Assembly (NCBI GenBank): GCA_027449865.1
Contig: DAIDKV010000145.1
Span: 1-61,911 of the forward strand
Direction of reading: 5' to 3'
From: Planctomycetales bacterium
Lineage (GTDB): Bacteria; Planctomycetota; Planctomycetia; Isosphaerales; Isosphaeraceae
DNA length: 61,911 nucleotides
A program made the position numbers and the translations under genes. The notes under the pieces are model-generated. The model saw only the letters and a list, made by a program, of their open reading frames with translations, had not been told where the DNA came from and ran no database searches. Positions 1-61,911 of this stretch are shown piece after piece (the stretch's first letter is position 1; every line of letters starts with the position of its first letter).

Positions 1-875
1 GCGCCGCGGTCGCCGGGCCGCCGAAGGAGAAGCACGGCACGGATCATGAGATCCCGTCACCAGGGACCAGGAGAGTGCCATGCGCCCGGTCAGCAGGCGA
101 TTCGGCGGTCCATGGCAAATGTCGAGCCGAACAGTCGTGGATTCAGGGGTATTACGGGAAGGGAACAATTGTCGTCTTCCTGCCAGGGGCCTCAGGCGAT
201 ATCACCCAGGTCGACAACCGGAGTCCGCACCAGTATCCGGACGGCGAGCGGTGGTCGCAGATCGTCGGTGGCAAGGTCGGGGCCGAGGCGTTGAAGGTGC
301 TCCTGACGATGGAGCGAGGTAGCCTTGCCCCCGTGGCGGCCCGTTTGAAGATCTGGGAGATCCCAAGGCGAGTTCCAGCGCCGGACCGCGTGAAGCGTTG
401 CCTCGAACTGGTGCAGGACATGAAACCGGGTGTAGATCCGACCGCCCGGACGTTCGCCAAGGAGATTGTCCTTCTGGATGCCCTGATTCGCCGGACACCG
501 CGTGCCGAGGTCGAGGTGCAGGCTGTGCAGGTCGGACCGGCGGTCCTCGTGACCACGCCCGCCGAGTATTTTTGCCAGTATGGCCTGGAGATCAAGGCAG
601 CGAGCGGGTTTCCGTTCACGTTCCCGGTTTCGCTGGCGAACGGGTGCGTGGGCTATGTTCCCACCGAGGACGCCTTTGGCCCAGACGGCGGCGGATATGA
701 AACCCGGCTGACCAGTTACAGTAATCTGGAGATCACGGCCGGGTCCCAGATGCGCGACGCGGGCATCGCGCTCGCGCGGCAGCTCCGCCCGGGAAAGGCG
801 CCGGAGCCGGCACACAGCCGACCGTTTTCGGGGAAACCGTGGTCGTATGGCGATGTCCGGCCCGAGCGAGAGTGA
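1..875 (+). CDS. Ceramidase-like secreted hydrolase, C-terminal part (5' end outside window)
   Basis: The frame is open from the left edge to a TGA at 873-875, so this is the 3' part of a gene. From about position 160 the protein reads like the neutral/alkaline non-lysosomal ceramidase-type proteins common in planctomycetes: FLPGASGDITQVDN, then VGGKVGAEALKVL, then a C-terminal half with VLVTTPAEYF and NGCVGYVPTEDAF. The family acts outside the cytoplasm on amide-linked lipids, but in planctomycetes the substrate is unknown. The first ~50 codons in the window do not look like the family, although the frame stays open, so an upstream frameshift or decay is possible. It converges on the esterase gene to its right with 26 bases between the stop codons. 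Confidence 0.55.
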   Translation, partial: AAVAGPPKEKHGTDHEIPSPGTRRVPCARSAGDSAVHGKCRAEQSWIQGYYGKGTIVVFLPGASGDITQVDNRSPHQYPDGERWSQIVGGKVGAEALKVLLTMERGSLAPVAARLKIWEIPRRVPAPDRVKRCLELVQDMKPGVDPTARTFAKEIVLLDALIRRTPRAEVEVQAVQVGPAVLVTTPAEYFCQYGLEIKAASGFPFTFPVSLANGCVGYVPTEDAFGPDGGGYETRLTSYSNLEITAGSQMRDAGIALARQLRPGKAPEPAHSRPFSGKPWSYGDVRPERE

Positions 876-901
876 ATTACCGGGATTTCGCTGCCGGGCG
901 G

Positions 902-1855
902 TTAATGACCGCTTGTGGTTTGGGTTGCCCGCTCGAGGAACCCCTGATTCGCCAACCAGGTCTCGCAGAGTTTGGGCCACGCCTTGAACGACGGCTCGAT
1001 CGGCACCTTGAACGCGGCGATTCCGTCGCCGAGGCCAAGCCCATGCGGGCCGCGCTCGAAAAGGTGAAGCTCGACGGGGACACCAGCCTTGCGCAACGCC
1101 AGCGTGAAGAGGATCGAATTCTCAGCCGGTACTCCTCGGTCGGCGTTCGTGTGAACGAGGAACGTCGGCGGGGTCTCCTTCGTTACCTGACGCTCGTTCG
1201 AAAGATTCTCGACGAGATCTTTATCCGGATGATCGCCCAGGAGGTTACGCAACGATCCACGATGGCCGTGGGGCGTGGCCAGCGCGATGACCGGGTAGGC
1301 CAGGATCATCCGGTCGGGCCGAGAACTGAGGCGCTCAATTGGATCGTCGGCGTCGGGCTTGCCTGCGTCGAAATGCGTACCGGCTGTTGACGCAAGATGC
1401 CCACCCGCCGAGAAGCCAAGAATCGCGATTCGGTCCGTCGCAATACTCCACTTCGGCGCGTTGGAGCGAACCGTCCGGATCGCTCGCTGAGCGTCCTGGA
1501 TCATTGCAGGATGATGATATCGAGGGCCAAGGCGGTACTTCAGCACGCAGGCCGTGATCCCGATCGAGTTAAGCCAGTGGGCGACCTGCTTCCCCTCGTG
1601 GTCCATCGCGAGCATCCCATACCCGCCACCAGGACAAACGACCACAGCCGAGCGCGTTGCGATCGCTGACCTCGGACGGTAGACCGTCAGAGTCGGGATA
1701 TCCCTCTCGGGATCTGTCCCCATCGCGCCGGGGGCTCCCTTCGGCCAGAGCACAATGGTTTCGGCCGACTCCTCTTCGGCAACCGCGACTCCACCCATCA
1801 TTAAGCTCACGATTCCCATTCCAAACACAACCCGCCACCATCCCCGGCTGGTCAT
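902..1855 (-). CDS. Secreted alpha/beta hydrolase, acetyl-esterase type
   Basis: A 317-residue protein. The ATG at 1855 is chosen over a longer open frame because a GAGGAA ribosome-binding site precedes it and it begins with a signal peptide (basic start, hydrophobic stretch near residues 8-26, ending VAVAEEE). The mature part is an alpha/beta hydrolase of the esterase/acetylxylan-esterase group often annotated 'xylanase-like': oxyanion motif CPGGGYG (74-80), nucleophile elbow GFSAGG (Ser149), probable acid Asp239 in HTNADRG and catalytic His271 in GPHGLG. Such proteins deacetylate polysaccharides outside the cytoplasm; the real substrate cannot be told from sequence. It is transcribed divergently from the chaperone operon. 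Confidence 0.8.
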   Translation of the reverse strand: MTSRGWWRVVFGMGIVSLMMGGVAVAEEESAETIVLWPKGAPGAMGTDPERDIPTLTVYRPRSAIATRSAVVVCPGGGYGMLAMDHEGKQVAHWLNSIGITACVLKYRLGPRYHHPAMIQDAQRAIRTVRSNAPKWSIATDRIAILGFSAGGHLASTAGTHFDAGKPDADDPIERLSSRPDRMILAYPVIALATPHGHRGSLRNLLGDHPDKDLVENLSNERQVTKETPPTFLVHTNADRGVPAENSILFTLALRKAGVPVELHLFERGPHGLGLGDGIAAFKVPIEPSFKAWPKLCETWLANQGFLERATQTTSGH

Positions 1856-2202
1856 CACGATTTCCTCGTATCCCGACTTGGCCCAGGTGTTTTCAACGCC
1901 GGTCCCAGTGTGACGCGGTCGCTCGACGACGTCAAAGGGGTGATCCTCCTGGTCGACCAGCGGGATGACAAATCCGATCGCCGACTGCCAAAACGGCAGT
2001 TGTGAGTCACGGCTGTTGGAGGGACGATTTTCATAAATTGTGTATGGGCAATAAATTGCGATAAAAAACATTCGCGGTACATGGCTTGCATAAGGTCGGG
2101 CGTTTCCACCGTGGGGAGGTCGTACGCGGTCCGCGGCGGTCTCCGCTTCGTGCCGGGCGGGCGAGGCCCGGACGATCCATCGGACAACGAAGGAGATCCA
2201 AC
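1856..2202. promoter_or_regulatory. Divergent intergenic region between esterase and groEL1
   Basis: No gene is seen in these 347 bases. The stretch 2020-2080 is AT-rich compared with its surroundings and should hold the divergent promoters, but no clear -35/-10 pair stands out. There is a perfect 6-bp inverted repeat ACTGCC-AAAAC-GGCAGT at 1984-2000. I found no CIRCE element (TTAGCACTC-N9-GAGTGCTAA), the HrcA operator expected before many groEL operons. The groEL1 ribosome-binding site GAAGGAG lies at 2189-2195. Confidence 0.5.
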
Positions 2203-3873
2203 GTGGCGAAGATCTTGGCCTACGAAGACGAGGCGCGCCAGAAGCTGGCCAGCGGGGTGAGCAAGCTGGCCCGGGCGGTGCGCTCGACCCTCGGTCCCCG
2301 GGGCCGAAATGCGGTGATCGATAAGGGATGGGGCAGCCCGACGGTCACCAAGGACGGGGTCACGGTCGCCGAGGAAATCGAGCTGAGCGACCCGTATGAG
2401 AACATGGGTGCGCAGCTCGTGAAGGAGGCCGCTTCGAAGACATCGACAACGGCCGGGGACGGGACGACCACCGCGACGGTTCTGGCCGAGGCCGTTTACA
2501 AGGAAGGCCTCCGCGCCCTGGCCGCCGGCGCCGACGCGATGGCCCTGAAGCGCGGGATCGACAAGGCCGTGGCCGCCATCGTCGAGAACGTCAAGGGGCA
2601 GTCCAAGAAGGTTTCGGGCAAGAAGGAGATTACCGAGGTCGCCTCGATCGCCGCCAATAACGACAAGTCGATCGGTGAGAAGCTTGCGGACGCCTTCGAG
2701 AAGGTTGGCACCGACGGCGTGATCACCATTGAAGAAGGCAAGGGCTTCGAGACCACGGTCGACGTCGTCGAGGGGATGCAGTTCGATCGCGGTTATCTGA
2801 GTCCCCACTTTGTCACGGATCCCGAGCGGATGGAAGTCGTTCTCGAGGACACGTACATCCTCATTTACGAGGAGAAGATCAGCACGCCGACCAAGTTGAT
2901 CCCCGTTCTCGAAAAGATCGCCAAGGCGAACAAGCCGCTGCTAATCATCGCCGAGGATATCGAGGGTGAGGCGCTGGCGACCCTCGTGGTCAACAAGCTC
3001 CGCGGGATTCTCAAGGTGGCCGCGGTCAAGGCGCCTGGTTACGGCGACCGCCGAAAGGCGATGCTTGGTGACATCGCCGTTGTGACCGGCGGGCAGGCGA
3101 TCTTCAAGGATCTCGGCATCGACCTGGAGAACGTCCAGCTCAACGAGCTTGGCCGGGCTCGCAAGATCACGATCGATAGCGAAAACACGACCGTGGTCGA
3201 GGGGGCCGGAACGACCGAGCAGATCAAGGGCCGGGTCGAGATGATCCGCCGCGAGATCGAGGGAACCGATAGCGAGTACGACAAGGAGAAACTGCAGGAG
3301 CGACTCGCCAAGCTCGCCGGTGGCATCGCGCAGATCAACGTCGGCGCGGCGACCGAGACCGAGATGAAGGAGCGAAAGGCCCTCGTCGAGGACGCCCTAC
3401 ACGCCACCCGCGCCGCGATCGAGGAAGGTGTTGTCCCCGGCGGCGGGACAGCCCTGATCCGGGCTGCCTCGGCCGTCGAGGCTCTCGATCTTGCCGGCGA
3501 TGAATCGCTCGGCGCCGAGATCGTCCGCCGAGCCGTCGAGCAGCCCGCCCGCTACATCGCCGAGAATGCCGGCCTCGACGGCGCTGTCGTCGTCAGCCGG
3601 ATCAAGAAGAACAAGGATCCCCGGTTCGGCTACGACGCCGAAAGCGGCACCTGGGGCGACATGTTTGCCGCCGGAATTGTCGATCCGACCAAGGTCACTC
3701 GCTCGGCTCTCCAGAACGGTGCCTCCGTCGCCGGCCTTCTCCTGACCACCGAGGCACTCATCGCCGAGCCCCCAAAGAAGAAGGAAGCCGCTGGCCACCA
3801 TGATCCGCACCATGGCGGCGAGATGGGCGGAATGGGTGGAATGGGTGGCATGGGCGGCATGGGGATGATGTGA
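2203..3873 (+). CDS. groEL: GroEL chaperonin 1
   Basis: 60-kDa chaperonin that folds proteins in an ATP-driven double-ring chamber in the cytoplasm. 556 residues, usual length. The GTG at 2203 is chosen because GAAGGAG sits 7 bases upstream and the protein then begins [11 protein letters not shown] as GroELs do. Clear signatures: TLGPRGRN near residue 30, ATP loop GDGTTTAT (85-92), VVPGGGTAL in the C-terminal third. The end carries a histidine patch (GHHDPHH) followed by the GGM repeat tail typical of GroELs that work with GroES. It opens the operon groEL-groES-groEL2-dnaJ-grpE; having groEL before groES reverses the common order. Confidence 0.97.
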
Positions 3874-3952
3874 TCCGTTCCTCTTGGGGCGGCCGTATTC
3901 TGATTCCAGACCAGGGCGAAACCACGAACTCACTGAGAGAAGGACTCTGATA

Positions 3953-4252
3953 ATGGCGAAGTTGGCGATCCGTCCTCTTGAAGACCGGGTGGTGATCCAG
4001 CAGATCGAGGCTGAGGAGAAGACGGCGGGCGGGATTGTTTTGCCGGACACGGCCAAGGAGAAGCCGCAGCGGGGCAAGGTTCTCGCGGTGGGCCCGGGCA
4101 AGCTGCTGGATTCCGGCGAGCGGGCCCCGATCGGCGTTGCCGAGGGGGATGAGGTTCTCTTTGGGAAGTACTCCGGCACTGAGATCAAGCTGGACGGCGA
4201 GGAGATCAAGATCCTCCGCGAGTCCGACATCCTGGCCAAGATCGTCAAGTGA
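3953..4252 (+). CDS. groES: GroES co-chaperonin
   Basis: 99-residue 10-kDa lid of the GroEL chamber. The start is the ATG at 3953, preceded by GAGAAGGA; a longer open frame upstream has no family similarity. Recognised by [11 protein letters not shown] at the start, the mobile-loop region [11 protein letters not shown] (about residues 22-32), GKVLAVGPG, and a C-terminal [11 protein letters not shown] typical of Cpn10. It lies 79 bases after groEL1 and 153 bases before groEL2, so one co-chaperonin may serve two GroELs. Confidence 0.97.
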
Positions 4253-4254
4253 CT

Positions 4255-4405
4255 CTTTGTCCGTGGTCCGTCGTCCGTTGTCCGTCCAGGGCCGAATCTT
4301 CGGTGCCGACGGATGGGTCGGGCGACGGGCCACGCGGCTCCCGGTCGTGCCCCCGCCTCATGAGACTACAGGCTACGGACAACGGACAAAGGACAAGGGA
4401 CAAAG
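4255..4405 (+). promoter_or_regulatory. Long imperfect inverted repeat enclosing the groEL2 ribosome-binding site
   Basis: The groES-groEL2 spacer starts with an array of GTCC units (4255-4287) and ends with an array of GGAC units (4373-4405). The reverse complement of the right arm matches the left arm in register over about 31 bases (CTTTGTCC, then GTCC, then GTCCGTTGTCCGT), separated by about 85 bases. The right arm includes AAGGGA (4395-4400), 5 bases before the groEL2 ATG, which I take to be its ribosome-binding site. In mRNA the arms could pair and hide this site. Whether this is a regulator or only a dispersed intergenic repeat is not decided by sequence. Confidence 0.6.
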
Positions 4406-6031
<1,626 letters not shown>

Positions 6032-6046
6032 TCCGGCGCCTTTTTT

Positions 6047-6097
6047 GGGCGGGCCCTGGCCGACGATCGGGACAATCCCAACGGCCGGTGCCCGCCC
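6047..6097. terminator. GC-rich hairpin after groEL2
   Basis: GGGCGGGC (6047-6054) is perfectly complementary to GCCCGCCC (6090-6097), with GGCC/GGCC pairing inside, giving a long stem downstream of the groEL2 stop. A T6 run (6041-6046) lies before it on the plus strand, not after it, so it is not a textbook terminator for groEL2. It could act as an mRNA 3' stabiliser, a partial terminator reducing dnaJ-grpE expression, or a terminator of antisense transcription. Confidence 0.45.
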
Positions 6098-6226
6098 CGA
6101 ACATCCCCCGCGATTTCACGTTTCGGCATCCGGAGGGATATGATACTGGAAGGGGAGTGCCGGATCCCCCGGCGGGCTTGCCTCACCGGCATTCCCGCCG
6201 CACCCCATTCCTACCATTGAGACGCC

Positions 6227-7381
6227 ATGCCGATGGCCGCCACGAAACGCGACTATTACGAGGTTCTCGGCATCGGCCGGGAAGCCTCGGCCGAGGATAT
6301 CAAGAAAGCCTATCGACAACTGGCGCTCAAGTTCCACCCGGATCGCAACCCGGGCGACGAGGAAGCTCCGAAGAAGTTCAAGGAAGCCGCCGAGGCGTAC
6401 GAGGTCCTCTCCGACCAGGAGAAACGGCAGCGGTACGACCGGTACGGCCATGCCGGCCTTAACGGCACAGCCTTCCACGACTTCAATTCGACCGACGATA
6501 TCATGTCGGCCTTCTCCGACATCTTCGGCGGCGGACTGTTCGGCGACCTCTTCGGCAACCGGCGCCGGGGCCCGAGACCCGGTCCCGACCTGCTCCTGAA
6601 GATCGAGATCGAACTTCTGGAAGCCGCACGTGGAACCACGCGGACCATCGACGTCAAGCGGCAAGACTTTTGCGGCGAGTGTAACGGCTCGGGGGCCCGC
6701 AAGGGTACGGTCGCGACCACCTGCAATTACTGCGGCGGCCGAGGCCAGATCGTCCAGACCCGAGGCTTCTTCCAGGTGGCCACAACCTGCCCCGCCTGCG
6801 GCGGCGAGGGCGTCCGGATTACCGACCCTTGCCCCGGCTGCAAGGGAGCAGGCCGCGTCCCCACCACGGTCAAGCTCCAGGTGAACATCCCCCCCGGGAT
6901 CGAGAGCGGGATGTGGCTCCAGCAGCGGAACCAGGGAGAACTAGGCGACGTTGGGGCACCTCGAGGAAATCTTCGGGTCCAGGTGCAGGTCAAGAAGCAC
7001 CCTTTTTTCGAACGACGGCGGAACGACCTCTATTGCCAGGTCCCTATCAGCTTCGCCCAGGCCGCCCTCGGCGCCGAGATTGATGTCCCGACTCTGGACG
7101 GTCCCGACCACCTGAACGTCCCCCGAGGAACCCAGAGCGGCGAAATGCTCCGCCTGAAGAACCGGGGGATGCCCGACATCAGCGGACGCGGCCGGGGCGA
7201 CGAGCTGGTCGAGGTCGTGGTCGAGACACCCACGCATCTGACCACCCGTCAGGAGGAACTCCTCCGCGAGTTCGCCGAGATCGAGCACAAGCAGGTGAGC
7301 CCCCGGCGAAAGAGCTTTTTCGAAAAGCTACGCGACTACTTCACCGAGGAGGACGAGCCGGGGGAAAAGGACGACGATTGA
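6227..7381 (+). CDS. dnaJ: DnaJ (Hsp40) co-chaperone
   Basis: 384-residue DnaJ that delivers unfolded substrates to DnaK and stimulates its ATPase. J-domain at residues 9-75 with the HPD motif at 37-39; a Gly/Phe-rich linker (about 97-112); four zinc-binding repeats CGECNGSG (149-156), CNYCGGRG (166-173), CPACGGEG (188-195), CPGCKGAG (202-209); then the two C-terminal substrate-binding domains. All elements of a class I DnaJ are present. A second ATG at 6233 is an alternative start. It sits between groEL2 and grpE; dnaK is not in the window. Confidence 0.96.
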
Positions 7382-7481
7382 TCGATCCCCCCGCGGCGAC
7401 CGGCCGACACGATCTCGACCATCCTGACGGCCCCGTACGGCCCATCCGCGACTAGCCGTAGAGAGAGAAGAGGAGTAACCG

Positions 7482-8045
7482 ATGACCGATCCCCACTCTG
7501 ACCGCGAGCAGCCCGGCCAGCCTCTCGCCTCCGACGACCCGCGAGCGAACGGGGCGGGCACCGGCGAGGCGGACGCCGACGCGATCGACCCGATCGTACG
7601 GCTCACCCAGGAGCGCGACGATTACAGGGATCAGGCCCTCCGCGCCCGTGCTGAGTTTGCGAATTATCAGAAGCGGTCGAAACAGCAGGCCGACGCCGAC
7701 CGCGTTTATGCCGTCGGCTCGCTGGCGAAGGACATCCTCGATCCACTCGATAACCTCCTCCGCGCCATCGAGCACCTGCGAGCCTCGGGGGCCGAGGGGA
7801 TCAGCTCAGGCCTCGAAATGGTCCAGCGGCAATTGCTCGAAGTTCTCGCCAAGCACGGTGTCGAACCGATCGAGGCGATGGGGCAGCCTTTCGACCCCAA
7901 CCTACACGAGGCGCTCATCCAGCAGCCGACGGCCGATCATCCCGAAGGAACGGTCGTCAACGAGCTGAGCAAGGGTTATCGGATACGCGACCGGGTCCTG
8001 AGGCCGAGCAAGGTCGCTGTCTCGTCACGGCCAGCCCAGGGCTAA
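7482..8045 (+). CDS. grpE: GrpE nucleotide exchange factor
   Basis: 187-residue GrpE, the ADP/ATP exchange factor for DnaK. The disordered acidic N terminus (about 1-35) is followed by a long coiled coil (QERDDYRDQALRARAEFANYQKR) and the C-terminal beta domain with GVEPIEAMGQPFDPNLHEAL and VVNELSKGYRIRDRVLRPSKVAV, both family signatures. Start ATG 7482 follows a purine-rich GAAGAGGAG. It lies 100 bases after dnaJ and 31 bases before the FmdB-type gene, in line with one heat-shock operon. Confidence 0.95.
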   Translation: MTDPHSDREQPGQPLASDDPRANGAGTGEADADAIDPIVRLTQERDDYRDQALRARAEFANYQKRSKQQADADRVYAVGSLAKDILDPLDNLLRAIEHLRASGAEGISSGLEMVQRQLLEVLAKHGVEPIEAMGQPFDPNLHEALIQQPTADHPEGTVVNELSKGYRIRDRVLRPSKVAVSSRPAQG

Positions 8046-8076
8046 GGCATTACGGGCACCGCCAAGGATCTATCCC

Positions 8077-8394
8077 ATGCCGACCTACGACTATATATGC
8101 GACGACTGCGGACACGAGTTCGAGGCGTACGAGCCGATCACAGCCGACCCCCGCAAGGATTGTCCCGAATGTCACAAGGAGACGCTCCGCCGCAAGATCG
8201 GGCCGGGGGCGGCCATCCTTTTCAAGGGCTCGGGCTTCTATCAGACCGACTATCGAAGCGAGTCCTACAAGAAGGCGGCCCAGGCGGATAAACCATCCGA
8301 TGGGGGTGCGAAATCATCGGGTGATTCTTCGTCGAAGCCCTCGGGCGGAGAGTCCTCGGCGCCGAAACCGGCTGCTCCATCCACCCCGTCCTGA
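8077..8394 (+). CDS. FmdB-family zinc-ribbon protein
   Basis: 105-residue protein. It begins PTYDYICDDCGHEFE, the typical FmdB/CxxC_CxxC_SSSS start, with zinc-ribbon cysteines C8, C11, C29 and C32, then KGSGFYQTDYR, also a family feature. The last 40 residues are a Ser/Pro/Lys-rich low-complexity tail. The biochemical role of the family is unsettled (a regulatory zinc-ribbon has been proposed). Its place between grpE and yacG, 31 and 11 bases away, suggests co-transcription. Confidence 0.88.
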   Translation: MPTYDYICDDCGHEFEAYEPITADPRKDCPECHKETLRRKIGPGAAILFKGSGFYQTDYRSESYKKAAQADKPSDGGAKSSGDSSSKPSGGESSAPKPAAPSTPS

Positions 8395-8405
8395 GCGCCA
8401 CGCCG

Positions 8406-8606
8406 ATGATTCAGGGACGTTGCCCCATCTGCTCGAAGATTTTTCAGGCGGCCACGCTGGATGACCTGCCTGCGTTTCCCTTTTGCTCCGAGCGGTGCTG
8501 CCTGATCGACCTCGGCCGATGGGCCGATGGGCGATACGTCATCCCGGGCCGCCCGGCTCCCGCGCAGCCGGAGGCAGCCCGCGAGGACGAGGACGACTCG
8601 GGTTGA
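8406..8606 (+). CDS. yacG: YacG-type zinc protein (putative DNA gyrase inhibitor)
   Basis: 66 residues with the YacG fold signature: CPIC (C6, C9), then FPFCSERCCLIDLGRWADG with C27 and C31, and the YVIPG motif. In Escherichia coli YacG binds one zinc and inhibits GyrB; the same role here is by homology. It is the last gene of the chaperone operon, 11 bases after the FmdB-type gene, and converges on the aldo/keto reductase. Confidence 0.88.
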   Translation: MIQGRCPICSKIFQAATLDDLPAFPFCSERCCLIDLGRWADGRYVIPGRPAPAQPEAAREDEDDSG

Positions 8607-8644
8607 GCCCGAGCGGATAGTCGCTTTTGTTCCGCCCGCAAAAG

Positions 8645-8698
8645 GGACAAAACAGGGGCAGGCATTCCGAAGATTCAGAGCCGGTCCCTGTTCTGTCC
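8645..8698. terminator. REP-like hairpin between convergent genes
   Basis: GGACAAAACAGGG (8645-8657) pairs with CCCTGTTCTGTCC (8686-8698), 12 of 13 bases, enclosing a 28-base loop with GCAGGC and GAGCC half-pairs. It lies between the yacG stop and the aldo/keto reductase stop, where a two-way terminator is expected. Its inner layout (GGG-CAGGC ... GAGCC-GGTCCC) resembles the hairpin repeats near 44 kb, so it may be a member of the same dispersed family. Confidence 0.5.
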
Positions 8699-8714
8699 AT
8701 GGCTTCAGATACGA

Positions 8715-9932
8715 TCAGCCGAGGCGATCGTCGGCACGGCGGAGGAGATCGACAACCGGGAGCCCGTGTGGGCAGGCGGCCTGCGCGGCGGCGAGGTCGG
8801 TCCGGGCGATGTCGCGGGCCTCGGGCGAAAGAGCCTGATAGAGTTCTCGGGCACGGGTCCGCTTGCCGTAGATTTCGTCGTAGCGAAGATAGCGGAGAAT
8901 CTCGGCGACCTGCACGCCGCCGGCGGACGGCTCACAGTACTGTCCGCATCCGTGGCAATACAGGTGAGCGGTCGCCTGCCGGTATTCCTCGAGCCGCTGC
9001 TGGTCGCGGATCGAGAGGACCGGATTCGAGGCCGCCGCGAGGTTCTCACGGAGCTGGTCTCGGTTGGTCATCTCGCTGACGACCGCCTGCATTCGATGCT
9101 CGGCGAAGATCGCCTTGATGGCGGCCTGGGGCTGGTTAAACCCCTTCTCAATCATCGGCCGCAGGGCCGCCGGTGCCTGATCCGGGGCAGGGAAGCTCTC
9201 GGCACCGGCCTGAGACTTCATAGCGATGAGCCCAAGGTTGGCCTTTGAGGCGGCATCAAGAGCGCGTCGGATTGCGTCGCCGTTCATGGTCCGGTAGTTG
9301 TACTGGATCATGATCTGATCGATCCAGCCGCACTCGGCCGCCGCCGTGACGATTTCGGGGAGCATCTTGTCGTGACAGCTCAGGCCGCAGAAGCGGATTT
9401 TGCCCGACTTTTTCAGCTTCTCGAACGCCGCCTTGACGTCCGGGTCGGAGAAGAGCGGGATCTCCTTCCCGGTGACGCCGTGGAGGTAGTAGCAGTCGAC
9501 ATAGTCGGTCTTGAGACGTTCGAGGCTGGCATTGAGCCGCTGCTCGTAAGCGTCGAAAGCGCCTGGGCCGCCGATCTTCCGCCGGCTGTTCTTGGTGACG
9601 AGGTAGAGATCCTTTCGCTTCCCGGTCCGGGCGATGACCTCACCGAGCGTTCGCTCAGAGGCGCCGCCTTCGTAGCTCTCGGAGGTGTCGATGTAGCGGA
9701 TGCCCGCGGCCAGAGCCGCCTGGACGAAGCTCGGCGCCACGGACCAACTCGTTCCCATGCCGAGGGCCGGGACTTTTTGACCTGTCTTGCCGAGCGTGAC
9801 CATTGGCAGCGAGGCGGGCGCGGCGATCGCCGAGCCCGAGGTCGCCAGCGCGGCCGAGCCGCCAGCGATCGCCGCCGTCCTGAGGAACTCGCGCCGACTG
9901 CCGTCGATCGGGTCATGATCGCTTCCGCGCAT
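8715..9932 (-). CDS. Tat-exported aldo/keto reductase with C-terminal cysteines
   Basis: 405 residues. The N terminus has a twin-arginine signal (SRREFLRTAA, 12-21, then an Ala/Gly-rich stretch to about 38), so the folded enzyme is probably exported with its cofactor. The barrel shows the aldo/keto reductase tetrad: Asp82 and Tyr87 in YIDTSESY, Lys114 in LVTKNS and His151 in YYLHGV. The C terminus holds C326, C329, C333 and C387 (CHGCGQYC and ACPHG), reminiscent of the 4Fe-4S tail of a reductase subgroup but spaced differently from the usual CxxCxxC. The substrate is unknown. ATG at 9932. Confidence 0.85.
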   Translation of the reverse strand: MRGSDHDPIDGSRREFLRTAAIAGGSAALATSGSAIAAPASLPMVTLGKTGQKVPALGMGTSWSVAPSFVQAALAAGIRYIDTSESYEGGASERTLGEVIARTGKRKDLYLVTKNSRRKIGGPGAFDAYEQRLNASLERLKTDYVDCYYLHGVTGKEIPLFSDPDVKAAFEKLKKSGKIRFCGLSCHDKMLPEIVTAAAECGWIDQIMIQYNYRTMNGDAIRRALDAASKANLGLIAMKSQAGAESFPAPDQAPAALRPMIEKGFNQPQAAIKAIFAEHRMQAVVSEMTNRDQLRENLAAASNPVLSIRDQQRLEEYRQATAHLYCHGCGQYCEPSAGGVQVAEILRYLRYDEIYGKRTRARELYQALSPEARDIARTDLAAAQAACPHGLPVVDLLRRADDRLG

Positions 9933-10280
9933 CGTGGCCGCCTTTCGTTTCGAGTTGAGGGAAGTCCCCGATTCGCTCGGGGATTGCCAAAGGTTGTTTT
10001 ATTCTGGGGATTTTTCAGAGAGCGGTCAATCAGCGAGTCACGAATCGAATCGAGGGCCGGCCATGCTTGCTTCCCGGTCCGCCTCGCTCTCCTGGCAATG
10101 GGAACAGGATAATCTCGAACAACCCGAAAGCGATTCGGGAAGGTTGTTGCTGGAAAGACATGAGTCGCGTTGGATTTAGTTCAGTTCGAAGGGTGGACAG
10201 GATTCTCACGGAGCTTCAGAGGTTGAGTAGGTCCGGAAGGATCTTGAGGGGACCGACAATTGGTTCCAGGAGAAAACGAA
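9933..10280. other. Intergenic region, two short hairpins, no gene
   Basis: No convincing coding sequence. A perfect 7-bp stem TCCCCGA-TTCGC-TCGGGGA lies at 9965-9983, in what would be the leader of the aldo/keto reductase on the minus strand. A second stem (AACAACC with GGTTGTT, 10118-10148, with further CGAA/TTCG pairing inside) lies further out. The promoter of the reductase should be here but I cannot place it. Confidence 0.4.
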
Positions 10281-10313
10281 CCGGGCGAGTCTCTTTCGTG
10301 GAGACTCGCCCGG
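10281..10313 (-). terminator. Rho-independent terminator of the TolC-like gene
   Basis: A perfect 13-bp stem, CCGGGCGAGTCTC (10281-10293) with GAGACTCGCCCGG (10301-10313), and a 7-base loop. It starts 8 bases beyond the stop of the minus-strand TolC-like gene and is followed on that strand by TTCGTTTTCTCC, a T-rich tract. Confidence 0.8.
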
Positions 10314-10320
10314 CCGTGAT

Positions 10321-12720
10321 TTACTTGTCTTCGGGGGGCAGCGGCGGAAGTTCGATGTTCACGGGCAACGGCGGCAGGTCTTCCGGAGGAGGCGATCCAC
10401 GTCCGGTTCCGGAGCCAGCGGCCGGTTGTCCCGCGGCCCGCATCGCAGAGGCGATGCTCGAGCCGCCTCCTGCTGGGCCAGAGGTCAGTGTCATATCGCC
10501 GGTTGTCCCGCTTCCGGGTCGGGCCGAGGCGATGGCCGGCAAGGCCAGGCCGCCGCTGCCGCCGTTCCGCGAGAGGAACGGCTGGGTCGAGGTCGGCACG
10601 TGCGGCGGGATTGGCGTCGGAGCGGGGCCGAGCGGTCCGACAGGTGCCGGCATCGGCGGGTAGTTCGGGTCCTCGGCGTTTGGCGGCGGGTTCGGCTGCG
10701 TGATGTCGCCGTTGGGCGGACCGACCGGCGGCGCGGGATACTGGGGGCCGTCCGGAGGGATGTGGAACTGCCGGTGGGCTTGCTGGATGTCGCGGGCCTG
10801 AATGTACGCCTTCCTCGGGTGCGGGCCCTCGGCCACGGCGATGTTGTCGTAGGCCAGGAGCGTTCCCTTGGCTTCCTCCAGGGCGACGATCGAGATGTTG
10901 TAGGTCGTCTTGTACTGGGCCTCGGTCGCGACGGCGGTCGCGTACTGGCTGACGGCGTCGAGGAAGCGGTCGATCGTGATTCGACCTTCCTCGTAGTAGG
11001 CCCGCTGAGCGTCGAGCCGCTGCGCGGCAGCGGCTCGGAGCCGTGAAGCCGTCTTGAATTGCTTGTAGTTCGCGTCGATTTCGAGGAAGAACCGGGCGAG
11101 TGAGTGTGTCGTCTGATGGACAACCTGCTGAAGATACGCCTTCGATCGCAGGAGGACCATCTGAGCCGATCGGGCGTTGGCCAGCGGATATCTCATGCCG
11201 AGTGGGGCCTGGAAGGTAAACCCGACCTGCCAGGTAATGAAATTGTTGTAATTGCCCGGGTTCTGATTGAGACCCGCCGCTCGTTCGGCGTTGGCGATGA
11301 CCGGGTTGAGCGACTTGAGGGTTGCTCCCGTCATGACGGCCTCGGCCGTATCGAGCTGCTGCCCAAGGCCGTTAAATTGATAGAGAGCGTTGAGGCTCAA
11401 CTGTGGCAGAAGCTGGTTCCGGGCGATCAGGAGCTGCAATTCCGCGACGCGGACCAGGATCTGTTGCTGGACGATATCCGGCTGAAAACTGAGCATCTGT
11501 GCGACGCTGGAGTCCCAGTCGGGCTCGAGGCGAGCCTCGGTAGGCGGTGTGACGGGGATGATCCGACGATTATCGGCCGGTGGCAATCCAATCAGGTTTC
11601 GGAGCTGCCGCTCGGTCGTGATGACGTCGGAGGTCCGGGTCACGAGGTCGAGGTTGAACTGTTCGAGTCGCTGGGCGGCCTCGGCGACGTCGGCCACGGT
11701 TCCTCGGCCGACGAGGAGTTCGGCCTGCTCACGGTTGTAAATCTCCTGAGCGAGATTGACGGCCCGGTCGGCTGCCCAGAGCTGGACGTGGGCCTGGGCG
11801 AGGTTCCAGTACTGCTGCTCGGTCGATCGAACCTCGGCCATGACCTCGGCCTTGAACCGCCAAACCGCGGCGTCGGCGTTCAGCCGGGCGATCACGATCG
11901 GGGCCCGGTTGGCCTCCAGGCCGACCGGCGGACCGGCCGCCTGACCCGGCAGCGGGGCGCTACCGAGTAACGGCTGGGTCAAGGTGAGCTGAAGGTTCGT
12001 GGTATAAGCCGACGGCCAGACCAGGAACGAACTGTTCTGGTACGACCAGTTGACGTTGTGAACGATCCCCATCAGGCCGCCGGTGGCGTTCCGCTTCGAG
12101 AGTCCGACCTGGTAGGTCAACGAGTCGTTGACCGAGACGATCGGATATCTCGTTCCGGTGAGGCTGAGCGAGCCACCCTGGACGCCGTTATTAAACGGCT
12201 GGATGGCGTTGCCCCAGAGCAGGCTGGTGGTGAAGGCGGTGTCAAAATTCGAGAGTGCGGTGGCGATCTGCGTTTCGAGAATCGCCGGATCGTAGACCGA
12301 CTGAAGTGTTCCTGAACCCAGCGAGCTGGCGACACCGGCGCCCGCTCCGGTATTCAGAGGTGTCGGCTCGAAGCCGCCGACCGGAATGCCCTGGGCACCG
12401 AACGCGATCACACGGACGACTTCCGAATTATCCAGCGCGATCCGGATGGCTTCCGGTAGCGTCATCGGCCAGATCTCGGCAGCCTCTGGATCGTTGGTGG
12501 TCCGGGGTGGGGCCATCTTGGGCATCGACATCGATAGCGAACTGCTCAGGAGGGTGGCCTTCTTGACCTCCGAATCCTCCAAAGCGACCCGTCCCATGTT
12601 GTCATGGGGGACCGGCTTGGATTCGTCGATATAGGGGAGCCTCTGGCATCCGGAGGCGAGGATCCAAGTCGCGAGCAAGGTCGCCCGCGTCCATCGGTTC
12701 CTGCGAACGGTCAATCGCAT
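10321..12720 (-). CDS. TolC-family outer-membrane efflux lipoprotein with proline-rich tail
   Basis: 799 residues from the ATG at 12720, chosen because it opens with a lipoprotein signal: basic start, hydrophobic core, lipobox LASGC with Cys25 as the lipidation site. The middle (about 90-640) has the repeated long helices of outer membrane efflux proteins, with TLPEAIRIALDNS at the start and LRNLIGLPP and RITIDRFLDAVSQYATA further on. Such proteins form the outer channel of tripartite efflux or type I secretion systems. The last ~150 residues are Pro/Gly-rich low complexity, unusual for TolC. No inner-membrane or adaptor partner is adjacent. It is larger than the typical 450-500 residues. Confidence 0.85.
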   Translation of the reverse strand: MRLTVRRNRWTRATLLATWILASGCQRLPYIDESKPVPHDNMGRVALEDSEVKKATLLSSSLSMSMPKMAPPRTTNDPEAAEIWPMTLPEAIRIALDNSEVVRVIAFGAQGIPVGGFEPTPLNTGAGAGVASSLGSGTLQSVYDPAILETQIATALSNFDTAFTTSLLWGNAIQPFNNGVQGGSLSLTGTRYPIVSVNDSLTYQVGLSKRNATGGLMGIVHNVNWSYQNSSFLVWPSAYTTNLQLTLTQPLLGSAPLPGQAAGPPVGLEANRAPIVIARLNADAAVWRFKAEVMAEVRSTEQQYWNLAQAHVQLWAADRAVNLAQEIYNREQAELLVGRGTVADVAEAAQRLEQFNLDLVTRTSDVITTERQLRNLIGLPPADNRRIIPVTPPTEARLEPDWDSSVAQMLSFQPDIVQQQILVRVAELQLLIARNQLLPQLSLNALYQFNGLGQQLDTAEAVMTGATLKSLNPVIANAERAAGLNQNPGNYNNFITWQVGFTFQAPLGMRYPLANARSAQMVLLRSKAYLQQVVHQTTHSLARFFLEIDANYKQFKTASRLRAAAAQRLDAQRAYYEEGRITIDRFLDAVSQYATAVATEAQYKTTYNISIVALEEAKGTLLAYDNIAVAEGPHPRKAYIQARDIQQAHRQFHIPPDGPQYPAPPVGPPNGDITQPNPPPNAEDPNYPPMPAPVGPLGPAPTPIPPHVPTSTQPFLSRNGGSGGLALPAIASARPGSGTTGDMTLTSGPAGGGSSIASAMRAAGQPAAGSGTGRGSPPPEDLPPLPVNIELPPLPPEDK

Positions 12721-13232
12721 GGCCAGCCGTCCTTGACTAAGATCGCCATGTGACGAGAAATGACGCCCGTCGGGCGGGTCGTGCCTCGCCTTCCCTGGCT
12801 CGGCCTCTTCCGTCGCCTGTTGCCGGACCCGCCGCGATCGGGATCGGGCGGATGCATCCTGAATTCGGATGCGGTCCGGCTCCACAACTTGCCGCTCAAC
12901 GCCGGGCTCTTCGGCTGCCGCCAGCCCCCTCGTGAGGCCCCGTGGCGATCCCGCGAAGCTCCCAGACGCCGGGTCGGCGCAACCATGTCCCGTCGATCGA
13001 TATCCTTCGACTTATCGAAGGGAATCGGTAGAATCAGACGTGCGACTTGAAACGATGAGGCGGATTGTATCGATTTTTCTGGTCGAGCCTAGGCCAAAAT
13101 GGACCCATCCCGCGTCTCTCGATGACCTCCCCAGCCTCGTCCGGTCGTCGCTCCATCAAGGGGACGCCCAATGGCCCCATTTTCCCGACGCGATGGCGCA
13201 TTCGATCGAAATCCTCGCCGGGGGCAAGTCGC
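12721..13232. other. Gene-poor stretch between TolC-like and Mpo1-like genes
   Basis: 512 bases without a believable gene; the open frames on both strands lack family features and are compositional. A short perfect hairpin CCTTCGA-CTTA-TCGAAGG lies at 13004-13021. The TolC-like gene's ribosome-binding sequence AAGGACGG (minus strand) is near 12730. It may contain the TolC-gene promoter, which I cannot place. Confidence 0.4.
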
Positions 13233-13580
13233 TCAGGTCGAGGGCGCTGGAGCTCCCACGGTCTGTGGCTCCCGTCCAGCGCGGGGCGTGGGGAACTCGA
13301 CGTACGGCCGGCCGAACTTCTTCTTGAAGTAGATGATCTCGCCTGGGTCGGTTCCTTCCAGCCAGTGGCCGGCGAACTGCAACGCGAATCCCCCGACGAA
13401 CAACCCCAGCGCGAGAAGGAACAGGATCGGCGAAAGCAGGATGAGGTAAATCGGGACGAAGAGTGCCCCCAGAAACGTCGGCGGGATGCCGATCATGTGC
13501 AGAACAAAGCTCGCCGGGTTCGGGTGCCGTTGGAGCCAGTGTCGAACACGCGGATCCGGGGGAAGCGGGGGCTCGATCAT
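13233..13580 (-). CDS. Mpo1-like (DUF962) membrane protein
   Basis: 115 residues from the ATG at 13580; longer upstream frames show no similarity. The pattern is that of the Mpo1/DUF962 family: RHPNPASFVLHMIGIPP near residue 20, two hydrophobic segments (about 35-55 and 56-75) and GGFALQFAGHWLEG. Yeast Mpo1 is an Fe-dependent dioxygenase acting on 2-hydroxy fatty acids; bacterial members are usually annotated only by domain. The His residues in HMIG and FAGH are the likely metal ligands by homology. It is divergent from the isocitrate dehydrogenase gene. Confidence 0.75.
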   Translation of the reverse strand: MIEPPLPPDPRVRHWLQRHPNPASFVLHMIGIPPTFLGALFVPIYLILLSPILFLLALGLFVGGFALQFAGHWLEGTDPGEIIYFKKKFGRPYVEFPTPRAGREPQTVGAPAPST

Positions 13581-13791
13581 CGTACGATGTACCGCAAGGA
13601 GATGGAGAGTGCGACCCAGCCGGGCCGGCGCTGCTTGACGGTGGCCCAGCGCCCGGTTAGCCTGGCGACAATCTGCATACCGACAGGATACCATAACGGG
13701 CCCGACCTGCAATGTTTGCGGTTTCGTCTCGGGTCGAGACGTAGCGCCGCGCCGGGCACCCTCGGCCAAATCCACCGGAGAACCTTGTGCG

Positions 13792-14886
13792 ATGCCGTAC
13801 GACGTCACCCTCATCCGCGGCGATGGAGTGGGTCCCGAACTGGCTGAGGCCACGAGGATGTGCATCGACGCCACCGGCGTCGCCATCAACTGGGACGAGC
13901 AGGACGCGGGCGTCGACATCATGGAGAAGGTCGGCACTCCCATTCCCGACAGTGTGATCGAGTCGTGCCGGAGGACCAAGGTAGCCCTCAAGGCGCCGAT
14001 CACCACGCCGGTCGGGACCGGGTTCCGCAGCGTGAATGTCTATCTTCGCCAGGCGCTGGACCTCTACGCCTGCGTCCGGCCCTGCAAGATCTACAAGGGT
14101 GTTCGGACCTATTACTCGCATATTCCCGTGGATATCGTGATCATCCGCGAGAACACCGAGGACCTCTATTTCGGCTGCGAGTTCGAGCAGGGCAAGCCCG
14201 AAACGGCCGAACTGATCGCCGACATCAAACGGCTCAACGGCAAGGTTGTCCGGCCAGACTCAGGGATCTCGATCAAGGCGATCTCGATCACCGGGACGCG
14301 GCGAATTGTCAAGTATGCCTTTGAGTACGCCCGCAAGAACGGACGGAAGAAGGTGACCTCCGTTCACAAGGCCAACATCCTCAAATACAGCGACGGCCTT
14401 TTCCTTGAGGTGAGCCGAGAGGTCGCCAAGGAGTATCCGGACATCGAGTTCGAGGACCGGATCGTTGACAATATGTGCATGCAGCTTGTGCAGAAGCCCG
14501 AGCAGTACGACGTGCTGGTTCTGCCGAACCTCTACGGTGACATCCTCTCCGACCTCGCCGCCGGTCTGGTCGGCGGGCTTGGCGTCGCGCCGGGGGCGAA
14601 CATCGGCGAGGCCGGCGCCGTCTTCGAGGCGACGCACGGTTCGGCGCCGAAGTACAAGGGTCAATACAAGATGAACCCGACGGCCCTGATCCTTTCGGGC
14701 GTCCTGATGCTCGACCACCTCGGCGAGACTCAGGCGGCGCGTCGTCTGGAGAACGCCGTTGCGAAGGTGATCGAACTGGGTAAGGACGTGACCTACGACA
14801 TGAAGCCGCACCGCGACGACCCGTCGGCTGTGGGGACGCTCGACATGGCGAAGGCGATCATCCGCGCGATGGAAGCCGGGGCTTGA
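13792..14886 (+). CDS. icd: Isocitrate dehydrogenase (isocitrate/isopropylmalate family)
   Basis: 364 residues, one-domain decarboxylating dehydrogenase: [11 protein letters not shown] at the start, [15 protein letters not shown] (substrate loop with the Ser/Asn of isocitrate rather than isopropylmalate enzymes), [10 protein letters not shown], and the metal/cofactor segment [15 protein letters not shown] followed by [12 protein letters not shown]. It oxidises isocitrate to 2-oxoglutarate in the TCA cycle, probably with NAD given its size. Its stop codon overlaps the TTG start of lpxK (TTGA), so the two are translationally coupled. Confidence 0.87.
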
Positions 14887-15959
14887 GCCGGTCGGGTCAC
14901 GATGCCTACCTCGACCTGATTCGGGGCGAGCGTCCTGGGGTGTTCCCAACGCTCGCCCGTTCGGCGTTATCGGTCGCGACGGTCGGCTACCGGGCGGTTG
15001 TGGGCGTACGTAACCTCGGATATGACCGGGGCTGGCTGGCCGTCCATCGGGCGGAAGTCCCGGTTGTCTCGGTAGGAAACCTCACTGTTGGCGGGACCGG
15101 CAAGACGCCGATGGTGGAGTGGATCGCGCGTTGGTATCGTGGCCGAGGGCGTCGGGTCGCGATCCTGAGTCGAGGCTACGGCCAGACCGCCGGCCTCAAC
15201 GACGAGGGCCGAGTGCTGGAGGAGAATCTGCCCGATGTCCCCCACCTCCAGGACCGCGATCGTTTCGCACTGGCGCGGATCGCTGTTGAGGAGCTGGAAT
15301 CCGAGGTGCTCGTCCTCGACGATGCCTTCCAGCATCGCCGGCTGGCGCGCGATCTCGACATCGTTCTGATCGACGCACTGGAGCCATTCGGAACCGGGCG
15401 ACTCCTGCCTCGAGGGCTGCTTCGAGAGCCGATTGGGTCGCTACGGCGGGCCGATGTCGTCGTTCTCTCGCGAGCTGACCTCATCTCCTCGGCCGATCGT
15501 CGGGCGATCCGGGCCGAAGCCGAGCGTCGAGCAGGGCCGCTTCGGTGGGGGATGGCGCGGCATGAGCCCCGATCCCTCGTCGACTCGGAGGGTCTCGTGC
15601 ATCCGCTTTCTGAAATCGCCGGGGCACGCGTCTCGGCGTTCTGCGGAATCGGCAATCCCGAAGGCTTCCGGCGGACCTTGCTTTCGATCACCAGTGAACT
15701 GGTCGACCTTCGGACATTCCCCGACCATCATCCCTACGACGCGACTGACGTCCGATCGCTGGGCGATTGGGCTGCTTCGACCCGAGCGCAAGTCGTCTTG
15801 ACCACGCAGAAGGATCTGGTAAAGCTGCGATGCAATGAGATCGGTCCGTCGCCGCTTCGAGCCCTGGCGATCGGACTGGATTTGATCGAAGGCGCGGAAG
15901 CCATGGAAGAAGCCCTGGCCCGGTTGGTGGCGACGACGATCTCGCCCGTCGCTGGCTGA
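14883..15959 (+). CDS. lpxK: Tetraacyldisaccharide 4'-kinase
   Basis: 358-residue LpxK, the inner-membrane kinase that adds the 4'-phosphate to the lipid A precursor. P-loop in [15 protein letters not shown] (about residues 62-76), then LSRGYG, a [19 protein letters not shown] block (family hallmark) and DHHPY near the C terminus. The start is TTG at 14883, overlapping the preceding stop by TTGA; no ATG gives a complete N terminus. It opens the lipid A/LPS block that runs to about 24 kb and is direct evidence for a lipid A-containing outer membrane. Confidence 0.93.
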
Positions 15960-16073
15960 ACCAATAAGACGAGGATATGCCGTGAGCGCGAATGGATTCG
16001 CCGCCAGTCCCCACGGAGCTACCTCCTCTCGCCAAATCCAAATGAGCGCTCATCAGGCGCTGGGCGGGATCGT

Positions 16074-17111
16074 ATGAAGATCGTCGTCTTTTGCCCAAGC
16101 TTCATCGGCGATACCGTGATGGCAACGCCGACCTTCCGCGCCCTCTCTCGCGGGTTTCCCAAGGCGAGGATGACCGCCGTGGCCCGCCCCGGCGCCTGTG
16201 CGACGCTCGACGGAACCGACTGGTTCGCCGATCGGATCACCTATCACCACCGATCGAAGACACGGGAGCATCGAACACTCGCTGTGCTGCACCGGCTCCG
16301 TCGAGAGCGATTTGACGTGGCTGTGATCCTGCCCAACTCGTACCGTTCCGGCCTGCTCGCGTTCTTCGCGGCGATTCCCCGTCGCGTCGGATACGAGCGA
16401 CACGGTCGGGGTATCTTGCTGACTGATGTCCTGCATCACCCCGAGGATGGTGGGGGACGTCGGCTCCCGACACCGATTGTCGACGCCTACCTGAAGCTGG
16501 CACGGCACCTGGGTTGCCCGGTCGATTCCAATCGGCTCGAGCTGGCGACGACGGATGCCGACGAGACTGCGGCCGATCGCGCCTGGTCCCGACTTGGTCT
16601 CCAGGGCGGCGCCCCGGTCGTTTGCCTGAATACGGGAGGGGCTTTCGGTCCGGCCAAGAACTGGCCGCTTGGGCATTTCGTGGAGCTCGCTCACCAACTG
16701 GTGCAACAGTCGGGAACGCGCGTTCTCGTGCTCTGCGGGCCGAGCGAACGCGATTCCGCCCGGCAGATCGCGACCGATGCCGCACATGAGCGGGTCGTCA
16801 GCCTGGCCGATGAGGAACTCGGAATCGGACTGACCAAGGCGTGCGTCCGTCGGGCCTCGCTGCTCATCACCACCGACTCGGGCCCGCGTCACTTCGCCGC
16901 CGCCTTCGGAACTCCGGTCGTCACCCTCTTCGGGCCGACGCACATCGCCTGGACCCGGACTCATCATCCGCTTGCCTGGCACATCCGGCATCCCGTTCCT
17001 TGCGGTCCCTGCCAGCGGCCGAGTTGCCCGGAGGGACACCACAAATGCATGAAGGACTTGAAGTCCGACGAAGTCTATCGGATCGCCGAACGGATCGTCG
17101 GAGGACGTTGA
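16074..17111 (+). CDS. waaF: LPS heptosyltransferase II-like glycosyltransferase (GT9)
   Basis: 345 residues, GT9 family. It begins MKIVVFCPSFIGDTVMATP, the start of ADP-heptose:LPS heptosyltransferases, has LNTGGAFGPAKNWP in the middle, the acceptor/donor stretch TTDSGPRHFAAAFGTPVVTLFG, and a C-terminal cysteine-rich PCGPCQRPSCPEGHHKCM typical of WaaF. It would transfer heptose to the inner LPS core at the cytoplasmic face of the inner membrane. ATG at 16074; 114 bases after lpxK. That the sugar is heptose is family inference. Confidence 0.88.
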   Translation: MKIVVFCPSFIGDTVMATPTFRALSRGFPKARMTAVARPGACATLDGTDWFADRITYHHRSKTREHRTLAVLHRLRRERFDVAVILPNSYRSGLLAFFAAIPRRVGYERHGRGILLTDVLHHPEDGGGRRLPTPIVDAYLKLARHLGCPVDSNRLELATTDADETAADRAWSRLGLQGGAPVVCLNTGGAFGPAKNWPLGHFVELAHQLVQQSGTRVLVLCGPSERDSARQIATDAAHERVVSLADEELGIGLTKACVRRASLLITTDSGPRHFAAAFGTPVVTLFGPTHIAWTRTHHPLAWHIRHPVPCGPCQRPSCPEGHHKCMKDLKSDEVYRIAERIVGGR

Positions 17112-17133
17112 AGGGCGGAAGGAGCCGGCGAAG

Positions 17134-18051
17134 ATGGCATCCTGGCTTCTGACGGGCGGGAACGGATTCCTCGGGAAACACGTCCTTGACCTGCTCGCAC
17201 GCACTCCCGGGACCGACTTTTTCACGATCGGCCGACGTCGCCCCGCCGGCCTGGCGAAGGACCGCTTCATCGAGGCGGACCTCTCGGATTTCGAGGCGAT
17301 TCGCTCCGGCCTGAGTGGCTTTGCGGCTGACTTCGTGATTCACACCGCCGGGAAAACACCGCCCGCCTCCGATGAGGATCTGTACCGCGCGAACTTCGAT
17401 GCAACCCGTAATCTCCTGGCCGCCCTGCGAGCGATCGGCCATCCCATGCGAGTTGTCCTCTCAGGCTCGGCGGCGGAGCTTGGCCCGGTCGAGGAATCCC
17501 GGCTCCCGGTGGATGAGGATTACCCGGCCAGCCCCGACAACGTCTACGGCCGGTCCAAGTGGATGGCGACGCGAATCGGGCTCGCCGAGGAACCTCCACT
17601 TCAGGTGGTCGCGGCCCGGATCTTCAATCCAATCGGGCCGGGGACACCCTCGAACCAGGCCCTCGGGGCGTTCGCTGCCCGGCTCGCCACGAGCGGTCCC
17701 GAACCCATCGACCTTCCCGTCGGTGATCTGAAAGCTCGTCGGGATTTCGTGGATGTTCGCGACGTCGCGGCGGCGCTCATCGCCCTCGCCCGAAAGGGAC
17801 GACCCGGCCATCTCTATCACGTGGGAACTGGCCGATCGCGAACCGTCGCTGAAGGGCTCGACCTTCTGATCGCGATGAGTGGACGATCGGTGAACGTTCG
17901 CGAAGATCCTGCACTGGTTCGACGGACCGGGCCGGCCGATTCGCGCGCTGAGATCCGAAAAATCGTTCACGAGACGGGGTGGGAGCCGAGGATCCCATTC
18001 GAGGAGAGCCTGCGTGCCCTCTGGTACGCGGTGAAGACTCGCCCCTCCTGA
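17134..18051 (+). CDS. NAD-dependent sugar epimerase/dehydratase (extended SDR)
   Basis: 305 residues. NAD-binding TGGNGFLGKHV (7-17), catalytic Ser112 in LSGSAAE, and YxxxK as Tyr138-Lys142 in YGRSK; ARIFNPIGPG and RRDFVDVRDVA are the substrate-side motifs of GDP/UDP-sugar dehydratases and epimerases. It makes or modifies a nucleotide sugar, presumably for the surrounding LPS genes. ATG 17134 follows GGAAGGAG. The exact sugar (GDP-mannose, ADP-heptose or UDP-sugar) cannot be told. It lies 22 bases after waaF. Confidence 0.85.
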   Translation: MASWLLTGGNGFLGKHVLDLLARTPGTDFFTIGRRRPAGLAKDRFIEADLSDFEAIRSGLSGFAADFVIHTAGKTPPASDEDLYRANFDATRNLLAALRAIGHPMRVVLSGSAAELGPVEESRLPVDEDYPASPDNVYGRSKWMATRIGLAEEPPLQVVAARIFNPIGPGTPSNQALGAFAARLATSGPEPIDLPVGDLKARRDFVDVRDVAAALIALARKGRPGHLYHVGTGRSRTVAEGLDLLIAMSGRSVNVREDPALVRRTGPADSRAEIRKIVHETGWEPRIPFEESLRALWYAVKTRPS

Positions 18052-18164
18052 CATCCCCAGGCCGCCTCGCCTCTCGATCGCTTGCCATTGACCGCATCAA
18101 GCGAGCCTTTATATTACCGGGACGCTGTATCCCGAGGCGTGGCCCGGGATCATGGAGGATCGAG

Positions 18165-19772
18165 ATGGCCGATCGAAGGAGTCTTCTGGCGATCGTCCTG
18201 CTGGCGGCAGCACTACACGCTGTCGGGATCGCGCGGACACTCGTCCCGGCCCAGGACGGCCTGAAGCTCATCCGGTTCGCCCGCCAGTTCCAGAACGACC
18301 CCTGGGCTGATGTGATCCGGGGTGCCGATGTCCATCCGCTCTACCCGGCCCTGATCGCGATCGCCGAGCCGGTCGTCGCGCGAGCCGTCGGCGAGGGGCC
18401 TGATGCCTGGCGGCTCTCGGCGCAAATCATCGCGACCATGGCCTCGCTCGCGCTACTCGTCCCGATCTATTTCCTCACCGAGGGCCTGTTTGACAGCCGG
18501 ATCGCCTTTCTGGCGGCCGGTTTGCTGGCGCTCCTGCCAAGGATCGCCGAGGTCGGGCACGAGACGCTTGCCGATAGCATGGGTCTCTGCGCCACGTTCA
18601 CCGCGCTCTGGCTGGCGGCTCAGGCGCTCAACAGAGGCGACCGGCGGATCGGTGCGGCCTCGGGTTTCTTCACGGCGATCGGATATCTGGCGAGGCCCGA
18701 GGTCATCCTCGTCCCGATCGCTATCGGGTTGACCTGGACCATCGATCGCCTTCGCCCAACCAGAAATGCTCGGCCCCGGGCCATCGGCACGCTCGCGATG
18801 ATAATGCTTCTTCCGGCGGTTGCGGTCATCGGATATGCGGGGATCAAGGGACAAATCTCCGAGAAACTCTCAATTCGAGCGGCGGCTGGACTTGGTCCGC
18901 AATTCCTCCTGAAGCGGAATGTCCCACAGCCTTTGCCGTCAGGACTCAACGACCCGACTCTCGACTTCTCGGCCAAGGAAGAATCCGACCACATCGCGAT
19001 TCGAGGCGTCGGCGAGGCCGCGCGGAGAGTCTTCGGACGCTGGTGGGAAGGGCTCGTCTGGTACTTCGCCGTGATGACAGTTTGGGGTCTTGCCCGCCGT
19101 CGAGAGATCCGAGCGATGCTCGCGGGAAACCGAAGCGCAATAGTTTTGGGGATTGAGGGGCGCTTGCTGGGAACATTCGCTCTGATCGACGCGGTCGCAC
19201 TCCTTCGCCACAGTGCGACGCTCGGATATCTTTCGGGGCGGCACGTACTTCCGCTGGTTGTGGCTTCCATCCCCTGGGCGGCCGGTGGAGCCTATATCTG
19301 CTGGCGGCGGATCGGCGAGCTGATGCGTCTGAGCCCCCGGACGATGGGCTTCGGCCGGATGGTTCCGTTTGGTATGGCTCTCCTGCTCTGCATCGGGGCA
19401 CAATTGAACCCGACACATAGTCGTCACCTGAGCCGATGGGGGCACTGGTCGGCGGGGCGTTGGCTCTCCGCGCACGCAGCGCCCGGGGAAGAGGTGCTCG
19501 ATACACGAGGTTGGGCCCGGTTCATCTCGGGCCTGCCGGGATACGACTACTGGCACATCCGCCAGGCGCTGACCGACGCACACCTCAGCTACATCCTCGT
19601 CGAGCTGGACGAGCTGGAGGCGAAAAGCGCGAGGGCCAGGACGCTACGATCCCTGCTCGCCTTTGCCGCGACGCCGATCGAGGAATTCCCCGCCGGACCG
19701 GCCGACCCGAGGCCCGCGGTCCGGATCTACCGATACCGACGCCCCGCCTCTTGGGAAGGATTCACCCGTTGA
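18165..19772 (+). CDS. GT39-type membrane glycosyltransferase
   Basis: 535 residues starting at ATG 18165 after GGAGGAT. A polytopic membrane protein with many hydrophobic segments and the dolichyl-phosphate-mannose/ArnT-like layout: an early loop ending GADVHPLYPALIA, where these enzymes carry an HP(L/F)YP motif, and a soluble C-terminal part (about 420-535). Such enzymes take a sugar from a polyprenyl phosphate on the periplasmic side and add it to lipid or protein. Its place between the epimerase and the LPS kinase suggests core or lipid A decoration. The stop overlaps the next start (TTGA). Confidence 0.8.
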   Translation: MADRRSLLAIVLLAAALHAVGIARTLVPAQDGLKLIRFARQFQNDPWADVIRGADVHPLYPALIAIAEPVVARAVGEGPDAWRLSAQIIATMASLALLVPIYFLTEGLFDSRIAFLAAGLLALLPRIAEVGHETLADSMGLCATFTALWLAAQALNRGDRRIGAASGFFTAIGYLARPEVILVPIAIGLTWTIDRLRPTRNARPRAIGTLAMIMLLPAVAVIGYAGIKGQISEKLSIRAAAGLGPQFLLKRNVPQPLPSGLNDPTLDFSAKEESDHIAIRGVGEAARRVFGRWWEGLVWYFAVMTVWGLARRREIRAMLAGNRSAIVLGIEGRLLGTFALIDAVALLRHSATLGYLSGRHVLPLVVASIPWAAGGAYICWRRIGELMRLSPRTMGFGRMVPFGMALLLCIGAQLNPTHSRHLSRWGHWSAGRWLSAHAAPGEEVLDTRGWARFISGLPGYDYWHIRQALTDAHLSYILVELDELEAKSARARTLRSLLAFAATPIEEFPAGPADPRPAVRIYRYRRPASWEGFTR

Positions 19773-20641
19773 ACTACGGAACTCTCTGGCAACGCTGGGA
19801 GCGCGGGGTCCGCTGGACCTGGATCGATCGTCGATATCGCAACGCCCTCCCGACGGATCTCGAATCGGTCGTGATGACCCTGGAGACACCCGACCGTTTG
19901 CACGTCAAGCAGGGCCGCTCGACGGCGAGGGTCCGGTTCGACGCGGGACGATCCATGGAAGGTGAGCAAGCGGTTTCCGTCTATCTCAAGCGGCACCATC
20001 GGCTTCCTCGAATCGCCGGGCTAGCCGCGACGATCCACCCAACCGGCCGGCACTCGCCCGCCGCCGAGGAATGGGCTCATCTGGAGCGGGCTCGTGCCCT
20101 CGGGATCGAAGTGCCCGATGTTGTCGCCGCTGGCGAACAGATCGGGCCGAGAGGCGAGTTGACCAGCTTCCTCATGGTCGCCGAATTGACCGGCTGCGAG
20201 GCGCTCCACGAGGCCATCCCCGCGCTCCGATCGCGTATGGAGCCTCAAGCCTTCGATCAACTCAAGCGGCGGATCATCGGCGAGATGGCCCGAATCGCCG
20301 CGGTCCTCCACGGGGCCAGACTCTTCCACAAGGATCTTTATCTCTGCCACTTTTTCCTGGATCGCGAGCGGCTCGCCCACAACCCGCGCGACCTTCGCCT
20401 GGTCCTCATCGACCTGCACCGATTGACCTCAGCGCGGGCGTGGCCGGCCTGGCTTCGTTGGAAGGACCTCGGCCAGTTGCTGTTTTCGACCTTCGATGTC
20501 GATGGAATCGACGACCGCGATCGACTCCGCTTCTGGCGGTTGTACTGTCGCCGATGCGGATTGTGGTGGCCGGAGTGGCAGGGGCGGATCGCCAGGATCC
20601 GGGCATCGCGATATCGGGCTCACAACCGGAACCCACGTTGA
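19769..20641 (+). CDS. waaP: LPS core heptose kinase-like protein (WaaP/RfaP family)
   Basis: 290 residues. Start TTG at 19769 overlaps the preceding TGA and follows GGAAGGA; longer frames lie inside the upstream gene. Kinase-like features: VYLKRHH (Lys74), the catalytic loop HKDLYLCHFFL (187-197), close to the HRDCYICHFLL of WaaP, and LVLIDLHRL (211-219), the metal-binding stretch matching IDLHR of WaaP. It would phosphorylate an inner-core heptose using ATP. With waaF and a WaaG-like gene flanking, this is the classic inner-core set. Confidence 0.82.
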   Translation: MNYGTLWQRWERGVRWTWIDRRYRNALPTDLESVVMTLETPDRLHVKQGRSTARVRFDAGRSMEGEQAVSVYLKRHHRLPRIAGLAATIHPTGRHSPAAEEWAHLERARALGIEVPDVVAAGEQIGPRGELTSFLMVAELTGCEALHEAIPALRSRMEPQAFDQLKRRIIGEMARIAAVLHGARLFHKDLYLCHFFLDRERLAHNPRDLRLVLIDLHRLTSARAWPAWLRWKDLGQLLFSTFDVDGIDDRDRLRFWRLYCRRCGLWWPEWQGRIARIRASRYRAHNRNPR

Positions 20642-20735
20642 GAAGCGCAAGGCCGTTTGTCTCCAGTCCAACGGTCCACGGAAGCGATATTTCGAGGATA
20701 ACAGGATCGTCGAAGCAGAGTTAAGGACGGAACCG

Positions 20736-21965
20736 ATGGACCTTGCCCTGAATTATCAGCGCGTCGACCCGAGCCGAGGAGGCGCTGAAACCTATGTCGT
20801 CGACCTGTGCCGGGCGTTGGTCAGGCGCGGTCATCGAGTCGTTCTTTACGCCGCATCCTGGGCCGAGGGCTGCCTCCCTCGGGAGGTTGAGGTCGTTCGC
20901 GTCCAGCCTCGTGGATGGAGCCGGCTCGATCGGATCTGGAGCTTCGCCGAGCGTTCCGAGCAGGCGATCGCCCGGGGCGGACACGAAGCCTCTGTCGGGT
21001 TCATCAATACCTGGGGCCACGACGTTTTGATTCCCCAGGGTGGCGTGCAACAAGGGAGTCTGCGGGCGAACTCCGCACGGTATGTCTCGCCGATCAGTTC
21101 GAGGGCCTACCTTCTCTCGAAACAGGCGAATCCCAAGTACTGGCTCTATCGGGCGATTGAACGGAAGCAATTCGAACTCGCCCGCGGGGCTTGTTACATT
21201 GCCGTCAGCCGGATGGTTCGCGGCCAGATCGAGGAATTTCACGGAGTGCCCGGCGATCGAATCCACGTCGTGCCTAACTCGATCGATGTCGGCCGGCTTG
21301 AAGTCGCCGATCCCTCGGGCATAAAGGAACAGGTTCGTCTGAAGCTCGGTCTTCAGGCGGATGACCTTGTCGGACTTTTTGTCGGCCACAATTTCGCGCT
21401 GAAGGGGCTGGATCCGCTGATTCGCGCGATGGGATCACGACGACGGCGTGGTTATCCGTCGCGGCCGATGGCATTGCTCGTCTGTGGCGGAGGCAGGATT
21501 GCGCCCTATGCCCGGATGGTACATCGACTCGGACTCGGGAACGACGTCCGATTATTGGGCTTCTATCCGGACGTCCGCGAGGTCTACCGAGCGGCCGACT
21601 TCTTCGTTCAGCCGACGTTCTACGACCCCTGCTCGCTGGTCGTGATGGAGGCCCTGGCCTGCGGCCTGCCGGTCATTACGACCGCGCAGAACGGCGCCGG
21701 CGAGCTGATGGAGTCGGGCCGCGAGGGATTTGTCCTTCGCTCACCGAGGGCCGAGGACGAATTGATCGCCGCGCTCGACGCGATGACCGACGACGATCGA
21801 AGACGAGCGATGTCGGAGGCAGCGCGAGGGCTCGGGCGCAAGCAGACCTTCGACCGGCATGTTGAGCGATTGCTTGCAGTCCTTGAAGAAGTCGCATCGA
21901 CGAAGCGAGGCACAAACCGGGTTCCCTCGCGAGGGATTCGTCCAGCCCGGGCGGTGGTGTCGTAG
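20736..21965 (+). CDS. WaaG-like GT4 glycosyltransferase
   Basis: 409 residues from ATG 20736, after AAGGACGG. GT-B fold, GT4 family: N-terminal acceptor half with DPSRGGAETYVVDLC and RGHRVVLYAASW, C-terminal donor half with VVPNSID and the EX7E-type motif in FYDPCSLVVMEALACG. The N-terminal pattern (sugar-core transferase with GGxE and an 'ASW' strand) recalls WaaG, the UDP-glucose:LPS core transferase. It lies 94 bases after the waaP-like gene. The donor sugar is unknown. Confidence 0.83.
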   Translation: MDLALNYQRVDPSRGGAETYVVDLCRALVRRGHRVVLYAASWAEGCLPREVEVVRVQPRGWSRLDRIWSFAERSEQAIARGGHEASVGFINTWGHDVLIPQGGVQQGSLRANSARYVSPISSRAYLLSKQANPKYWLYRAIERKQFELARGACYIAVSRMVRGQIEEFHGVPGDRIHVVPNSIDVGRLEVADPSGIKEQVRLKLGLQADDLVGLFVGHNFALKGLDPLIRAMGSRRRRGYPSRPMALLVCGGGRIAPYARMVHRLGLGNDVRLLGFYPDVREVYRAADFFVQPTFYDPCSLVVMEALACGLPVITTAQNGAGELMESGREGFVLRSPRAEDELIAALDAMTDDDRRRAMSEAARGLGRKQTFDRHVERLLAVLEEVASTKRGTNRVPSRGIRPARAVVS

Positions 21966-21998
21966 ATCGAAATCCTGTCGGGATCGGGAGGGATAAAG

Positions 21999-22754
21999 AT
22001 GCAGGCCGTGCTGCTGGCCGGCGGGAAAGGGACGCGGCTTCGACCGTATACCTACGTCCTGCCCAAGCCCCTGATGCCGCTGGGAATCGAGGAGCCGATG
22101 CCGATCATCGAGCTGGTGCTGCGCCAGCTTTCACGATTCGGTTTTGGCGACGTCACGATCATCACTGGCTACCTCGGTGAACTGATCGAGGCGCTTTGCG
22201 GAGACGGGGGCCGGTTCGACACCCGGATTCGATACGAGCGCGAGACGATCCCGCTCGGGACCGCTGGCGGTCTGAGACTCCTCGAACGCCCGAGCGAGCC
22301 CGTCCTGGTGATCAACGGCGATATCCTCACCACACTCGATTTCGGCGAGATGTACGAATTCCACTGCCAACGGGGCGCCGCCGCGACGATCGCCTCGTAT
22401 CCACGCGAAGTGAAGATCGATTTCGGCGTCCTGATGTTTGGGGACGATCCGCACGTCCTAAAGGGCTATCACGAGAAGCCCGAATACTCCGTTCAGGTAA
22501 GCATGGGTGTCTATATCCTCGACCCGGTCGCCTGGGACTACCTGGAGCCCGGACGTTCGCTCGGTATGCCCGACCTGCTGGAAGCCATGCGAGGCGACGG
22601 CCACGACGTGCATTGCTTCCGAGAGCCGTGCTACTGGCTCGACATCGGACGTCCCGACGACTATGAACTGGCAAACGAGGCCTTCGAATCGCGGCGGTCG
22701 CAGTTCCTGTGTGAGCGACCGGCCGAAACGCTCCGCTTCGGACGGGACCAGTAA
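21999..22754 (+). CDS. Sugar-1-phosphate nucleotidyltransferase
   Basis: 251 residues. The signature LLAGGKGTRLRPYT near the start and LPKPLMPLG (Lys in the phosphate-binding position) mark the NTP_transferase family; VINGDIL holds the metal-binding Asp and YHEKPEYSVQVSMGVYILDP the sugar-binding Glu/Lys. It activates a sugar phosphate to an NDP-sugar, probably for the neighbouring transferases; heptose, mannose and glucose types are all possible. Start ATG 21999 after GGGAGGG. The next gene begins 4 bases after its stop. Confidence 0.85.
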   Translation: MQAVLLAGGKGTRLRPYTYVLPKPLMPLGIEEPMPIIELVLRQLSRFGFGDVTIITGYLGELIEALCGDGGRFDTRIRYERETIPLGTAGGLRLLERPSEPVLVINGDILTTLDFGEMYEFHCQRGAAATIASYPREVKIDFGVLMFGDDPHVLKGYHEKPEYSVQVSMGVYILDPVAWDYLEPGRSLGMPDLLEAMRGDGHDVHCFREPCYWLDIGRPDDYELANEAFESRRSQFLCERPAETLRFGRDQ

Positions 22755-22758
22755 TCTC

Positions 22759-24531
22759 ATGATCGTTTCTCCTGCGATTCTCGGCACGATGGCCGTCCTC
22801 GCCGGCTACCTGATTGGGGCCGTTCCTTTCGGGTATCTGGTGGCACGCATCTTCAAGGGTGTCGACATCCGAACATCCGGCTCCGGCAATATCGGCGCCA
22901 CGAACGTTGGCCGGGTGCTCGGCCGTGGCTACGGCTGGCTTGTCCTGATTCTCGACCTTTTGAAGGGACTCCTGCCGACATTGCTGTTCCCGAGGCTAAC
23001 GGCCGGACCCTCGGGTGAGATCTCGCCGGATCTTGCGGTCCTGGTCGGCCTGGCGGCGATCCTCGGGCATACCTTCCCGGTGTATTTGAAGTTTCGGGGC
23101 GGCAAGGGGGTTGCAACGAGCCTGGGCGTGGTCCTGGCGCTCGACCCGATCTCCTGCGCTCTGGCGGTACTGGTCTTTGTCATCGTGGTGCTCGGCATGC
23201 GTTACGTCTCGCTGGGGTCGCTCCTGGGCGCCGCCAGCTTTATGGTGGCGCACTTTGTCCAGACCCCCCATCCGATCCATCGCGAGCATATTGCCATGAC
23301 TCTCTTCACGGTCGCCGTTGTGGGCCTGATGGTGGCTCGCCACCGATCCAACATCGCCCGCCTCCGGCAAGGGACGGAGAATCGCGTGAGCTTCGGTCGG
23401 TCGAAGAAAGCCAATGGCGATGGCCCCACGCCCTCGGGCCGTCCTGGTCGAATCGGCATCATCGTCGTGATCGCGCTCAGCGTGCTCGCGCTTGGGATCC
23501 TCGGAGGAACCTGGCTGGCTCACAACGCCTCTCGCACGATTGAGGCCGATGCCGGTCCGTGGGCGCTTCGTGAAACCGACCGTTTTGTCACCGGCCAGCA
23601 GCGGGTCGACCGGATTGCCTTTGCGCCCGGCGGCGACCTTCTTGCCGGGGTCTGTCCGCGCTACAACCGGTTCCTGATTTATCGACTGGACACGAAGAAC
23701 CACCTCGAGCCGGTCGTTGAGGTCGAGCTCGAGGGGCGGCCCGTGGGCGTCGCGGTGCTGGGCTCTCGGTTCGTCGTCCTTCAGCGCCCTCCTGGCGACG
23801 CGAAGCACCTTCAGCCGGGCTGGTGGGAGGTCTTCGACCGCGAGGGACATCGCGTCGGTTCCCGCCAGGTGACAGGCTTCTACCCCGACGACCTGGCTGC
23901 GTCGACCGACGGTCACCGACTCTTCGTGCTCTACTCGGGCCGCTCTGAGGGTGATCCGAGCAAACCGCTCGGAGCGCTCGAGGTGCTGGAGGTCGACGCC
24001 GATTCGTCCGTCGGTCGATCGATCGGGAAGGTCTCGTTCGAGGCCAACGACGATCCAGAGCGACTGACCGTCTCGGCGTCGTCGCGATACGCTGCGGTCT
24101 TCCTGGCGAAATCGCGGCGCACGGTTGCCGTGGACGTCTCGAATCCGACGTTGCCGGTGGTGGTCGGGCGGACTTCCCCTGTGACCACCGGTGCGCCTTA
24201 TGTTTCCTCGGATCGGGATTCCGACTGGATCATGATGCCGGCCGGCTCCGACAGCGATACGATCGCGATCGAGGCCCCCGATACTGCCTCGACCGATGCG
24301 CAGGGACATCTCCCGCATCCGGATTACGTCGTGACCTCGCGCGCCTCTGACTCGTCGCTGGAGATCCTTCAAACAAGGCCGCAGCACGAGGTCGGCCGAT
24401 TCCCACTGCTCGGGCCGTTCAACCTAGGCCGAACCCGCCCGACTGGCCTGGCCTACTCACCGACGCGTCACCTGATTGCTGTCGCGACCCGGACCGGCAG
24501 CATTCATGTCGTGGAACTGCGGACCCGATGA
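22759..24531 (+). CDS. plsY: PlsY acyltransferase fused to a C-terminal propeller-like domain
   Basis: 590 residues from ATG 22759. Residues 1-210 are a complete PlsY (acyl-phosphate:glycerol-3-phosphate acyltransferase, first step of phosphatidic acid synthesis): [13 protein letters not shown] (40-52), [18 protein letters not shown] (103-120) and [14 protein letters not shown] (194-207), the three family motifs. A basic linker leads to one more membrane helix (about 231-253). About 335 residues of repeated beta-strand pattern follow ([45 protein letters not shown]), as in WD40/YVTN propellers. PlsY is normally about 200 residues. The frame is continuous with no stop between the parts. Confidence 0.9.
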
Positions 24532-24564
24532 CGGCGGTCCAACCGGGCTGGTAAGATCGAGGGT

Positions 24565-25191
24565 ATGAGCCAACCTGGGATTCCGACCATCGGCAAGTCT
24601 CCCCGGTTCTGTCCTGATTGCGGGAGGGCAGCCGAGGATGGTTCCGATCGCCCGCTCTGCGACTTCTGCGGAGCGACGCTCGCGAGTCAGGGATATTGCT
24701 CAATTTGCGAGGCGAGGGTCCGCCGACGGGTCGGCGAGCCTTGTCCCAAGCACGATGTCGAGTTGACGGCCGACGAGCCTGCTCCGTGGCCGTTCGTGCC
24801 CCACGATGCGAGGGTCGCCTGGGTCACGGTCAAGCAGTTCCCCGATAGCCTTTCGGCGTCCGCGGCACGCATCCGACTTGACGCCGAGGGCATCCCGACC
24901 TTCGTCGAAGGCGAGCGGATGGGAGCACCCGCGATGTATCGCGTCGCGATCGGAGGCGTGAAACTCCAGGTTCCACCTCAGCACGTCGCCGACGCCCGCG
25001 TCATCCTCGCCCAGGACTGGTCGTGGCCGGGCGACGAGCCCGACTTCGATGATCCCTTCGAGGAGAGTGAGGTCACAATCTCCTCGCACGAAATGCGCTC
25101 GGAACGGTCGGTCGTCTTCGAGCTACTTGTCATCCTGGCGCTGGCAATCCCGTTGTTCATCGCCCTCCTGAAGTTTCTTCTCGGACCATGA
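24565..25191 (+). CDS. Zinc-ribbon plus DUF2007 protein with C-terminal membrane anchor
   Basis: 208 residues. The N terminus has paired cysteines (FCPDCG, LCDFCG, YCSICEARV) forming one or two zinc ribbons; residues about 88-152 (WVTVKQFPDSLSASAARIRLDAEGIPTFVEG ... VPPQHVADARVIL, described here in parts) match the DUF2007 'putative signal transducing protein' domain; one hydrophobic helix closes the protein (about 186-206). The function is unknown; a cytoplasmic sensor tethered to the membrane is a guess. Its TGA overlaps the ATG of the next gene (ATGA), so they are coupled. Confidence 0.7.
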   Translation: MSQPGIPTIGKSPRFCPDCGRAAEDGSDRPLCDFCGATLASQGYCSICEARVRRRVGEPCPKHDVELTADEPAPWPFVPHDARVAWVTVKQFPDSLSASAARIRLDAEGIPTFVEGERMGAPAMYRVAIGGVKLQVPPQHVADARVILAQDWSWPGDEPDFDDPFEESEVTISSHEMRSERSVVFELLVILALAIPLFIALLKFLLGP

Positions 25192-26462
25192 CCGACCCGC
25201 CATCAGGCTCCGCGGTCTGTCCTCCATCGCTCCATGAATCGGGAATGCTCATGTTGCCGGTCGACTGGAAACCATTCGTCCATCCTCAGGGAGTTTATCG
25301 ACTCGAGTATCCTGGACACTGGGATCAGCTCCAGAAAGACGAGGCACGGTCGTGCGGGTTCGGGCCCCACGATCGCGATGATGTGGGGCTCTGGATCTCG
25401 CTGATGCCCATGAGCATCGATACGGACCGTCTCGCCGACGAACTGCCGAAATTGCTGAGCAAGGCGATTCCACGCGATGAAGCAGGAAATGTCCGGCGAG
25501 ATCCGACGCTACGCCACCACGCAGTGAAGGCCGACGTCATCAAGGAGGGGGAGGGGGGGCACTTCTGGCTGGTGGCGGGCGGCGACGTGGTCCTCTTCGC
25601 CAGCAGCCAGGTTCCGGCCGCCGAGCGCGAACTCTGGAACCCGAACTTCGAACGCCTGATGGAAACCCTGGAAATCACCCGCGACGATGAACTGCTCTAT
25701 CGCAAGCTCAGCATCGACGTGCTCCAGATGCTCCGCCGCCGCCACCCCGAACAGGACTTCCAGCACGATGAGAAGGGGATTCGCGGCCTTGACCGGATCG
25801 TCTACCTGAGTAATCTCTACCACCAGGTCAAGTCCTCGCCCGAGCGCCGGAATGAGATCATCCGGCACTTTGTCAAGAGCCTCAGCCGGTCGGTAAACGA
25901 GTCGCTGGGCTACGAGACGTGGGACGACGCTCGAGCGCGGATGCTCCCGCTGCTGAAGCCGAGGAGTTACCTGCAATCCGACTCGGCCACCAGAAACACG
26001 CTGACGAATCCCTTCGTGTCCAACGTCAAGGTCTGTTACGCACTTCGGGGAGGCGACATTTTTCGGTTCGTGACGACGACCGACGCCGAGCGTTGGGGAC
26101 AGAATCCCGACTCGATCCACGATGTGGCGATGGCGAACCTGTGTCGACTCTCCTGGCCTTCGCGGATGGAGGGTTCCCGCCAGCGCGACGGCGGCCGGGT
26201 GATCGTGGTGGTGACGCGAGACGGCCTGGCATCGAGCCGACTCCTCCATCCCGACCTGCACCGGCTCTTTAGCGGTCCGCTTGGGAGCCCGTTTCGCGCC
26301 GGCATCCCGGACCGGGACACCCTGGTCGTCTACTCCGATCGGAGTCGGCTCCGGCAGCGGATCGAGCGCCAGTTGCGGAAGGACTATCGAAGCTCGGGTT
26401 ATCCGATTACTCCTCGCCCTTTTCTTGTGACTTACGACGGGATTGCCCCTGCGCGGGTATGA
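25188..26462 (+). CDS. YtpQ (DUF1444)-like protein with N-terminal PsbP/DUF1795-like domain
   Basis: 424 residues, ATG 25188 overlapping the upstream stop. Residues about 20-170 (HPQGVYRLEYPGHWD ... LMETLEITRDD) resemble PsbP/DUF1795-type stress-domain proteins. Residues about 180-424 carry the DUF1444/YtpQ pattern: a helical part, then ARMLPLLKPRSYL, a strand VKVCYALRGGDIFRFVTTTDAERWG and IHDVAMANLCRL. Neither domain has a firm biochemical role. No signal peptide is seen, so it is probably cytoplasmic. The tRNA-Lys gene lies 120 bases downstream. Confidence 0.6.
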   Translation: MTDPPSGSAVCPPSLHESGMLMLPVDWKPFVHPQGVYRLEYPGHWDQLQKDEARSCGFGPHDRDDVGLWISLMPMSIDTDRLADELPKLLSKAIPRDEAGNVRRDPTLRHHAVKADVIKEGEGGHFWLVAGGDVVLFASSQVPAAERELWNPNFERLMETLEITRDDELLYRKLSIDVLQMLRRRHPEQDFQHDEKGIRGLDRIVYLSNLYHQVKSSPERRNEIIRHFVKSLSRSVNESLGYETWDDARARMLPLLKPRSYLQSDSATRNTLTNPFVSNVKVCYALRGGDIFRFVTTTDAERWGQNPDSIHDVAMANLCRLSWPSRMEGSRQRDGGRVIVVVTRDGLASSRLLHPDLHRLFSGPLGSPFRAGIPDRDTLVVYSDRSRLRQRIERQLRKDYRSSGYPITPRPFLVTYDGIAPARV

Positions 26463-26542
26463 TAAGATGGCGACCACCGGCGATCACGCAGACCAGTCGG
26501 TACGGCAGGATCGCAGTTGGGTCACGTGCTTGCGTGCCGCTC

Positions 26543-26571
26543 TGGACGCCGCCTCTCCCGCCGCGTAATCT
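26543..26571 (+). promoter_or_regulatory. Candidate promoter for tRNA-Lys
   Basis: TGGACG (26543-26548), a 17-base spacer and TAATCT (26566-26571), 11 bases before the mature tRNA start. The -35 box matches 4 of 6 and the -10 box keeps the first, second and last bases of the sigma-70 consensus. Position and spacing fit. Confidence 0.4.
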
Positions 26572-26582
26572 AGAGTCTCGAC

Positions 26583-26655
26583 GACCGGGTAGCTCAGTCG
26601 GTAGAGCAACGGACTTTTAATCCGTTGGTCCTGGGTTCGAGTCCCAGCCCGGTCA
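26583..26655 (+). tRNA. tRNA-Lys (anticodon TTT)
   Basis: A 73-base cloverleaf: acceptor GACCGGG (26583-26589) pairs with CCCGGTC (26648-26654), discriminator A26655; D-arm GCTCAGTCGGTAGAGC; anticodon stem ACGGA/TCCGT around loop CTTTTAA with anticodon TTT; T-arm CTGGG-TTCGAGT-CCCAG. All stems pair. The CCA end is not encoded. The frames that cross it on the minus strand are the usual spurious tRNA translations. Confidence 0.97.
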
Positions 26656-27321
26656 TTCATGCCAGTAGCCGACAAATCCCGCGCAGAGCCTTTCAGGGCA
26701 ACCACCTGGGGCAAACCTCCGCCGAGGATCTCCCCGGCCTGATCACGAGCGATACCGCCTCATCCCGCACTGGGGGCGCTGTCCAGGCGCTGATGACTTT
26801 CGGGATTCCGGCAGCGTCCGTTACCGTGATTGCCAGGGCCTCGGGACGATCGTCCATCGGTTTCAGGGTCGGCAGCATCGGAGCGGCCGACGGGATATCG
26901 ACTGCGCGGGGCGGGTTTAGCGGCCCGTCCGTATCAGGATCGAATGGCTCAGCTTACGTTGGGTAATGCGGGGCGAAACCCTGTGGCGTCCGCCATCTTC
27001 GCCAGTGAATAGCGGAGATCGTGGAAATCGAACACCAGCCCCAGGGCGTCGTTGCAGCATGCCGCCAAGGGCCTTCCAGTCGAGCGAAGTCGGGTCGAAT
27101 GCTAGCGATCTCTTCGTATCGCCGTCTGGTCGATGCGGCCAGCCAGTAGACGGGAGCCCGGCCCGTATCGCGATCTCCCGTACAATCGGCCCGTTCTCGG
27201 CGACCTCTAATAGGCCGATGCACCTCGGGGGAAGCTCACCTCTATCTGAGCCACGACTCCTGGCAGAGACGGCTCTCCGTGAGGATGGCCTTTCCCGAAT
27301 GTGCCTCGCCCCTTTCCTGGC
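26656..27321. other. Gene-poor stretch downstream of tRNA-Lys
   Basis: 666 bases with no intact gene. The open frames are short, overlapping and without recognisable domains, except for a minus-strand fragment ending at 26949 that resembles the end of a tyrosine recombinase (listed separately). I looked for a second copy of the tRNA 3' end as an attachment-site duplication and did not see one in the window. Confidence 0.45.
26949..27065 (-). pseudogene. Possible tyrosine-recombinase (integrase) remnant
   Basis: In one minus-strand frame ending at a TGA (26949-26951), the codons give NDALGLVFDFHDLRYSLAKMADATGF and end a few residues later (quoted in part: FDFHDLRY is at 27009-27032). DFHDLR is a characteristic box of tyrosine integrases (the His-x-x-Arg of the active site). 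Neighbouring frames over 27060-27220 give other protein-like pieces, as if frameshifts had broken the gene. Its place some 350 bases beyond a tRNA gene, a common integration target, adds weak support. The fragment is too short for certainty. Confidence 0.3.
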
Positions 27322-27780
27322 TCAGCGTGCGGCTGTACCTGGCCCGCCAGTGCCCTGGACCGTCTTCCGCGATTTCGCTCGGCTCCCGGATTTTCCGGTC
27401 TTCCGCGAGGTTTCGACCGGTTGGACCACGCTTGCCAGCAATTCGGCCATCCTTCGACCCGCCGCGCATTCACATCGCGCCAGTTCAGCCATGTCCGCGA
27501 AGCTCAACTGAGGATCCGGGAAGGGCAGTCGCCCCTCGGCTTCCTCCTCGCTTGCCATCAAATGGTAGAGCTTCTGCTCGTGCCGAACTTTGACTCCGCA
27601 TCGCCTCAGGAACTCCAGTTCCCGGTAAAAGGTCCGAAGTCCGATTCCCAGTTCGGCCAGGAGGTCGGGACGCGACTGCGGCTTTTCCGCGAGCAAACTC
27701 ACCAGCCGATGGAATCGCGAGGCCCGATCCAGGGTGATATGCACCGACGGACGCCTTCGACTACTCGACGAACGACTCAT
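27322..27780 (-). CDS. HTH-domain transcriptional regulator (short, DeoR/WYL-type N-terminal domain)
   Basis: 152 residues; ATG at 27780 preceded by GAGGAAG. Residues about 17-75 (LDRASRFHRLVSLLAE then RPDLLAELGIGLRTFYRELEFLRRCGV) are the winged helix-turn-helix seen at the N terminus of YafY/WYL and DeoR regulators. The usual effector domain is missing: after about residue 105 the sequence is a basic Ser/Lys/Gly-rich tail. It may be a stand-alone DNA-binding protein or a truncated regulator. No clear target operon flanks it. Confidence 0.65.
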   Translation of the reverse strand: MSRSSSSRRRPSVHITLDRASRFHRLVSLLAEKPQSRPDLLAELGIGLRTFYRELEFLRRCGVKVRHEQKLYHLMASEEEAEGRLPFPDPQLSFADMAELARCECAAGRRMAELLASVVQPVETSRKTGKSGSRAKSRKTVQGTGGPGTAAR

Positions 27781-28141
27781 GATCGGGACTTCCTCGCAGG
27801 TCCCTCTCCCCTCGGCCCGCCGCCCCGGACGCCGGGGTCAAGGTGCCTACACTTCCCATTCAGCCGACAAGCGTTTCGCCCAGCTTGCCGGGGTTCTCCT
27901 GTCAACGTCGGCAAGGGAATCAGGAAGGTGCGGGTTATCGGGGCTGCAACAATTCTAACGAATCTCTCAAGAATTCCGAACATGCTGCCGATTCCTATCG
28001 AGGAGAGAATTCAGTGGCCCTTGTGTCAGCGCGGGCCGGGCGGTTGACCGACCGTGGCGGGCTCGGCGGGACAGGGCGGTCGGTCTCGGGGTGGGCCGCC
28101 GAGCATCGACCAACGACCCGAGGAAAAGGGGTGTCTGATCC
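27781..28141. promoter_or_regulatory. Divergent intergenic region with inverted repeats
   Basis: 361 bases between the HTH regulator (minus) and the secreted protein (plus), no gene seen. CCCCGG-ACG-CCGGGG forms a tight hairpin about 45-60 bases before the regulator start (around 27824-27838). CTTGCCG (27884-27890) and CGGCAAG (27909-27915) form a 7-bp inverted repeat with an 18-base centre, a possible operator. An AT-richer patch at 27950-27980 may hold a promoter for the secreted-protein gene. Confidence 0.4.
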
Positions 28142-30019
28142 ATGTCGAAGCGGAACCCAACGCCATTACGGACCGTTCGGCTTCGGCCGCGGACGGAGGG
28201 CCTTGAGGCGCGGCAACTCCTGACGACCCAGTCGACGGTCCTGCCGCTGGCCCCGGTCACGGGTCATCCCACCGCTCAGGTCAGTGGGACCGACCCCAGC
28301 GGGGCGCACTGGACGCTCAAGCTCTACGGGCCGGGGACTCTCAACGTGGTCGATGCTGCCGGAAATGCCTTTTCAAAGGCGACGGCTAATACCCCCGATC
28401 TCATTAATACCATCACCGTCGGCGGATCGGTGACCTCCCAGACTCGGCTGATCGGTACCGTCACCCCCGCGCCCAACGGCGATTCCCACGTCTATTTTCA
28501 GAACCTGCTCGTCACGCCGAGCGGCTCGCAGGGCAGGATCGATCAGGGCCAGGTCAATAATTTCCGACAGCAGCAACTCGGCATCGCCGCCATCGACATG
28601 CCCAACTTCTACATGGCTCACACCAGCACGACGTTGCCGGCGACGACTTCACCGGTTCACAGCACGGCCCAGCTTGCTGGTTACATGAACATTCCCGGCG
28701 GTGTAATCAATCTTCGCTTCGGCGGCGTCGACGCAACCTACACGCCGACCGGAGGAACACCCCTCAACCAGAGTGGCAAAAACAATGAGTTTGTCATCAA
28801 TCTTGGACTGCCGATCATTATCGGCACGAGTGTGATCGTCAACAGCGTCACCACGACAGCTCAGGCCAACACAACCGCGGGCTCGCCAGCCTTCCAGGAC
28901 ATGGCGACGTTCCTGGTCAGCGGCCGGCTGAACCTCTTCCAGGCCAACACCATCAACGGGGCGACGGCCAGCGGACTCGTCCCCTCTCAGTTCGCGGCCC
29001 AGACACCCCCACCCAACACCACCCTCTCTCCTGGTGGCACGTACGTCATCGCCCAGGGAAGCGCGGGCGGCACCGGGCAGATCGGCGACGTTCGGGTCGG
29101 TGGTAACGCGACCAACTTCACCACGCTGGTCGATGAATATCCGATCACCACGACGCCGACTGAGGGTGCTCTCGACGCCAAGATTAGCAACTTCTTCATC
29201 GGCGGCGAGACTAACAATGTCCTCCTCGTCGCTCCTTCGGGATCGAGAAACGTCCAGTTCGGGCTGGGAATGGACAATACACGAGTGAACACGCTGACGA
29301 TCCAGAATCTCAAGATCAACCGGGATATGACCAACTCGGAAGTGACATCGACGCGGGTGATTCAGAACCTTCAGATCGGCGGCAACGTTGAGAATTCGAA
29401 CATCCAGGCCGGCTACGGCCAGGGGTTGTTCGAGGATGCCGCCTCGCCCGCGACCAGCCTCTTTGGCAGCGGGACAGGGGCCTTCTTCGGCAGTCCTCCG
29501 GCGACAATCAGCAATCACCGGCTTGGTGTTCAGTCAAACCAGCTCGAGCCTTTCGCGATGAATGGTGGCCTGATCAACGGACGGATCGCTGGAAACATCG
29601 TCAACTCCATTATATCGGCGTCGGTGGATCCCAACCCCTCTGGACTGGCGACTTCGTACGTAGACACGAGCGGGACGTTCACCAACAAGAACAATCCGAA
29701 CTTCCCGTTCGGCGCGCCGTCGAATCTCTACCTGCCTCGCGGGCAGATCAACCTCAAGTTCGAGGGGACGGTCAACAATTCGGGCAGTTTGCTGCTCGCG
29801 CCAGGCGCTCCGACCAACGCGGCGTTCTTCGCCCGAACCGTTCATATCAAGAAGGGTCCGGTCATTCCGCCGAGTGTTCCGTATCAGCCCTATGTGGCAC
29901 CCACGGTGTATCACAAGGGTCAAACCGCGCTCACGGGCGTCTTCAAGGTCGACCATGTGCCGGCCAATACGGCGGTCCTTCGTCGAGCCCAGCGCGCGGC
30001 GGCGGGCAAGAAAGCCTGA
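28142..30019 (+). CDS. Large secreted/surface protein with planctomycete LExRxLL start
   Basis: 625 residues. It begins with a basic segment and LEARQLLT (21-28), the motif with which many planctomycete extracellular adhesin-like proteins start (arginine-rich, then LExRxLL); it is thought to belong to their export signal. The rest is rich in Thr, Asn, Gly and Val with short beta repeats such as ISNFFIGGETNNVLLV, VIQNLQIGGNVENSNI and GRIAGNIVNSII, suggesting a beta-helix or stacked-strand fold. It has only a basic C-terminal end (QRAAAGKKA) and no membrane anchor. Role probably in the cell surface or matrix; no enzyme motif seen. Confidence 0.72.
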   Translation: MSKRNPTPLRTVRLRPRTEGLEARQLLTTQSTVLPLAPVTGHPTAQVSGTDPSGAHWTLKLYGPGTLNVVDAAGNAFSKATANTPDLINTITVGGSVTSQTRLIGTVTPAPNGDSHVYFQNLLVTPSGSQGRIDQGQVNNFRQQQLGIAAIDMPNFYMAHTSTTLPATTSPVHSTAQLAGYMNIPGGVINLRFGGVDATYTPTGGTPLNQSGKNNEFVINLGLPIIIGTSVIVNSVTTTAQANTTAGSPAFQDMATFLVSGRLNLFQANTINGATASGLVPSQFAAQTPPPNTTLSPGGTYVIAQGSAGGTGQIGDVRVGGNATNFTTLVDEYPITTTPTEGALDAKISNFFIGGETNNVLLVAPSGSRNVQFGLGMDNTRVNTLTIQNLKINRDMTNSEVTSTRVIQNLQIGGNVENSNIQAGYGQGLFEDAASPATSLFGSGTGAFFGSPPATISNHRLGVQSNQLEPFAMNGGLINGRIAGNIVNSIISASVDPNPSGLATSYVDTSGTFTNKNNPNFPFGAPSNLYLPRGQINLKFEGTVNNSGSLLLAPGAPTNAAFFARTVHIKKGPVIPPSVPYQPYVAPTVYHKGQTALTGVFKVDHVPANTAVLRRAQRAAAGKKA

Positions 30020-30037
30020 TCACGTCGCTCAACCGAA

Positions 30038-30089
30038 AAAATCGCAGGGGCTCGGGGCCTTTCGAGGCAAACGGGTCCCCTGCGATTTT
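30038..30089. terminator. Bidirectional terminator
   Basis: AAAATCGCAGGGG (30038-30050) is perfectly complementary to CCCCTGCGATTTT (30077-30089). The A-tract and T-tract at the two ends make it a terminator in both directions, as fits its place between the convergent secreted-protein gene and purD. Confidence 0.85.
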
Positions 30090-30094
30090 GGAGT

Positions 30095-31606
30095 TCAGGC
30101 ACCCTCCGATCGCGAGGGCCGACCGGCGATGTCGCGGCGATACCAGGCGCCTGGGAACCGGATCATCCGCGCGGCCTCGTAGGCGCGGGCCTGGGCTTGC
30201 TCGATGGTATCACCGATCGCGGTGACGTTGAGCACCCGGCCGCCGTCGGTTACGATACGGGCGTCGCGCCCTGGGCCCGCCTCGGCGCGGAGCATGGTCC
30301 CCGCGTGAAAAACCTTGGTGTCGGGGAGCTTTTCGACAGACTCAAGGTTCTGGATCGGACGCTCACGCTCATAGTGGCCGGGGTAGCCCTCGGCAGCGAT
30401 GACCACGGTAACGGATGGTCGGGGATCCCACTCGATCGCGACACGATCGAGTTGCTCATCGGCCGTGGCTTCCAGCAGGTCGACCAGGTCCGACTTCAAC
30501 CGCATCATCAAGACCTGGGTCTCAGGATCGCCGAAGCGGACGTTGAATTCCAGAACCTTGGGACCCTGGTTGGTGAGCATTAGCCCGGCGTACAGAACTC
30601 CGCGGAACGGCCTGCGCGCTCGTTTGAGCGCGTGGATCGCAGGGACGAGCACCTCGCGTTCGACCTGTTCCATCAGGTCGGGCGTCATCATCGGGGTCGG
30701 CGAGAAGGCACCCATCCCGCCGGTGTTCGGTCCCTCGTCGTGGTCGAAGGCGCGTTTGTAGTCCTGCGACGATTCGAGTGGGATGATGGTTCGGCCGTCG
30801 GTAATCGCCAGAACGCTGGTCTCCCGGCCGTCGAGCCGCTCCTCGATGAGGAGCCGATCGCCGGCCTGGCCGAAGATCCGGCGGACCATGATCTGGTCGA
30901 TGGCCTCCAGTGCCTGGCGGAGGTTCTCGCAGACGAAGACGCCCTTGCCGGCGGCGAGCCCGTCGGCCTTGAGGACCAGGCTGACCGGTCGTCCGAGAAC
31001 GAAATCGCGTGCCTCGGACGTGGATGAGAAGACCCGACGCTGGCCGCGCTCCTCGATCTCCACCTGCACACCCGGGCTGAGCATCTCGCGCGGGTCCATG
31101 ATCCGGTCAATGGCCTCGATCGCCTCGCTGGCGGTCCGACAGTGCAGGGTGTGCCGGATCGTTGAGCGGCCTCGCGACCGAATCGTCAGGGCGACCTCGC
31201 GAGAGAGGGCATAGTGCTCGGCGTCGGGGGCAGAGCGGAAGACGCGATAGTCGGCTGTAGGGATGCCGGCCTGTCGCATGAGGTCCTTCGCGAAGACCTT
31301 GCTCCCTTCGAGTTCAGCGGCCTCCTTGCGCGGGCCGAAGACCTTGAGACCCTCGCGCTGGAAGAGATCGACGATCCCTCGGCTCAGCGGCTCTTCGGGG
31401 CCGACCACGGTCAGACCGATGCCTTCCCTTCGAGCGAACTGAACCAGTCCGCGCAAGTCGCCTGGCTCGATCGCGATGTTCTGCACGTCGAGCGCCGTTC
31501 CGGCATTCCCCGGCGCGCAGAAGACGGCCGTGACCCGGGGCGATTGCTTGAGCTTCCAGCAGAGGGCATGCTCGCGCCCTCCCTTGCCTACCACGAGAAC
31601 TTTCAA
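30095..31606 (-). CDS. purD: Phosphoribosylamine-glycine ligase with duplicated ATP-grasp segment
   Basis: 503 residues against about 425 for most PurD. It makes GAR from phosphoribosylamine, glycine and ATP in purine synthesis. Start MKVLVVGKGGREHAL, then VVGPEEPLSRGIVD, VLKADGLAAGKGV (211-223), QDYKRAFDHDEGPNTGGMGAFSP and EFNVRFGDPETQ are all intact. The extra length is residues 136-205, which align with 206-275 at an exact 70-residue offset (REVAL/RPVSL, EAIEAIDRIM/QALEAIDQIM, VEIEER/LLIEER). In the first copy the ATP-binding KADGLAAGKG is lost. The true active copy is complete, so activity is expected. Confidence 0.94.
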   Translation of the reverse strand: MKVLVVGKGGREHALCWKLKQSPRVTAVFCAPGNAGTALDVQNIAIEPGDLRGLVQFARREGIGLTVVGPEEPLSRGIVDLFQREGLKVFGPRKEAAELEGSKVFAKDLMRQAGIPTADYRVFRSAPDAEHYALSREVALTIRSRGRSTIRHTLHCRTASEAIEAIDRIMDPREMLSPGVQVEIEERGQRRVFSSTSEARDFVLGRPVSLVLKADGLAAGKGVFVCENLRQALEAIDQIMVRRIFGQAGDRLLIEERLDGRETSVLAITDGRTIIPLESSQDYKRAFDHDEGPNTGGMGAFSPTPMMTPDLMEQVEREVLVPAIHALKRARRPFRGVLYAGLMLTNQGPKVLEFNVRFGDPETQVLMMRLKSDLVDLLEATADEQLDRVAIEWDPRPSVTVVIAAEGYPGHYERERPIQNLESVEKLPDTKVFHAGTMLRAEAGPGRDARIVTDGGRVLNVTAIGDTIEQAQARAYEAARMIRFPGAWYRRDIAGRPSRSEGA

Positions 31607-31803
31607 GGATCCAACTCCTGGGCCGCGATGCCGACGGTCTGCTCTTCGCCCCTTCTCACCATACTAGTCTATGGCATGGCCGCCCCGCGACGCGAATTCA
31701 AGGTCACCACCATCGGACCGGGGATTCTCGGATTGGCATGGAACAGGTAGACTGGAGAAGTGGAAATCGGGTTGGGACGAGGATCATACGGGAGAGCCGG
31801 GTC

Positions 31804-32820
31804 GTGAAGCACGTCGCCGTTGTGGGGGCCAGTGGGGCCGTTGGAGAACGGATGATCGCTCTGCTGGAGGAGCGCGATTTCCCGCTCGCATCGATCCGGT
31901 TCCTCGCCTCCGAACGAAGCGCTGGCAAGACGATCACATTCCGGGGCGAGTCGCATCCGATCCGTCCGCTCTCGCCCGAGGCGTTTGAGGGTGTCGAGAT
32001 CGTTCTTTCGAGCACGCCGGCCTCGGTTTCACGCCAGTGGAGCCCGATTGCGGCACGGGCGGGCGCGGTGGTCGTCGACAATTCAAGCGCCTTCCGAATG
32101 GAGCCAGAGGTGCCGCTGGTTGTCCCCGAGGTGAATCCCGCCGACATTCTCAAGCATCGAGGGATCATCGCCAATCCGAACTGCTCGACGATCCAGATGG
32201 TTGTGGCGCTCAAGCCGCTGCACGATGCCGCACGGGTTCTCCGTGTGGTCGTCAGTACCTATCAATCGGTCTCGGGCGCCGGCCAGAAGGGGATTCACGA
32301 ACTGGAAGAGCAGGCCGCGGCCGTTCACCGAGGCGAGACGCCGCCTTCCCCGTCCAAGTTCGCCCACCCGATCCTTGGCAATTGCATTCCGCAAATCGAT
32401 GATTTCCTCCCCACGGGCTACACCAAGGAGGAAATGAAAATGGTCCACGAGACGAGGAAAATCCTGGGCGATCCGACGATCGACGTCAGCCCGACCTGCG
32501 TTCGGGTGCCGGTGGCGTTCAGCCACAGCGAGTCGATCCTGGTAGAGACGGAGCGGCCGGTCACGGTGGACGAGGCCCGGGCGCTCTGGGAGCAGGCGCC
32601 TGGGATCACGGTGGTTGACGATCCCCTGGCGCGATCGTATCCGCTGGCCGCCGCGGCGGCCGGGCGCGACGATGTCTTCGTCGGCCGCATTCGTCCTGAC
32701 CTCGGCAGGCCCAACGCCCTGCTGTTCTGGTGCGTGAGCGACAACCTCCGCAAGGGCGCGGCGACGAACGCCGTCCAGATCGCCGAGAAACTGGTGGAAC
32801 TGGCTCCGGTGGGGGTTTGA
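31804..32820 (+). CDS. asd: Aspartate-semialdehyde dehydrogenase
   Basis: 338 residues. GTG at 31804 is preferred to an upstream ATG frame: it is preceded by GGGAGAG and gives the family start KHVAVVGASGAVGERM. Catalytic Cys in ANPNCSTIQMVVAL, the substrate stretch YQSVSGAGQKG, and the late GRIRPD segment. It reduces aspartyl phosphate to the semialdehyde for lysine/diaminopimelate, threonine and methionine. Divergent from purD; truA follows 27 bases later. Confidence 0.94.
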   Translation: MKHVAVVGASGAVGERMIALLEERDFPLASIRFLASERSAGKTITFRGESHPIRPLSPEAFEGVEIVLSSTPASVSRQWSPIAARAGAVVVDNSSAFRMEPEVPLVVPEVNPADILKHRGIIANPNCSTIQMVVALKPLHDAARVLRVVVSTYQSVSGAGQKGIHELEEQAAAVHRGETPPSPSKFAHPILGNCIPQIDDFLPTGYTKEEMKMVHETRKILGDPTIDVSPTCVRVPVAFSHSESILVETERPVTVDEARALWEQAPGITVVDDPLARSYPLAAAAAGRDDVFVGRIRPDLGRPNALLFWCVSDNLRKGAATNAVQIAEKLVELAPVGV

Positions 32821-32847
32821 GGCGGTGCCGAGCCGATCCCCGATTCG

Positions 32848-33591
32848 ATGCGCAACATCAAGCTGATTCTTTGTTACGACGGGACCGAGTTCCACGGCTG
32901 GCAACGCCAGCCTTCGCTTCGAACCGTCCAGCAGGTCCTCGAAGAAGCGATTGAGCGGCTGACGGGCGTCCGTCCGTCGACGACAGCTTCAGGGCGGACG
33001 GATGCCGGCGTCCACGCCATGGGACAGGTTGTTCACTTTCTGACTGCCTCTCGACACGAGCCGGAGACGTTCGTCCGGGCTCTGAATGCGATGTTGCCGC
33101 GAGATGTCCGAGTTCTCGATGCCGCGGAGATGCCGCAGGCATTCCACTCGACGCTCGACGCCCGATCCAAGCGGTATCGTTACGCGATTGACAATGCCCG
33201 GATCGCCAGTCCGTTCCGGCTCCGATATAGCTGGCACGTCCCAAAGCCGCTCGACACCGGTGCCATGGGGCGTGCTGGTGCCTCGCTCCTGGGACGTCAC
33301 GATTTCCGGAGCTTCGAGACCGACTGGCCTAACCGGATGAGCAGCGTTCGGACCATCTTCGATCTGGCCGTCGCTCGCGATGGGGACCTGGTCACGATCG
33401 AGGTCGAGGCGGATGGCTTCCTCTACAACATGGTCCGATCGATCGCGGGGACCCTGGTGCTGGTCGGACAGGGGAAACGTCCCGAGGGGTGGGTCGCCGA
33501 TGTCCTCGCGGCGCAGGACCGGGTTGAGGCCGGACCGACTGCTCCGCCGCAGGGCCTCTTTCTTTTGACCGTCCGCTACTCACGGACCTGA
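32848..33591 (+). CDS. truA: tRNA pseudouridine(38-40) synthase
   Basis: 247 residues. It begins with the family strand IKLILCYDGTEFHGWQRQP, has the catalytic Asp52 in ASGRTDAGVHAMGQVVHF, and the later FRSFETDWPN and GFLYNMVRSIAGTL, all TruA motifs. It isomerises uridines 38-40 in the anticodon arm of many tRNAs. Length is normal. It is 27 bases from asd and 21 bases before the GT4 gene, so probably in one transcript. Confidence 0.94.
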   Translation: MRNIKLILCYDGTEFHGWQRQPSLRTVQQVLEEAIERLTGVRPSTTASGRTDAGVHAMGQVVHFLTASRHEPETFVRALNAMLPRDVRVLDAAEMPQAFHSTLDARSKRYRYAIDNARIASPFRLRYSWHVPKPLDTGAMGRAGASLLGRHDFRSFETDWPNRMSSVRTIFDLAVARDGDLVTIEVEADGFLYNMVRSIAGTLVLVGQGKRPEGWVADVLAAQDRVEAGPTAPPQGLFLLTVRYSRT

Positions 33592-33612
33592 GTCTAGGAA
33601 CAAGGATTCGAG

Positions 33613-34812
33613 ATGCGGATCGTCCACATCATTACGCGCTTGATCCTGGGTGGAGCGCAGGAGAATACCCTCCTGACCGTGGACGGTCTCCATCACGACC
33701 ACGGTGACGACGTCACTATCATCACCGGGCCGGCCGAGGGCCCCGAGGGCGATCTGTTCGACCGCGCCGAAGCGCGTGGTCTGAAGGTCGAACTCATGCC
33801 GGAACTGGTCCGCGCGATTCGGCCGATGACGGACCTGCACGCGTACAAAAAGCTTCGGGCTTCGATCCGCCGACTGACGCCCGAGGTCGTTCACACGCAT
33901 AGCTCGAAGGCAGGCATCCTGGGACGTGCCGCCGCCTGGGACGAGCGTATCCCGGCGATCGTCCACACAATTCACGGGCTGCCGTTTGGCCCTTTCGAGA
34001 CGCCGATGAAGAACCGCCTCTACATCGCACTGGAACGCTGGGCAGCCCGTCGATGTGATGCGATCGTCGGCGTCTGCGACGCGATGGCCGAGCAGGCGCT
34101 GGCGGCCGGCGTCGGCCGTCCCGAGCAATACTCGACCGTTTACAGCGGGATGGATGCCGACGCATTTCTCCATCCGCCCCGATCGCGCGAGGAGGTCCGG
34201 CGCGAACTGGGCCTGGCGGATGACGAGGTCGCGTTTGCGACGGTCGCCCGGCTCTTCGAGCGGAAGGGGCACGAAGATATCCTCGCGATCGCACCTCGAG
34301 TGATCGCGGAGAATCCGAAGGTCCGATTCGTCTGGATTGGCGATGGCCTCCTTCGCGACCGGCTCTCGGCGGAGATTTCGCGCCTTGGGCTTTCGGGCTC
34401 CTTCATCCTGACGGGTCTGGTCCCGCCTGGCCGAATTCCGGAGCTACTCCAGGCCGTCGACGCGGTGATCCATCCGAGCCTTCGCGAGGGACTGGCGAGG
34501 GTATTGCCTCAAGGGTTGCTTGTCGGGCGGCCCGTGATCAGCTACGACGTCGACGGAGCGCGCGAGGTGGTTCTTCCCGAGACCGGCATCCTGCTGAAGC
34601 CGCGTGACCTCGAAAGCCTGGCCTCCGGAATTCTCCGCCTTGCGGCCCATCCTGAGCACCGGGCGGCGATGGGCATTGAGGGGCGCCGGCGCTTCGCCGA
34701 TCAGTTTCGCCATGAGACGATGACCCGCGAACTACGATCACTTTACCAGCGGCTGCTCGCCCACCCCGCGCCGGGACGTCGCCAGATTGGGAACCTGGTC
34801 GACCGCGGGTGA
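33613..34812 (+). CDS. GT4 glycosyltransferase
   Basis: 399 residues, start ATG 33613. N-terminal acceptor half: IITRLILGGAQENTLLTV and VVHTHSSKAGILGR; C-terminal donor half: VARLFERKGHEDIL, IGDG, LTGLVPPGRIPELLQAVDAVIHPSLREGLARVLPQGLLVG (quoted partly), the EX7E region. This is the EpsD/CapM-like group making exopolysaccharide or lipid-linked glycans. The last 75 bases overlap, tail to tail, the opposite-strand GT39 gene. Sugar and acceptor unknown. Confidence 0.84.
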   Translation: MRIVHIITRLILGGAQENTLLTVDGLHHDHGDDVTIITGPAEGPEGDLFDRAEARGLKVELMPELVRAIRPMTDLHAYKKLRASIRRLTPEVVHTHSSKAGILGRAAAWDERIPAIVHTIHGLPFGPFETPMKNRLYIALERWAARRCDAIVGVCDAMAEQALAAGVGRPEQYSTVYSGMDADAFLHPPRSREEVRRELGLADDEVAFATVARLFERKGHEDILAIAPRVIAENPKVRFVWIGDGLLRDRLSAEISRLGLSGSFILTGLVPPGRIPELLQAVDAVIHPSLREGLARVLPQGLLVGRPVISYDVDGAREVVLPETGILLKPRDLESLASGILRLAAHPEHRAAMGIEGRRRFADQFRHETMTRELRSLYQRLLAHPAPGRRQIGNLVDRG

Positions 34813-36426
34813 GTCCGCCTCCTTCACGACGGCCAGGTACATCGCCTGCTTCTTTCCCTTGGTCAGCCGATACCCGTCGATCTCCTCGACGACCTCGACA
34901 TCGAGCCCAAAGTGACTTCGCATGACGGGGATCTCGAAGTCGAGCAGGACGGTGGCCACGGATCGTCCACCGCTAATGTGCCGAAAGAAGCCGTCGCGGT
35001 CGCGGATCAGAGCGATCGGATGGCCCAGCTCGTAGACGATTCCCGGTTCCTGATATTCGAGCAGGACCGGCTCAATCGCGCGTCTTTGCGAGAGCTCGCC
35101 CAGCTTCCGTCCGACGACCCGAGAAGTTCTCGCCGGCTCACCGATCGGGATCACCCAACCGGTCGCGAGGATGAGCACGATTCCCCAGCAACCGGCCAGG
35201 GCGAAGATGGCCGGCTCGGATTGGCCTCGCCTGAGCATGAGAACGCCAGCAACGGTCCCCACGGCGATCAGCCCGGCGAGCACGATCAGCGGGCCGAACA
35301 GAGCATCCGAGACGATCACCCCAACGCCGAGGATCGCGAGCGAAAGGCCCACTCCAATCGTCGCCAGCATGGCCACCGAGAGACGGCCGAGGCGAAGATC
35401 GCGGATGTTTTCGCGGCGGTCGGCCATCGCGACGATCGTCCAGGCGACCAGCAGCGCGCACGAGGGAAACGCTGGCAGATAATAGTGAATCAGCTTGGTT
35501 CGGAAGCACTCCAGCAAGATCATCGGACCCGCGATCCAGCCAAGCAGGTAAGCGAGGGTCGGGTCCGACTTCCGGCGAGCCCAGGCAGCGGCGATTCCGA
35601 CCGGTAGCAGAGCCGACCATGGATAGAAGACCACAGCGGAGACCGTTGCATAATAACCCGGGAATCCCCCGTGCGTTTCGACATCCTGCGAGACCCGGCG
35701 GAGGATCTGGTCGCCGACAGCGAATCGCAGGAACTCACCGCGCGAAGCGATCGTCGCCGCGACGAACCAGGGCAATGTCAGCAGGACGAAGCTGGCGAGG
35801 CCCCATTTCAGGTGCATTCGACGGAGCGACGGCCAGGTCCATCCCCACCACTTCGCCAGCATCGCGGAGACCGCGACGAACGCCAGGCCGACCGGCCCCT
35901 TGGTGAGGAACGCCAGATTGAGCCCCGCCCAGAAGAGCGCGGCCGCCATCGGCGATTCGCGATGGCTCAGCACCCAGAGCGCCGCTTGACAGCCCAGCAG
36001 CCAGAGCGCGAGCGTGGCGTCGGTCGTCGCGAGTTTGGACTCGGCCGCGACGATCGGGGCCGTCGCATACGCGAGCGCGGCGAGCGTCCCGGCACGGGCC
36101 CCGAACATCCGACGTCCGAGCCACCAGACTCCCAGCACGGCCAGGGCCCCGGCCGTCGAGGAGACCAGCCGGGCGGCGAATGGGTTATCGCCAGCGATCG
36201 CGGTCGTAAGGCCAATGAGCCAGTAGATCAGAATCGGCTTGTGATACCGGGGCTCGCCGTTGAAGGTCGGGAGCAACCAGTCGCCGGATTGCCGCATCTC
36301 GCGAACGGCGACCGCGTACCGGGGCTCATCGCGGTCCCAGAGACCGGTCCGGTCGTTACCGGCCAGGTTGATCGCCAGGGCCATCACGAGGATCACGATC
36401 GGCTCGGCCCAGGTCCATCGATTCAT
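34738..36426 (-). CDS. ArnT/GT39-family membrane glycosyltransferase
   Basis: 562 residues from ATG 36426, the first start that places the family N terminus: a membrane helix, then LWDRDEPRYAVAVREM, the acidic periplasmic loop with the catalytic Asp/Glu, and YHKPILIYWLIG. Around ten further hydrophobic segments follow and a soluble C-terminal domain (about 440-562). The PMT_2/ArnT family moves a sugar (mannose, aminoarabinose) from an undecaprenyl carrier to lipid A or protein on the periplasmic side. Divergent from the radical-SAM-like gene with 141 bases between; its 3' end overlaps the GT4 gene. Confidence 0.86.
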   Translation of the reverse strand: MNRWTWAEPIVILVMALAINLAGNDRTGLWDRDEPRYAVAVREMRQSGDWLLPTFNGEPRYHKPILIYWLIGLTTAIAGDNPFAARLVSSTAGALAVLGVWWLGRRMFGARAGTLAALAYATAPIVAAESKLATTDATLALWLLGCQAALWVLSHRESPMAAALFWAGLNLAFLTKGPVGLAFVAVSAMLAKWWGWTWPSLRRMHLKWGLASFVLLTLPWFVAATIASRGEFLRFAVGDQILRRVSQDVETHGGFPGYYATVSAVVFYPWSALLPVGIAAAWARRKSDPTLAYLLGWIAGPMILLECFRTKLIHYYLPAFPSCALLVAWTIVAMADRRENIRDLRLGRLSVAMLATIGVGLSLAILGVGVIVSDALFGPLIVLAGLIAVGTVAGVLMLRRGQSEPAIFALAGCWGIVLILATGWVIPIGEPARTSRVVGRKLGELSQRRAIEPVLLEYQEPGIVYELGHPIALIRDRDGFFRHISGGRSVATVLLDFEIPVMRSHFGLDVEVVEEIDGYRLTKGKKQAMYLAVVKEADSPAVDQVPNLATSRRGVGEQPLVK

Positions 36427-36567
36427 CTGCGAAGGCGATGGAGGCACGGCTCCCTCCTGGAGACACGAGACGTCCCGACGTCGCTTCCTACCGGCGTCTT
36501 TTGAGAGAATAATGGAAGTCCAACGATTCGAGGAGAGGAATTTGCACGCCTCGGGGACCCGCCCACG

Positions 36568-37878
36568 ATGAACGAACACCGGACGGAGGCTGCCTGCCTC
36601 CTTCAGGATGGAGCCCTCTATCGGAACCGGATCGGACTCGAACCTACCGACCGCGAGGGCGATTTGATCTTCGCCGGCTTCAAGGCCGGGGCCTTCTCGC
36701 TCTACTTTGGCGACGCTCCGATCTACCACTTCGACCTGGAAGGAAGGTGGCAGCGCGCCTATCTCGACGGCCTGCATTACCTCAAGGGACTCGACGGAAC
36801 GGTTCACGCGATCGACCGGGTTCGCGAGGGGTCAAACCTCATGCTCCACCGGCGAAAACTCGCGTTTGGCGAGGCGGCCGACCTCGATGCGCATATCCGA
36901 TCGCTGGCTCTCGACCTCGATGGCCGTTTGCATTCCATGGCACTCCACGGCACTTTTCCACCGGTCGAAAAGGCCATTCCGCTCCCGATTTCCAGGCTCC
37001 ACGACTTTCTCGAGTCCATAAGTCGGTGGGACGCCGATACCTGGTTTCGCCAGCGAGAGCGGTACACCGCCATCTACGGCCCGTTGCCCTTCCTTCCACC
37101 CGACTCCCCAGGCGCGGTCGTCGTTCAGGCAACCCTCGGCCACGCCGACGGCCGCACTTTCGGACTTGCAAAGTCGGAAAACTTCTACAGGCGTTCTCAT
37201 GATGAATTCACCCAGCACGTCCGCGACGTTGCGGAACTCTGGGGACGTCGACTCGCTCAGACCCGGTCCGTATTCCTCGCCGGAGACGACGTCCTGCATC
37301 AGCCAGTCTCATCTGTCGAAGCCTATCTTGAGGCCATTGCCTCAAACCTCCCCAGCAGCCGCGATGCCTTTGAAAACGAGATCCGAATCGATGGAGCCTT
37401 CACCTTTCTCGACGACTTCGATGGACTCGATTACAGCGTCGACGATTGGCGACGCCTCGCCGATCGCGGTCTGCTTCGTGTCAACCTCGGTGTCGAATCG
37501 GGTGATCCCGATGTCCGGGAATTTTACAAGAAACAATGGAAGGATTCTTCCCTGAGAGAGATCGTCTCACGGATGAAGGCGGCCGGGATCGGTGCGAGCG
37601 TGCTCACGCTGGTCGGCGCGGGGGGGCTCGATCGAGCGGAGTCGCACGTGGAGCAGACGGCCCGACTGGTCGAATCGCTCGATCTCGGCCGGGGAGATTT
37701 CGTCTTCCTGCTCGACGAGGCCGAGATCCGCGATTCGGAGGCTTCTCCAACAGGATTCCGCTCGCTCCAGTCTGAGGAGAAGAGCGAGCAGCAGCGAAGG
37801 ATCATCGCGGCGATGGCCCCGATGAAGGCGAGAGGCGTGAAGACCCTTCCCTACCGGCTGGAGAAGCAGGGGATCTGA
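36568..37878 (+). CDS. Radical-SAM-like protein lacking the cluster cysteines
   Basis: 436 residues. The region VVVQATLGHADGRTFGLAK (185-202, then FYRR) corresponds to the cluster site of B12-less radical SAM proteins, usually of the form LGCxxxRCTFCxFY, but the three cysteines are replaced (His191 in the first place, one deletion, Gly199 in the third). The only cysteine in the whole protein is Cys10. The rest of the barrel is well kept: RSVFLAGDDVLHQP, LRVNLGVESGDPDVREFYKKQWK (in part), and the C-terminal ESLDLGRGDFVFLLD. It therefore cannot bind a 4Fe-4S cluster in the standard way and is a likely pseudoenzyme. A 61-residue ORF follows 8 bases on. Confidence 0.75.
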   Translation: MNEHRTEAACLLQDGALYRNRIGLEPTDREGDLIFAGFKAGAFSLYFGDAPIYHFDLEGRWQRAYLDGLHYLKGLDGTVHAIDRVREGSNLMLHRRKLAFGEAADLDAHIRSLALDLDGRLHSMALHGTFPPVEKAIPLPISRLHDFLESISRWDADTWFRQRERYTAIYGPLPFLPPDSPGAVVVQATLGHADGRTFGLAKSENFYRRSHDEFTQHVRDVAELWGRRLAQTRSVFLAGDDVLHQPVSSVEAYLEAIASNLPSSRDAFENEIRIDGAFTFLDDFDGLDYSVDDWRRLADRGLLRVNLGVESGDPDVREFYKKQWKDSSLREIVSRMKAAGIGASVLTLVGAGGLDRAESHVEQTARLVESLDLGRGDFVFLLDEAEIRDSEASPTGFRSLQSEEKSEQQRRIIAAMAPMKARGVKTLPYRLEKQGI

Positions 37879-37886
37879 GGAAGATC

Positions 37887-38072
37887 ATGAGCGCATTCAA
37901 ATACCCGGGCGGACGGAGCATCCCCACGCCGCCCGACCTCCTCGATCGGATGGTAGGGGATGCGGTCCACATTCTCTACGCAGTCGGCCTGATCGACGAA
38001 TCGTGGTTGCCGATGCTCCCCGAGCCGCTGGCGGAGCGGTTGCGGATGCTGCTGGAAGATCCCGAGGGTTAA
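37887..38072 (+). CDS. Small protein, no recognised family
   Basis: 61 residues, ATG at 37887 following GAGGAAG, only 8 bases after the radical-SAM-like gene, so probably co-translated. The middle is helical and moderately hydrophobic (DLLDRMVGDAVHILYAVGLI), the end LPEPLAERLRMLLEDPEG. No cysteines, no membrane segment long enough to be certain. It may be a partner of the protein before it. It converges on the VWA gene with 4 bases between. Confidence 0.55.
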   Translation: MSAFKYPGGRSIPTPPDLLDRMVGDAVHILYAVGLIDESWLPMLPEPLAERLRMLLEDPEG

Positions 38073-38076
38073 GCCC

Positions 38077-39216
38077 TCAGCGGTCGAATCGCTTCGTGTG
38101 ACGTCCGCCGACAAAGCTCTCGAAGACCAGGTTCCCGATCTCGTCGGTCGAGCAGTAGGCCGCGACGCCCTTCGAAACGCGCGCCATCTCCTCGACGAAG
38201 TTCACCAGGCCCAGGTAGAAATGGTCCTCGATCAGCGCGAAGCTCGAGACCCGGATACCGGCGTTGGCACACTTGCGGACCTCGGCCAGGGTGTGGGCCG
38301 CGGTCTTCTCGGCGGGCGGGTAGATCAAGACCACCTCGCGTCCCTCGATGTGGGCCGTCGGCTCGCCGTCGGTGATGACGATGATCTGCCGGTTCGCGGC
38401 CGGTTGCTTCATCAGAACGCTTCGCGCCAGGCGGAGCCCGGCGTGGATGTTCGTGAAATGCTGCGGGACCCGTCCGACCGGATGGTCGAGGTCGAACCGA
38501 AGGTGAATCCGGCTGTCAAACATGCTCACCGGCTTCGGCGCTGAGTTGATGAGCTGGCGCTCGTTCATCACATTGGCAAACGTGTAGAAGCCGATCATTT
38601 GCAGCGAGTCTTGCGGGTAGCGCGCCCGGACCATCGCCTGGAGCGCCATCGCCACCTTCTTCGTCGTGTAATACTTGCCGTAACGTCCCATCGACCCGCT
38701 CATATCGATCAGGACGACCGTGGCGCATCGCGTCTGGAACTCGGTCTCGTGGACGACATAATCTTCCGACTGGAGCCGAATTGGAACGCCTCCGCCCTGG
38801 CGGATGTACGCGTTCTTGATCGTCTCGTGCAGGTCGAGGTGGGCCATCGAGTCGCCGTAGACGTAGGGCCGGGTGTCCTCGGTTGGAACGGTTCCCGCGC
38901 CCTTCTCGGCGGTGTCATGCCGGCCGAGGGAGTCGCGGCGGAAGGTCTGAAAGAGGTCATCCAGCGACTTATCCTGGATGCGACGAATCCCCTTCGGCGT
39001 GACCCGCCACTGCCCCTCGGAGTCCTTTTCGATCAGTCCCTCTTTCTGGATCAGCTCGACGACCTCGGGCATTTCGTCCTCGAGGTCGTCCATGTTCCGG
39101 AGCACCCGATCGCCGTACTGCATCAGGTACTCGGAAAGCTGGTCGAACGCCTGGTCGGCCGACTGCGGGAGGAACTCCTGCGAGCCGTCCCACTTGCTGT
39201 ACTCGTACAGGGACAT
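38077..39216 (-). CDS. von Willebrand factor A-domain protein, MoxR partner
   Basis: 379 residues. Residues 1-150 are a helical region with a WRVTPKGIRRIQDK segment (winged-helix-like); the VWA domain starts near residue 165 with the metal site VVLIDMSGSM (171-176, DxSxS), a Thr further on and VITDGEPTA. The MIDAS is complete. VWA proteins next to MoxR-type ATPases act together as a metal-dependent remodelling chaperone. The MoxR-like gene lies 24 bases upstream on the same strand. The target complex is unknown. Confidence 0.85.
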   Translation of the reverse strand: MSLYEYSKWDGSQEFLPQSADQAFDQLSEYLMQYGDRVLRNMDDLEDEMPEVVELIQKEGLIEKDSEGQWRVTPKGIRRIQDKSLDDLFQTFRRDSLGRHDTAEKGAGTVPTEDTRPYVYGDSMAHLDLHETIKNAYIRQGGGVPIRLQSEDYVVHETEFQTRCATVVLIDMSGSMGRYGKYYTTKKVAMALQAMVRARYPQDSLQMIGFYTFANVMNERQLINSAPKPVSMFDSRIHLRFDLDHPVGRVPQHFTNIHAGLRLARSVLMKQPAANRQIIVITDGEPTAHIEGREVVLIYPPAEKTAAHTLAEVRKCANAGIRVSSFALIEDHFYLGLVNFVEEMARVSKGVAAYCSTDEIGNLVFESFVGGRHTKRFDR

Positions 39217-39240
39217 GGGCGAGCGCTCCCCTTTCGGTGA

Positions 39241-40677
39241 TCAACGCCGGTACGTCGCGCCGCCGGCCCTGGCCGCCTTGTTCAGCTTGTTGTGGACGTG
39301 CAATCCTTCGAGCAAAAACTCCGCCGCGCTGGCGATCGCGGCGTCGCGTCCCTCACGATTCGAGACGTCGGGGAGGGCCTTGAGCGAGAGCGCCTGGGCG
39401 AGATCGCGGAGCTTCGGCACCTTCCCGATCCGCTCGAGCATCTCTCGGGTCGAGAGGCCGTCGCCCACCTCGACGTTATGCCCCGACTCGAAATACTCGA
39501 CGATCGGCCGCAACTCGCGGACGTCGAGATGAAGGCCGAAGATGTTCTTGGTCGCCTCGTCGATGATTCGGTGGATCAGCTTGTCCTCGTGGCCGTCGTC
39601 CTCGGCCATCGTCAACTCGAGCTTACCCCGAGAACTGGCCGAGGCGGAGGCCAGATCAGAGACGCGCGGGACGATCCATTTTTCGTGGTGAAGGATCGCC
39701 CTGCGCTCGGCGTTGGAGACGACATTCTCCAGGTTGGCGATCGACATCCGGACCGAAACGCCCGACTGCTGATTCACGTGGGGTGAGGTTCGAGCGAGGC
39801 GTGAGACCTCCTCGACCACTTCCTTGATGTACTGGGGAATGGCGAGAGTGGTTCCGTCGTGGCCGCGGTTGAGCCAGGCGTTTTGCTCGCTGATCGCGAT
39901 GCCGATCTCGCGAGTGAGTGGATAGTGGGTTCGGACGACGGAGCCGATCCGGTCCTTCAGCGGGGTGACGATTCGGCCTCGGTTGGTGTAGTCTTCGGGG
40001 TTGGCGGAGAAGACCATGCAGAGGTCCAGGTCGAGGCGGATCGGATAGCCACGGATCTGGACGTCGCGTTCTTCCAGGACGTTGAACAGGCCGACCTGGA
40101 TCTTGGGAGCGAGGTCGGGCAGCTCGTTCATGCAGAAGATCCCGCGATTGGTCCGGGGGATAAGGCCGAAGTGCATGGTCAGCTCGCTCGAAAGGTAGCG
40201 ACCCTCGGCGTGCTTGATCATGTCGACCTCGCCGACGAGATCGGCGATGGTGACGTCGGGTGTGGCGAGCTTTTCGTGGTAGCGGCGGTCGCGGCCGACC
40301 CATTCGATGGGGGTCTCGTCGCCCATCTGGTCGACGAGGTCGCGGGCCGGTTTGGAGATCGGTGCATACGGATGGTCGTTGATCTCGGAACCGGCGACGA
40401 TGGGCATGGCCTCATCGAGCAGGTGGATCAACTGGCGGAGCATCCGGGTCTTGGCCTGGCCTCGGAGGCCGAGGAAGAGCATGTCGTGCCGCGAGAGGAT
40501 CGCGTTTTGCACCTGCGGGACGACGGTTTCTTCATAACCGAGGATGTCAGGGAACATCGGCTCGCCCGCTTCGAGCCTGGCGATGAGGTTGCGCCTCATC
40601 TCGTCCTTGACCGACTCCATCCGATACCCGCTCGACTTCAGCTCGCCCAGGGTCCGGGGCCGATCCGTCCGTATCAT
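39241..40677 (-). CDS. MoxR/ChlI-like AAA+ ATPase
   Basis: 478 residues. P-loop in MLFLGLRGQAKTRM (GLRGQAKT, 70-77), Walker B-like GIFCMNELPDL, sensor stretch VFSANPEDYTNRGRIVTPLKDRIG (quoted in part), and a C-terminal lid with a helical domain. This is the magnesium-chelatase-I/MoxR branch, whose members work with VWA proteins to activate or assemble another protein complex; here the VWA gene follows directly. Start ATG 40677; a good promoter lies just upstream. The Walker A lysine is kept. Confidence 0.85.
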   Translation of the reverse strand: MIRTDRPRTLGELKSSGYRMESVKDEMRRNLIARLEAGEPMFPDILGYEETVVPQVQNAILSRHDMLFLGLRGQAKTRMLRQLIHLLDEAMPIVAGSEINDHPYAPISKPARDLVDQMGDETPIEWVGRDRRYHEKLATPDVTIADLVGEVDMIKHAEGRYLSSELTMHFGLIPRTNRGIFCMNELPDLAPKIQVGLFNVLEERDVQIRGYPIRLDLDLCMVFSANPEDYTNRGRIVTPLKDRIGSVVRTHYPLTREIGIAISEQNAWLNRGHDGTTLAIPQYIKEVVEEVSRLARTSPHVNQQSGVSVRMSIANLENVVSNAERRAILHHEKWIVPRVSDLASASASSRGKLELTMAEDDGHEDKLIHRIIDEATKNIFGLHLDVRELRPIVEYFESGHNVEVGDGLSTREMLERIGKVPKLRDLAQALSLKALPDVSNREGRDAAIASAAEFLLEGLHVHNKLNKAARAGGATYRR

Positions 40678-40730
40678 ATGCTGCCTCTCGGGGTGGTCGA
40701 TCCGCGCGCGAGGGTGCTGTTGCCCTGGGT

Positions 40731-40759
40731 ATGCTAGGCAGCCGTCCAGGGGAAGTCAA
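40731..40759 (-). promoter_or_regulatory. Sigma-70-type promoter of the MoxR-VWA operon
   Basis: On the minus strand TTGACT (plus 40754-40759) is followed, after exactly 17 bases, by TAGCAT (plus 40731-40736). The -35 box matches 5 of 6 consensus bases and the -10 box 4 of 6. The -10 box is 54 bases from the start codon of the MoxR-like gene. Confidence 0.6.
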
Positions 40760-40787
40760 CGCGGAGACCTTCAGGGGCGGGACCGCC

Positions 40788-41801
40788 TCACCGCGGATCG
40801 CCCCGATAATTAAAGAGGCGGCTGACGCTCTCGCGACGGTGGATGGAGATGATCGCATCCGCGAAGAGTCCAGCGATGCTGACGACCTTGCAGCACTCGG
40901 GGAGCGGTTCGAAGCGGTGCTCGATCGTGTCGGTCAGGACCAGTTCCTTGATCGGGCTCTTCGCGATCTTGGCCGCCGAGCCCCTGGAAAAAACACCGTG
41001 CGAGACGCAGGCGTAAATATCCCGGGCGCCCCGCCGCTTGCACTCGTGCGCCATCTCGATCAGGGTTCCGCCGGTGATCGTGAAGTCATCGACGATCAGG
41101 ACGTTTTTGTTCTCGACCTGGCCGACGACGTCGAGCATCTCGGCCTTTTCGTCGTGGCCTCGGCGAGTCTTGTTGCCGAAAACGACGGGGCAGTCCATCA
41201 TCTCGCCGAACTTGTACGCCTGCTTGCCGAATCCGACATCGGGCGCGGCGACGACCAGGTCGGGGATCTGCTTGCTCCGGAAGTAGTCCACCAGGACCGG
41301 CATGGCGAAGAGGTGGTCGACGGGGATCTTGAAGAAGCCCTGGATCTGCGGGCTGTGGAGGTCCATCGTCAAAACGCGGTCGGCGCCGGCGGCCTCGACG
41401 CAGTCGGCACAGACGCGGGCCCGGATCGAGACGCGGGGCTCGTCCTTCTTGTCCCCCTTCGCGTAGGAGAAATAGGGGATGACGGCCGTGACCTGGGTGG
41501 CGCTGGCGCGTTTGAAGGCGTCGATCCAGAAGAGGAGTTCGACCAGGTTGTCGTTTACCGGGTAGTCGATTCCCTGGATGATGAAGACGTCGCGGCCTCG
41601 GACGTTTTCCAGGACGCGGACGAAGACATTCCCCTCGCTGAAGACCATGGTCTCCGACTTCGCCAGCTCCATGCCGAGGCGGTCGCAGATCGCCTTTCCG
41701 AGTCGCCGACTCGAACTCCCCGCGAAGACCTTGAGCTCTCCGTAGGGGTCGCTCTTCTTGGAAGGGTCGTCGGTGCAGATCAGCGATTTGTCCATGCTCA
41801 C
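40788..41801 (-). CDS. prs: Ribose-phosphate pyrophosphokinase
   Basis: 337 residues; makes PRPP from ribose 5-phosphate and ATP for nucleotides, histidine and tryptophan. LKVFAGSSSRRLGKAI, the flexible loop around AVIPYFSYAKGDKKDEPRVSI (in part), AGADRVLTMDLHSPQIQGFF and the PRPP loop LIVDDFTITGGTL are present, all within a normal-length Prs plus a 20-residue N-terminal extension. GTG 41801 has GGAG 9 bases upstream; ATG 41795 is an alternative two codons in. The spacing to the MoxR gene promoter suggests separate transcription. Confidence 0.93.
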   Translation of the reverse strand: MSMDKSLICTDDPSKKSDPYGELKVFAGSSSRRLGKAICDRLGMELAKSETMVFSEGNVFVRVLENVRGRDVFIIQGIDYPVNDNLVELLFWIDAFKRASATQVTAVIPYFSYAKGDKKDEPRVSIRARVCADCVEAAGADRVLTMDLHSPQIQGFFKIPVDHLFAMPVLVDYFRSKQIPDLVVAAPDVGFGKQAYKFGEMMDCPVVFGNKTRRGHDEKAEMLDVVGQVENKNVLIVDDFTITGGTLIEMAHECKRRGARDIYACVSHGVFSRGSAAKIAKSPIKELVLTDTIEHRFEPLPECCKVVSIAGLFADAIISIHRRESVSRLFNYRGDPR

Positions 41802-42060
41802 GTTCGGTCGCTCCGTCCACCGCGATCGATCCCGTCGGCTCCGCTCCTGGCTGGAGCGGTCCGCCTCGCCGCACGCCTTCGTGGTACTTTAACACTTCTC
41901 GCCGATCACCGCCAGTTCGGCGGACGAGACCTGAGCCGGCCGGCATGAGATGCAGCGCGAGCGCCCGAGCCCTGGCCCTGGCTGGGAAGGACCGGCGTCA
42001 CTACAATAACCACTGGCGAATCGAGGACGCATTTCCCCCCTTCGCGGAAGACACGGCCCC

Positions 42061-42840
42061 ATGCTCGACCTGGAACGCGATCAGTTGCGGAAGTCTTATG
42101 AGGTTTGCCGGGTGGCCTTCGGCCTGCTCTCGGCGGCGCTCATGATCGCCTGCTTCGACGCCCTGATCCCGATCCTCGCGACCTTCCAGCCCGATCTCGC
42201 GATTTTGCTTCGATCCAGCGCGGTGTATCACTGGCTGGACGTTCCGATCACCTTCGGCTGCCTGTTCGGCGTGATGCTCCTCTGGGGACGCTTCGACCAC
42301 CCCGGATGGCGGCGGCGGGTCGGCCTTTTGATGGTGATGTCGCTGGTTGACGTCGGACTCTGGTACGGGGAGCACGGCACCGAGCTGGGATTGATCCCAG
42401 GAAGGTTCGCCCATCAGTGGATTTGTGGGAACATCGGCCAGGCTCTCGGCTGGGCGGAGTTTGCCCTGATGGCGGGACTTGGCTGCGATTACCTCGAACA
42501 TCTGGGGGTGGAGAACGCCCGCGAGTCGGGGAAATCGATCCGATCGATGGCGGCCACGGGAGCCTTCCTCTGGCTCCTGTTTTTCTGCCAGCACACCAAC
42601 TGGTGGGCCGGCTGGCCGTTGATCCCCCACGCCCGTCCGCGATCGCTCGAGGTGGTTTTGCTGTACTATGCCCAGACGCTCATCTGGGCGATCACCTTGA
42701 TTCAGGTGACCGCCATGTTGCTCTCGGCGACGCGGATGTCAGGACAGGTTCTCGCCGAGATGAAAGCCGAGGACGATAGCAACGACCCGCTCCGGCCGCA
42801 GTCGGAGTGGTCGAAGGATTTCGACCTCTTCGGCGCCTGA
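42061..42840 (+). CDS. Polytopic membrane protein of unknown function
   Basis: 259 residues with about six hydrophobic segments (near 17-38, 55-75, 85-105, 120-140, 165-185 and 205-228) and a hydrophilic C-terminal tail ending WSKDFDLFGA. I do not recognise a family. It begins MLDLERDQLRKSYEVCRVAFG and has HGTELGLIPGRFAHQWICGN in a loop. Context gives little: divergent from prs, convergent with ispH. No signal peptide beyond the first membrane helix. Confidence 0.7.
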   Translation: MLDLERDQLRKSYEVCRVAFGLLSAALMIACFDALIPILATFQPDLAILLRSSAVYHWLDVPITFGCLFGVMLLWGRFDHPGWRRRVGLLMVMSLVDVGLWYGEHGTELGLIPGRFAHQWICGNIGQALGWAEFALMAGLGCDYLEHLGVENARESGKSIRSMAATGAFLWLLFFCQHTNWWAGWPLIPHARPRSLEVVLLYYAQTLIWAITLIQVTAMLLSATRMSGQVLAEMKAEDDSNDPLRPQSEWSKDFDLFGA

Positions 42841-42898
42841 GAACCGGAAGGGCTCGATCCGCGCCTGCATGGCGACCTCGCTCCGGTCGGCTCACCCA

Positions 42899-43846
42899 TC
42901 ATCGCGACGAACCGGACGGAAGTAACTCCCGGAGCGACTTCGGCATCGGGAAATGCACGCCCTCCTCGCGGATCGTCGCCTCGCGGATGCTTGCTCCAAA
43001 ATTGCTCTGGAGATAGTCGATGCACTCCTGGACGACGGTTTCCGGAGCGCTCGCGCCGGCCGTGATCAGGACCCGGTCCACCCCCTCGAACCAATCCTCT
43101 CGGATCTCGGAGACGCCGTCGATCAGGTACGAGGGCTTCCCCATCCCCTTCGAGATTTCAGCGAGGCGGCGGCTGTTGGAGCTGTTCTGACTGCCAAGGA
43201 CCAGGACCAGCTCCGCCTGCGCGGCGAGTTCGCGGACGGCTTCCTGACGGTTCTGGGTGGCGTAGCAGATGTCGTCCTTCGGCGGATTCGCGATTTTGGG
43301 GAACTTCTTCCGGAGGGCCGCGATCACAATGTTCGCGTCGTCGACGCTCAGGGTCGTCTGCGTCAGATAGGCGACCTTCTCCGGATTCGAGACCTCGATT
43401 CGCTCGACGTCGTCGGCCGTCTCGACGAGGATCATCCGGTCGGGCGCCTCACCCATTGTCCCGATCACCTCGTCGTGCCCCTCGTGGCCGATCAGAATGA
43501 TCGTGTAGCCTTCACGCGCGTACTTGATCGCCTCCAGGTGAACCTTGATGACGAGCGGACAGGTGGCGTCGATCGCGACCAGGTTTCGGCCTCTCGCCTG
43601 CTCGCGGACCTGCGGCGAGACGCCGTGGGCGCTGTAGAGCAAGGGCTTGCCCTCGGGAACCTCGTCGATCGACTCGACGAAAACCGTCCCGAGCTTGCGA
43701 AACCGCTCGACCACATACTTGTTGTGAACGATCTCGTGATAAACGTACAGCGGCGGCCCGAAGAACTCGAGGGCGCGCTCCAGGCAATCGATCGCCATGT
43801 TGACCCCCGCGCAGAAGCCTCGGGGATTCGCCAGGATGATTTCCAT
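42899..43846 (-). CDS. ispH: 4-hydroxy-3-methylbut-2-enyl diphosphate reductase
   Basis: 315 residues from ATG 43846, giving the family start [14 protein letters not shown]. The three cluster cysteines are in place: Cys12, Cys96 (IDATCPLV) and Cys194 ([10 protein letters not shown]); catalytic Glu126 is in [10 protein letters not shown]; the phosphate site [13 protein letters not shown] follows. It performs the last step of the MEP pathway, making IPP and DMAPP with an Fe-S cluster. It is separated from dtd by a repeat-rich stretch. AAGGAC precedes the start. Confidence 0.95.
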
Positions 43847-44022
43847 CGTTCGTGAAGTCCTTGGTTCCGTTTCGGGGCCGGACATCATCCTAGGCATTCG
43901 AGGCCGCGGAAGAAAGTCGAGTCGGCGGTCGGCCGTCGAGATCGGTCGATGGAGTCGGCCCGATTCGATCGTCCAGAGGCCGGGCCAGCATCTTCCAGGG
44001 GCGTTTTTTTCTCACGGCATCC

Positions 44023-44184
44023 GGACCAGCAGTGGATCGACCACGAAACGGGGAGAGGCACCTGCGCTGCGCTCCGGAGCCAGTCCCCATTCGCACGACG
44101 CTTTTGCCTTCGCGTTCAGGACCAGCAGCGGATCGACCACGAAATGGGGACAGGCACCTGCGCTGCGCTCCGGAGCCAGTCCCC
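44023..44184. repeat. Two tandem-like 66-bp REP-like units
   Basis: Copies at 44023-44088 and 44119-44184 differ at only a few positions. Each holds a hairpin core (44050-44088 and 44146-44184): GGGGA..AGGCACC at the left pairs with GGAGCCAGTCCCC at the right, with A-A mismatches at fixed places and a GC-rich loop TGCGCTGCGCTCC in between. This layout is typical of REP/BIME elements. A third, partial copy is at 44436-44468. Confidence 0.75.
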
Positions 44185-44236
44185 GTTTCCCGGCGAACCG
44201 AGAAGGAAAAGGCCCTGATTCAACTCCACTCAGGAA

Positions 44237-44429
44237 GGATACCGATTCCCAGCCTTTTTTCGTGCCCTCCGTGTATTTCGTGGTTCCTCCGATCTTCAAT
44301 CCCAGCGTCAACCCGCGCACGACCGCCCGGGGATCGGCTCTCACTGAATCTCCCCTCACCAGGATTCCGATTCCCTCCCTTTTTCGTGTCCTCCGTGTAT
44401 TTTGTGGTTGCTCTGATCTTCCATCCCAG
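44237..44429. repeat. Two copies of a 68-69-bp repeat with CCTCCGTGTAT core
   Basis: Copies at 44237-44305 and 44362-44429 share the order GGAT-CCGATTCCC-TTTTTCGTG-CCTCCGTGTATTT-GTGGTT-GATCTTC-ATCCCAG with about a dozen differences. They are non-coding; similar CCTCCGTGTATTTCGTGGTT stretches are familiar as dispersed intergenic sequences in other bacterial genomes (from memory, not searched). Confidence 0.7.
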
Positions 44430-44435
44430 TCCACG

Positions 44436-44468
44436 AGGCATCTGCGCTGCGCTCCGGAGCCAGTCCCC
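44436..44468. repeat. Third, partial copy of the REP-like hairpin unit
   Basis: AGGCATCTGCGCTGCGCTCCGGAGCCAGTCCCC differs from the 44150-44184 segment by one base, but the left arm (GGGGAC) is lost, being replaced by CCACG. Confidence 0.7.
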
Positions 44469-44603
44469 ATTTCCTGGCGTACCGTGAAGGTAACAGGCCT
44501 GGGGGCCCAATCGGTCCGGATTTCGCGAAGACCCTCGGCTTTGCCGCCTCCACCGCGTTATGATCGTGCGATCGAGGGTCCAGTCCCTATCAGGGTCATG
44601 CGC

Positions 44604-45071
44604 ATGCGTGCGGTATTGCAGCGAGTGTCGAGGAGTTCGGTCGAGGTCGATGGGGCGTGCGTCGGACGGATTGGCCGAGGCTGGCTGGTTCTGCTCGGCG
44701 TCGAGCGGGGCGACTCCGAGGCCGACGCCAACTGGATCGCCGAGAAGATTCTCACCCTCCGCGCCTTCGAAGACGACCAGGGAAAGATGAACCGGAGTGT
44801 GGTCGATGTTCGAGGCGGTATCCTGGTCGTCAGCCAGTTCACGCTGCTCGCGGACTGCCGGGCCGGACGCCGCCCCAGCTTCACCGCCGCCGCCGACCCC
44901 GCGGAGGCCGAGCGGCTCTACCTTTTTTGCGCGGCCCGCCTCGCGGAATCGAGCCTCGAAGTCGCCACCGGCGTTTTTCGCGCCTCGATGAACGTCGAAC
45001 TCGTCAACGAAGGCCCCGTGACCCTCCAGCTCGACAGTCGTAAGTCCGATTCATCAAACGTTCAAAGATGA
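44604..45071 (+). CDS. dtd: D-aminoacyl-tRNA deacylase
   Basis: 155 residues. ATG 44604 gives the exact family start MRAVLQRV; an ATG two codons upstream (44598) would only add MR. Marker motifs: [34 protein letters not shown] (SQFTL, 70-80 region) and the Gly-cisPro motif in [13 protein letters not shown] at the end. It hydrolyses D-aminoacyl-tRNA (and Gly-tRNAAla) as a proofreading step. The C-terminal 10 residues ([11 protein letters not shown]) exceed the usual length slightly. Confidence 0.93.
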
Positions 45072-45163
45072 ATATTTGAAGGATTGGTCTAGCTGGAAAA
45101 ACCGAGTCATCCGGCGTCCGGCGGATGATGGGCGTCCGATTCTCAACCCATCAGCGATCAGCT

Positions 45164-46702
45164 ATGAGCACACACAAGAACGGCCTGCTTCTGGGCCTGG
45201 ATGTCGGCACTCAGAGCCTGCGTGCCGCACTCGTGGATCGAGACGGGCGGACCGTCGCCTGGGGTGTGGCCCCGATTGAGACGAGGTATCCACGGCCGAC
45301 CTGGGCCGAGCAGGACGCCGAATCGTGGTGGACCGCGGCGTGTGAGGCGGTTCGATCGGCGATGGGGGCGGCTGGTGCCGGTCCGGAGGAGGTCGTCGGG
45401 ATTGGGCTCGACTGCACGGCCTGCACGGTGGTGGCCTGCGAGGACGACGGCCGACCGCTCCGTCCCGCGCTCCTCTGGATGGACCAGCGATCGTTTCGCG
45501 AGGCCGAGGAGATCAGTGCGACGTGCGACCCGGTTTTGCGGTACGTCTCGGGGCGGGTCTCGCCTGAATGGATGCTGCCGAAGGCGCTCTGGCTCAAGCG
45601 GAACGAGCCCGAGCTGTATCGATCGGCCGGTCGGGTGGTCGAGGGGACCGACTGGATGATGCATCGCCTGACCGGCGACTGGACGCTTTCGCTCAATCAC
45701 GTCGCGGTGAAGTGGAATTACGCGCGACCGGACGGCGGCTGGCCGCTCGGGCTGCTCGGAGCCGTGGGCCTGGATGACCTTCCGACGAAGTGGCCGACGC
45801 GGATTGTGCCGCTCGGTCGAGGGGAGGGCCGGCTCGCCCGGTTCGCCGCCGACGACCTGGGCCTGGCGATGGGAACACCGGTCGCGCAGGGCGGGATCGA
45901 CGCCTACCTGGGAATGCTCGGCATGGGGGCCACGCGCGATGGCGACGTCGCGGTGATCGTCGGGTCGAGCACCTGCCACCTGGCGATGTCGCGTGAGGGC
46001 GTCTTTGGCTCGGGGGCTGGCGGATGTTATCCGGACGCGACCGTTGAGGGCCTCTACACGCTGGAAGCCGGCCAGACGGCGACCGGCTCGATTCTCGACT
46101 GGTATCGTCGCCATTTCGCCGGAGCGCAGCGGATCGAAGCCGAGCGGAGGGGCGTTCACGTGTTTGAGGTCCTGGACGAGCAGGCCGCCGCCGTACCGCC
46201 CGGCTCGGAGGGCCTGGTCGTCCGCGACGACTGGCAAGGGAACCGGTCTCCCTACAAGGATCCGATGGCCCGAGGCGCGATCGTCGGGCTCTCGCTCGCG
46301 CATGGCCCCGGCCATATTTTCCGGGCGATCTACGAGGCGACCGCCTGCGGTACACGGCATATTCTCGAGGACGCCCAGAAGCACGGGCTGAGGATCGATC
46401 GCGTCTTCGTCGGAGGCGGCGGGGCCCGGTCGCCACTCTGGCTCCGGATCCACGCCGACGTCCTGCAACGGCCAATCCATCTCGCCCGTGAGACCGAAGC
46501 CTGTGCCCTCGGATCGGCGATGGCCGCCGCCGTCGCGGCCGGGATCTACCCGGACTTCGACGCCGCCGCCCTCGCGATGGTCGCCATCGAACGCGTCGTC
46601 GAGCCCGATCCCGCGAACGCGGGACTCTACGACGACCTCTTCGGCCGATACGTCGATCTCTACGCGAGGCTCAACGCCCGCGCGACGCCTGCCGGATCGT
46701 GA
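45164..46702 (+). CDS. FGGY-family sugar kinase (ribulokinase/xylulokinase type)
   Basis: 512 residues from ATG 45164. N-terminal ATPase fold with LLGLDVGTQSLRAALVD, sugar-facing LDCTACTVVAC and WMDQRS, and the C-terminal FGGY-type segments DPMARGAIVGLSLAHG and VFVGGGGARSPLW, the adenosine-binding motif. Complete for the fold. It phosphorylates a pentulose or related polyol (D-ribulose-type is my best guess from the WMDQR start of the sugar site). No sugar-isomerase neighbour identifies the substrate. Its 3' end overlaps the next gene by 32 bases, tail to tail. Confidence 0.86.
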   Translation: MSTHKNGLLLGLDVGTQSLRAALVDRDGRTVAWGVAPIETRYPRPTWAEQDAESWWTAACEAVRSAMGAAGAGPEEVVGIGLDCTACTVVACEDDGRPLRPALLWMDQRSFREAEEISATCDPVLRYVSGRVSPEWMLPKALWLKRNEPELYRSAGRVVEGTDWMMHRLTGDWTLSLNHVAVKWNYARPDGGWPLGLLGAVGLDDLPTKWPTRIVPLGRGEGRLARFAADDLGLAMGTPVAQGGIDAYLGMLGMGATRDGDVAVIVGSSTCHLAMSREGVFGSGAGGCYPDATVEGLYTLEAGQTATGSILDWYRRHFAGAQRIEAERRGVHVFEVLDEQAAAVPPGSEGLVVRDDWQGNRSPYKDPMARGAIVGLSLAHGPGHIFRAIYEATACGTRHILEDAQKHGLRIDRVFVGGGGARSPLWLRIHADVLQRPIHLARETEACALGSAMAAAVAAGIYPDFDAAALAMVAIERVVEPDPANAGLYDDLFGRYVDLYARLNARATPAGS

Positions 46703-48296
46703 GGTCGCCTCGCGCGGCCCCAGCGCGTCGGCGATAGGGACGGAAGTCGCCGAGTCGGGGCAGGGGCTCGTACTCGCGAATCAGCGCGGCAAACCTGGGA
46801 TCTCTGCCGTAGTAGGCAAGATAGTCGAAAGGCTCGATGCAGTAGACTCCCCTTCGGGGGCCTGCATCGACGAGCATCAGGTTGGGACGATCGCGAAGTA
46901 AATCGTCGATCACGGAGTCGAACAAAAGGCGCTCGGCCGGACTCATCGCCGCCATCGATCGATACGATTCCGGTGGCGAGGAGCGGAGCGGAGCCGGATA
47001 GAGCCCGGCCAGAAACCAGAGGCAGGGATGCCGCGACGCCCAGGTCGCGCCGACCTCGTTGACCATGGGGAAGGCATCGATCACGGCCGGCGAGAAGACA
47101 AAGAGGCTCCCGCCCGCGGCATGGTCCCTGGCGAGCCGGGCCAGTCGTCCGTAGTACGTTCGCGAGTCGATCGGCTCGGCTCCCCAGAGTCGCGCGTCGA
47201 AGATCCGGTCGCCCGCGGCGACGATCAGCAAGGCCGCGGCGAGACCTCCACCGATCACCCCCGCCCAGGCCCGGCGATCGGCGATCGGTTCGCGCGACTC
47301 GATGAAGAGAAGCCCAAGCAGGACGATCGCCGAGGCCGCCGCCGGATAGTAGTGGTAGCTGTACCCCTTCGACTGGAGCACGGCGGCGGCCAGCAAACTC
47401 ACGTCGACGATCAGGAAAACCCGGCAGAGCTCGCGGTACGCCCCGCGTGGTCGGACCATCGGATAGCAAAGCCAGGCGATCACCGAAAGCATCACGGCCG
47501 GATGATCCAGCATCGATCGCCAGGAGACGTTGGCGCAGTATCGGTAAATCGGCCAGAGCCATCGAACCATGACGAGGTAGTCGGGAGTGAGGATCAAGGT
47601 CGCGAGCACGCAGGAAAGCCCGGTGGCCATCACCCCAAGGTTTTCCACCCGGAGCCAGGTCCGGCGTTCTGGAGCGTTCCAGACCAGGTAGCCCTCGACG
47701 CCAAGCCAGAGTAATGCGAAATGAGGTTTGAATCCGATGCCAAGTCCGGCCAGAACTCCCGCGAGCACGGCCATGGGTCCACCGAATCGAAGGCCCGCGC
47801 CGGTTGCCGCCGCCATGACCAGATAGGGCAGAATCATCGCGAACATCAGGTGCTCGCGCTCACCGAACTCATAGCCGGCCAGAGGCAAGAGAACGGCGAT
47901 CGCCAGCAGTCCGAGCAAGAGGCGTCCACCCGGGCGGTCGGGAAGGACTCGCCGGAGCGCCCAGCCGGCCAGCCCGAGTGACCCGCCAATCAGGAGCAGG
48001 GCGGAAACACGAAACGCGAGCACCTCGGAAATCCCAGCGACTCTCGCGAAGACCACCGTGGGAACGGACATCCAGACGATCAGCGGCGGATTCGGCTCGA
48101 TGATGTCCACGTAGAGCCGGTCGCCGTTGAGCAACCGAGAGGCCGCGACCAGATACCAGCCGGCATCATGGTTGAAGAGATTGAAAAAGACCGGGACGGC
48201 GCCGATCACGAACAGCGAGAGAAGCAGGACCGCCGCCGCGCCCGAGGGGAACCTGGATTTTGCCGGGCCTTCCGAGGGCCCCTGTGTGGACAGCAT
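46671..48296 (-). CDS. Polytopic membrane glycosyltransferase-like protein
   Basis: 541 residues, ATG 48296. After a hydrophobic first helix comes FNLFNHDAGWYLVAASRLLNGDRLYVDIIEPNPPLI (in part), the first periplasmic loop of GT39/GT87-like enzymes with the acidic HDAGWY motif. About ten hydrophobic segments follow and then a soluble C-terminal domain (about 400-541). It is likely to transfer a sugar from a polyprenyl phosphate outside the cytoplasm; acceptor unknown. It lies 29 bases after the redoxin-fusion gene on the same strand, so is probably co-transcribed. Confidence 0.75.
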   Translation of the reverse strand: MLSTQGPSEGPAKSRFPSGAAAVLLLSLFVIGAVPVFFNLFNHDAGWYLVAASRLLNGDRLYVDIIEPNPPLIVWMSVPTVVFARVAGISEVLAFRVSALLLIGGSLGLAGWALRRVLPDRPGGRLLLGLLAIAVLLPLAGYEFGEREHLMFAMILPYLVMAAATGAGLRFGGPMAVLAGVLAGLGIGFKPHFALLWLGVEGYLVWNAPERRTWLRVENLGVMATGLSCVLATLILTPDYLVMVRWLWPIYRYCANVSWRSMLDHPAVMLSVIAWLCYPMVRPRGAYRELCRVFLIVDVSLLAAAVLQSKGYSYHYYPAAASAIVLLGLLFIESREPIADRRAWAGVIGGGLAAALLIVAAGDRIFDARLWGAEPIDSRTYYGRLARLARDHAAGGSLFVFSPAVIDAFPMVNEVGATWASRHPCLWFLAGLYPAPLRSSPPESYRSMAAMSPAERLLFDSVIDDLLRDRPNLMLVDAGPRRGVYCIEPFDYLAYYGRDPRFAALIREYEPLPRLGDFRPYRRRAGAARGDLTIRQASRGR

Positions 48297-48325
48297 GATG
48301 ACTCCCTGGCAGGCCGGTTGGAGGG

Positions 48326-50194
48326 TTACGGACAGGGCAACCCGGCACCTTTGTGCCCTCGATGCCGACGGAGAAAATAGAGCGAGGTCGCGCAGGCGGC
48401 GATCAGAAAAATCGAGGAGTCGCACGATCGCCGGAGCTTCGACCGGACGGTCGAGAGGAAACTCGTCCTATCCTGATCGGAGAGGGCGATGTCAAAATAG
48501 CCGTTGAACATTTCGTCGGTGGTTTGCTTGCCGGCCCGGACCGTGGCCCCGGGGTCGGGATTGGAGAGATTCCCCTCGGAGTTGTCGAAATGGGCCGTAC
48601 ATCGCAGGATGGTTCCGGCCGGGAGGCGGCGGGGCTCGGCCAGGACGTAGCGATTTTGCCAGTTGAAGTCGTAGCGAGGGACGTCGAGCAGGATTTCCGA
48701 TCGGCCGTCGGGATAAAGGGCCTCGTACCGGAAGGATCGCCCGCGCAGATGCATGTGGGGGAACATCGAAAGCAGAAGGACATCCTCATCGAACCGCCGG
48801 GATCGTTCGACGCGATGGTCGGCAGTGTAGGGAGGGATTCGCAGGTCGGGATCGAAGAGGAGTTGAGTGGCGACCTCTCGACGGACCGAGGACCGGTCGG
48901 CGAGGACAAGTCCGATCCGGGTCTGATCGTTTTGAATCGTGCCGACGGGTTGATAATGCATGACGAAGACCAGGCGCCAGCCGGCTGGGATTCGCTTCGC
49001 CATTCCGTCGGGGAGGATCCAGGGGGGTGTGCCGGGCGTCATCGCGGCGAGGCAGTACGAGCCGAGCTCACCGGCGGTGTCGATCTCGTTCGGACTTCCG
49101 GGGGCACGAAGGAAGACGTTGCAGTGATGCACGACGCGTCGATTTCCCGGTCGGATCTCGGCGGCCCGAATCCATTGATCCTCGCGGAACCCTGGATCGA
49201 CCTCGAAGAACTGGTAATCGACCACCCCTCCGGCCGGGACGGTGAAGGACGAGGGCATGGAGACGACCAGGTCGGGAGCGGGAATAGACCAGCCGTCAGG
49301 ATTCGATCGCGCTGGGGGAAGCTCGGGAGAATCGCCCTGGGAAAGACCGCCGCGGGCCCAGTCGAGGAGGGATTGTCGTTCGCGGTCGGTCAATCGGGGG
49401 TCGTTGGCGAACCGGCCGAAGCGGGGATTCGCGTGCCAGGGAGGCATCCGGCCGTCCTCGACGACCTCGGCGATCGCCTCCGCCCGGTCGGCGGCTTCCT
49501 CGTAACTGGTCAGGGGGAAAGGTCCGACCTGGCCCGTCTGGTGGCAGGGGACGCAACGTCGGGCGAGGATCGGGGCGACATCGCGTCGGTAGGTTGGCGC
49601 GCCGGCGGGCGTTGGGTGATCGACGCGGGCGATCGGACAACCAACGGCCAGCACCTCGGGCCGTTCCACGGGACGTCCCGCGAGCAGAGACTCGATCGCC
49701 TCGCGAAGGTGTTCGCGTGCCGGGGCGGATCGTCGGGAGCCGACCGCGTACTGATCGTCGATCCGACCCCGATAACGGAGGCGAAGGGCCTCGTCGAGAA
49801 CGATGACCTCGGGCGTTCGCCGGGCGCCGAGCCGGAGCGCCGCGGACCCGTCGTCGAGCCGGATGGGGAACGAGAGACCATGCTCCCTGGCGAACCGGAA
49901 GGAGCCGGCCGCCCCATCGCGTCCTTTTTCGAAGACGCCGACAAAAGCGACGCCGCTCGGCCTGTAGCGGTCCGCCAGTTTGGCGAGTCGATCGGCGTAA
50001 AGCTCGGCGACGGGGCACCCTTCGGCGAGGAACGCGAGCACGATCAGCCGTGAGGATCGCCAATCGTCGAGGCCATGCCGGGCCCCGCGGTCGTCGAGGA
50101 GTTGGACCTCCCTGACGACTGAACCGATGGGCGGGCAGGGGTTTGCCGGGCCATCGGCCGCGACGATCGCGATGGCCAGGAGGAGGGTCGACAT
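48326..50194 (-). CDS. Redoxin-cytochrome c-copper monooxygenase-like fusion protein
   Basis: 622 residues from ATG 50194, with a signal-peptide-like start (STLLLAIAIVAADG). Domain 1 (about 20-190) is a peroxiredoxin/thioredoxin fold with a single Cys60 in LAEGCPVAELYA. Domain 2 (about 225-320) carries one haem motif CVPCH in RRCVPCHQTGQVG. Domain 3 (about 335-580) is DBH/PHM-like with copper ligands in VVHHCNVF, MHYQP and FPHMHLRG. A last hydrophobic helix (SSIFLIAACATSLYFL) sits near the C terminus. This architecture occurs in planctomycete secretomes; the substrate is unknown. Probably periplasmic and redox active. Confidence 0.8.
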   Translation of the reverse strand: MSTLLLAIAIVAADGPANPCPPIGSVVREVQLLDDRGARHGLDDWRSSRLIVLAFLAEGCPVAELYADRLAKLADRYRPSGVAFVGVFEKGRDGAAGSFRFAREHGLSFPIRLDDGSAALRLGARRTPEVIVLDEALRLRYRGRIDDQYAVGSRRSAPAREHLREAIESLLAGRPVERPEVLAVGCPIARVDHPTPAGAPTYRRDVAPILARRCVPCHQTGQVGPFPLTSYEEAADRAEAIAEVVEDGRMPPWHANPRFGRFANDPRLTDRERQSLLDWARGGLSQGDSPELPPARSNPDGWSIPAPDLVVSMPSSFTVPAGGVVDYQFFEVDPGFREDQWIRAAEIRPGNRRVVHHCNVFLRAPGSPNEIDTAGELGSYCLAAMTPGTPPWILPDGMAKRIPAGWRLVFVMHYQPVGTIQNDQTRIGLVLADRSSVRREVATQLLFDPDLRIPPYTADHRVERSRRFDEDVLLLSMFPHMHLRGRSFRYEALYPDGRSEILLDVPRYDFNWQNRYVLAEPRRLPAGTILRCTAHFDNSEGNLSNPDPGATVRAGKQTTDEMFNGYFDIALSDQDRTSFLSTVRSKLRRSCDSSIFLIAACATSLYFLRRHRGHKGAGLPCP

Positions 50195-50405
50195 CGCGCG
50201 TTCCCGATCGAGGCCGGGCGCGGTGAGGACGCATGGCCTCGGGTCCCGTTCCGGCCGTCCTATCGGGAGCATAGTTCACGTCGGCGGGGTTGTCTCGGAT
50301 CCTCGCGAGCCGCCGACGAACCTGCTCGATCGAGAGGGAAGTGAGGCGATCGTCGTCGGGTCGAGAGTCGCGGTCGGGGCCGTCTCTGGCGGAGTTGTGG
50401 ACCGA
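50195..50405. other. Spacer between glmU and the redoxin-fusion gene
   Basis: 211 bases with no gene. It should contain the promoter of the redoxin-fusion/membrane-protein pair, since glmU ends upstream on the same strand. No clear promoter or terminator was identified. Confidence 0.4.
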
Positions 50406-51689
50406 CTATTCGCCGCCGCGATGGACATCCCGGGCTCTTGTGAGCGCACGGGCCGGGACCCCGGCGACGGTCTGGCCGTCCTCGACGTCGTGGCCCCTGG
50501 TGACCACGGCATTGGCGCCGACAACGGCGCTCTTGCCGATCGTCACGGGGGCGACGAGAACGGCGCCGGCGCCGATGAGGGTGTCGTCGCCGATCCGGGT
50601 CGGATTTTTGCGGAGGCCGTCGAAATTGGCCGTGACCGAGGCGGCGCCGAAGTTGACTCGCTCGCCGACCTCGGCATCGCCGACGTAGGTCAGGTGGCGA
50701 ACGAGTGTTTTGGCTCCGAGGTGAGAGCGGTTGACCTCGACAAACGCGCCGACCTCGACGCCGTCGTCCAGGACGGTTCCGTCGCGAAGGTGGGCGTGCG
50801 GACCGATCTTGCATCCCGAACCGATCCGAACGCGGCCCGTGATCGCGGTGAACGGGTGGATCACGGTATCGACGCCGATGGTCGCCCGGCCGTCGATGTA
50901 GGTGTTCCGCGGGTCGACGATCGTCACGCCCTCGGTCATCCAGTGGTCGTGAATGCGTTCCTGAAGGATGGCCGTGGCCTGCGCGAGGTGCTGTCGCGTG
51001 TTGACGCCGAGGACATCCTCGGCGGCGAGAACGTTGAGGGCCAGCACCTTCTCGCCCATCTCCATCAGGTGGGCGGGGGCATCGGTGAGGTAATACTCGC
51101 GCTGGGCGTTGGTGGTGGTGATCCGGTCGAGGGCTTCCCAGAGGATGGGGAGGCGGAAGACGTAGCAACTTGGGTTGACCTCGCGAATGGCCCGCTCCTC
51201 GGGGCTGCAATCGCGTTCCTCGACGATCCGGAGGAATCGGCCGGCGGAGTCGCGAAGGATGCGGCCGAAGCCGGTTGGGTCGGGGAGCATGGCCGTGCCG
51301 AGGAGGCAGGCGGCGTGATCCTCTTGCTGGCGACGAAAGAGATTGGCGAGAGGTTCGGGGCGGAGCAGGGGCTCGTCGCCGACGAGGATCATCGCGGGGC
51401 CTTCATAGTCGCGAAGGACCGGGCGGCAGACCTTGGCGGCGTGGCCGGTACCGAGTTGCTCGACCTGCTCGGCGAAACGGATGTCGGGCTCGTCGCGTAG
51501 GTGGGCCCGGATCTGGTCGGCGGCGAAGCCGACGACAACGACGATGGTACGGGCCCCGGCGCCTCTGGCGGCGTCGACGACGTAGCGGATCATCGGGCGT
51601 CCACAGACCTCGTGGAGGACCTTGGCCCGCTCCGACTTCATCCGCTTTCCCTGGCCGGCGGCCAGGATGATCGCCACGGGTCCGTTCAT
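50406..51689 (-). CDS. glmU: Bifunctional GlcNAc-1-P uridyltransferase/GlcN-1-P acetyltransferase
   Basis: 427 residues from ATG 51689 (an upstream frame of 65 codons is unrelated). N-terminal pyrophosphorylase: ILAAGQGKRMKSERAKVLHEV and GDEPLL; C-terminal left-handed beta-helix with RHLTYVGDAEVGERVNFGAASVTANFDG (in part), whose His, Tyr and Asn match GlmU acetyltransferase residues, and LIGAGAVLVAPVTIG. It makes UDP-GlcNAc for peptidoglycan and lipid A. It is about 25-30 residues shorter than most GlmU at the C-terminal tail, so the acetyltransferase activity is likely but not certain. Divergent from gatC. Confidence 0.85.
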   Translation of the reverse strand: MNGPVAIILAAGQGKRMKSERAKVLHEVCGRPMIRYVVDAARGAGARTIVVVVGFAADQIRAHLRDEPDIRFAEQVEQLGTGHAAKVCRPVLRDYEGPAMILVGDEPLLRPEPLANLFRRQQEDHAACLLGTAMLPDPTGFGRILRDSAGRFLRIVEERDCSPEERAIREVNPSCYVFRLPILWEALDRITTTNAQREYYLTDAPAHLMEMGEKVLALNVLAAEDVLGVNTRQHLAQATAILQERIHDHWMTEGVTIVDPRNTYIDGRATIGVDTVIHPFTAITGRVRIGSGCKIGPHAHLRDGTVLDDGVEVGAFVEVNRSHLGAKTLVRHLTYVGDAEVGERVNFGAASVTANFDGLRKNPTRIGDDTLIGAGAVLVAPVTIGKSAVVGANAVVTRGHDVEDGQTVAGVPARALTRARDVHRGGE

Positions 51690-51910
51690 CGTCGTCGAGT
51701 CTCCATCCCGATCGCCCGGATCGGCGCCCTCGCCGCTGGACGCATCGATTTCATGATAGTAGGCGTTGGATCGGGTCGTCAAACCGAGCGGTCGCGGCGA
51801 ATCTTGAATGGCTGGCGGGAATCTGTCAGACTGTGGTCCGTCGCGGGCCGGGCCCGCTGCCCGGCTGCTCGGGCTGGGTGTCATCCCGTGACCGGAGGAT
51901 TCTCACGCCG

Positions 51911-52198
51911 ATGTCCCTGTCGAATGACGACGTGGCGAAGGTCGCCTTGCTGGCCCGGCTTCGGGTGAGCCCCGAGGAGCTTTCCACGTTCACCGGCCAG
52001 TTGAACTCGATTGTGGACTACGTGGCGCACCTTCAGGAGGTCGACACCGAGGGGGTCGAGCCGCTGGCGCACGGTGTCGAGGTCCGGAATGTCTTTCGGG
52101 ACGATGCCCGCGGCGAGCCGCTCTCGCGAGAGGACGCCCTGGCGAACGCCCCGAAGCGGAACGCCACCGGCTTCCTGGTTCCCGCCGTCCTGGATTGA
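51911..52198 (+). CDS. gatC: Asp/Glu-tRNA amidotransferase subunit C
   Basis: 95 residues from ATG 51911 with GGAGG about 12 bases upstream. Pattern: NDDVAKVALLARLRVSPEEL, FTGQLNSIVDYVAHLQEVDTEGVEP and the C-terminal end GFLVPAVLD, all GatC. It wraps and stabilises GatA and GatB in the complex that converts Glu-tRNAGln and Asp-tRNAAsn to the amides. gatA begins 40 bases later. Confidence 0.92.
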   Translation: MSLSNDDVAKVALLARLRVSPEELSTFTGQLNSIVDYVAHLQEVDTEGVEPLAHGVEVRNVFRDDARGEPLSREDALANAPKRNATGFLVPAVLD

Positions 52199-52238
52199 TG
52201 CCCCGCAAACCGCCTCCGCCCGCCGAGGATGCCGATCG

Positions 52239-53723
52239 ATGAGTCAGGATACCGCCGTCGCGATGCTGGCCCGGATGGAATCCGGCGAGGTCACTTCCGA
52301 GGAAATCGTCCGATCTCTCCTCGACCGGGCAGACCACGAGCGCCGGCTCAATGTGTTCGTCCATCTCGACGCCGACCATGTTCTCGACCAGGCTCGGGCC
52401 GTCGATCGCAGGCGGAAGGCGGGCGAGCCGGTCGGTCGGCTGGGGGGCGTCCCGGTCGCGATCAAGGACCTCCTTTGCGTTCGCGGCGAGCCGACAACGT
52501 GCAGCAGTCGGATGCTGAAGGGCTTCCGGCCTCCTTACGACGCGACGGTGATCGATCGGCTGCGGAACGCCGGCGCGATCCTCTTCGGCAAGACGAACAT
52601 GGACGAGTTCGCCATGGGATCGTCGACCGAGAACAGCGCCTACGGCCCGACCCTCAACCCCTGGGACGAGACCCGGGTTCCGGGCGGGTCGTCGGGCGGA
52701 TCGGCGGCGGCCGTCGCCGCGGGCCTGGCCCCGCTCTCGCTCGGTAGCGACACCGGCGGCTCGATCCGGCAGCCAGCGGCGGTTTGCGGCGTGGTCGGAC
52801 TGAAACCGACGTACGGCCGGGTCAGTCGATACGGCCTGATCGCCTTCGCCAGTTCACTCGACCAGATTGGTCCGTTCGCTCACGACCTGACCGACACAGC
52901 GCTTCTGCTGAAAGTCATCTCCGGCCGAGACCCTCGCGACGCGACCAGCGTCGACCTGCCCGTCCCGGATTATTCCGCGACGCTCGACACGCCGCCCGAA
53001 AAGCTCCGGATCGGGATCGTCCGCGAGTTCTTCGGCGAGGGACTCGATCCGGAAGTCGCCTCGGCCATTCAGGAGGCTGTGAAGCTTTACGAGAAGGCCG
53101 GGGCGACCATAAAAGAGGTCTCGCTCCCGCACTCGAAATATGGCGTACCGGCCTATTACATCGTCGCGCCCGCGGAGTGCTCGAGCAACCTCGCCCGCTA
53201 CGACGGGACCACCTACGGCCACCGGGCCGAGGATTACTCGCCGAAATACCCGGGCGAGGAAAACATCGCCGAACTCGTCCGGATGATGATGGTGAGCCGG
53301 GCGGAGGGATTTGGGCCGGAGGTCAAGCGTCGGATCATGCTGGGGACATTCGCGCTCTCCGCAGGCTACGCCGATCAGTATTACAACAAGGCGCTTCAGG
53401 TTCGTCGCAAGATTCGAGGCGACTTCGACGCGGCGTTCCGCGAGGTGGACGTCCTGCTCGGCCCGACCTCGCCCACACCCGCGTTCAAGCTGGGCGAGCG
53501 GACCGCCGACCCGCTCTCCATGTATCTCTCGGACATTTACACGATCACCGCGAACCTTGCCGGCATCCCGGGCCTGAGCCTCCCGTGCGGGTTCACCAGC
53601 CAGAAGCTGCCGATCGGCCTGCAACTCCTGGCCGCGCCCTTCGCCGAGGAGACCCTCCTGCGCACCGCCCGCGTCTTCGAGCGAGCGACGGACTGGCACA
53701 CGCGGCGGCCGAAGACTGCTTGA
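52239..53723 (+). CDS. gatA: Asp/Glu-tRNA amidotransferase subunit A
   Basis: 494 residues from ATG 52239. Amidase with the Ser-cisSer-Lys triad exactly where expected: Lys76 (VAIKDLL), Ser151 (GGSSGGS) and Ser175 ([12 protein letters not shown]). It releases ammonia from glutamine and passes it to GatB. Also [19 protein letters not shown] and [20 protein letters not shown], both family hallmarks. Genes gatC-gatA-gatB are close together and form the usual operon. Confidence 0.96.
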
Positions 53724-53778
53724 TGAGTTGGATCAGACGGTTTGGCGGGAACGACATTAGGCCGGAGGCGGCGCAGTT

Positions 53779-55254
53779 ATGGATTACGAGATTGTCATCG
53801 GCCTGGAGATCCACGTGCAGCTCCAGACCGAGAGCAAGATGTTCTCCTGGAGCGGCACCGAGTTCGGTCTGCCGCCGAACACACAGACAGACCCGGTCTC
53901 CCTCGGGCTGCCCGGCACGCTCCCGACGATGAACCGGAAGGCGTTCGAGCTGGCCCTCAAAACGGCCGTCGCCCTCGGCGCCGAGATCGCGCCGTTCACG
54001 AAGTGGGACCGCAAGAACTACTACTATCCCGACCTCCCCAAGAACTATCAGATCAGCCAGTACGACCTGCCATTCTCGAAGGGCGGCCACCTGGAAATCC
54101 CACCCCGCAAGGACGGCGGCGGCGGGACCCAGTGCCGGCTCACCCGCATCCACCTCGAAGAAGACACCGGCAAGCTCACCCACGGCTACGGCGGTCTCTC
54201 GGAGGTCGACCTGAACCGCGCGGGTATTCCACTGCTGGAGATCGTCAGCGAGCCTGAGATCCGATCCGCGGCCGATGCCCGAGGCTGCCTCGAAGAACTT
54301 CGCCTCACCCTCCGCTACCTGGAAGTCTCCGACTGCGAAATGCAGGAAGGCTCGCTCCGCTGCGATGCCAACGTCAACCTTCACATCCATAAAGACGGCC
54401 AGACGATCGCCACGCCGATTGTTGAGATCAAGAATCTGAACAGCTTTCGCTCGGTCGAAAAGGCCCTGCTTTACGAGGCCGATCGTCAGTACAAGGAATG
54501 GCAGAAGAACGGCAAGACGATCAAGGACGCCCCCAAGACGACCCGGGGCTGGGACGACGACCTCGAAGAAACCAAGCCCCAGCGAGAGAAGGAAACGGCG
54601 GCCGACTACCGATATTTTCCGGAGCCGGATCTTGTCCCGGTCGTGGTCGACGCGGCCTGGCTCGATCGCGTTCGGCAGTCGATCGGCGAGCTGCCGTTCG
54701 CCCGTCGGAAGCGGTTTGAGGCGGAATACGGGCTCTCGCCGTATGACGCCAACGTCCTGGTGGAACAGGGGCAGGACGTCGCGGATTACTACGACGCCGT
54801 CGCGAAGGCGACGGGCGAGTTCAAGCTCGCCAGCAACTGGATTCAGCAGGACGTGCTTCGGACGATCAAGGAGAACAAGTCGACCGTCGCCGAGTTCCCG
54901 GTCAAGCCCGAGGGGCTGGCCGACCTCATCCACCGCGTGAAGCGGGGCGAGCTGAACACGAATCAGGGCCGGGAAATCCTCGGCCGGATGATCGAGACCG
55001 GCGAGCCGGCCGAGACGATCATCGAGAAGGGCGGATACAAAATGGTCTCCGACCGCGAGGCGATCGCGGCGGCCGTCGAGGCGGCCATCGCCGCCAATCC
55101 TCAGGCACTTGAGGATATCAAGAAGGGAAAGAAGAAGCCCGAGGCTGTCAAGGGATTCCTTCGCGGTCAGGTGATGAAACAGACCGGCGGCAAGGCCAAT
55201 CCGGCGATGGTCGGCGAGTTGCTGGAGGCCCGGCTCGCCGAGCTGGTCCCGTAG
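53779..55254 (+). CDS. gatB: Asp/Glu-tRNA amidotransferase subunit B
   Basis: 491 residues from ATG 53779. N-terminal kinase-like cradle with VIGLEIHVQLQT, FSWSGTEFG and DLPKNYQISQYDLPF; glutamate/tRNA part with IHLEEDTGKLTHG; helical/YqeY-like tail ending KAVKGFLRGQVMKQTGGKANP-type sequence. It activates the mischarged tRNA with ATP and amidates it. Follows gatA by 55 bases; selD begins 23 bases after the stop. Confidence 0.96.
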   Translation: MDYEIVIGLEIHVQLQTESKMFSWSGTEFGLPPNTQTDPVSLGLPGTLPTMNRKAFELALKTAVALGAEIAPFTKWDRKNYYYPDLPKNYQISQYDLPFSKGGHLEIPPRKDGGGGTQCRLTRIHLEEDTGKLTHGYGGLSEVDLNRAGIPLLEIVSEPEIRSAADARGCLEELRLTLRYLEVSDCEMQEGSLRCDANVNLHIHKDGQTIATPIVEIKNLNSFRSVEKALLYEADRQYKEWQKNGKTIKDAPKTTRGWDDDLEETKPQREKETAADYRYFPEPDLVPVVVDAAWLDRVRQSIGELPFARRKRFEAEYGLSPYDANVLVEQGQDVADYYDAVAKATGEFKLASNWIQQDVLRTIKENKSTVAEFPVKPEGLADLIHRVKRGELNTNQGREILGRMIETGEPAETIIEKGGYKMVSDREAIAAAVEAAIAANPQALEDIKKGKKKPEAVKGFLRGQVMKQTGGKANPAMVGELLEARLAELVP

Positions 55255-55277
55255 TTCCACGGACCGAGGGCCCGAAC

Positions 55278-56354
55278 ATGAGCGAGACCGATCTCGAAAC
55301 CATCCGCCTGACCCAGTTCGCCAAGCGGGCCGGTTGTGCGGCCAAGCAGCCGCCCGATTATCTGCTCTCGCTTCTCGCCGGGCTGCCGCCCGTCACGGAT
55401 CCCAATGTGATCGTCGGCCACGCGACGGCCGACGACGCGGCCGTCTATCGGATCTCGGACGACCTCGCGCTCATCCTCACCACCGACTTCTTCACCCCCA
55501 TCGTCGACCGCCCCTACGACTTCGGCGCCGTCGCCGCGGCCAACGCGCTGAGCGATGTCTACGCGATGGGCGGCACGCCGATGACGGCGCTGAGCATCGT
55601 CGGATTCCCGAGCGCGACCTTGCCGCCCGAGGTCCTCGTGGAGATCCTTCGCGGGGCCGGCGAGAAGGCGCGCGAGGCGGGGATCGCGATTGTCGGCGGC
55701 CACACCATCCAGTCGGAGGAGCCGATCTTCGGGCTGGCGGTGGTTGGCAAGGTTCATCCCGACCAGGTGATCGATAACGCCGGCGCGCAACCCGGGGATT
55801 TTCTCGTCCTCAGCAAGCCGATCGGCCTGGGAATCATCACGACCGCCGCCAAGCGAAACGAGGACACCCGAGGCGCTATCGGCGAGGCGCTCTCGGTGAT
55901 GACCACGCTCAACCGCGAGGCCTCGGTGGTGATGACGCACGCGGGCGCCCACGCGATGACCGACATCACCGGCTTCGGCCTGCTGGGCCACCTTCGCAAC
56001 GTGACCGCCGCGAGCGCTGTCTCGGCGACGATCTGGAGCGACCTGGTCCCGATCTTGCCAGCCGCGATCGAGTACGTGCAGGCCGGGATTTCTCCCGGCG
56101 GGACACACGCCAATCGCCGATTCCTCTCGAAGTGGGTCGACTACGACCCGACCATCCCCGACTGGCGTCAGCTTCTGCTCTGCGATGCGCAGACGTCGGG
56201 CGGCCTGCTCGCCGCGATTCCGGGTACACACGCCGCGGAGGTGGTCCGCCAGCTTCGCTACCACGGTCTCGGATCGGCCGCGATCGTCGGTTGCATCAAC
56301 GCCGGCCAGGCCGGGAAGATTCGGGTCACGATCTCGCCCGAATCCGACTCCTGA
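55278..56354 (+). CDS. selD: Selenophosphate synthase
   Basis: 358 residues. It makes selenophosphate from selenide and ATP. The catalytic region FAKRAGCAAKQP has Cys20 and Lys23, matching Escherichia coli Cys17 and Lys20; the second nearby cysteine of E. coli (GCGCK) is Ala here. DDAAVYRI, TTDFFTPIVDRPYDFG and GGHTIQSEEPIFGLAVVG are classic SelD motifs. It is a Cys-type, not Sec-type, SelD. The product feeds selenocysteine or selenouridine; no selA, selB or selU is in the window. Confidence 0.92.
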   Translation: MSETDLETIRLTQFAKRAGCAAKQPPDYLLSLLAGLPPVTDPNVIVGHATADDAAVYRISDDLALILTTDFFTPIVDRPYDFGAVAAANALSDVYAMGGTPMTALSIVGFPSATLPPEVLVEILRGAGEKAREAGIAIVGGHTIQSEEPIFGLAVVGKVHPDQVIDNAGAQPGDFLVLSKPIGLGIITTAAKRNEDTRGAIGEALSVMTTLNREASVVMTHAGAHAMTDITGFGLLGHLRNVTAASAVSATIWSDLVPILPAAIEYVQAGISPGGTHANRRFLSKWVDYDPTIPDWRQLLLCDAQTSGGLLAAIPGTHAAEVVRQLRYHGLGSAAIVGCINAGQAGKIRVTISPESDS

Positions 56355-56498
56355 CGCTCCACGGACGTCGACCCGCGCGAATCCACGATCCGAGCCCTCG
56401 CCGCAACCGGCGATCCGAGGTTTCCCTCCTCGACGAACGGCCCGTAGAATGAACTCGCGACGGGGATCACGTCAAGGGAGCGGGGACCGAGAACGAGC

Positions 56499-59057
56499 AT
56501 GGCGACGGCGCAGGCGAATACGGCAAAACCTGGCATCATCGAGAGTCACGACCGGCCCGCGCGGGTCAAGCCCGAGCTTCTGGCGCCGGCCGGTGATCGG
56601 ACGTGCCTGCTCGCGGCCGTCGAGAACGGCGCCGACGCGGTGTACTTCGGCCTGGCCCGCCACAACGCCCGGATGCGTGCCCACAACTTCGACGGTGCCG
56701 ACCTCCCCGAGGTGATGGCGATGCTCCATCGCCGGGGCGTCCGGGGCTATGTCACGCTCAACACGCTGGTCTTCACCGCCGAGCTTCCCGACCTGGAATC
56801 CGCGGTCCGCGAGGCCGCGGCGGCGGGCGTCGATGCGCTGATCGTGCAGGACCTTGGCCTCGTCAGCCTGATCCGGTCGATCGCGCCCGAGCTGGAAATC
56901 CACGGCTCGACGCAGATGTCGATCACGAGTGCCGAGGGTGTCGAGCTGGCCAAGGAGCTGGGCTGCACTCGCGTGATCCTCGCGCGCGAGCTCTCGCTCG
57001 ACGAGATTGGACGCATCCGTCTCGAGGCGGAGTTGCCCGTGGAGGTTTTCGTCCACGGTGCGCTCTGCGTCGCGTACTCGGGCCAGTGCCTCACCAGCGA
57101 GGCCCTTGGCGGCCGGTCCGCGAACCGGGGCGAGTGCGCCCAGGCCTGCCGGATGCCCTACCAGATCATTTGCGACGGCCGTCCCGTCGACCTGGAAAAC
57201 ATCCAGTATCTTCTGAGTCCGCAGGATCTCGCGGCGTACGACCTGGTCCCCCGGCTGATTGAGCTGGGCGTTTCGAGCCTCAAGATTGAGGGGCGGCTCA
57301 AGACGCCGGAGTACGTCGCGAACATTACCCGACATTATCGGGCGGCGATCGATGCGGCCTGGGCCGGTCATCCGGTTGAGTTCACCCCGCGCGACGTTCG
57401 CGAGATGGAGCTCTCGTTTTCCCGGGGATTTTCGCACGGCTTTCTCGACGGCAACAATCACAAGGTTCTCGTCCGGGGCGATTACGCGAAGAAGCGGGGG
57501 ATCGACCTGGGGGTGGTGGAATCGGTGACGGGATCGGGCGTCCGGCTGACCGTCGAGGCCCCGCTCAAGCCGGGCGACGGGCTGGTCTTCGACGCCGACG
57601 AATCGACCGGTCTGGTGGAGCAGGGGGGGCGCATCTACGAGGTGATTCCGCTCGCCGGGTCGCGACCCGCCCCGCCTTTCGAGGCCGGACACACCGGCCG
57701 TCTGGAACTACGTTTCGGCCGCGAGGCGATCGACCCGCGTGGGATCGCGCCCGGTCAGCGGGTCTGGAAGACCGACGACCCCGAACTGACCCGCCGACTC
57801 CGCCGGACGTTCGAGGGGCCTCCCTCGCGTCGGCTGGACCTGGACATCGAGGTCATCGCGATCGCTGGCGAGCCGCTCCGGATCACCGGCCGATCGCCGG
57901 GCGGTCGCCGGGTCGAGGTCCGGTCCGACGAACCGCTCGTTCGTGCCTTGCGTCGTCCCGCCGACGAGGACCTTTTCCGAGAGCAACTCGGCCGGCTCGG
58001 CGGCACGACCTACCAGCTTGGCCGGCTTGAGGCGACGATCGCGGGCGAGCCGATGGTCCCGATGAGTCTCCTGAACCACCTGCGCAGGGAACTGGTCGAA
58101 CGGCTTGATGAGGCGGCATCGACGCCAGCCCCACGCTCGATCGCGACGGGCCCGGTCCTGCCCTCGATGCTCGCACCGATTGCCGCCGCCCGCGCCGAGG
58201 ATCGGGAGGACCATCCACTCCCCGAGCTATCGGTTCTCTGCCGGCGGACCGACCAGATCGAGGCCGCGGCCGGCCAGGGGATCACGACGATTCTGGCCGA
58301 TTATCAGGAGATCAAGCGCTATGCCGACGCTGTCGCGGCGGCGCGTCGGGGTGGGGCGACGATCTACCTGGCGACCCCCCGGATTGAGAAGCCTGGCGAG
58401 GCGAACCTGTTCAAATACCTCGCCGGCCGGGGTGCCGACGGCCTGCTGGTCCGGAATGCCGGCGGGATGCATTTCTGCACCAGCCAGGGCATTCCATTTC
58501 TCGCCGACTTCTCGCTCAACGCCGCCAATCCGCTGACCGTCGATCGGCTCCGACGTCGAGGCGCCCTCCGCGTGACGGCCTCGTACGACCTCAACATCGA
58601 CCAGCTTTTCGACCTGCTGGGCGCGGTGCCGTCGTCGTGGGTGGAAGTGGTGATCCACCAGCGGATTCCCATGTTCCACATGGAGTTTTGCACCTACTGT
58701 GCGTTCCTGTCCCCCGGCACGGACAAGACAAACTGTGGACGCCCCTGTGATAAGCATACCGTGAAGCTTCGCGATCGGGTAGGTGCTGAGCATCCGCTCA
58801 CCGCTGACGTGGGCTGTCGGAACACCCTGTTCAACGCGACACCCCAGACTGCCGCCGAGTTCCTCCCTCGACTCATCTCCAAGGGAGCCAGGCACTTGCG
58901 GATCGAATTCCTCGACGAAGACGGCCCCTCTGTCGAGCGAATCATCGGCCTCTACCGTGATGTTTTGGAGGGTCGCCGGGATGCCAAAAAGCTGTGGCGC
59001 GACCTCAAGGCAACGGGCCAATACGGGGTCACGCGAGGGCCTCTCACGGTCCTGTAA
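56499..59057 (+). CDS. U32-family peptidase-like protein (RlhA-related, two-domain)
   Basis: 852 residues. N-terminal U32 domain: PELLAPAGDRTCLLAAVENGADAVYFGL, the cysteine-bearing GALCVAYSGQCLTSEALGGRSANRGECAQACR (in part), then KIEGRLKTPEYVA. A middle domain (about 380-560) resembles DUF3656, the part added in RlhA-type proteins. A second barrel-like region near the end has EFCTYCAFLSPGTDKTNCGRPC, another cysteine cluster. U32 members such as RlhA and TrhP hydroxylate RNA bases using an Fe-S cluster; here the RNA target is unknown. It is the last gene before the lower-GC tail. Confidence 0.82.
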   Translation: MATAQANTAKPGIIESHDRPARVKPELLAPAGDRTCLLAAVENGADAVYFGLARHNARMRAHNFDGADLPEVMAMLHRRGVRGYVTLNTLVFTAELPDLESAVREAAAAGVDALIVQDLGLVSLIRSIAPELEIHGSTQMSITSAEGVELAKELGCTRVILARELSLDEIGRIRLEAELPVEVFVHGALCVAYSGQCLTSEALGGRSANRGECAQACRMPYQIICDGRPVDLENIQYLLSPQDLAAYDLVPRLIELGVSSLKIEGRLKTPEYVANITRHYRAAIDAAWAGHPVEFTPRDVREMELSFSRGFSHGFLDGNNHKVLVRGDYAKKRGIDLGVVESVTGSGVRLTVEAPLKPGDGLVFDADESTGLVEQGGRIYEVIPLAGSRPAPPFEAGHTGRLELRFGREAIDPRGIAPGQRVWKTDDPELTRRLRRTFEGPPSRRLDLDIEVIAIAGEPLRITGRSPGGRRVEVRSDEPLVRALRRPADEDLFREQLGRLGGTTYQLGRLEATIAGEPMVPMSLLNHLRRELVERLDEAASTPAPRSIATGPVLPSMLAPIAAARAEDREDHPLPELSVLCRRTDQIEAAAGQGITTILADYQEIKRYADAVAAARRGGATIYLATPRIEKPGEANLFKYLAGRGADGLLVRNAGGMHFCTSQGIPFLADFSLNAANPLTVDRLRRRGALRVTASYDLNIDQLFDLLGAVPSSWVEVVIHQRIPMFHMEFCTYCAFLSPGTDKTNCGRPCDKHTVKLRDRVGAEHPLTADVGCRNTLFNATPQTAAEFLPRLISKGARHLRIEFLDEDGPSVERIIGLYRDVLEGRRDAKKLWRDLKATGQYGVTRGPLTVL

Positions 59058-59686
59058 TCCATCGGCGAGAATATTTCCGCCTTTTCCGCTGAAGCCCGAT
59101 ACCGTGTCCGTTTTCCGCCGATACCGTGTCATACCGTGTCACCTGTACTAAGCTACTAGATGATGGACGCATGGACAGACACAAGGCAAAACTTCTGCCC
59201 AGGGTTGCCCCCCCCTTGAGCGGACCGTAGATCAGCTTCAGAGGGTACGCCTCGTGTTGACCATCGCGACCATGGCGCATGCGCCCTCGAAATCATGACT
59301 GCTTGCTCCTAGATAGCGGAATACAGAATTCGTCACAATCACGAAGGATACGACGGGTTCTTACGTCGATGCGTCGTTCCCGCAATCTGCCCACCATTAG
59401 GCCGGCTAGTCCGGCGACCTCTATTGAGCGAAGCTTTGCGTCGTACCCTCGAAGCTAGCAAGCTACCAAGCGGCCTTCAGAATAGATCGATCGCGACTGG
59501 ACACTTGCAGTGCACAGCCATGCGAGGAGGTCAAGACAGCGAGAGATCCTGAAGCGGCAGACTACCAGCGTGTCGGGAACTGTCGGTAAGTCGCATCATT
59601 CTGCTGCGCCCTGTTCACCACGCTCCAACGCGTGCTATGATTCGGCCATCTTGACGCCTCAATCCTCCACTTACTCGGATGAGAGC
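59058..59686. other. Non-coding boundary of the lower-GC stretch, with short repeats
   Basis: 629 bases with no intact gene. TACCGTGTC occurs three times (59100-59108, 59122-59130, 59132-59140), the last two in tandem with one base between. From about 59140 the base composition is visibly poorer in G and C than in the 56 kb to the left, and it stays so into the restriction gene. A small minus-strand open frame (59044-59280) is not recognised. Confidence 0.55.
59614..59641 (+). promoter_or_regulatory. Candidate promoter of the restriction-modification gene
   Basis: TTCACC (59614-59619), 16-base spacer, TATGAT (59636-59641), about 46 bases before the ATG. The -10 box matches 5 of 6 consensus bases; the -35 box is weak. 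Confidence 0.35.
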
Positions 59687-60901
59687 ATGGACACCGCGGT
59701 CCAACAGGCCCCTCAGGTCGTCCTCGACCTAGTCGAGCGCTTCGACCTGCACCGTGAAACCTATCTAGCTGGCGGCCTCAATGAGACCCAACTCCGCAAC
59801 GAATTCCTCAACCCATTCTTCGAGGCATTGGGTTGGGACATCTTCAACCGAAACGGCTACCATGAGGCGTATAAGGACGTCGTCCACGAGGACGCTATCA
59901 AGGTCGGAGGCAAGACTGAGGCGCCTGATTACGGCTTCCGAATTGGCGGGGTGAGGAAATTCTTCGTCGAGGCCAAGAGGCCATCGCACCGCCTCAAGGA
60001 CGAGCCGCTCCCGGCCTTACAGCTCCGGCGTTACGGCTGGAGCGCCAAGCTGGCGCTGTCAATTCTGACCGACTTCGAGGAGTTTGCCGTCTACGATTGC
60101 CGGGTAAAGCCCGAACCCAGCGATCCAGCGGGCAAGGCTCGGGTCCACTACTATACATACAAAGATTTTCCTAGACGCTGGGGTGAAATCGCCGGGCTCT
60201 TCAGCCGCGAGGCGATCCTTAAAGGGGCTTTCGATCGCTACGCCCAGTCAGCAAAATTGAAGCGAGGGACGGCCGAGGTCGATGCGGCCTTCTTGGCCGA
60301 GATCGAGGAGTGGCGCGAGCTGCTGGCCCGCAATCTGGCGCTACGCAACCGCCAGATCAGCGAGTCGGAGCTGAACCACGCCGTACAGATGACACTCGAC
60401 CGCATCGTCTTCCTCCGAATGTGCGAGGACCGCGGCATCGAACCCTACGGCCAACTACAGGAAGTTGTCCGCCACGCCGATGCCTATGCTGGCCTTCTGA
60501 AGCTATTTCGGCACGCCGATGACCGCTACAACTCCGGCCTCTTTCATTTCGAGAAAGAGAAGGACCGCGAACCGCCCGACACTGTGAGCGCGACGCTGAC
60601 GGTCGATGGCCACGTGCTCAAGACGATCGTCAAACATCTATATCACCCTGACAGTTCCTACGAATTCTCGGTTATACCCACTGCGATCCTCGGCCAGGTC
60701 TATGAGCGATTCCTCGGTAAGGTGATACGGCTCTCACCGTCCCACAGGGCGGTAGTCGAGGAGAAGCCGGAGGTCCGCAAGGCGGGAGGGGTCTACTACA
60801 CCCCGGCTCACATCGTCGAAGCAATCGTCAAGCGGACAATAGGCCGTTGGCTCGAAGGCAAGACTTTGAAGCAGGCAGCGATGATCGTGTCCTTCCGGTA
60901 A
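59687..60901 (+). pseudogene. Type IIG restriction-modification enzyme, truncated by IS66 insertion
   Basis: 404 residues from ATG 59687. Nuclease part: EAPDYGFRIGGVRKFFVEAKRP (in part) with PD at 80-81 and EAK at 95-97, the PD-(D/E)xK site. A helical region follows, and then GGVYYTPAHIVEAIVKRTIG, which in Eco57I/BREX-like enzymes sits just before the methylase motif I (DPACGSGSF). Here translation stops at TAA 60899-60901, which lies inside GTAAGC, the start sequence of an IS66 end. So methylase and target-recognition parts are missing from this ORF and may continue beyond the element, outside the window. Confidence 0.75.
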
Positions 60902-60962
60902 GCCTGCCTGAATCGTCGCGGGGGATTTGCTACGGTGGCGGTCCTCATTCGGGAGGATCGCG

Positions 60963-61355
60963 ATGGATACGACTCCGCACCGCCAACGGCCTGCCGATCT
61001 GGTCCGGGCTCAGCAACGCTTTCAGGCGTGGAGAACGCAGCGCACGCCCGGAACCCGTATCCCTCAAGAACTCTGGGACGTCGCCGTCCCAATCGCCAGG
61101 ATTCATGGCGTCAGTCGCACCGCCGCGGCACTCCGCCTCGACTACTACGGCTTGAAGAAACGCCTCGAGGCCGACACCTCTTCGGACCAACCGAGCCACC
61201 CTCCCTTCGTTGAGTTGACCCCTCCTCTCCTCCTCGCCAGGCAGTGCCACCTCGAACTCAACAACGGCTCCGGCGTGACTCTCCGCATCCAACTCGTCGG
61301 CTACGACGCCGCTGACATCGAAGCCCTCGCTCGCGGCTTCGGGGATGCCCTGTGA
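60963..61355 (+). CDS. IS66 accessory protein (TnpA-type, HTH)
   Basis: 130 residues from ATG 60963. Residues about 28-70 (RIPQELWDVAVPIARIHGVSRTAAALRLDYYGLKKRL, in part) are a helix-turn-helix of the kind found in the first ORF of IS66 elements; the C-terminal half is strand-rich with LVGYDAADIEALARGFG. It likely binds the element's ends. Stop TGA overlaps the next start by GTGA, as is normal in IS66 operons. Confidence 0.72.
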   Translation: MDTTPHRQRPADLVRAQQRFQAWRTQRTPGTRIPQELWDVAVPIARIHGVSRTAAALRLDYYGLKKRLEADTSSDQPSHPPFVELTPPLLLARQCHLELNNGSGVTLRIQLVGYDAADIEALARGFGDAL

Positions 61356-61717
61356 TGCTCCAGATCACCCCTCACATGAAAATCCTCGTCGCCGTCGAGC
61401 CCGTTGACTTCCGTCGCGGCATCGACGGCCTGGCTCGACTCTGTCAGGACACCCTCCGCCACGATCCCTTCGCCGGCGTCGTCTTCGTCTTCCGCAATCG
61501 CAGATTCACCGCCCTGAAGATCCTCATGTATGACGGCCAAGGTTTCTGGCTCTGCCACAAACGGCTCTCCCAGGGCCGATTCCCCTGGTGGCCCTCGACC
61601 GACGACGGCCCCGCGCGACGCCTGGCCGCTCATCAACTCACCGTGTTGCTCTCCGCAGGCGATCCCACCCGGACCGGCGCCGCCGCCGACTGGCGGCCGG
61701 TCGGGCCCCTGACGTGA
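61352..61717 (+). CDS. tnpB: IS66 TnpB-type accessory protein
   Basis: 121 residues. It matches the IS66 Orf2 pattern: KILVAVEPVDFRRGIDGLARLCQ, DPFAGVVFVFRNRRFTALKILMYDGQGFWLCHKRL and a W/P-rich stretch, giving near-family length. GTG 61352 overlaps the previous stop; ATG 61355 is the alternative. The role is accessory in IS66 transposition (needed in some elements), exact function unknown. Confidence 0.92.
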   Translation: MMLQITPHMKILVAVEPVDFRRGIDGLARLCQDTLRHDPFAGVVFVFRNRRFTALKILMYDGQGFWLCHKRLSQGRFPWWPSTDDGPARRLAAHQLTVLLSAGDPTRTGAAADWRPVGPLT

Positions 61718-61842
61718 TGACTCCTTGATCAGCTCTTGCATCGTCGCCGCCGGAGTGTTCCACTACAGCCACTGGGGATCTCTCGCCGACTTCCCACCAG
61801 GAGGGGCGGCCCATTCACTCATCGTCAGCCGGTAGCTGTCCG

Positions 61843-61911
61843 ATGCGATCCACTGTGGAGCTCATCGAGGTGGAGAGCGACCGACTCGAGGAAGTCGTGC
61901 GTCGCGCCGAG
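61843..61911 (+). CDS. tnpC: IS66 transposase TnpC, N-terminal fragment
   Basis: 23 codons from ATG 61843 to the window edge, without stop: MRSTVELIEVESDRLEEVVR and so on. This acidic, helical start in the third position of the element fits TnpC, the DDE transposase. It is cut by the edge of the window, so the active-site part is not visible. Confidence 0.55.
   Translation, partial: MRSTVELIEVESDRLEEVVRRAE

Follow-up and report, generated by a model that had tools for sequence, protein, structure and literature searches.

The window analysed here, a stretch of 61,911 nucleotides from a Planctomycetales bacterium (Isosphaerales, Isosphaeraceae), carries a radical-SAM-like gene with an open frame for a 436-aa protein (Table 1), in which C10 is the sole cysteine and, as the initial annotation had stated, neither a stop nor a frameshift is present. 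The gene lies in a block consisting of truA, a glycosyltransferase, a PMT-type transferase (opposite strand), the radical-SAM-like gene, VWA and MoxR genes (both opposite strand) and a PRPP-synthetase-like gene, and this block is kept in most of the loci examined. As called mechanically, the open reading frame of the PMT-type transferase (34738-36807, minus strand) reaches into the 5' part of the radical-SAM-like gene. Translation probably begins at the ATG at 36426, however, so that an overlap of the two genes is unlikely.

Table 1. Features of the radical-SAM-like gene and of the open reading frame downstream of it, in positions of the window.
Feature	Position	Strand	Remarks
Whole gene, N-terminal domain and cysteine-less radical-SAM-like barrel	36568..37878	+	436 aa
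N-terminal domain, residues 1-165, motif GAFSLYFGDAPIYHFDLEGRWQRA	36568..37062	+	No Pfam match
Degenerate radical SAM barrel, residues 169-436	37072..37875	+	Profile and alignment
Former cluster loop GHADGRTFGL, residues 191-200	37138..37167	+	Ancestral Cys columns now H192, T197 and L200 (69-sequence alignment)
Barrel strand LGVESGD, still present, residues 307-313	37486..37506	+	G308 invariant (alignment)
Motif GAGGLDRAESH, still present, residues 350-360	37615..37647	+	Common with the intact family (alignment)
C-terminal motif K425-x3-Y429-x3-K433	37840..37875	+	Conservation of K425 and K433 limited to the cysteine-less clade (alignment)
61-aa ORF, remnant of a ~204-aa NTP_transf_5 (PF14907) nucleotidyltransferase gene	37887..38072	+	Sister-genome comparison

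Two partners had been suggested for the protein from its immediate surroundings, and neither suggestion held up. The 61-residue protein encoded downstream matches the two ends and an inner piece of a whole 204-aa protein from a sister genome (G017, L121; PF14907 match at E=2.7e-8), from whose gene it differs by two in-frame inner deletions of 143 codons together. As a deletion remnant it is ruled out as a partner of the radical-SAM-like protein. Of 20 order-mate loci, 15 contain a VWA or MoxR gene, but this pair is on the opposite strand and neither gene adjoins the standalone N-domain genes described below, and because unrelated housekeeping genes belong to the same generally conserved block, adjacency is weak evidence of joint function.

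Radical SAM enzymes bind a [4Fe-4S] cluster through three cysteines located in the loop that follows strand 1 of a partial or full TIM barrel. The Pfam Radical_SAM profile (PF04055) matches the window protein at residues 232-365 (profile positions 46-163) with 26.5 bits, short of the curated cut-off of 29.5 bits, and the cluster-motif part of the profile is exactly the part left unmatched. Among 24 members of the family, 21 match the same profile at E<=0.1 (best 2.1e-8). A profile of the family's barrels finds intact-motif proteins in other Planctomycetota (open frames of 390-550 aa, E-values down to 1.1e-40), for example LPPDQYNAIYLQPAIGCAYGRCTFCSLFQGIPFRAR, and in the reverse search a profile of cysteine-intact proteins matches the window protein at E=3.2e-48. 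Judged by these sequence comparisons, the homology of the barrel to radical SAM proteins, as proposed by the initial annotation, is not a chance match. The strand NLGVESGDPDVREF, which had been named as retained, does align with the GLESG strand that the intact family conserves. The barrel strands past the cluster loop also match PF04055 and the solved members AprD4 (6fd2), OxsB (5ul2), Elp3 (6iad) and 9ccb, although the E-values for the cysteine-less family are weak (0.003 and above) and no match covers the cluster loop. Structure models of the full protein and of the barrel, made from three near-identical sequences (the window protein and two related loci), are poor. AF2 gives alternating strands and helices at pLDDT 49.8 and pTM 0.44, and Foldseek with the barrel model returns no more than suggestive matches, in which radical SAM proteins (lipoyl synthase, HemN, Elp3, AprD4) are mixed with further TIM barrels at a TM of about 0.4.

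The loss of the cluster ligands is complete. In a joint alignment of 69 sequences, comprising 40 order-mates and 29 intact relatives from elsewhere in the phylum, the three ligand columns hold cysteine in 29/29 intact relatives and in 0/40 proteins from the window's order. Residues 185-209, singled out in the initial annotation, are indeed the former cluster site; the intact relatives, however, space their cysteines as CX4CX2C and not as the CxxxCxxC that had been assumed. Replacements at the first cysteine position vary (H in 15/40, D in 10/40, plus others), and L104, L106-L108 and L110 have a loop that is shortened or lost altogether. Five members (L104, L106-L108; G012), which belong to one sub-lineage or species, are missing still more of the barrel signature. 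In the orthologue from G012 (L072, 6299-7633, minus strand) the N-terminal domain is clear and the C-terminal half is without a barrel-profile match. With all ligands lost, the protein should be unable to hold a [4Fe-4S] cluster or to generate a radical from SAM by the known route, and we infer that the window protein acts without radical chemistry. As far as its sequence can tell, the protein is a member of the radical SAM superfamily by descent, given the homology of the barrel core, and fails the defining feature of a radical SAM enzyme.

This state is shared throughout the order. Matches were found in 42 of 45 genomes (21 genera, one family) and in all 26 of those of good quality. A low-quality sister assembly (G018) has an in-frame stop near the C-terminus of the gene. 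The cysteine-less sequences form one clade, with an SH-aLRT of 99 in a quick barrel tree and support of 100/100 in a careful barrel tree with the loop columns left out, so that a single cysteine loss is enough to account for all 40 order-mates. In these trees the clade sits beside the cysteine-intact two-domain proteins and apart from a family of standalone ~295-aa barrels. The outgroup, together with the rarity of gaining three ligands, argues that the direction of change was loss and not gain. The window's own genome yielded no cysteine-intact homologue and no second member of the subfamily, and a search of 198 class genomes with the intact profile turned up no cysteine-intact two-domain member among its strong matches, all of which are in the window's order. 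In the rest of the class the profile has weak matches (E 1e-8 to 1e-15, open frames mostly of 380-870 aa), which look like generic radical SAM proteins.

The nearest intact relatives are two-domain radical SAM proteins from other Planctomycetota classes (L074-L087), which are without a curated family name. They share with the window family the order of domains, a homologous barrel (profile E about 1e-40) and a homologous N region (hhalign 96.4%, E=1.3e-9), but differ from it in that CX4CX2C is present, conservation lies in the barrel and variation in the N region. The standalone ~295-aa proteins (L085, L088-L102), with the motif GC(S)xNxCTFCxMYR, belong to the same barrel subfamily and have their CX4CX2C loop at the same position, but they are without the N-terminal domain, their cysteines are intact and they form a further outgroup in the tree. 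This ~295-aa family is widespread, has CX4CX2C and not CX3CX2C spacing, and has only sub-threshold matches in NCBIfam. In the part of the literature searched, no description was found of a cysteine-less radical SAM clade of this sort or of the N-terminal domain.

Calling the protein a radical SAM homologue, as had been done at first, is right for the barrel and incomplete for the whole, as the N-terminal ~165 residues are a distinct domain and hold most of the conservation. A class-wide search with the whole protein gave matches limited to residues ~3-150, in proteins mostly of 160-200 aa. These standalone proteins of other Planctomycetia (160-190 aa) have no barrel at all and are homologous to residues ~10-130 of the window protein (hhalign 99.4%, E=7.8e-22). 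Their common pattern, GFR..G..S.YFG.DP.YHF...G.LRRAF..G, aligns with GFK-AGAFSLYFGDAPIYHFDLEGRWQRAYLDG in the window protein. C10 (36595-36597, within TEAACLL) is nearly invariant in the order and absent from the standalone proteins. Neither Pfam nor NCBIfam has a family for the domain, and a sequence search of solved structures with it gave no match (best E 0.64). The neighbourhoods of standalone N-terminal domains and of intact fusions contain no conserved partner gene. The domain is thus met in three states, namely the intact fusion in other classes, the cysteine-less fusion in the window's order, and the barrel-free domain in the rest of the class, where many genomes, though not all, have it. 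In a sample of the phylum, standalone domains that were clear were seen only in the window's class.

Selection on the gene is purifying and unevenly distributed. Whole-gene dN/dS, calculated by NG86 for seven close pairs, is 0.16-0.38. For the window gene against its nearest sister the values are 0.19 over the whole gene, 0.02 over residues 1-120 and 0.30 over the barrel. Of 435 pairs within the order, 98.9% have an N-terminal core that is better conserved than the barrel, as do all 266 pairs of matched divergence (barrels 30-45% identical), whereas among the intact fusions the N region is the better conserved part in 0/78 pairs. In the cysteine-less clade, constraint has shifted away from the barrel and onto the N-terminal domain.

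Pseudoenzymes in general keep a fold under purifying selection after losing its catalytic residues, and here an enzyme homologue has lost its catalytic ligands and is kept by selection across an order. The non-catalytic role put forward in the initial annotation is probable in view of the lost ligands, their clade-wide absence and the purifying selection. We consider it likely that the window protein is a pseudoenzyme, i.e., a two-domain enzyme that has lost catalysis, in which the barrel is a drifting scaffold and the job now falls to the N-terminal domain. The ancestral protein would have combined a small N-terminal domain with a radical SAM barrel of the CX4CX2C type, and all three cluster ligands would have been lost in the ancestor of the window's order (Isosphaerales/Isosphaeraceae). 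There the barrel may have persisted as a drifting scaffold or regulatory body while gaining some clade-specific conserved residues, and elsewhere in the class it would have been shed, leaving the N-terminal domain alone; this order of events among the three states is a reconstruction. Since the domain is kept alone elsewhere in the class, we infer that it carries a binding job, with a partner or ligand that was probably once presented to the barrel.

The barrel itself may do more than serve as a scaffold, as its dN/dS of 0.16-0.32 is well below 1 and reflects real selection. It is possible, though unlikely, that the barrel has been neofunctionalised, so that the former active site binds a small molecule (SAM, a sugar or a nucleotide) or carries out cluster-free chemistry, with the clade-specific residues forming the new site. 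The alignment reveals newly conserved residues confined to the clade (R228, Q231, R317, W324, D383, K425, K433), and the GxESG motif, including G308, and the GAGG...H motif are kept, which indicates that the barrel is still under selection. However, several members have broken loop and strand motifs (loop deletions, GLAFG, GIASG), the N-terminal domain everywhere drifts more slowly than the barrel, and N-terminal domains exist without any barrel. Far less probable is the retention of the cluster through other ligands, such as His, Asp, C10 or a cysteine near residue 180. In its favour, C10 hardly varies within the order, PPDC (about residue 180) supplies a cysteine in many members and His is the commonest replacement at residue 192. 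Against it, C10 is the only cysteine of the window protein, residue 192 is His in only 15/40, several members have shortened the loop or lost it, and no three new ligands are conserved clade-wide. Least credible of all is a decaying, functionless pseudogene, a reading to which the missing cysteines, the nearly unrecognisable barrel of G012 and the in-frame stop in the poor G018 assembly might lend themselves, but which the dN/dS values and the breadth of the family largely refute, as frames are open in essentially all genomes of the order, the sequences form one clade with a conserved N-terminal domain (57-60% mean identity), gene order is conserved, and the nearest relatives (91% and 88%), in which intact cysteines would have pointed to recent decay, are also cysteine-less at a dN/dS of about 0.2.

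If the window protein is a pseudoenzyme as proposed, its lineage presents the successive stages side by side, with an intact fusion, a cysteine-less fusion and a barrel-free domain. One might speculate that the loss of catalysis accompanied an aerobic way of life. Radical SAM proteins receive their annotation as enzymes on the strength of the barrel alone, and a ligand-less clade spanning an order means that such annotation can mislead. The three stages (enzyme, cluster-less fusion and free N-terminal domain) also make the solo role of a radical SAM accessory domain testable. More broadly, we see an even chance that this is an undescribed planctomycete domain family whose function has outlived its radical SAM enzyme, and that the domain would perform a conserved, possibly class-wide job in Planctomycetia that is independent of radical chemistry.
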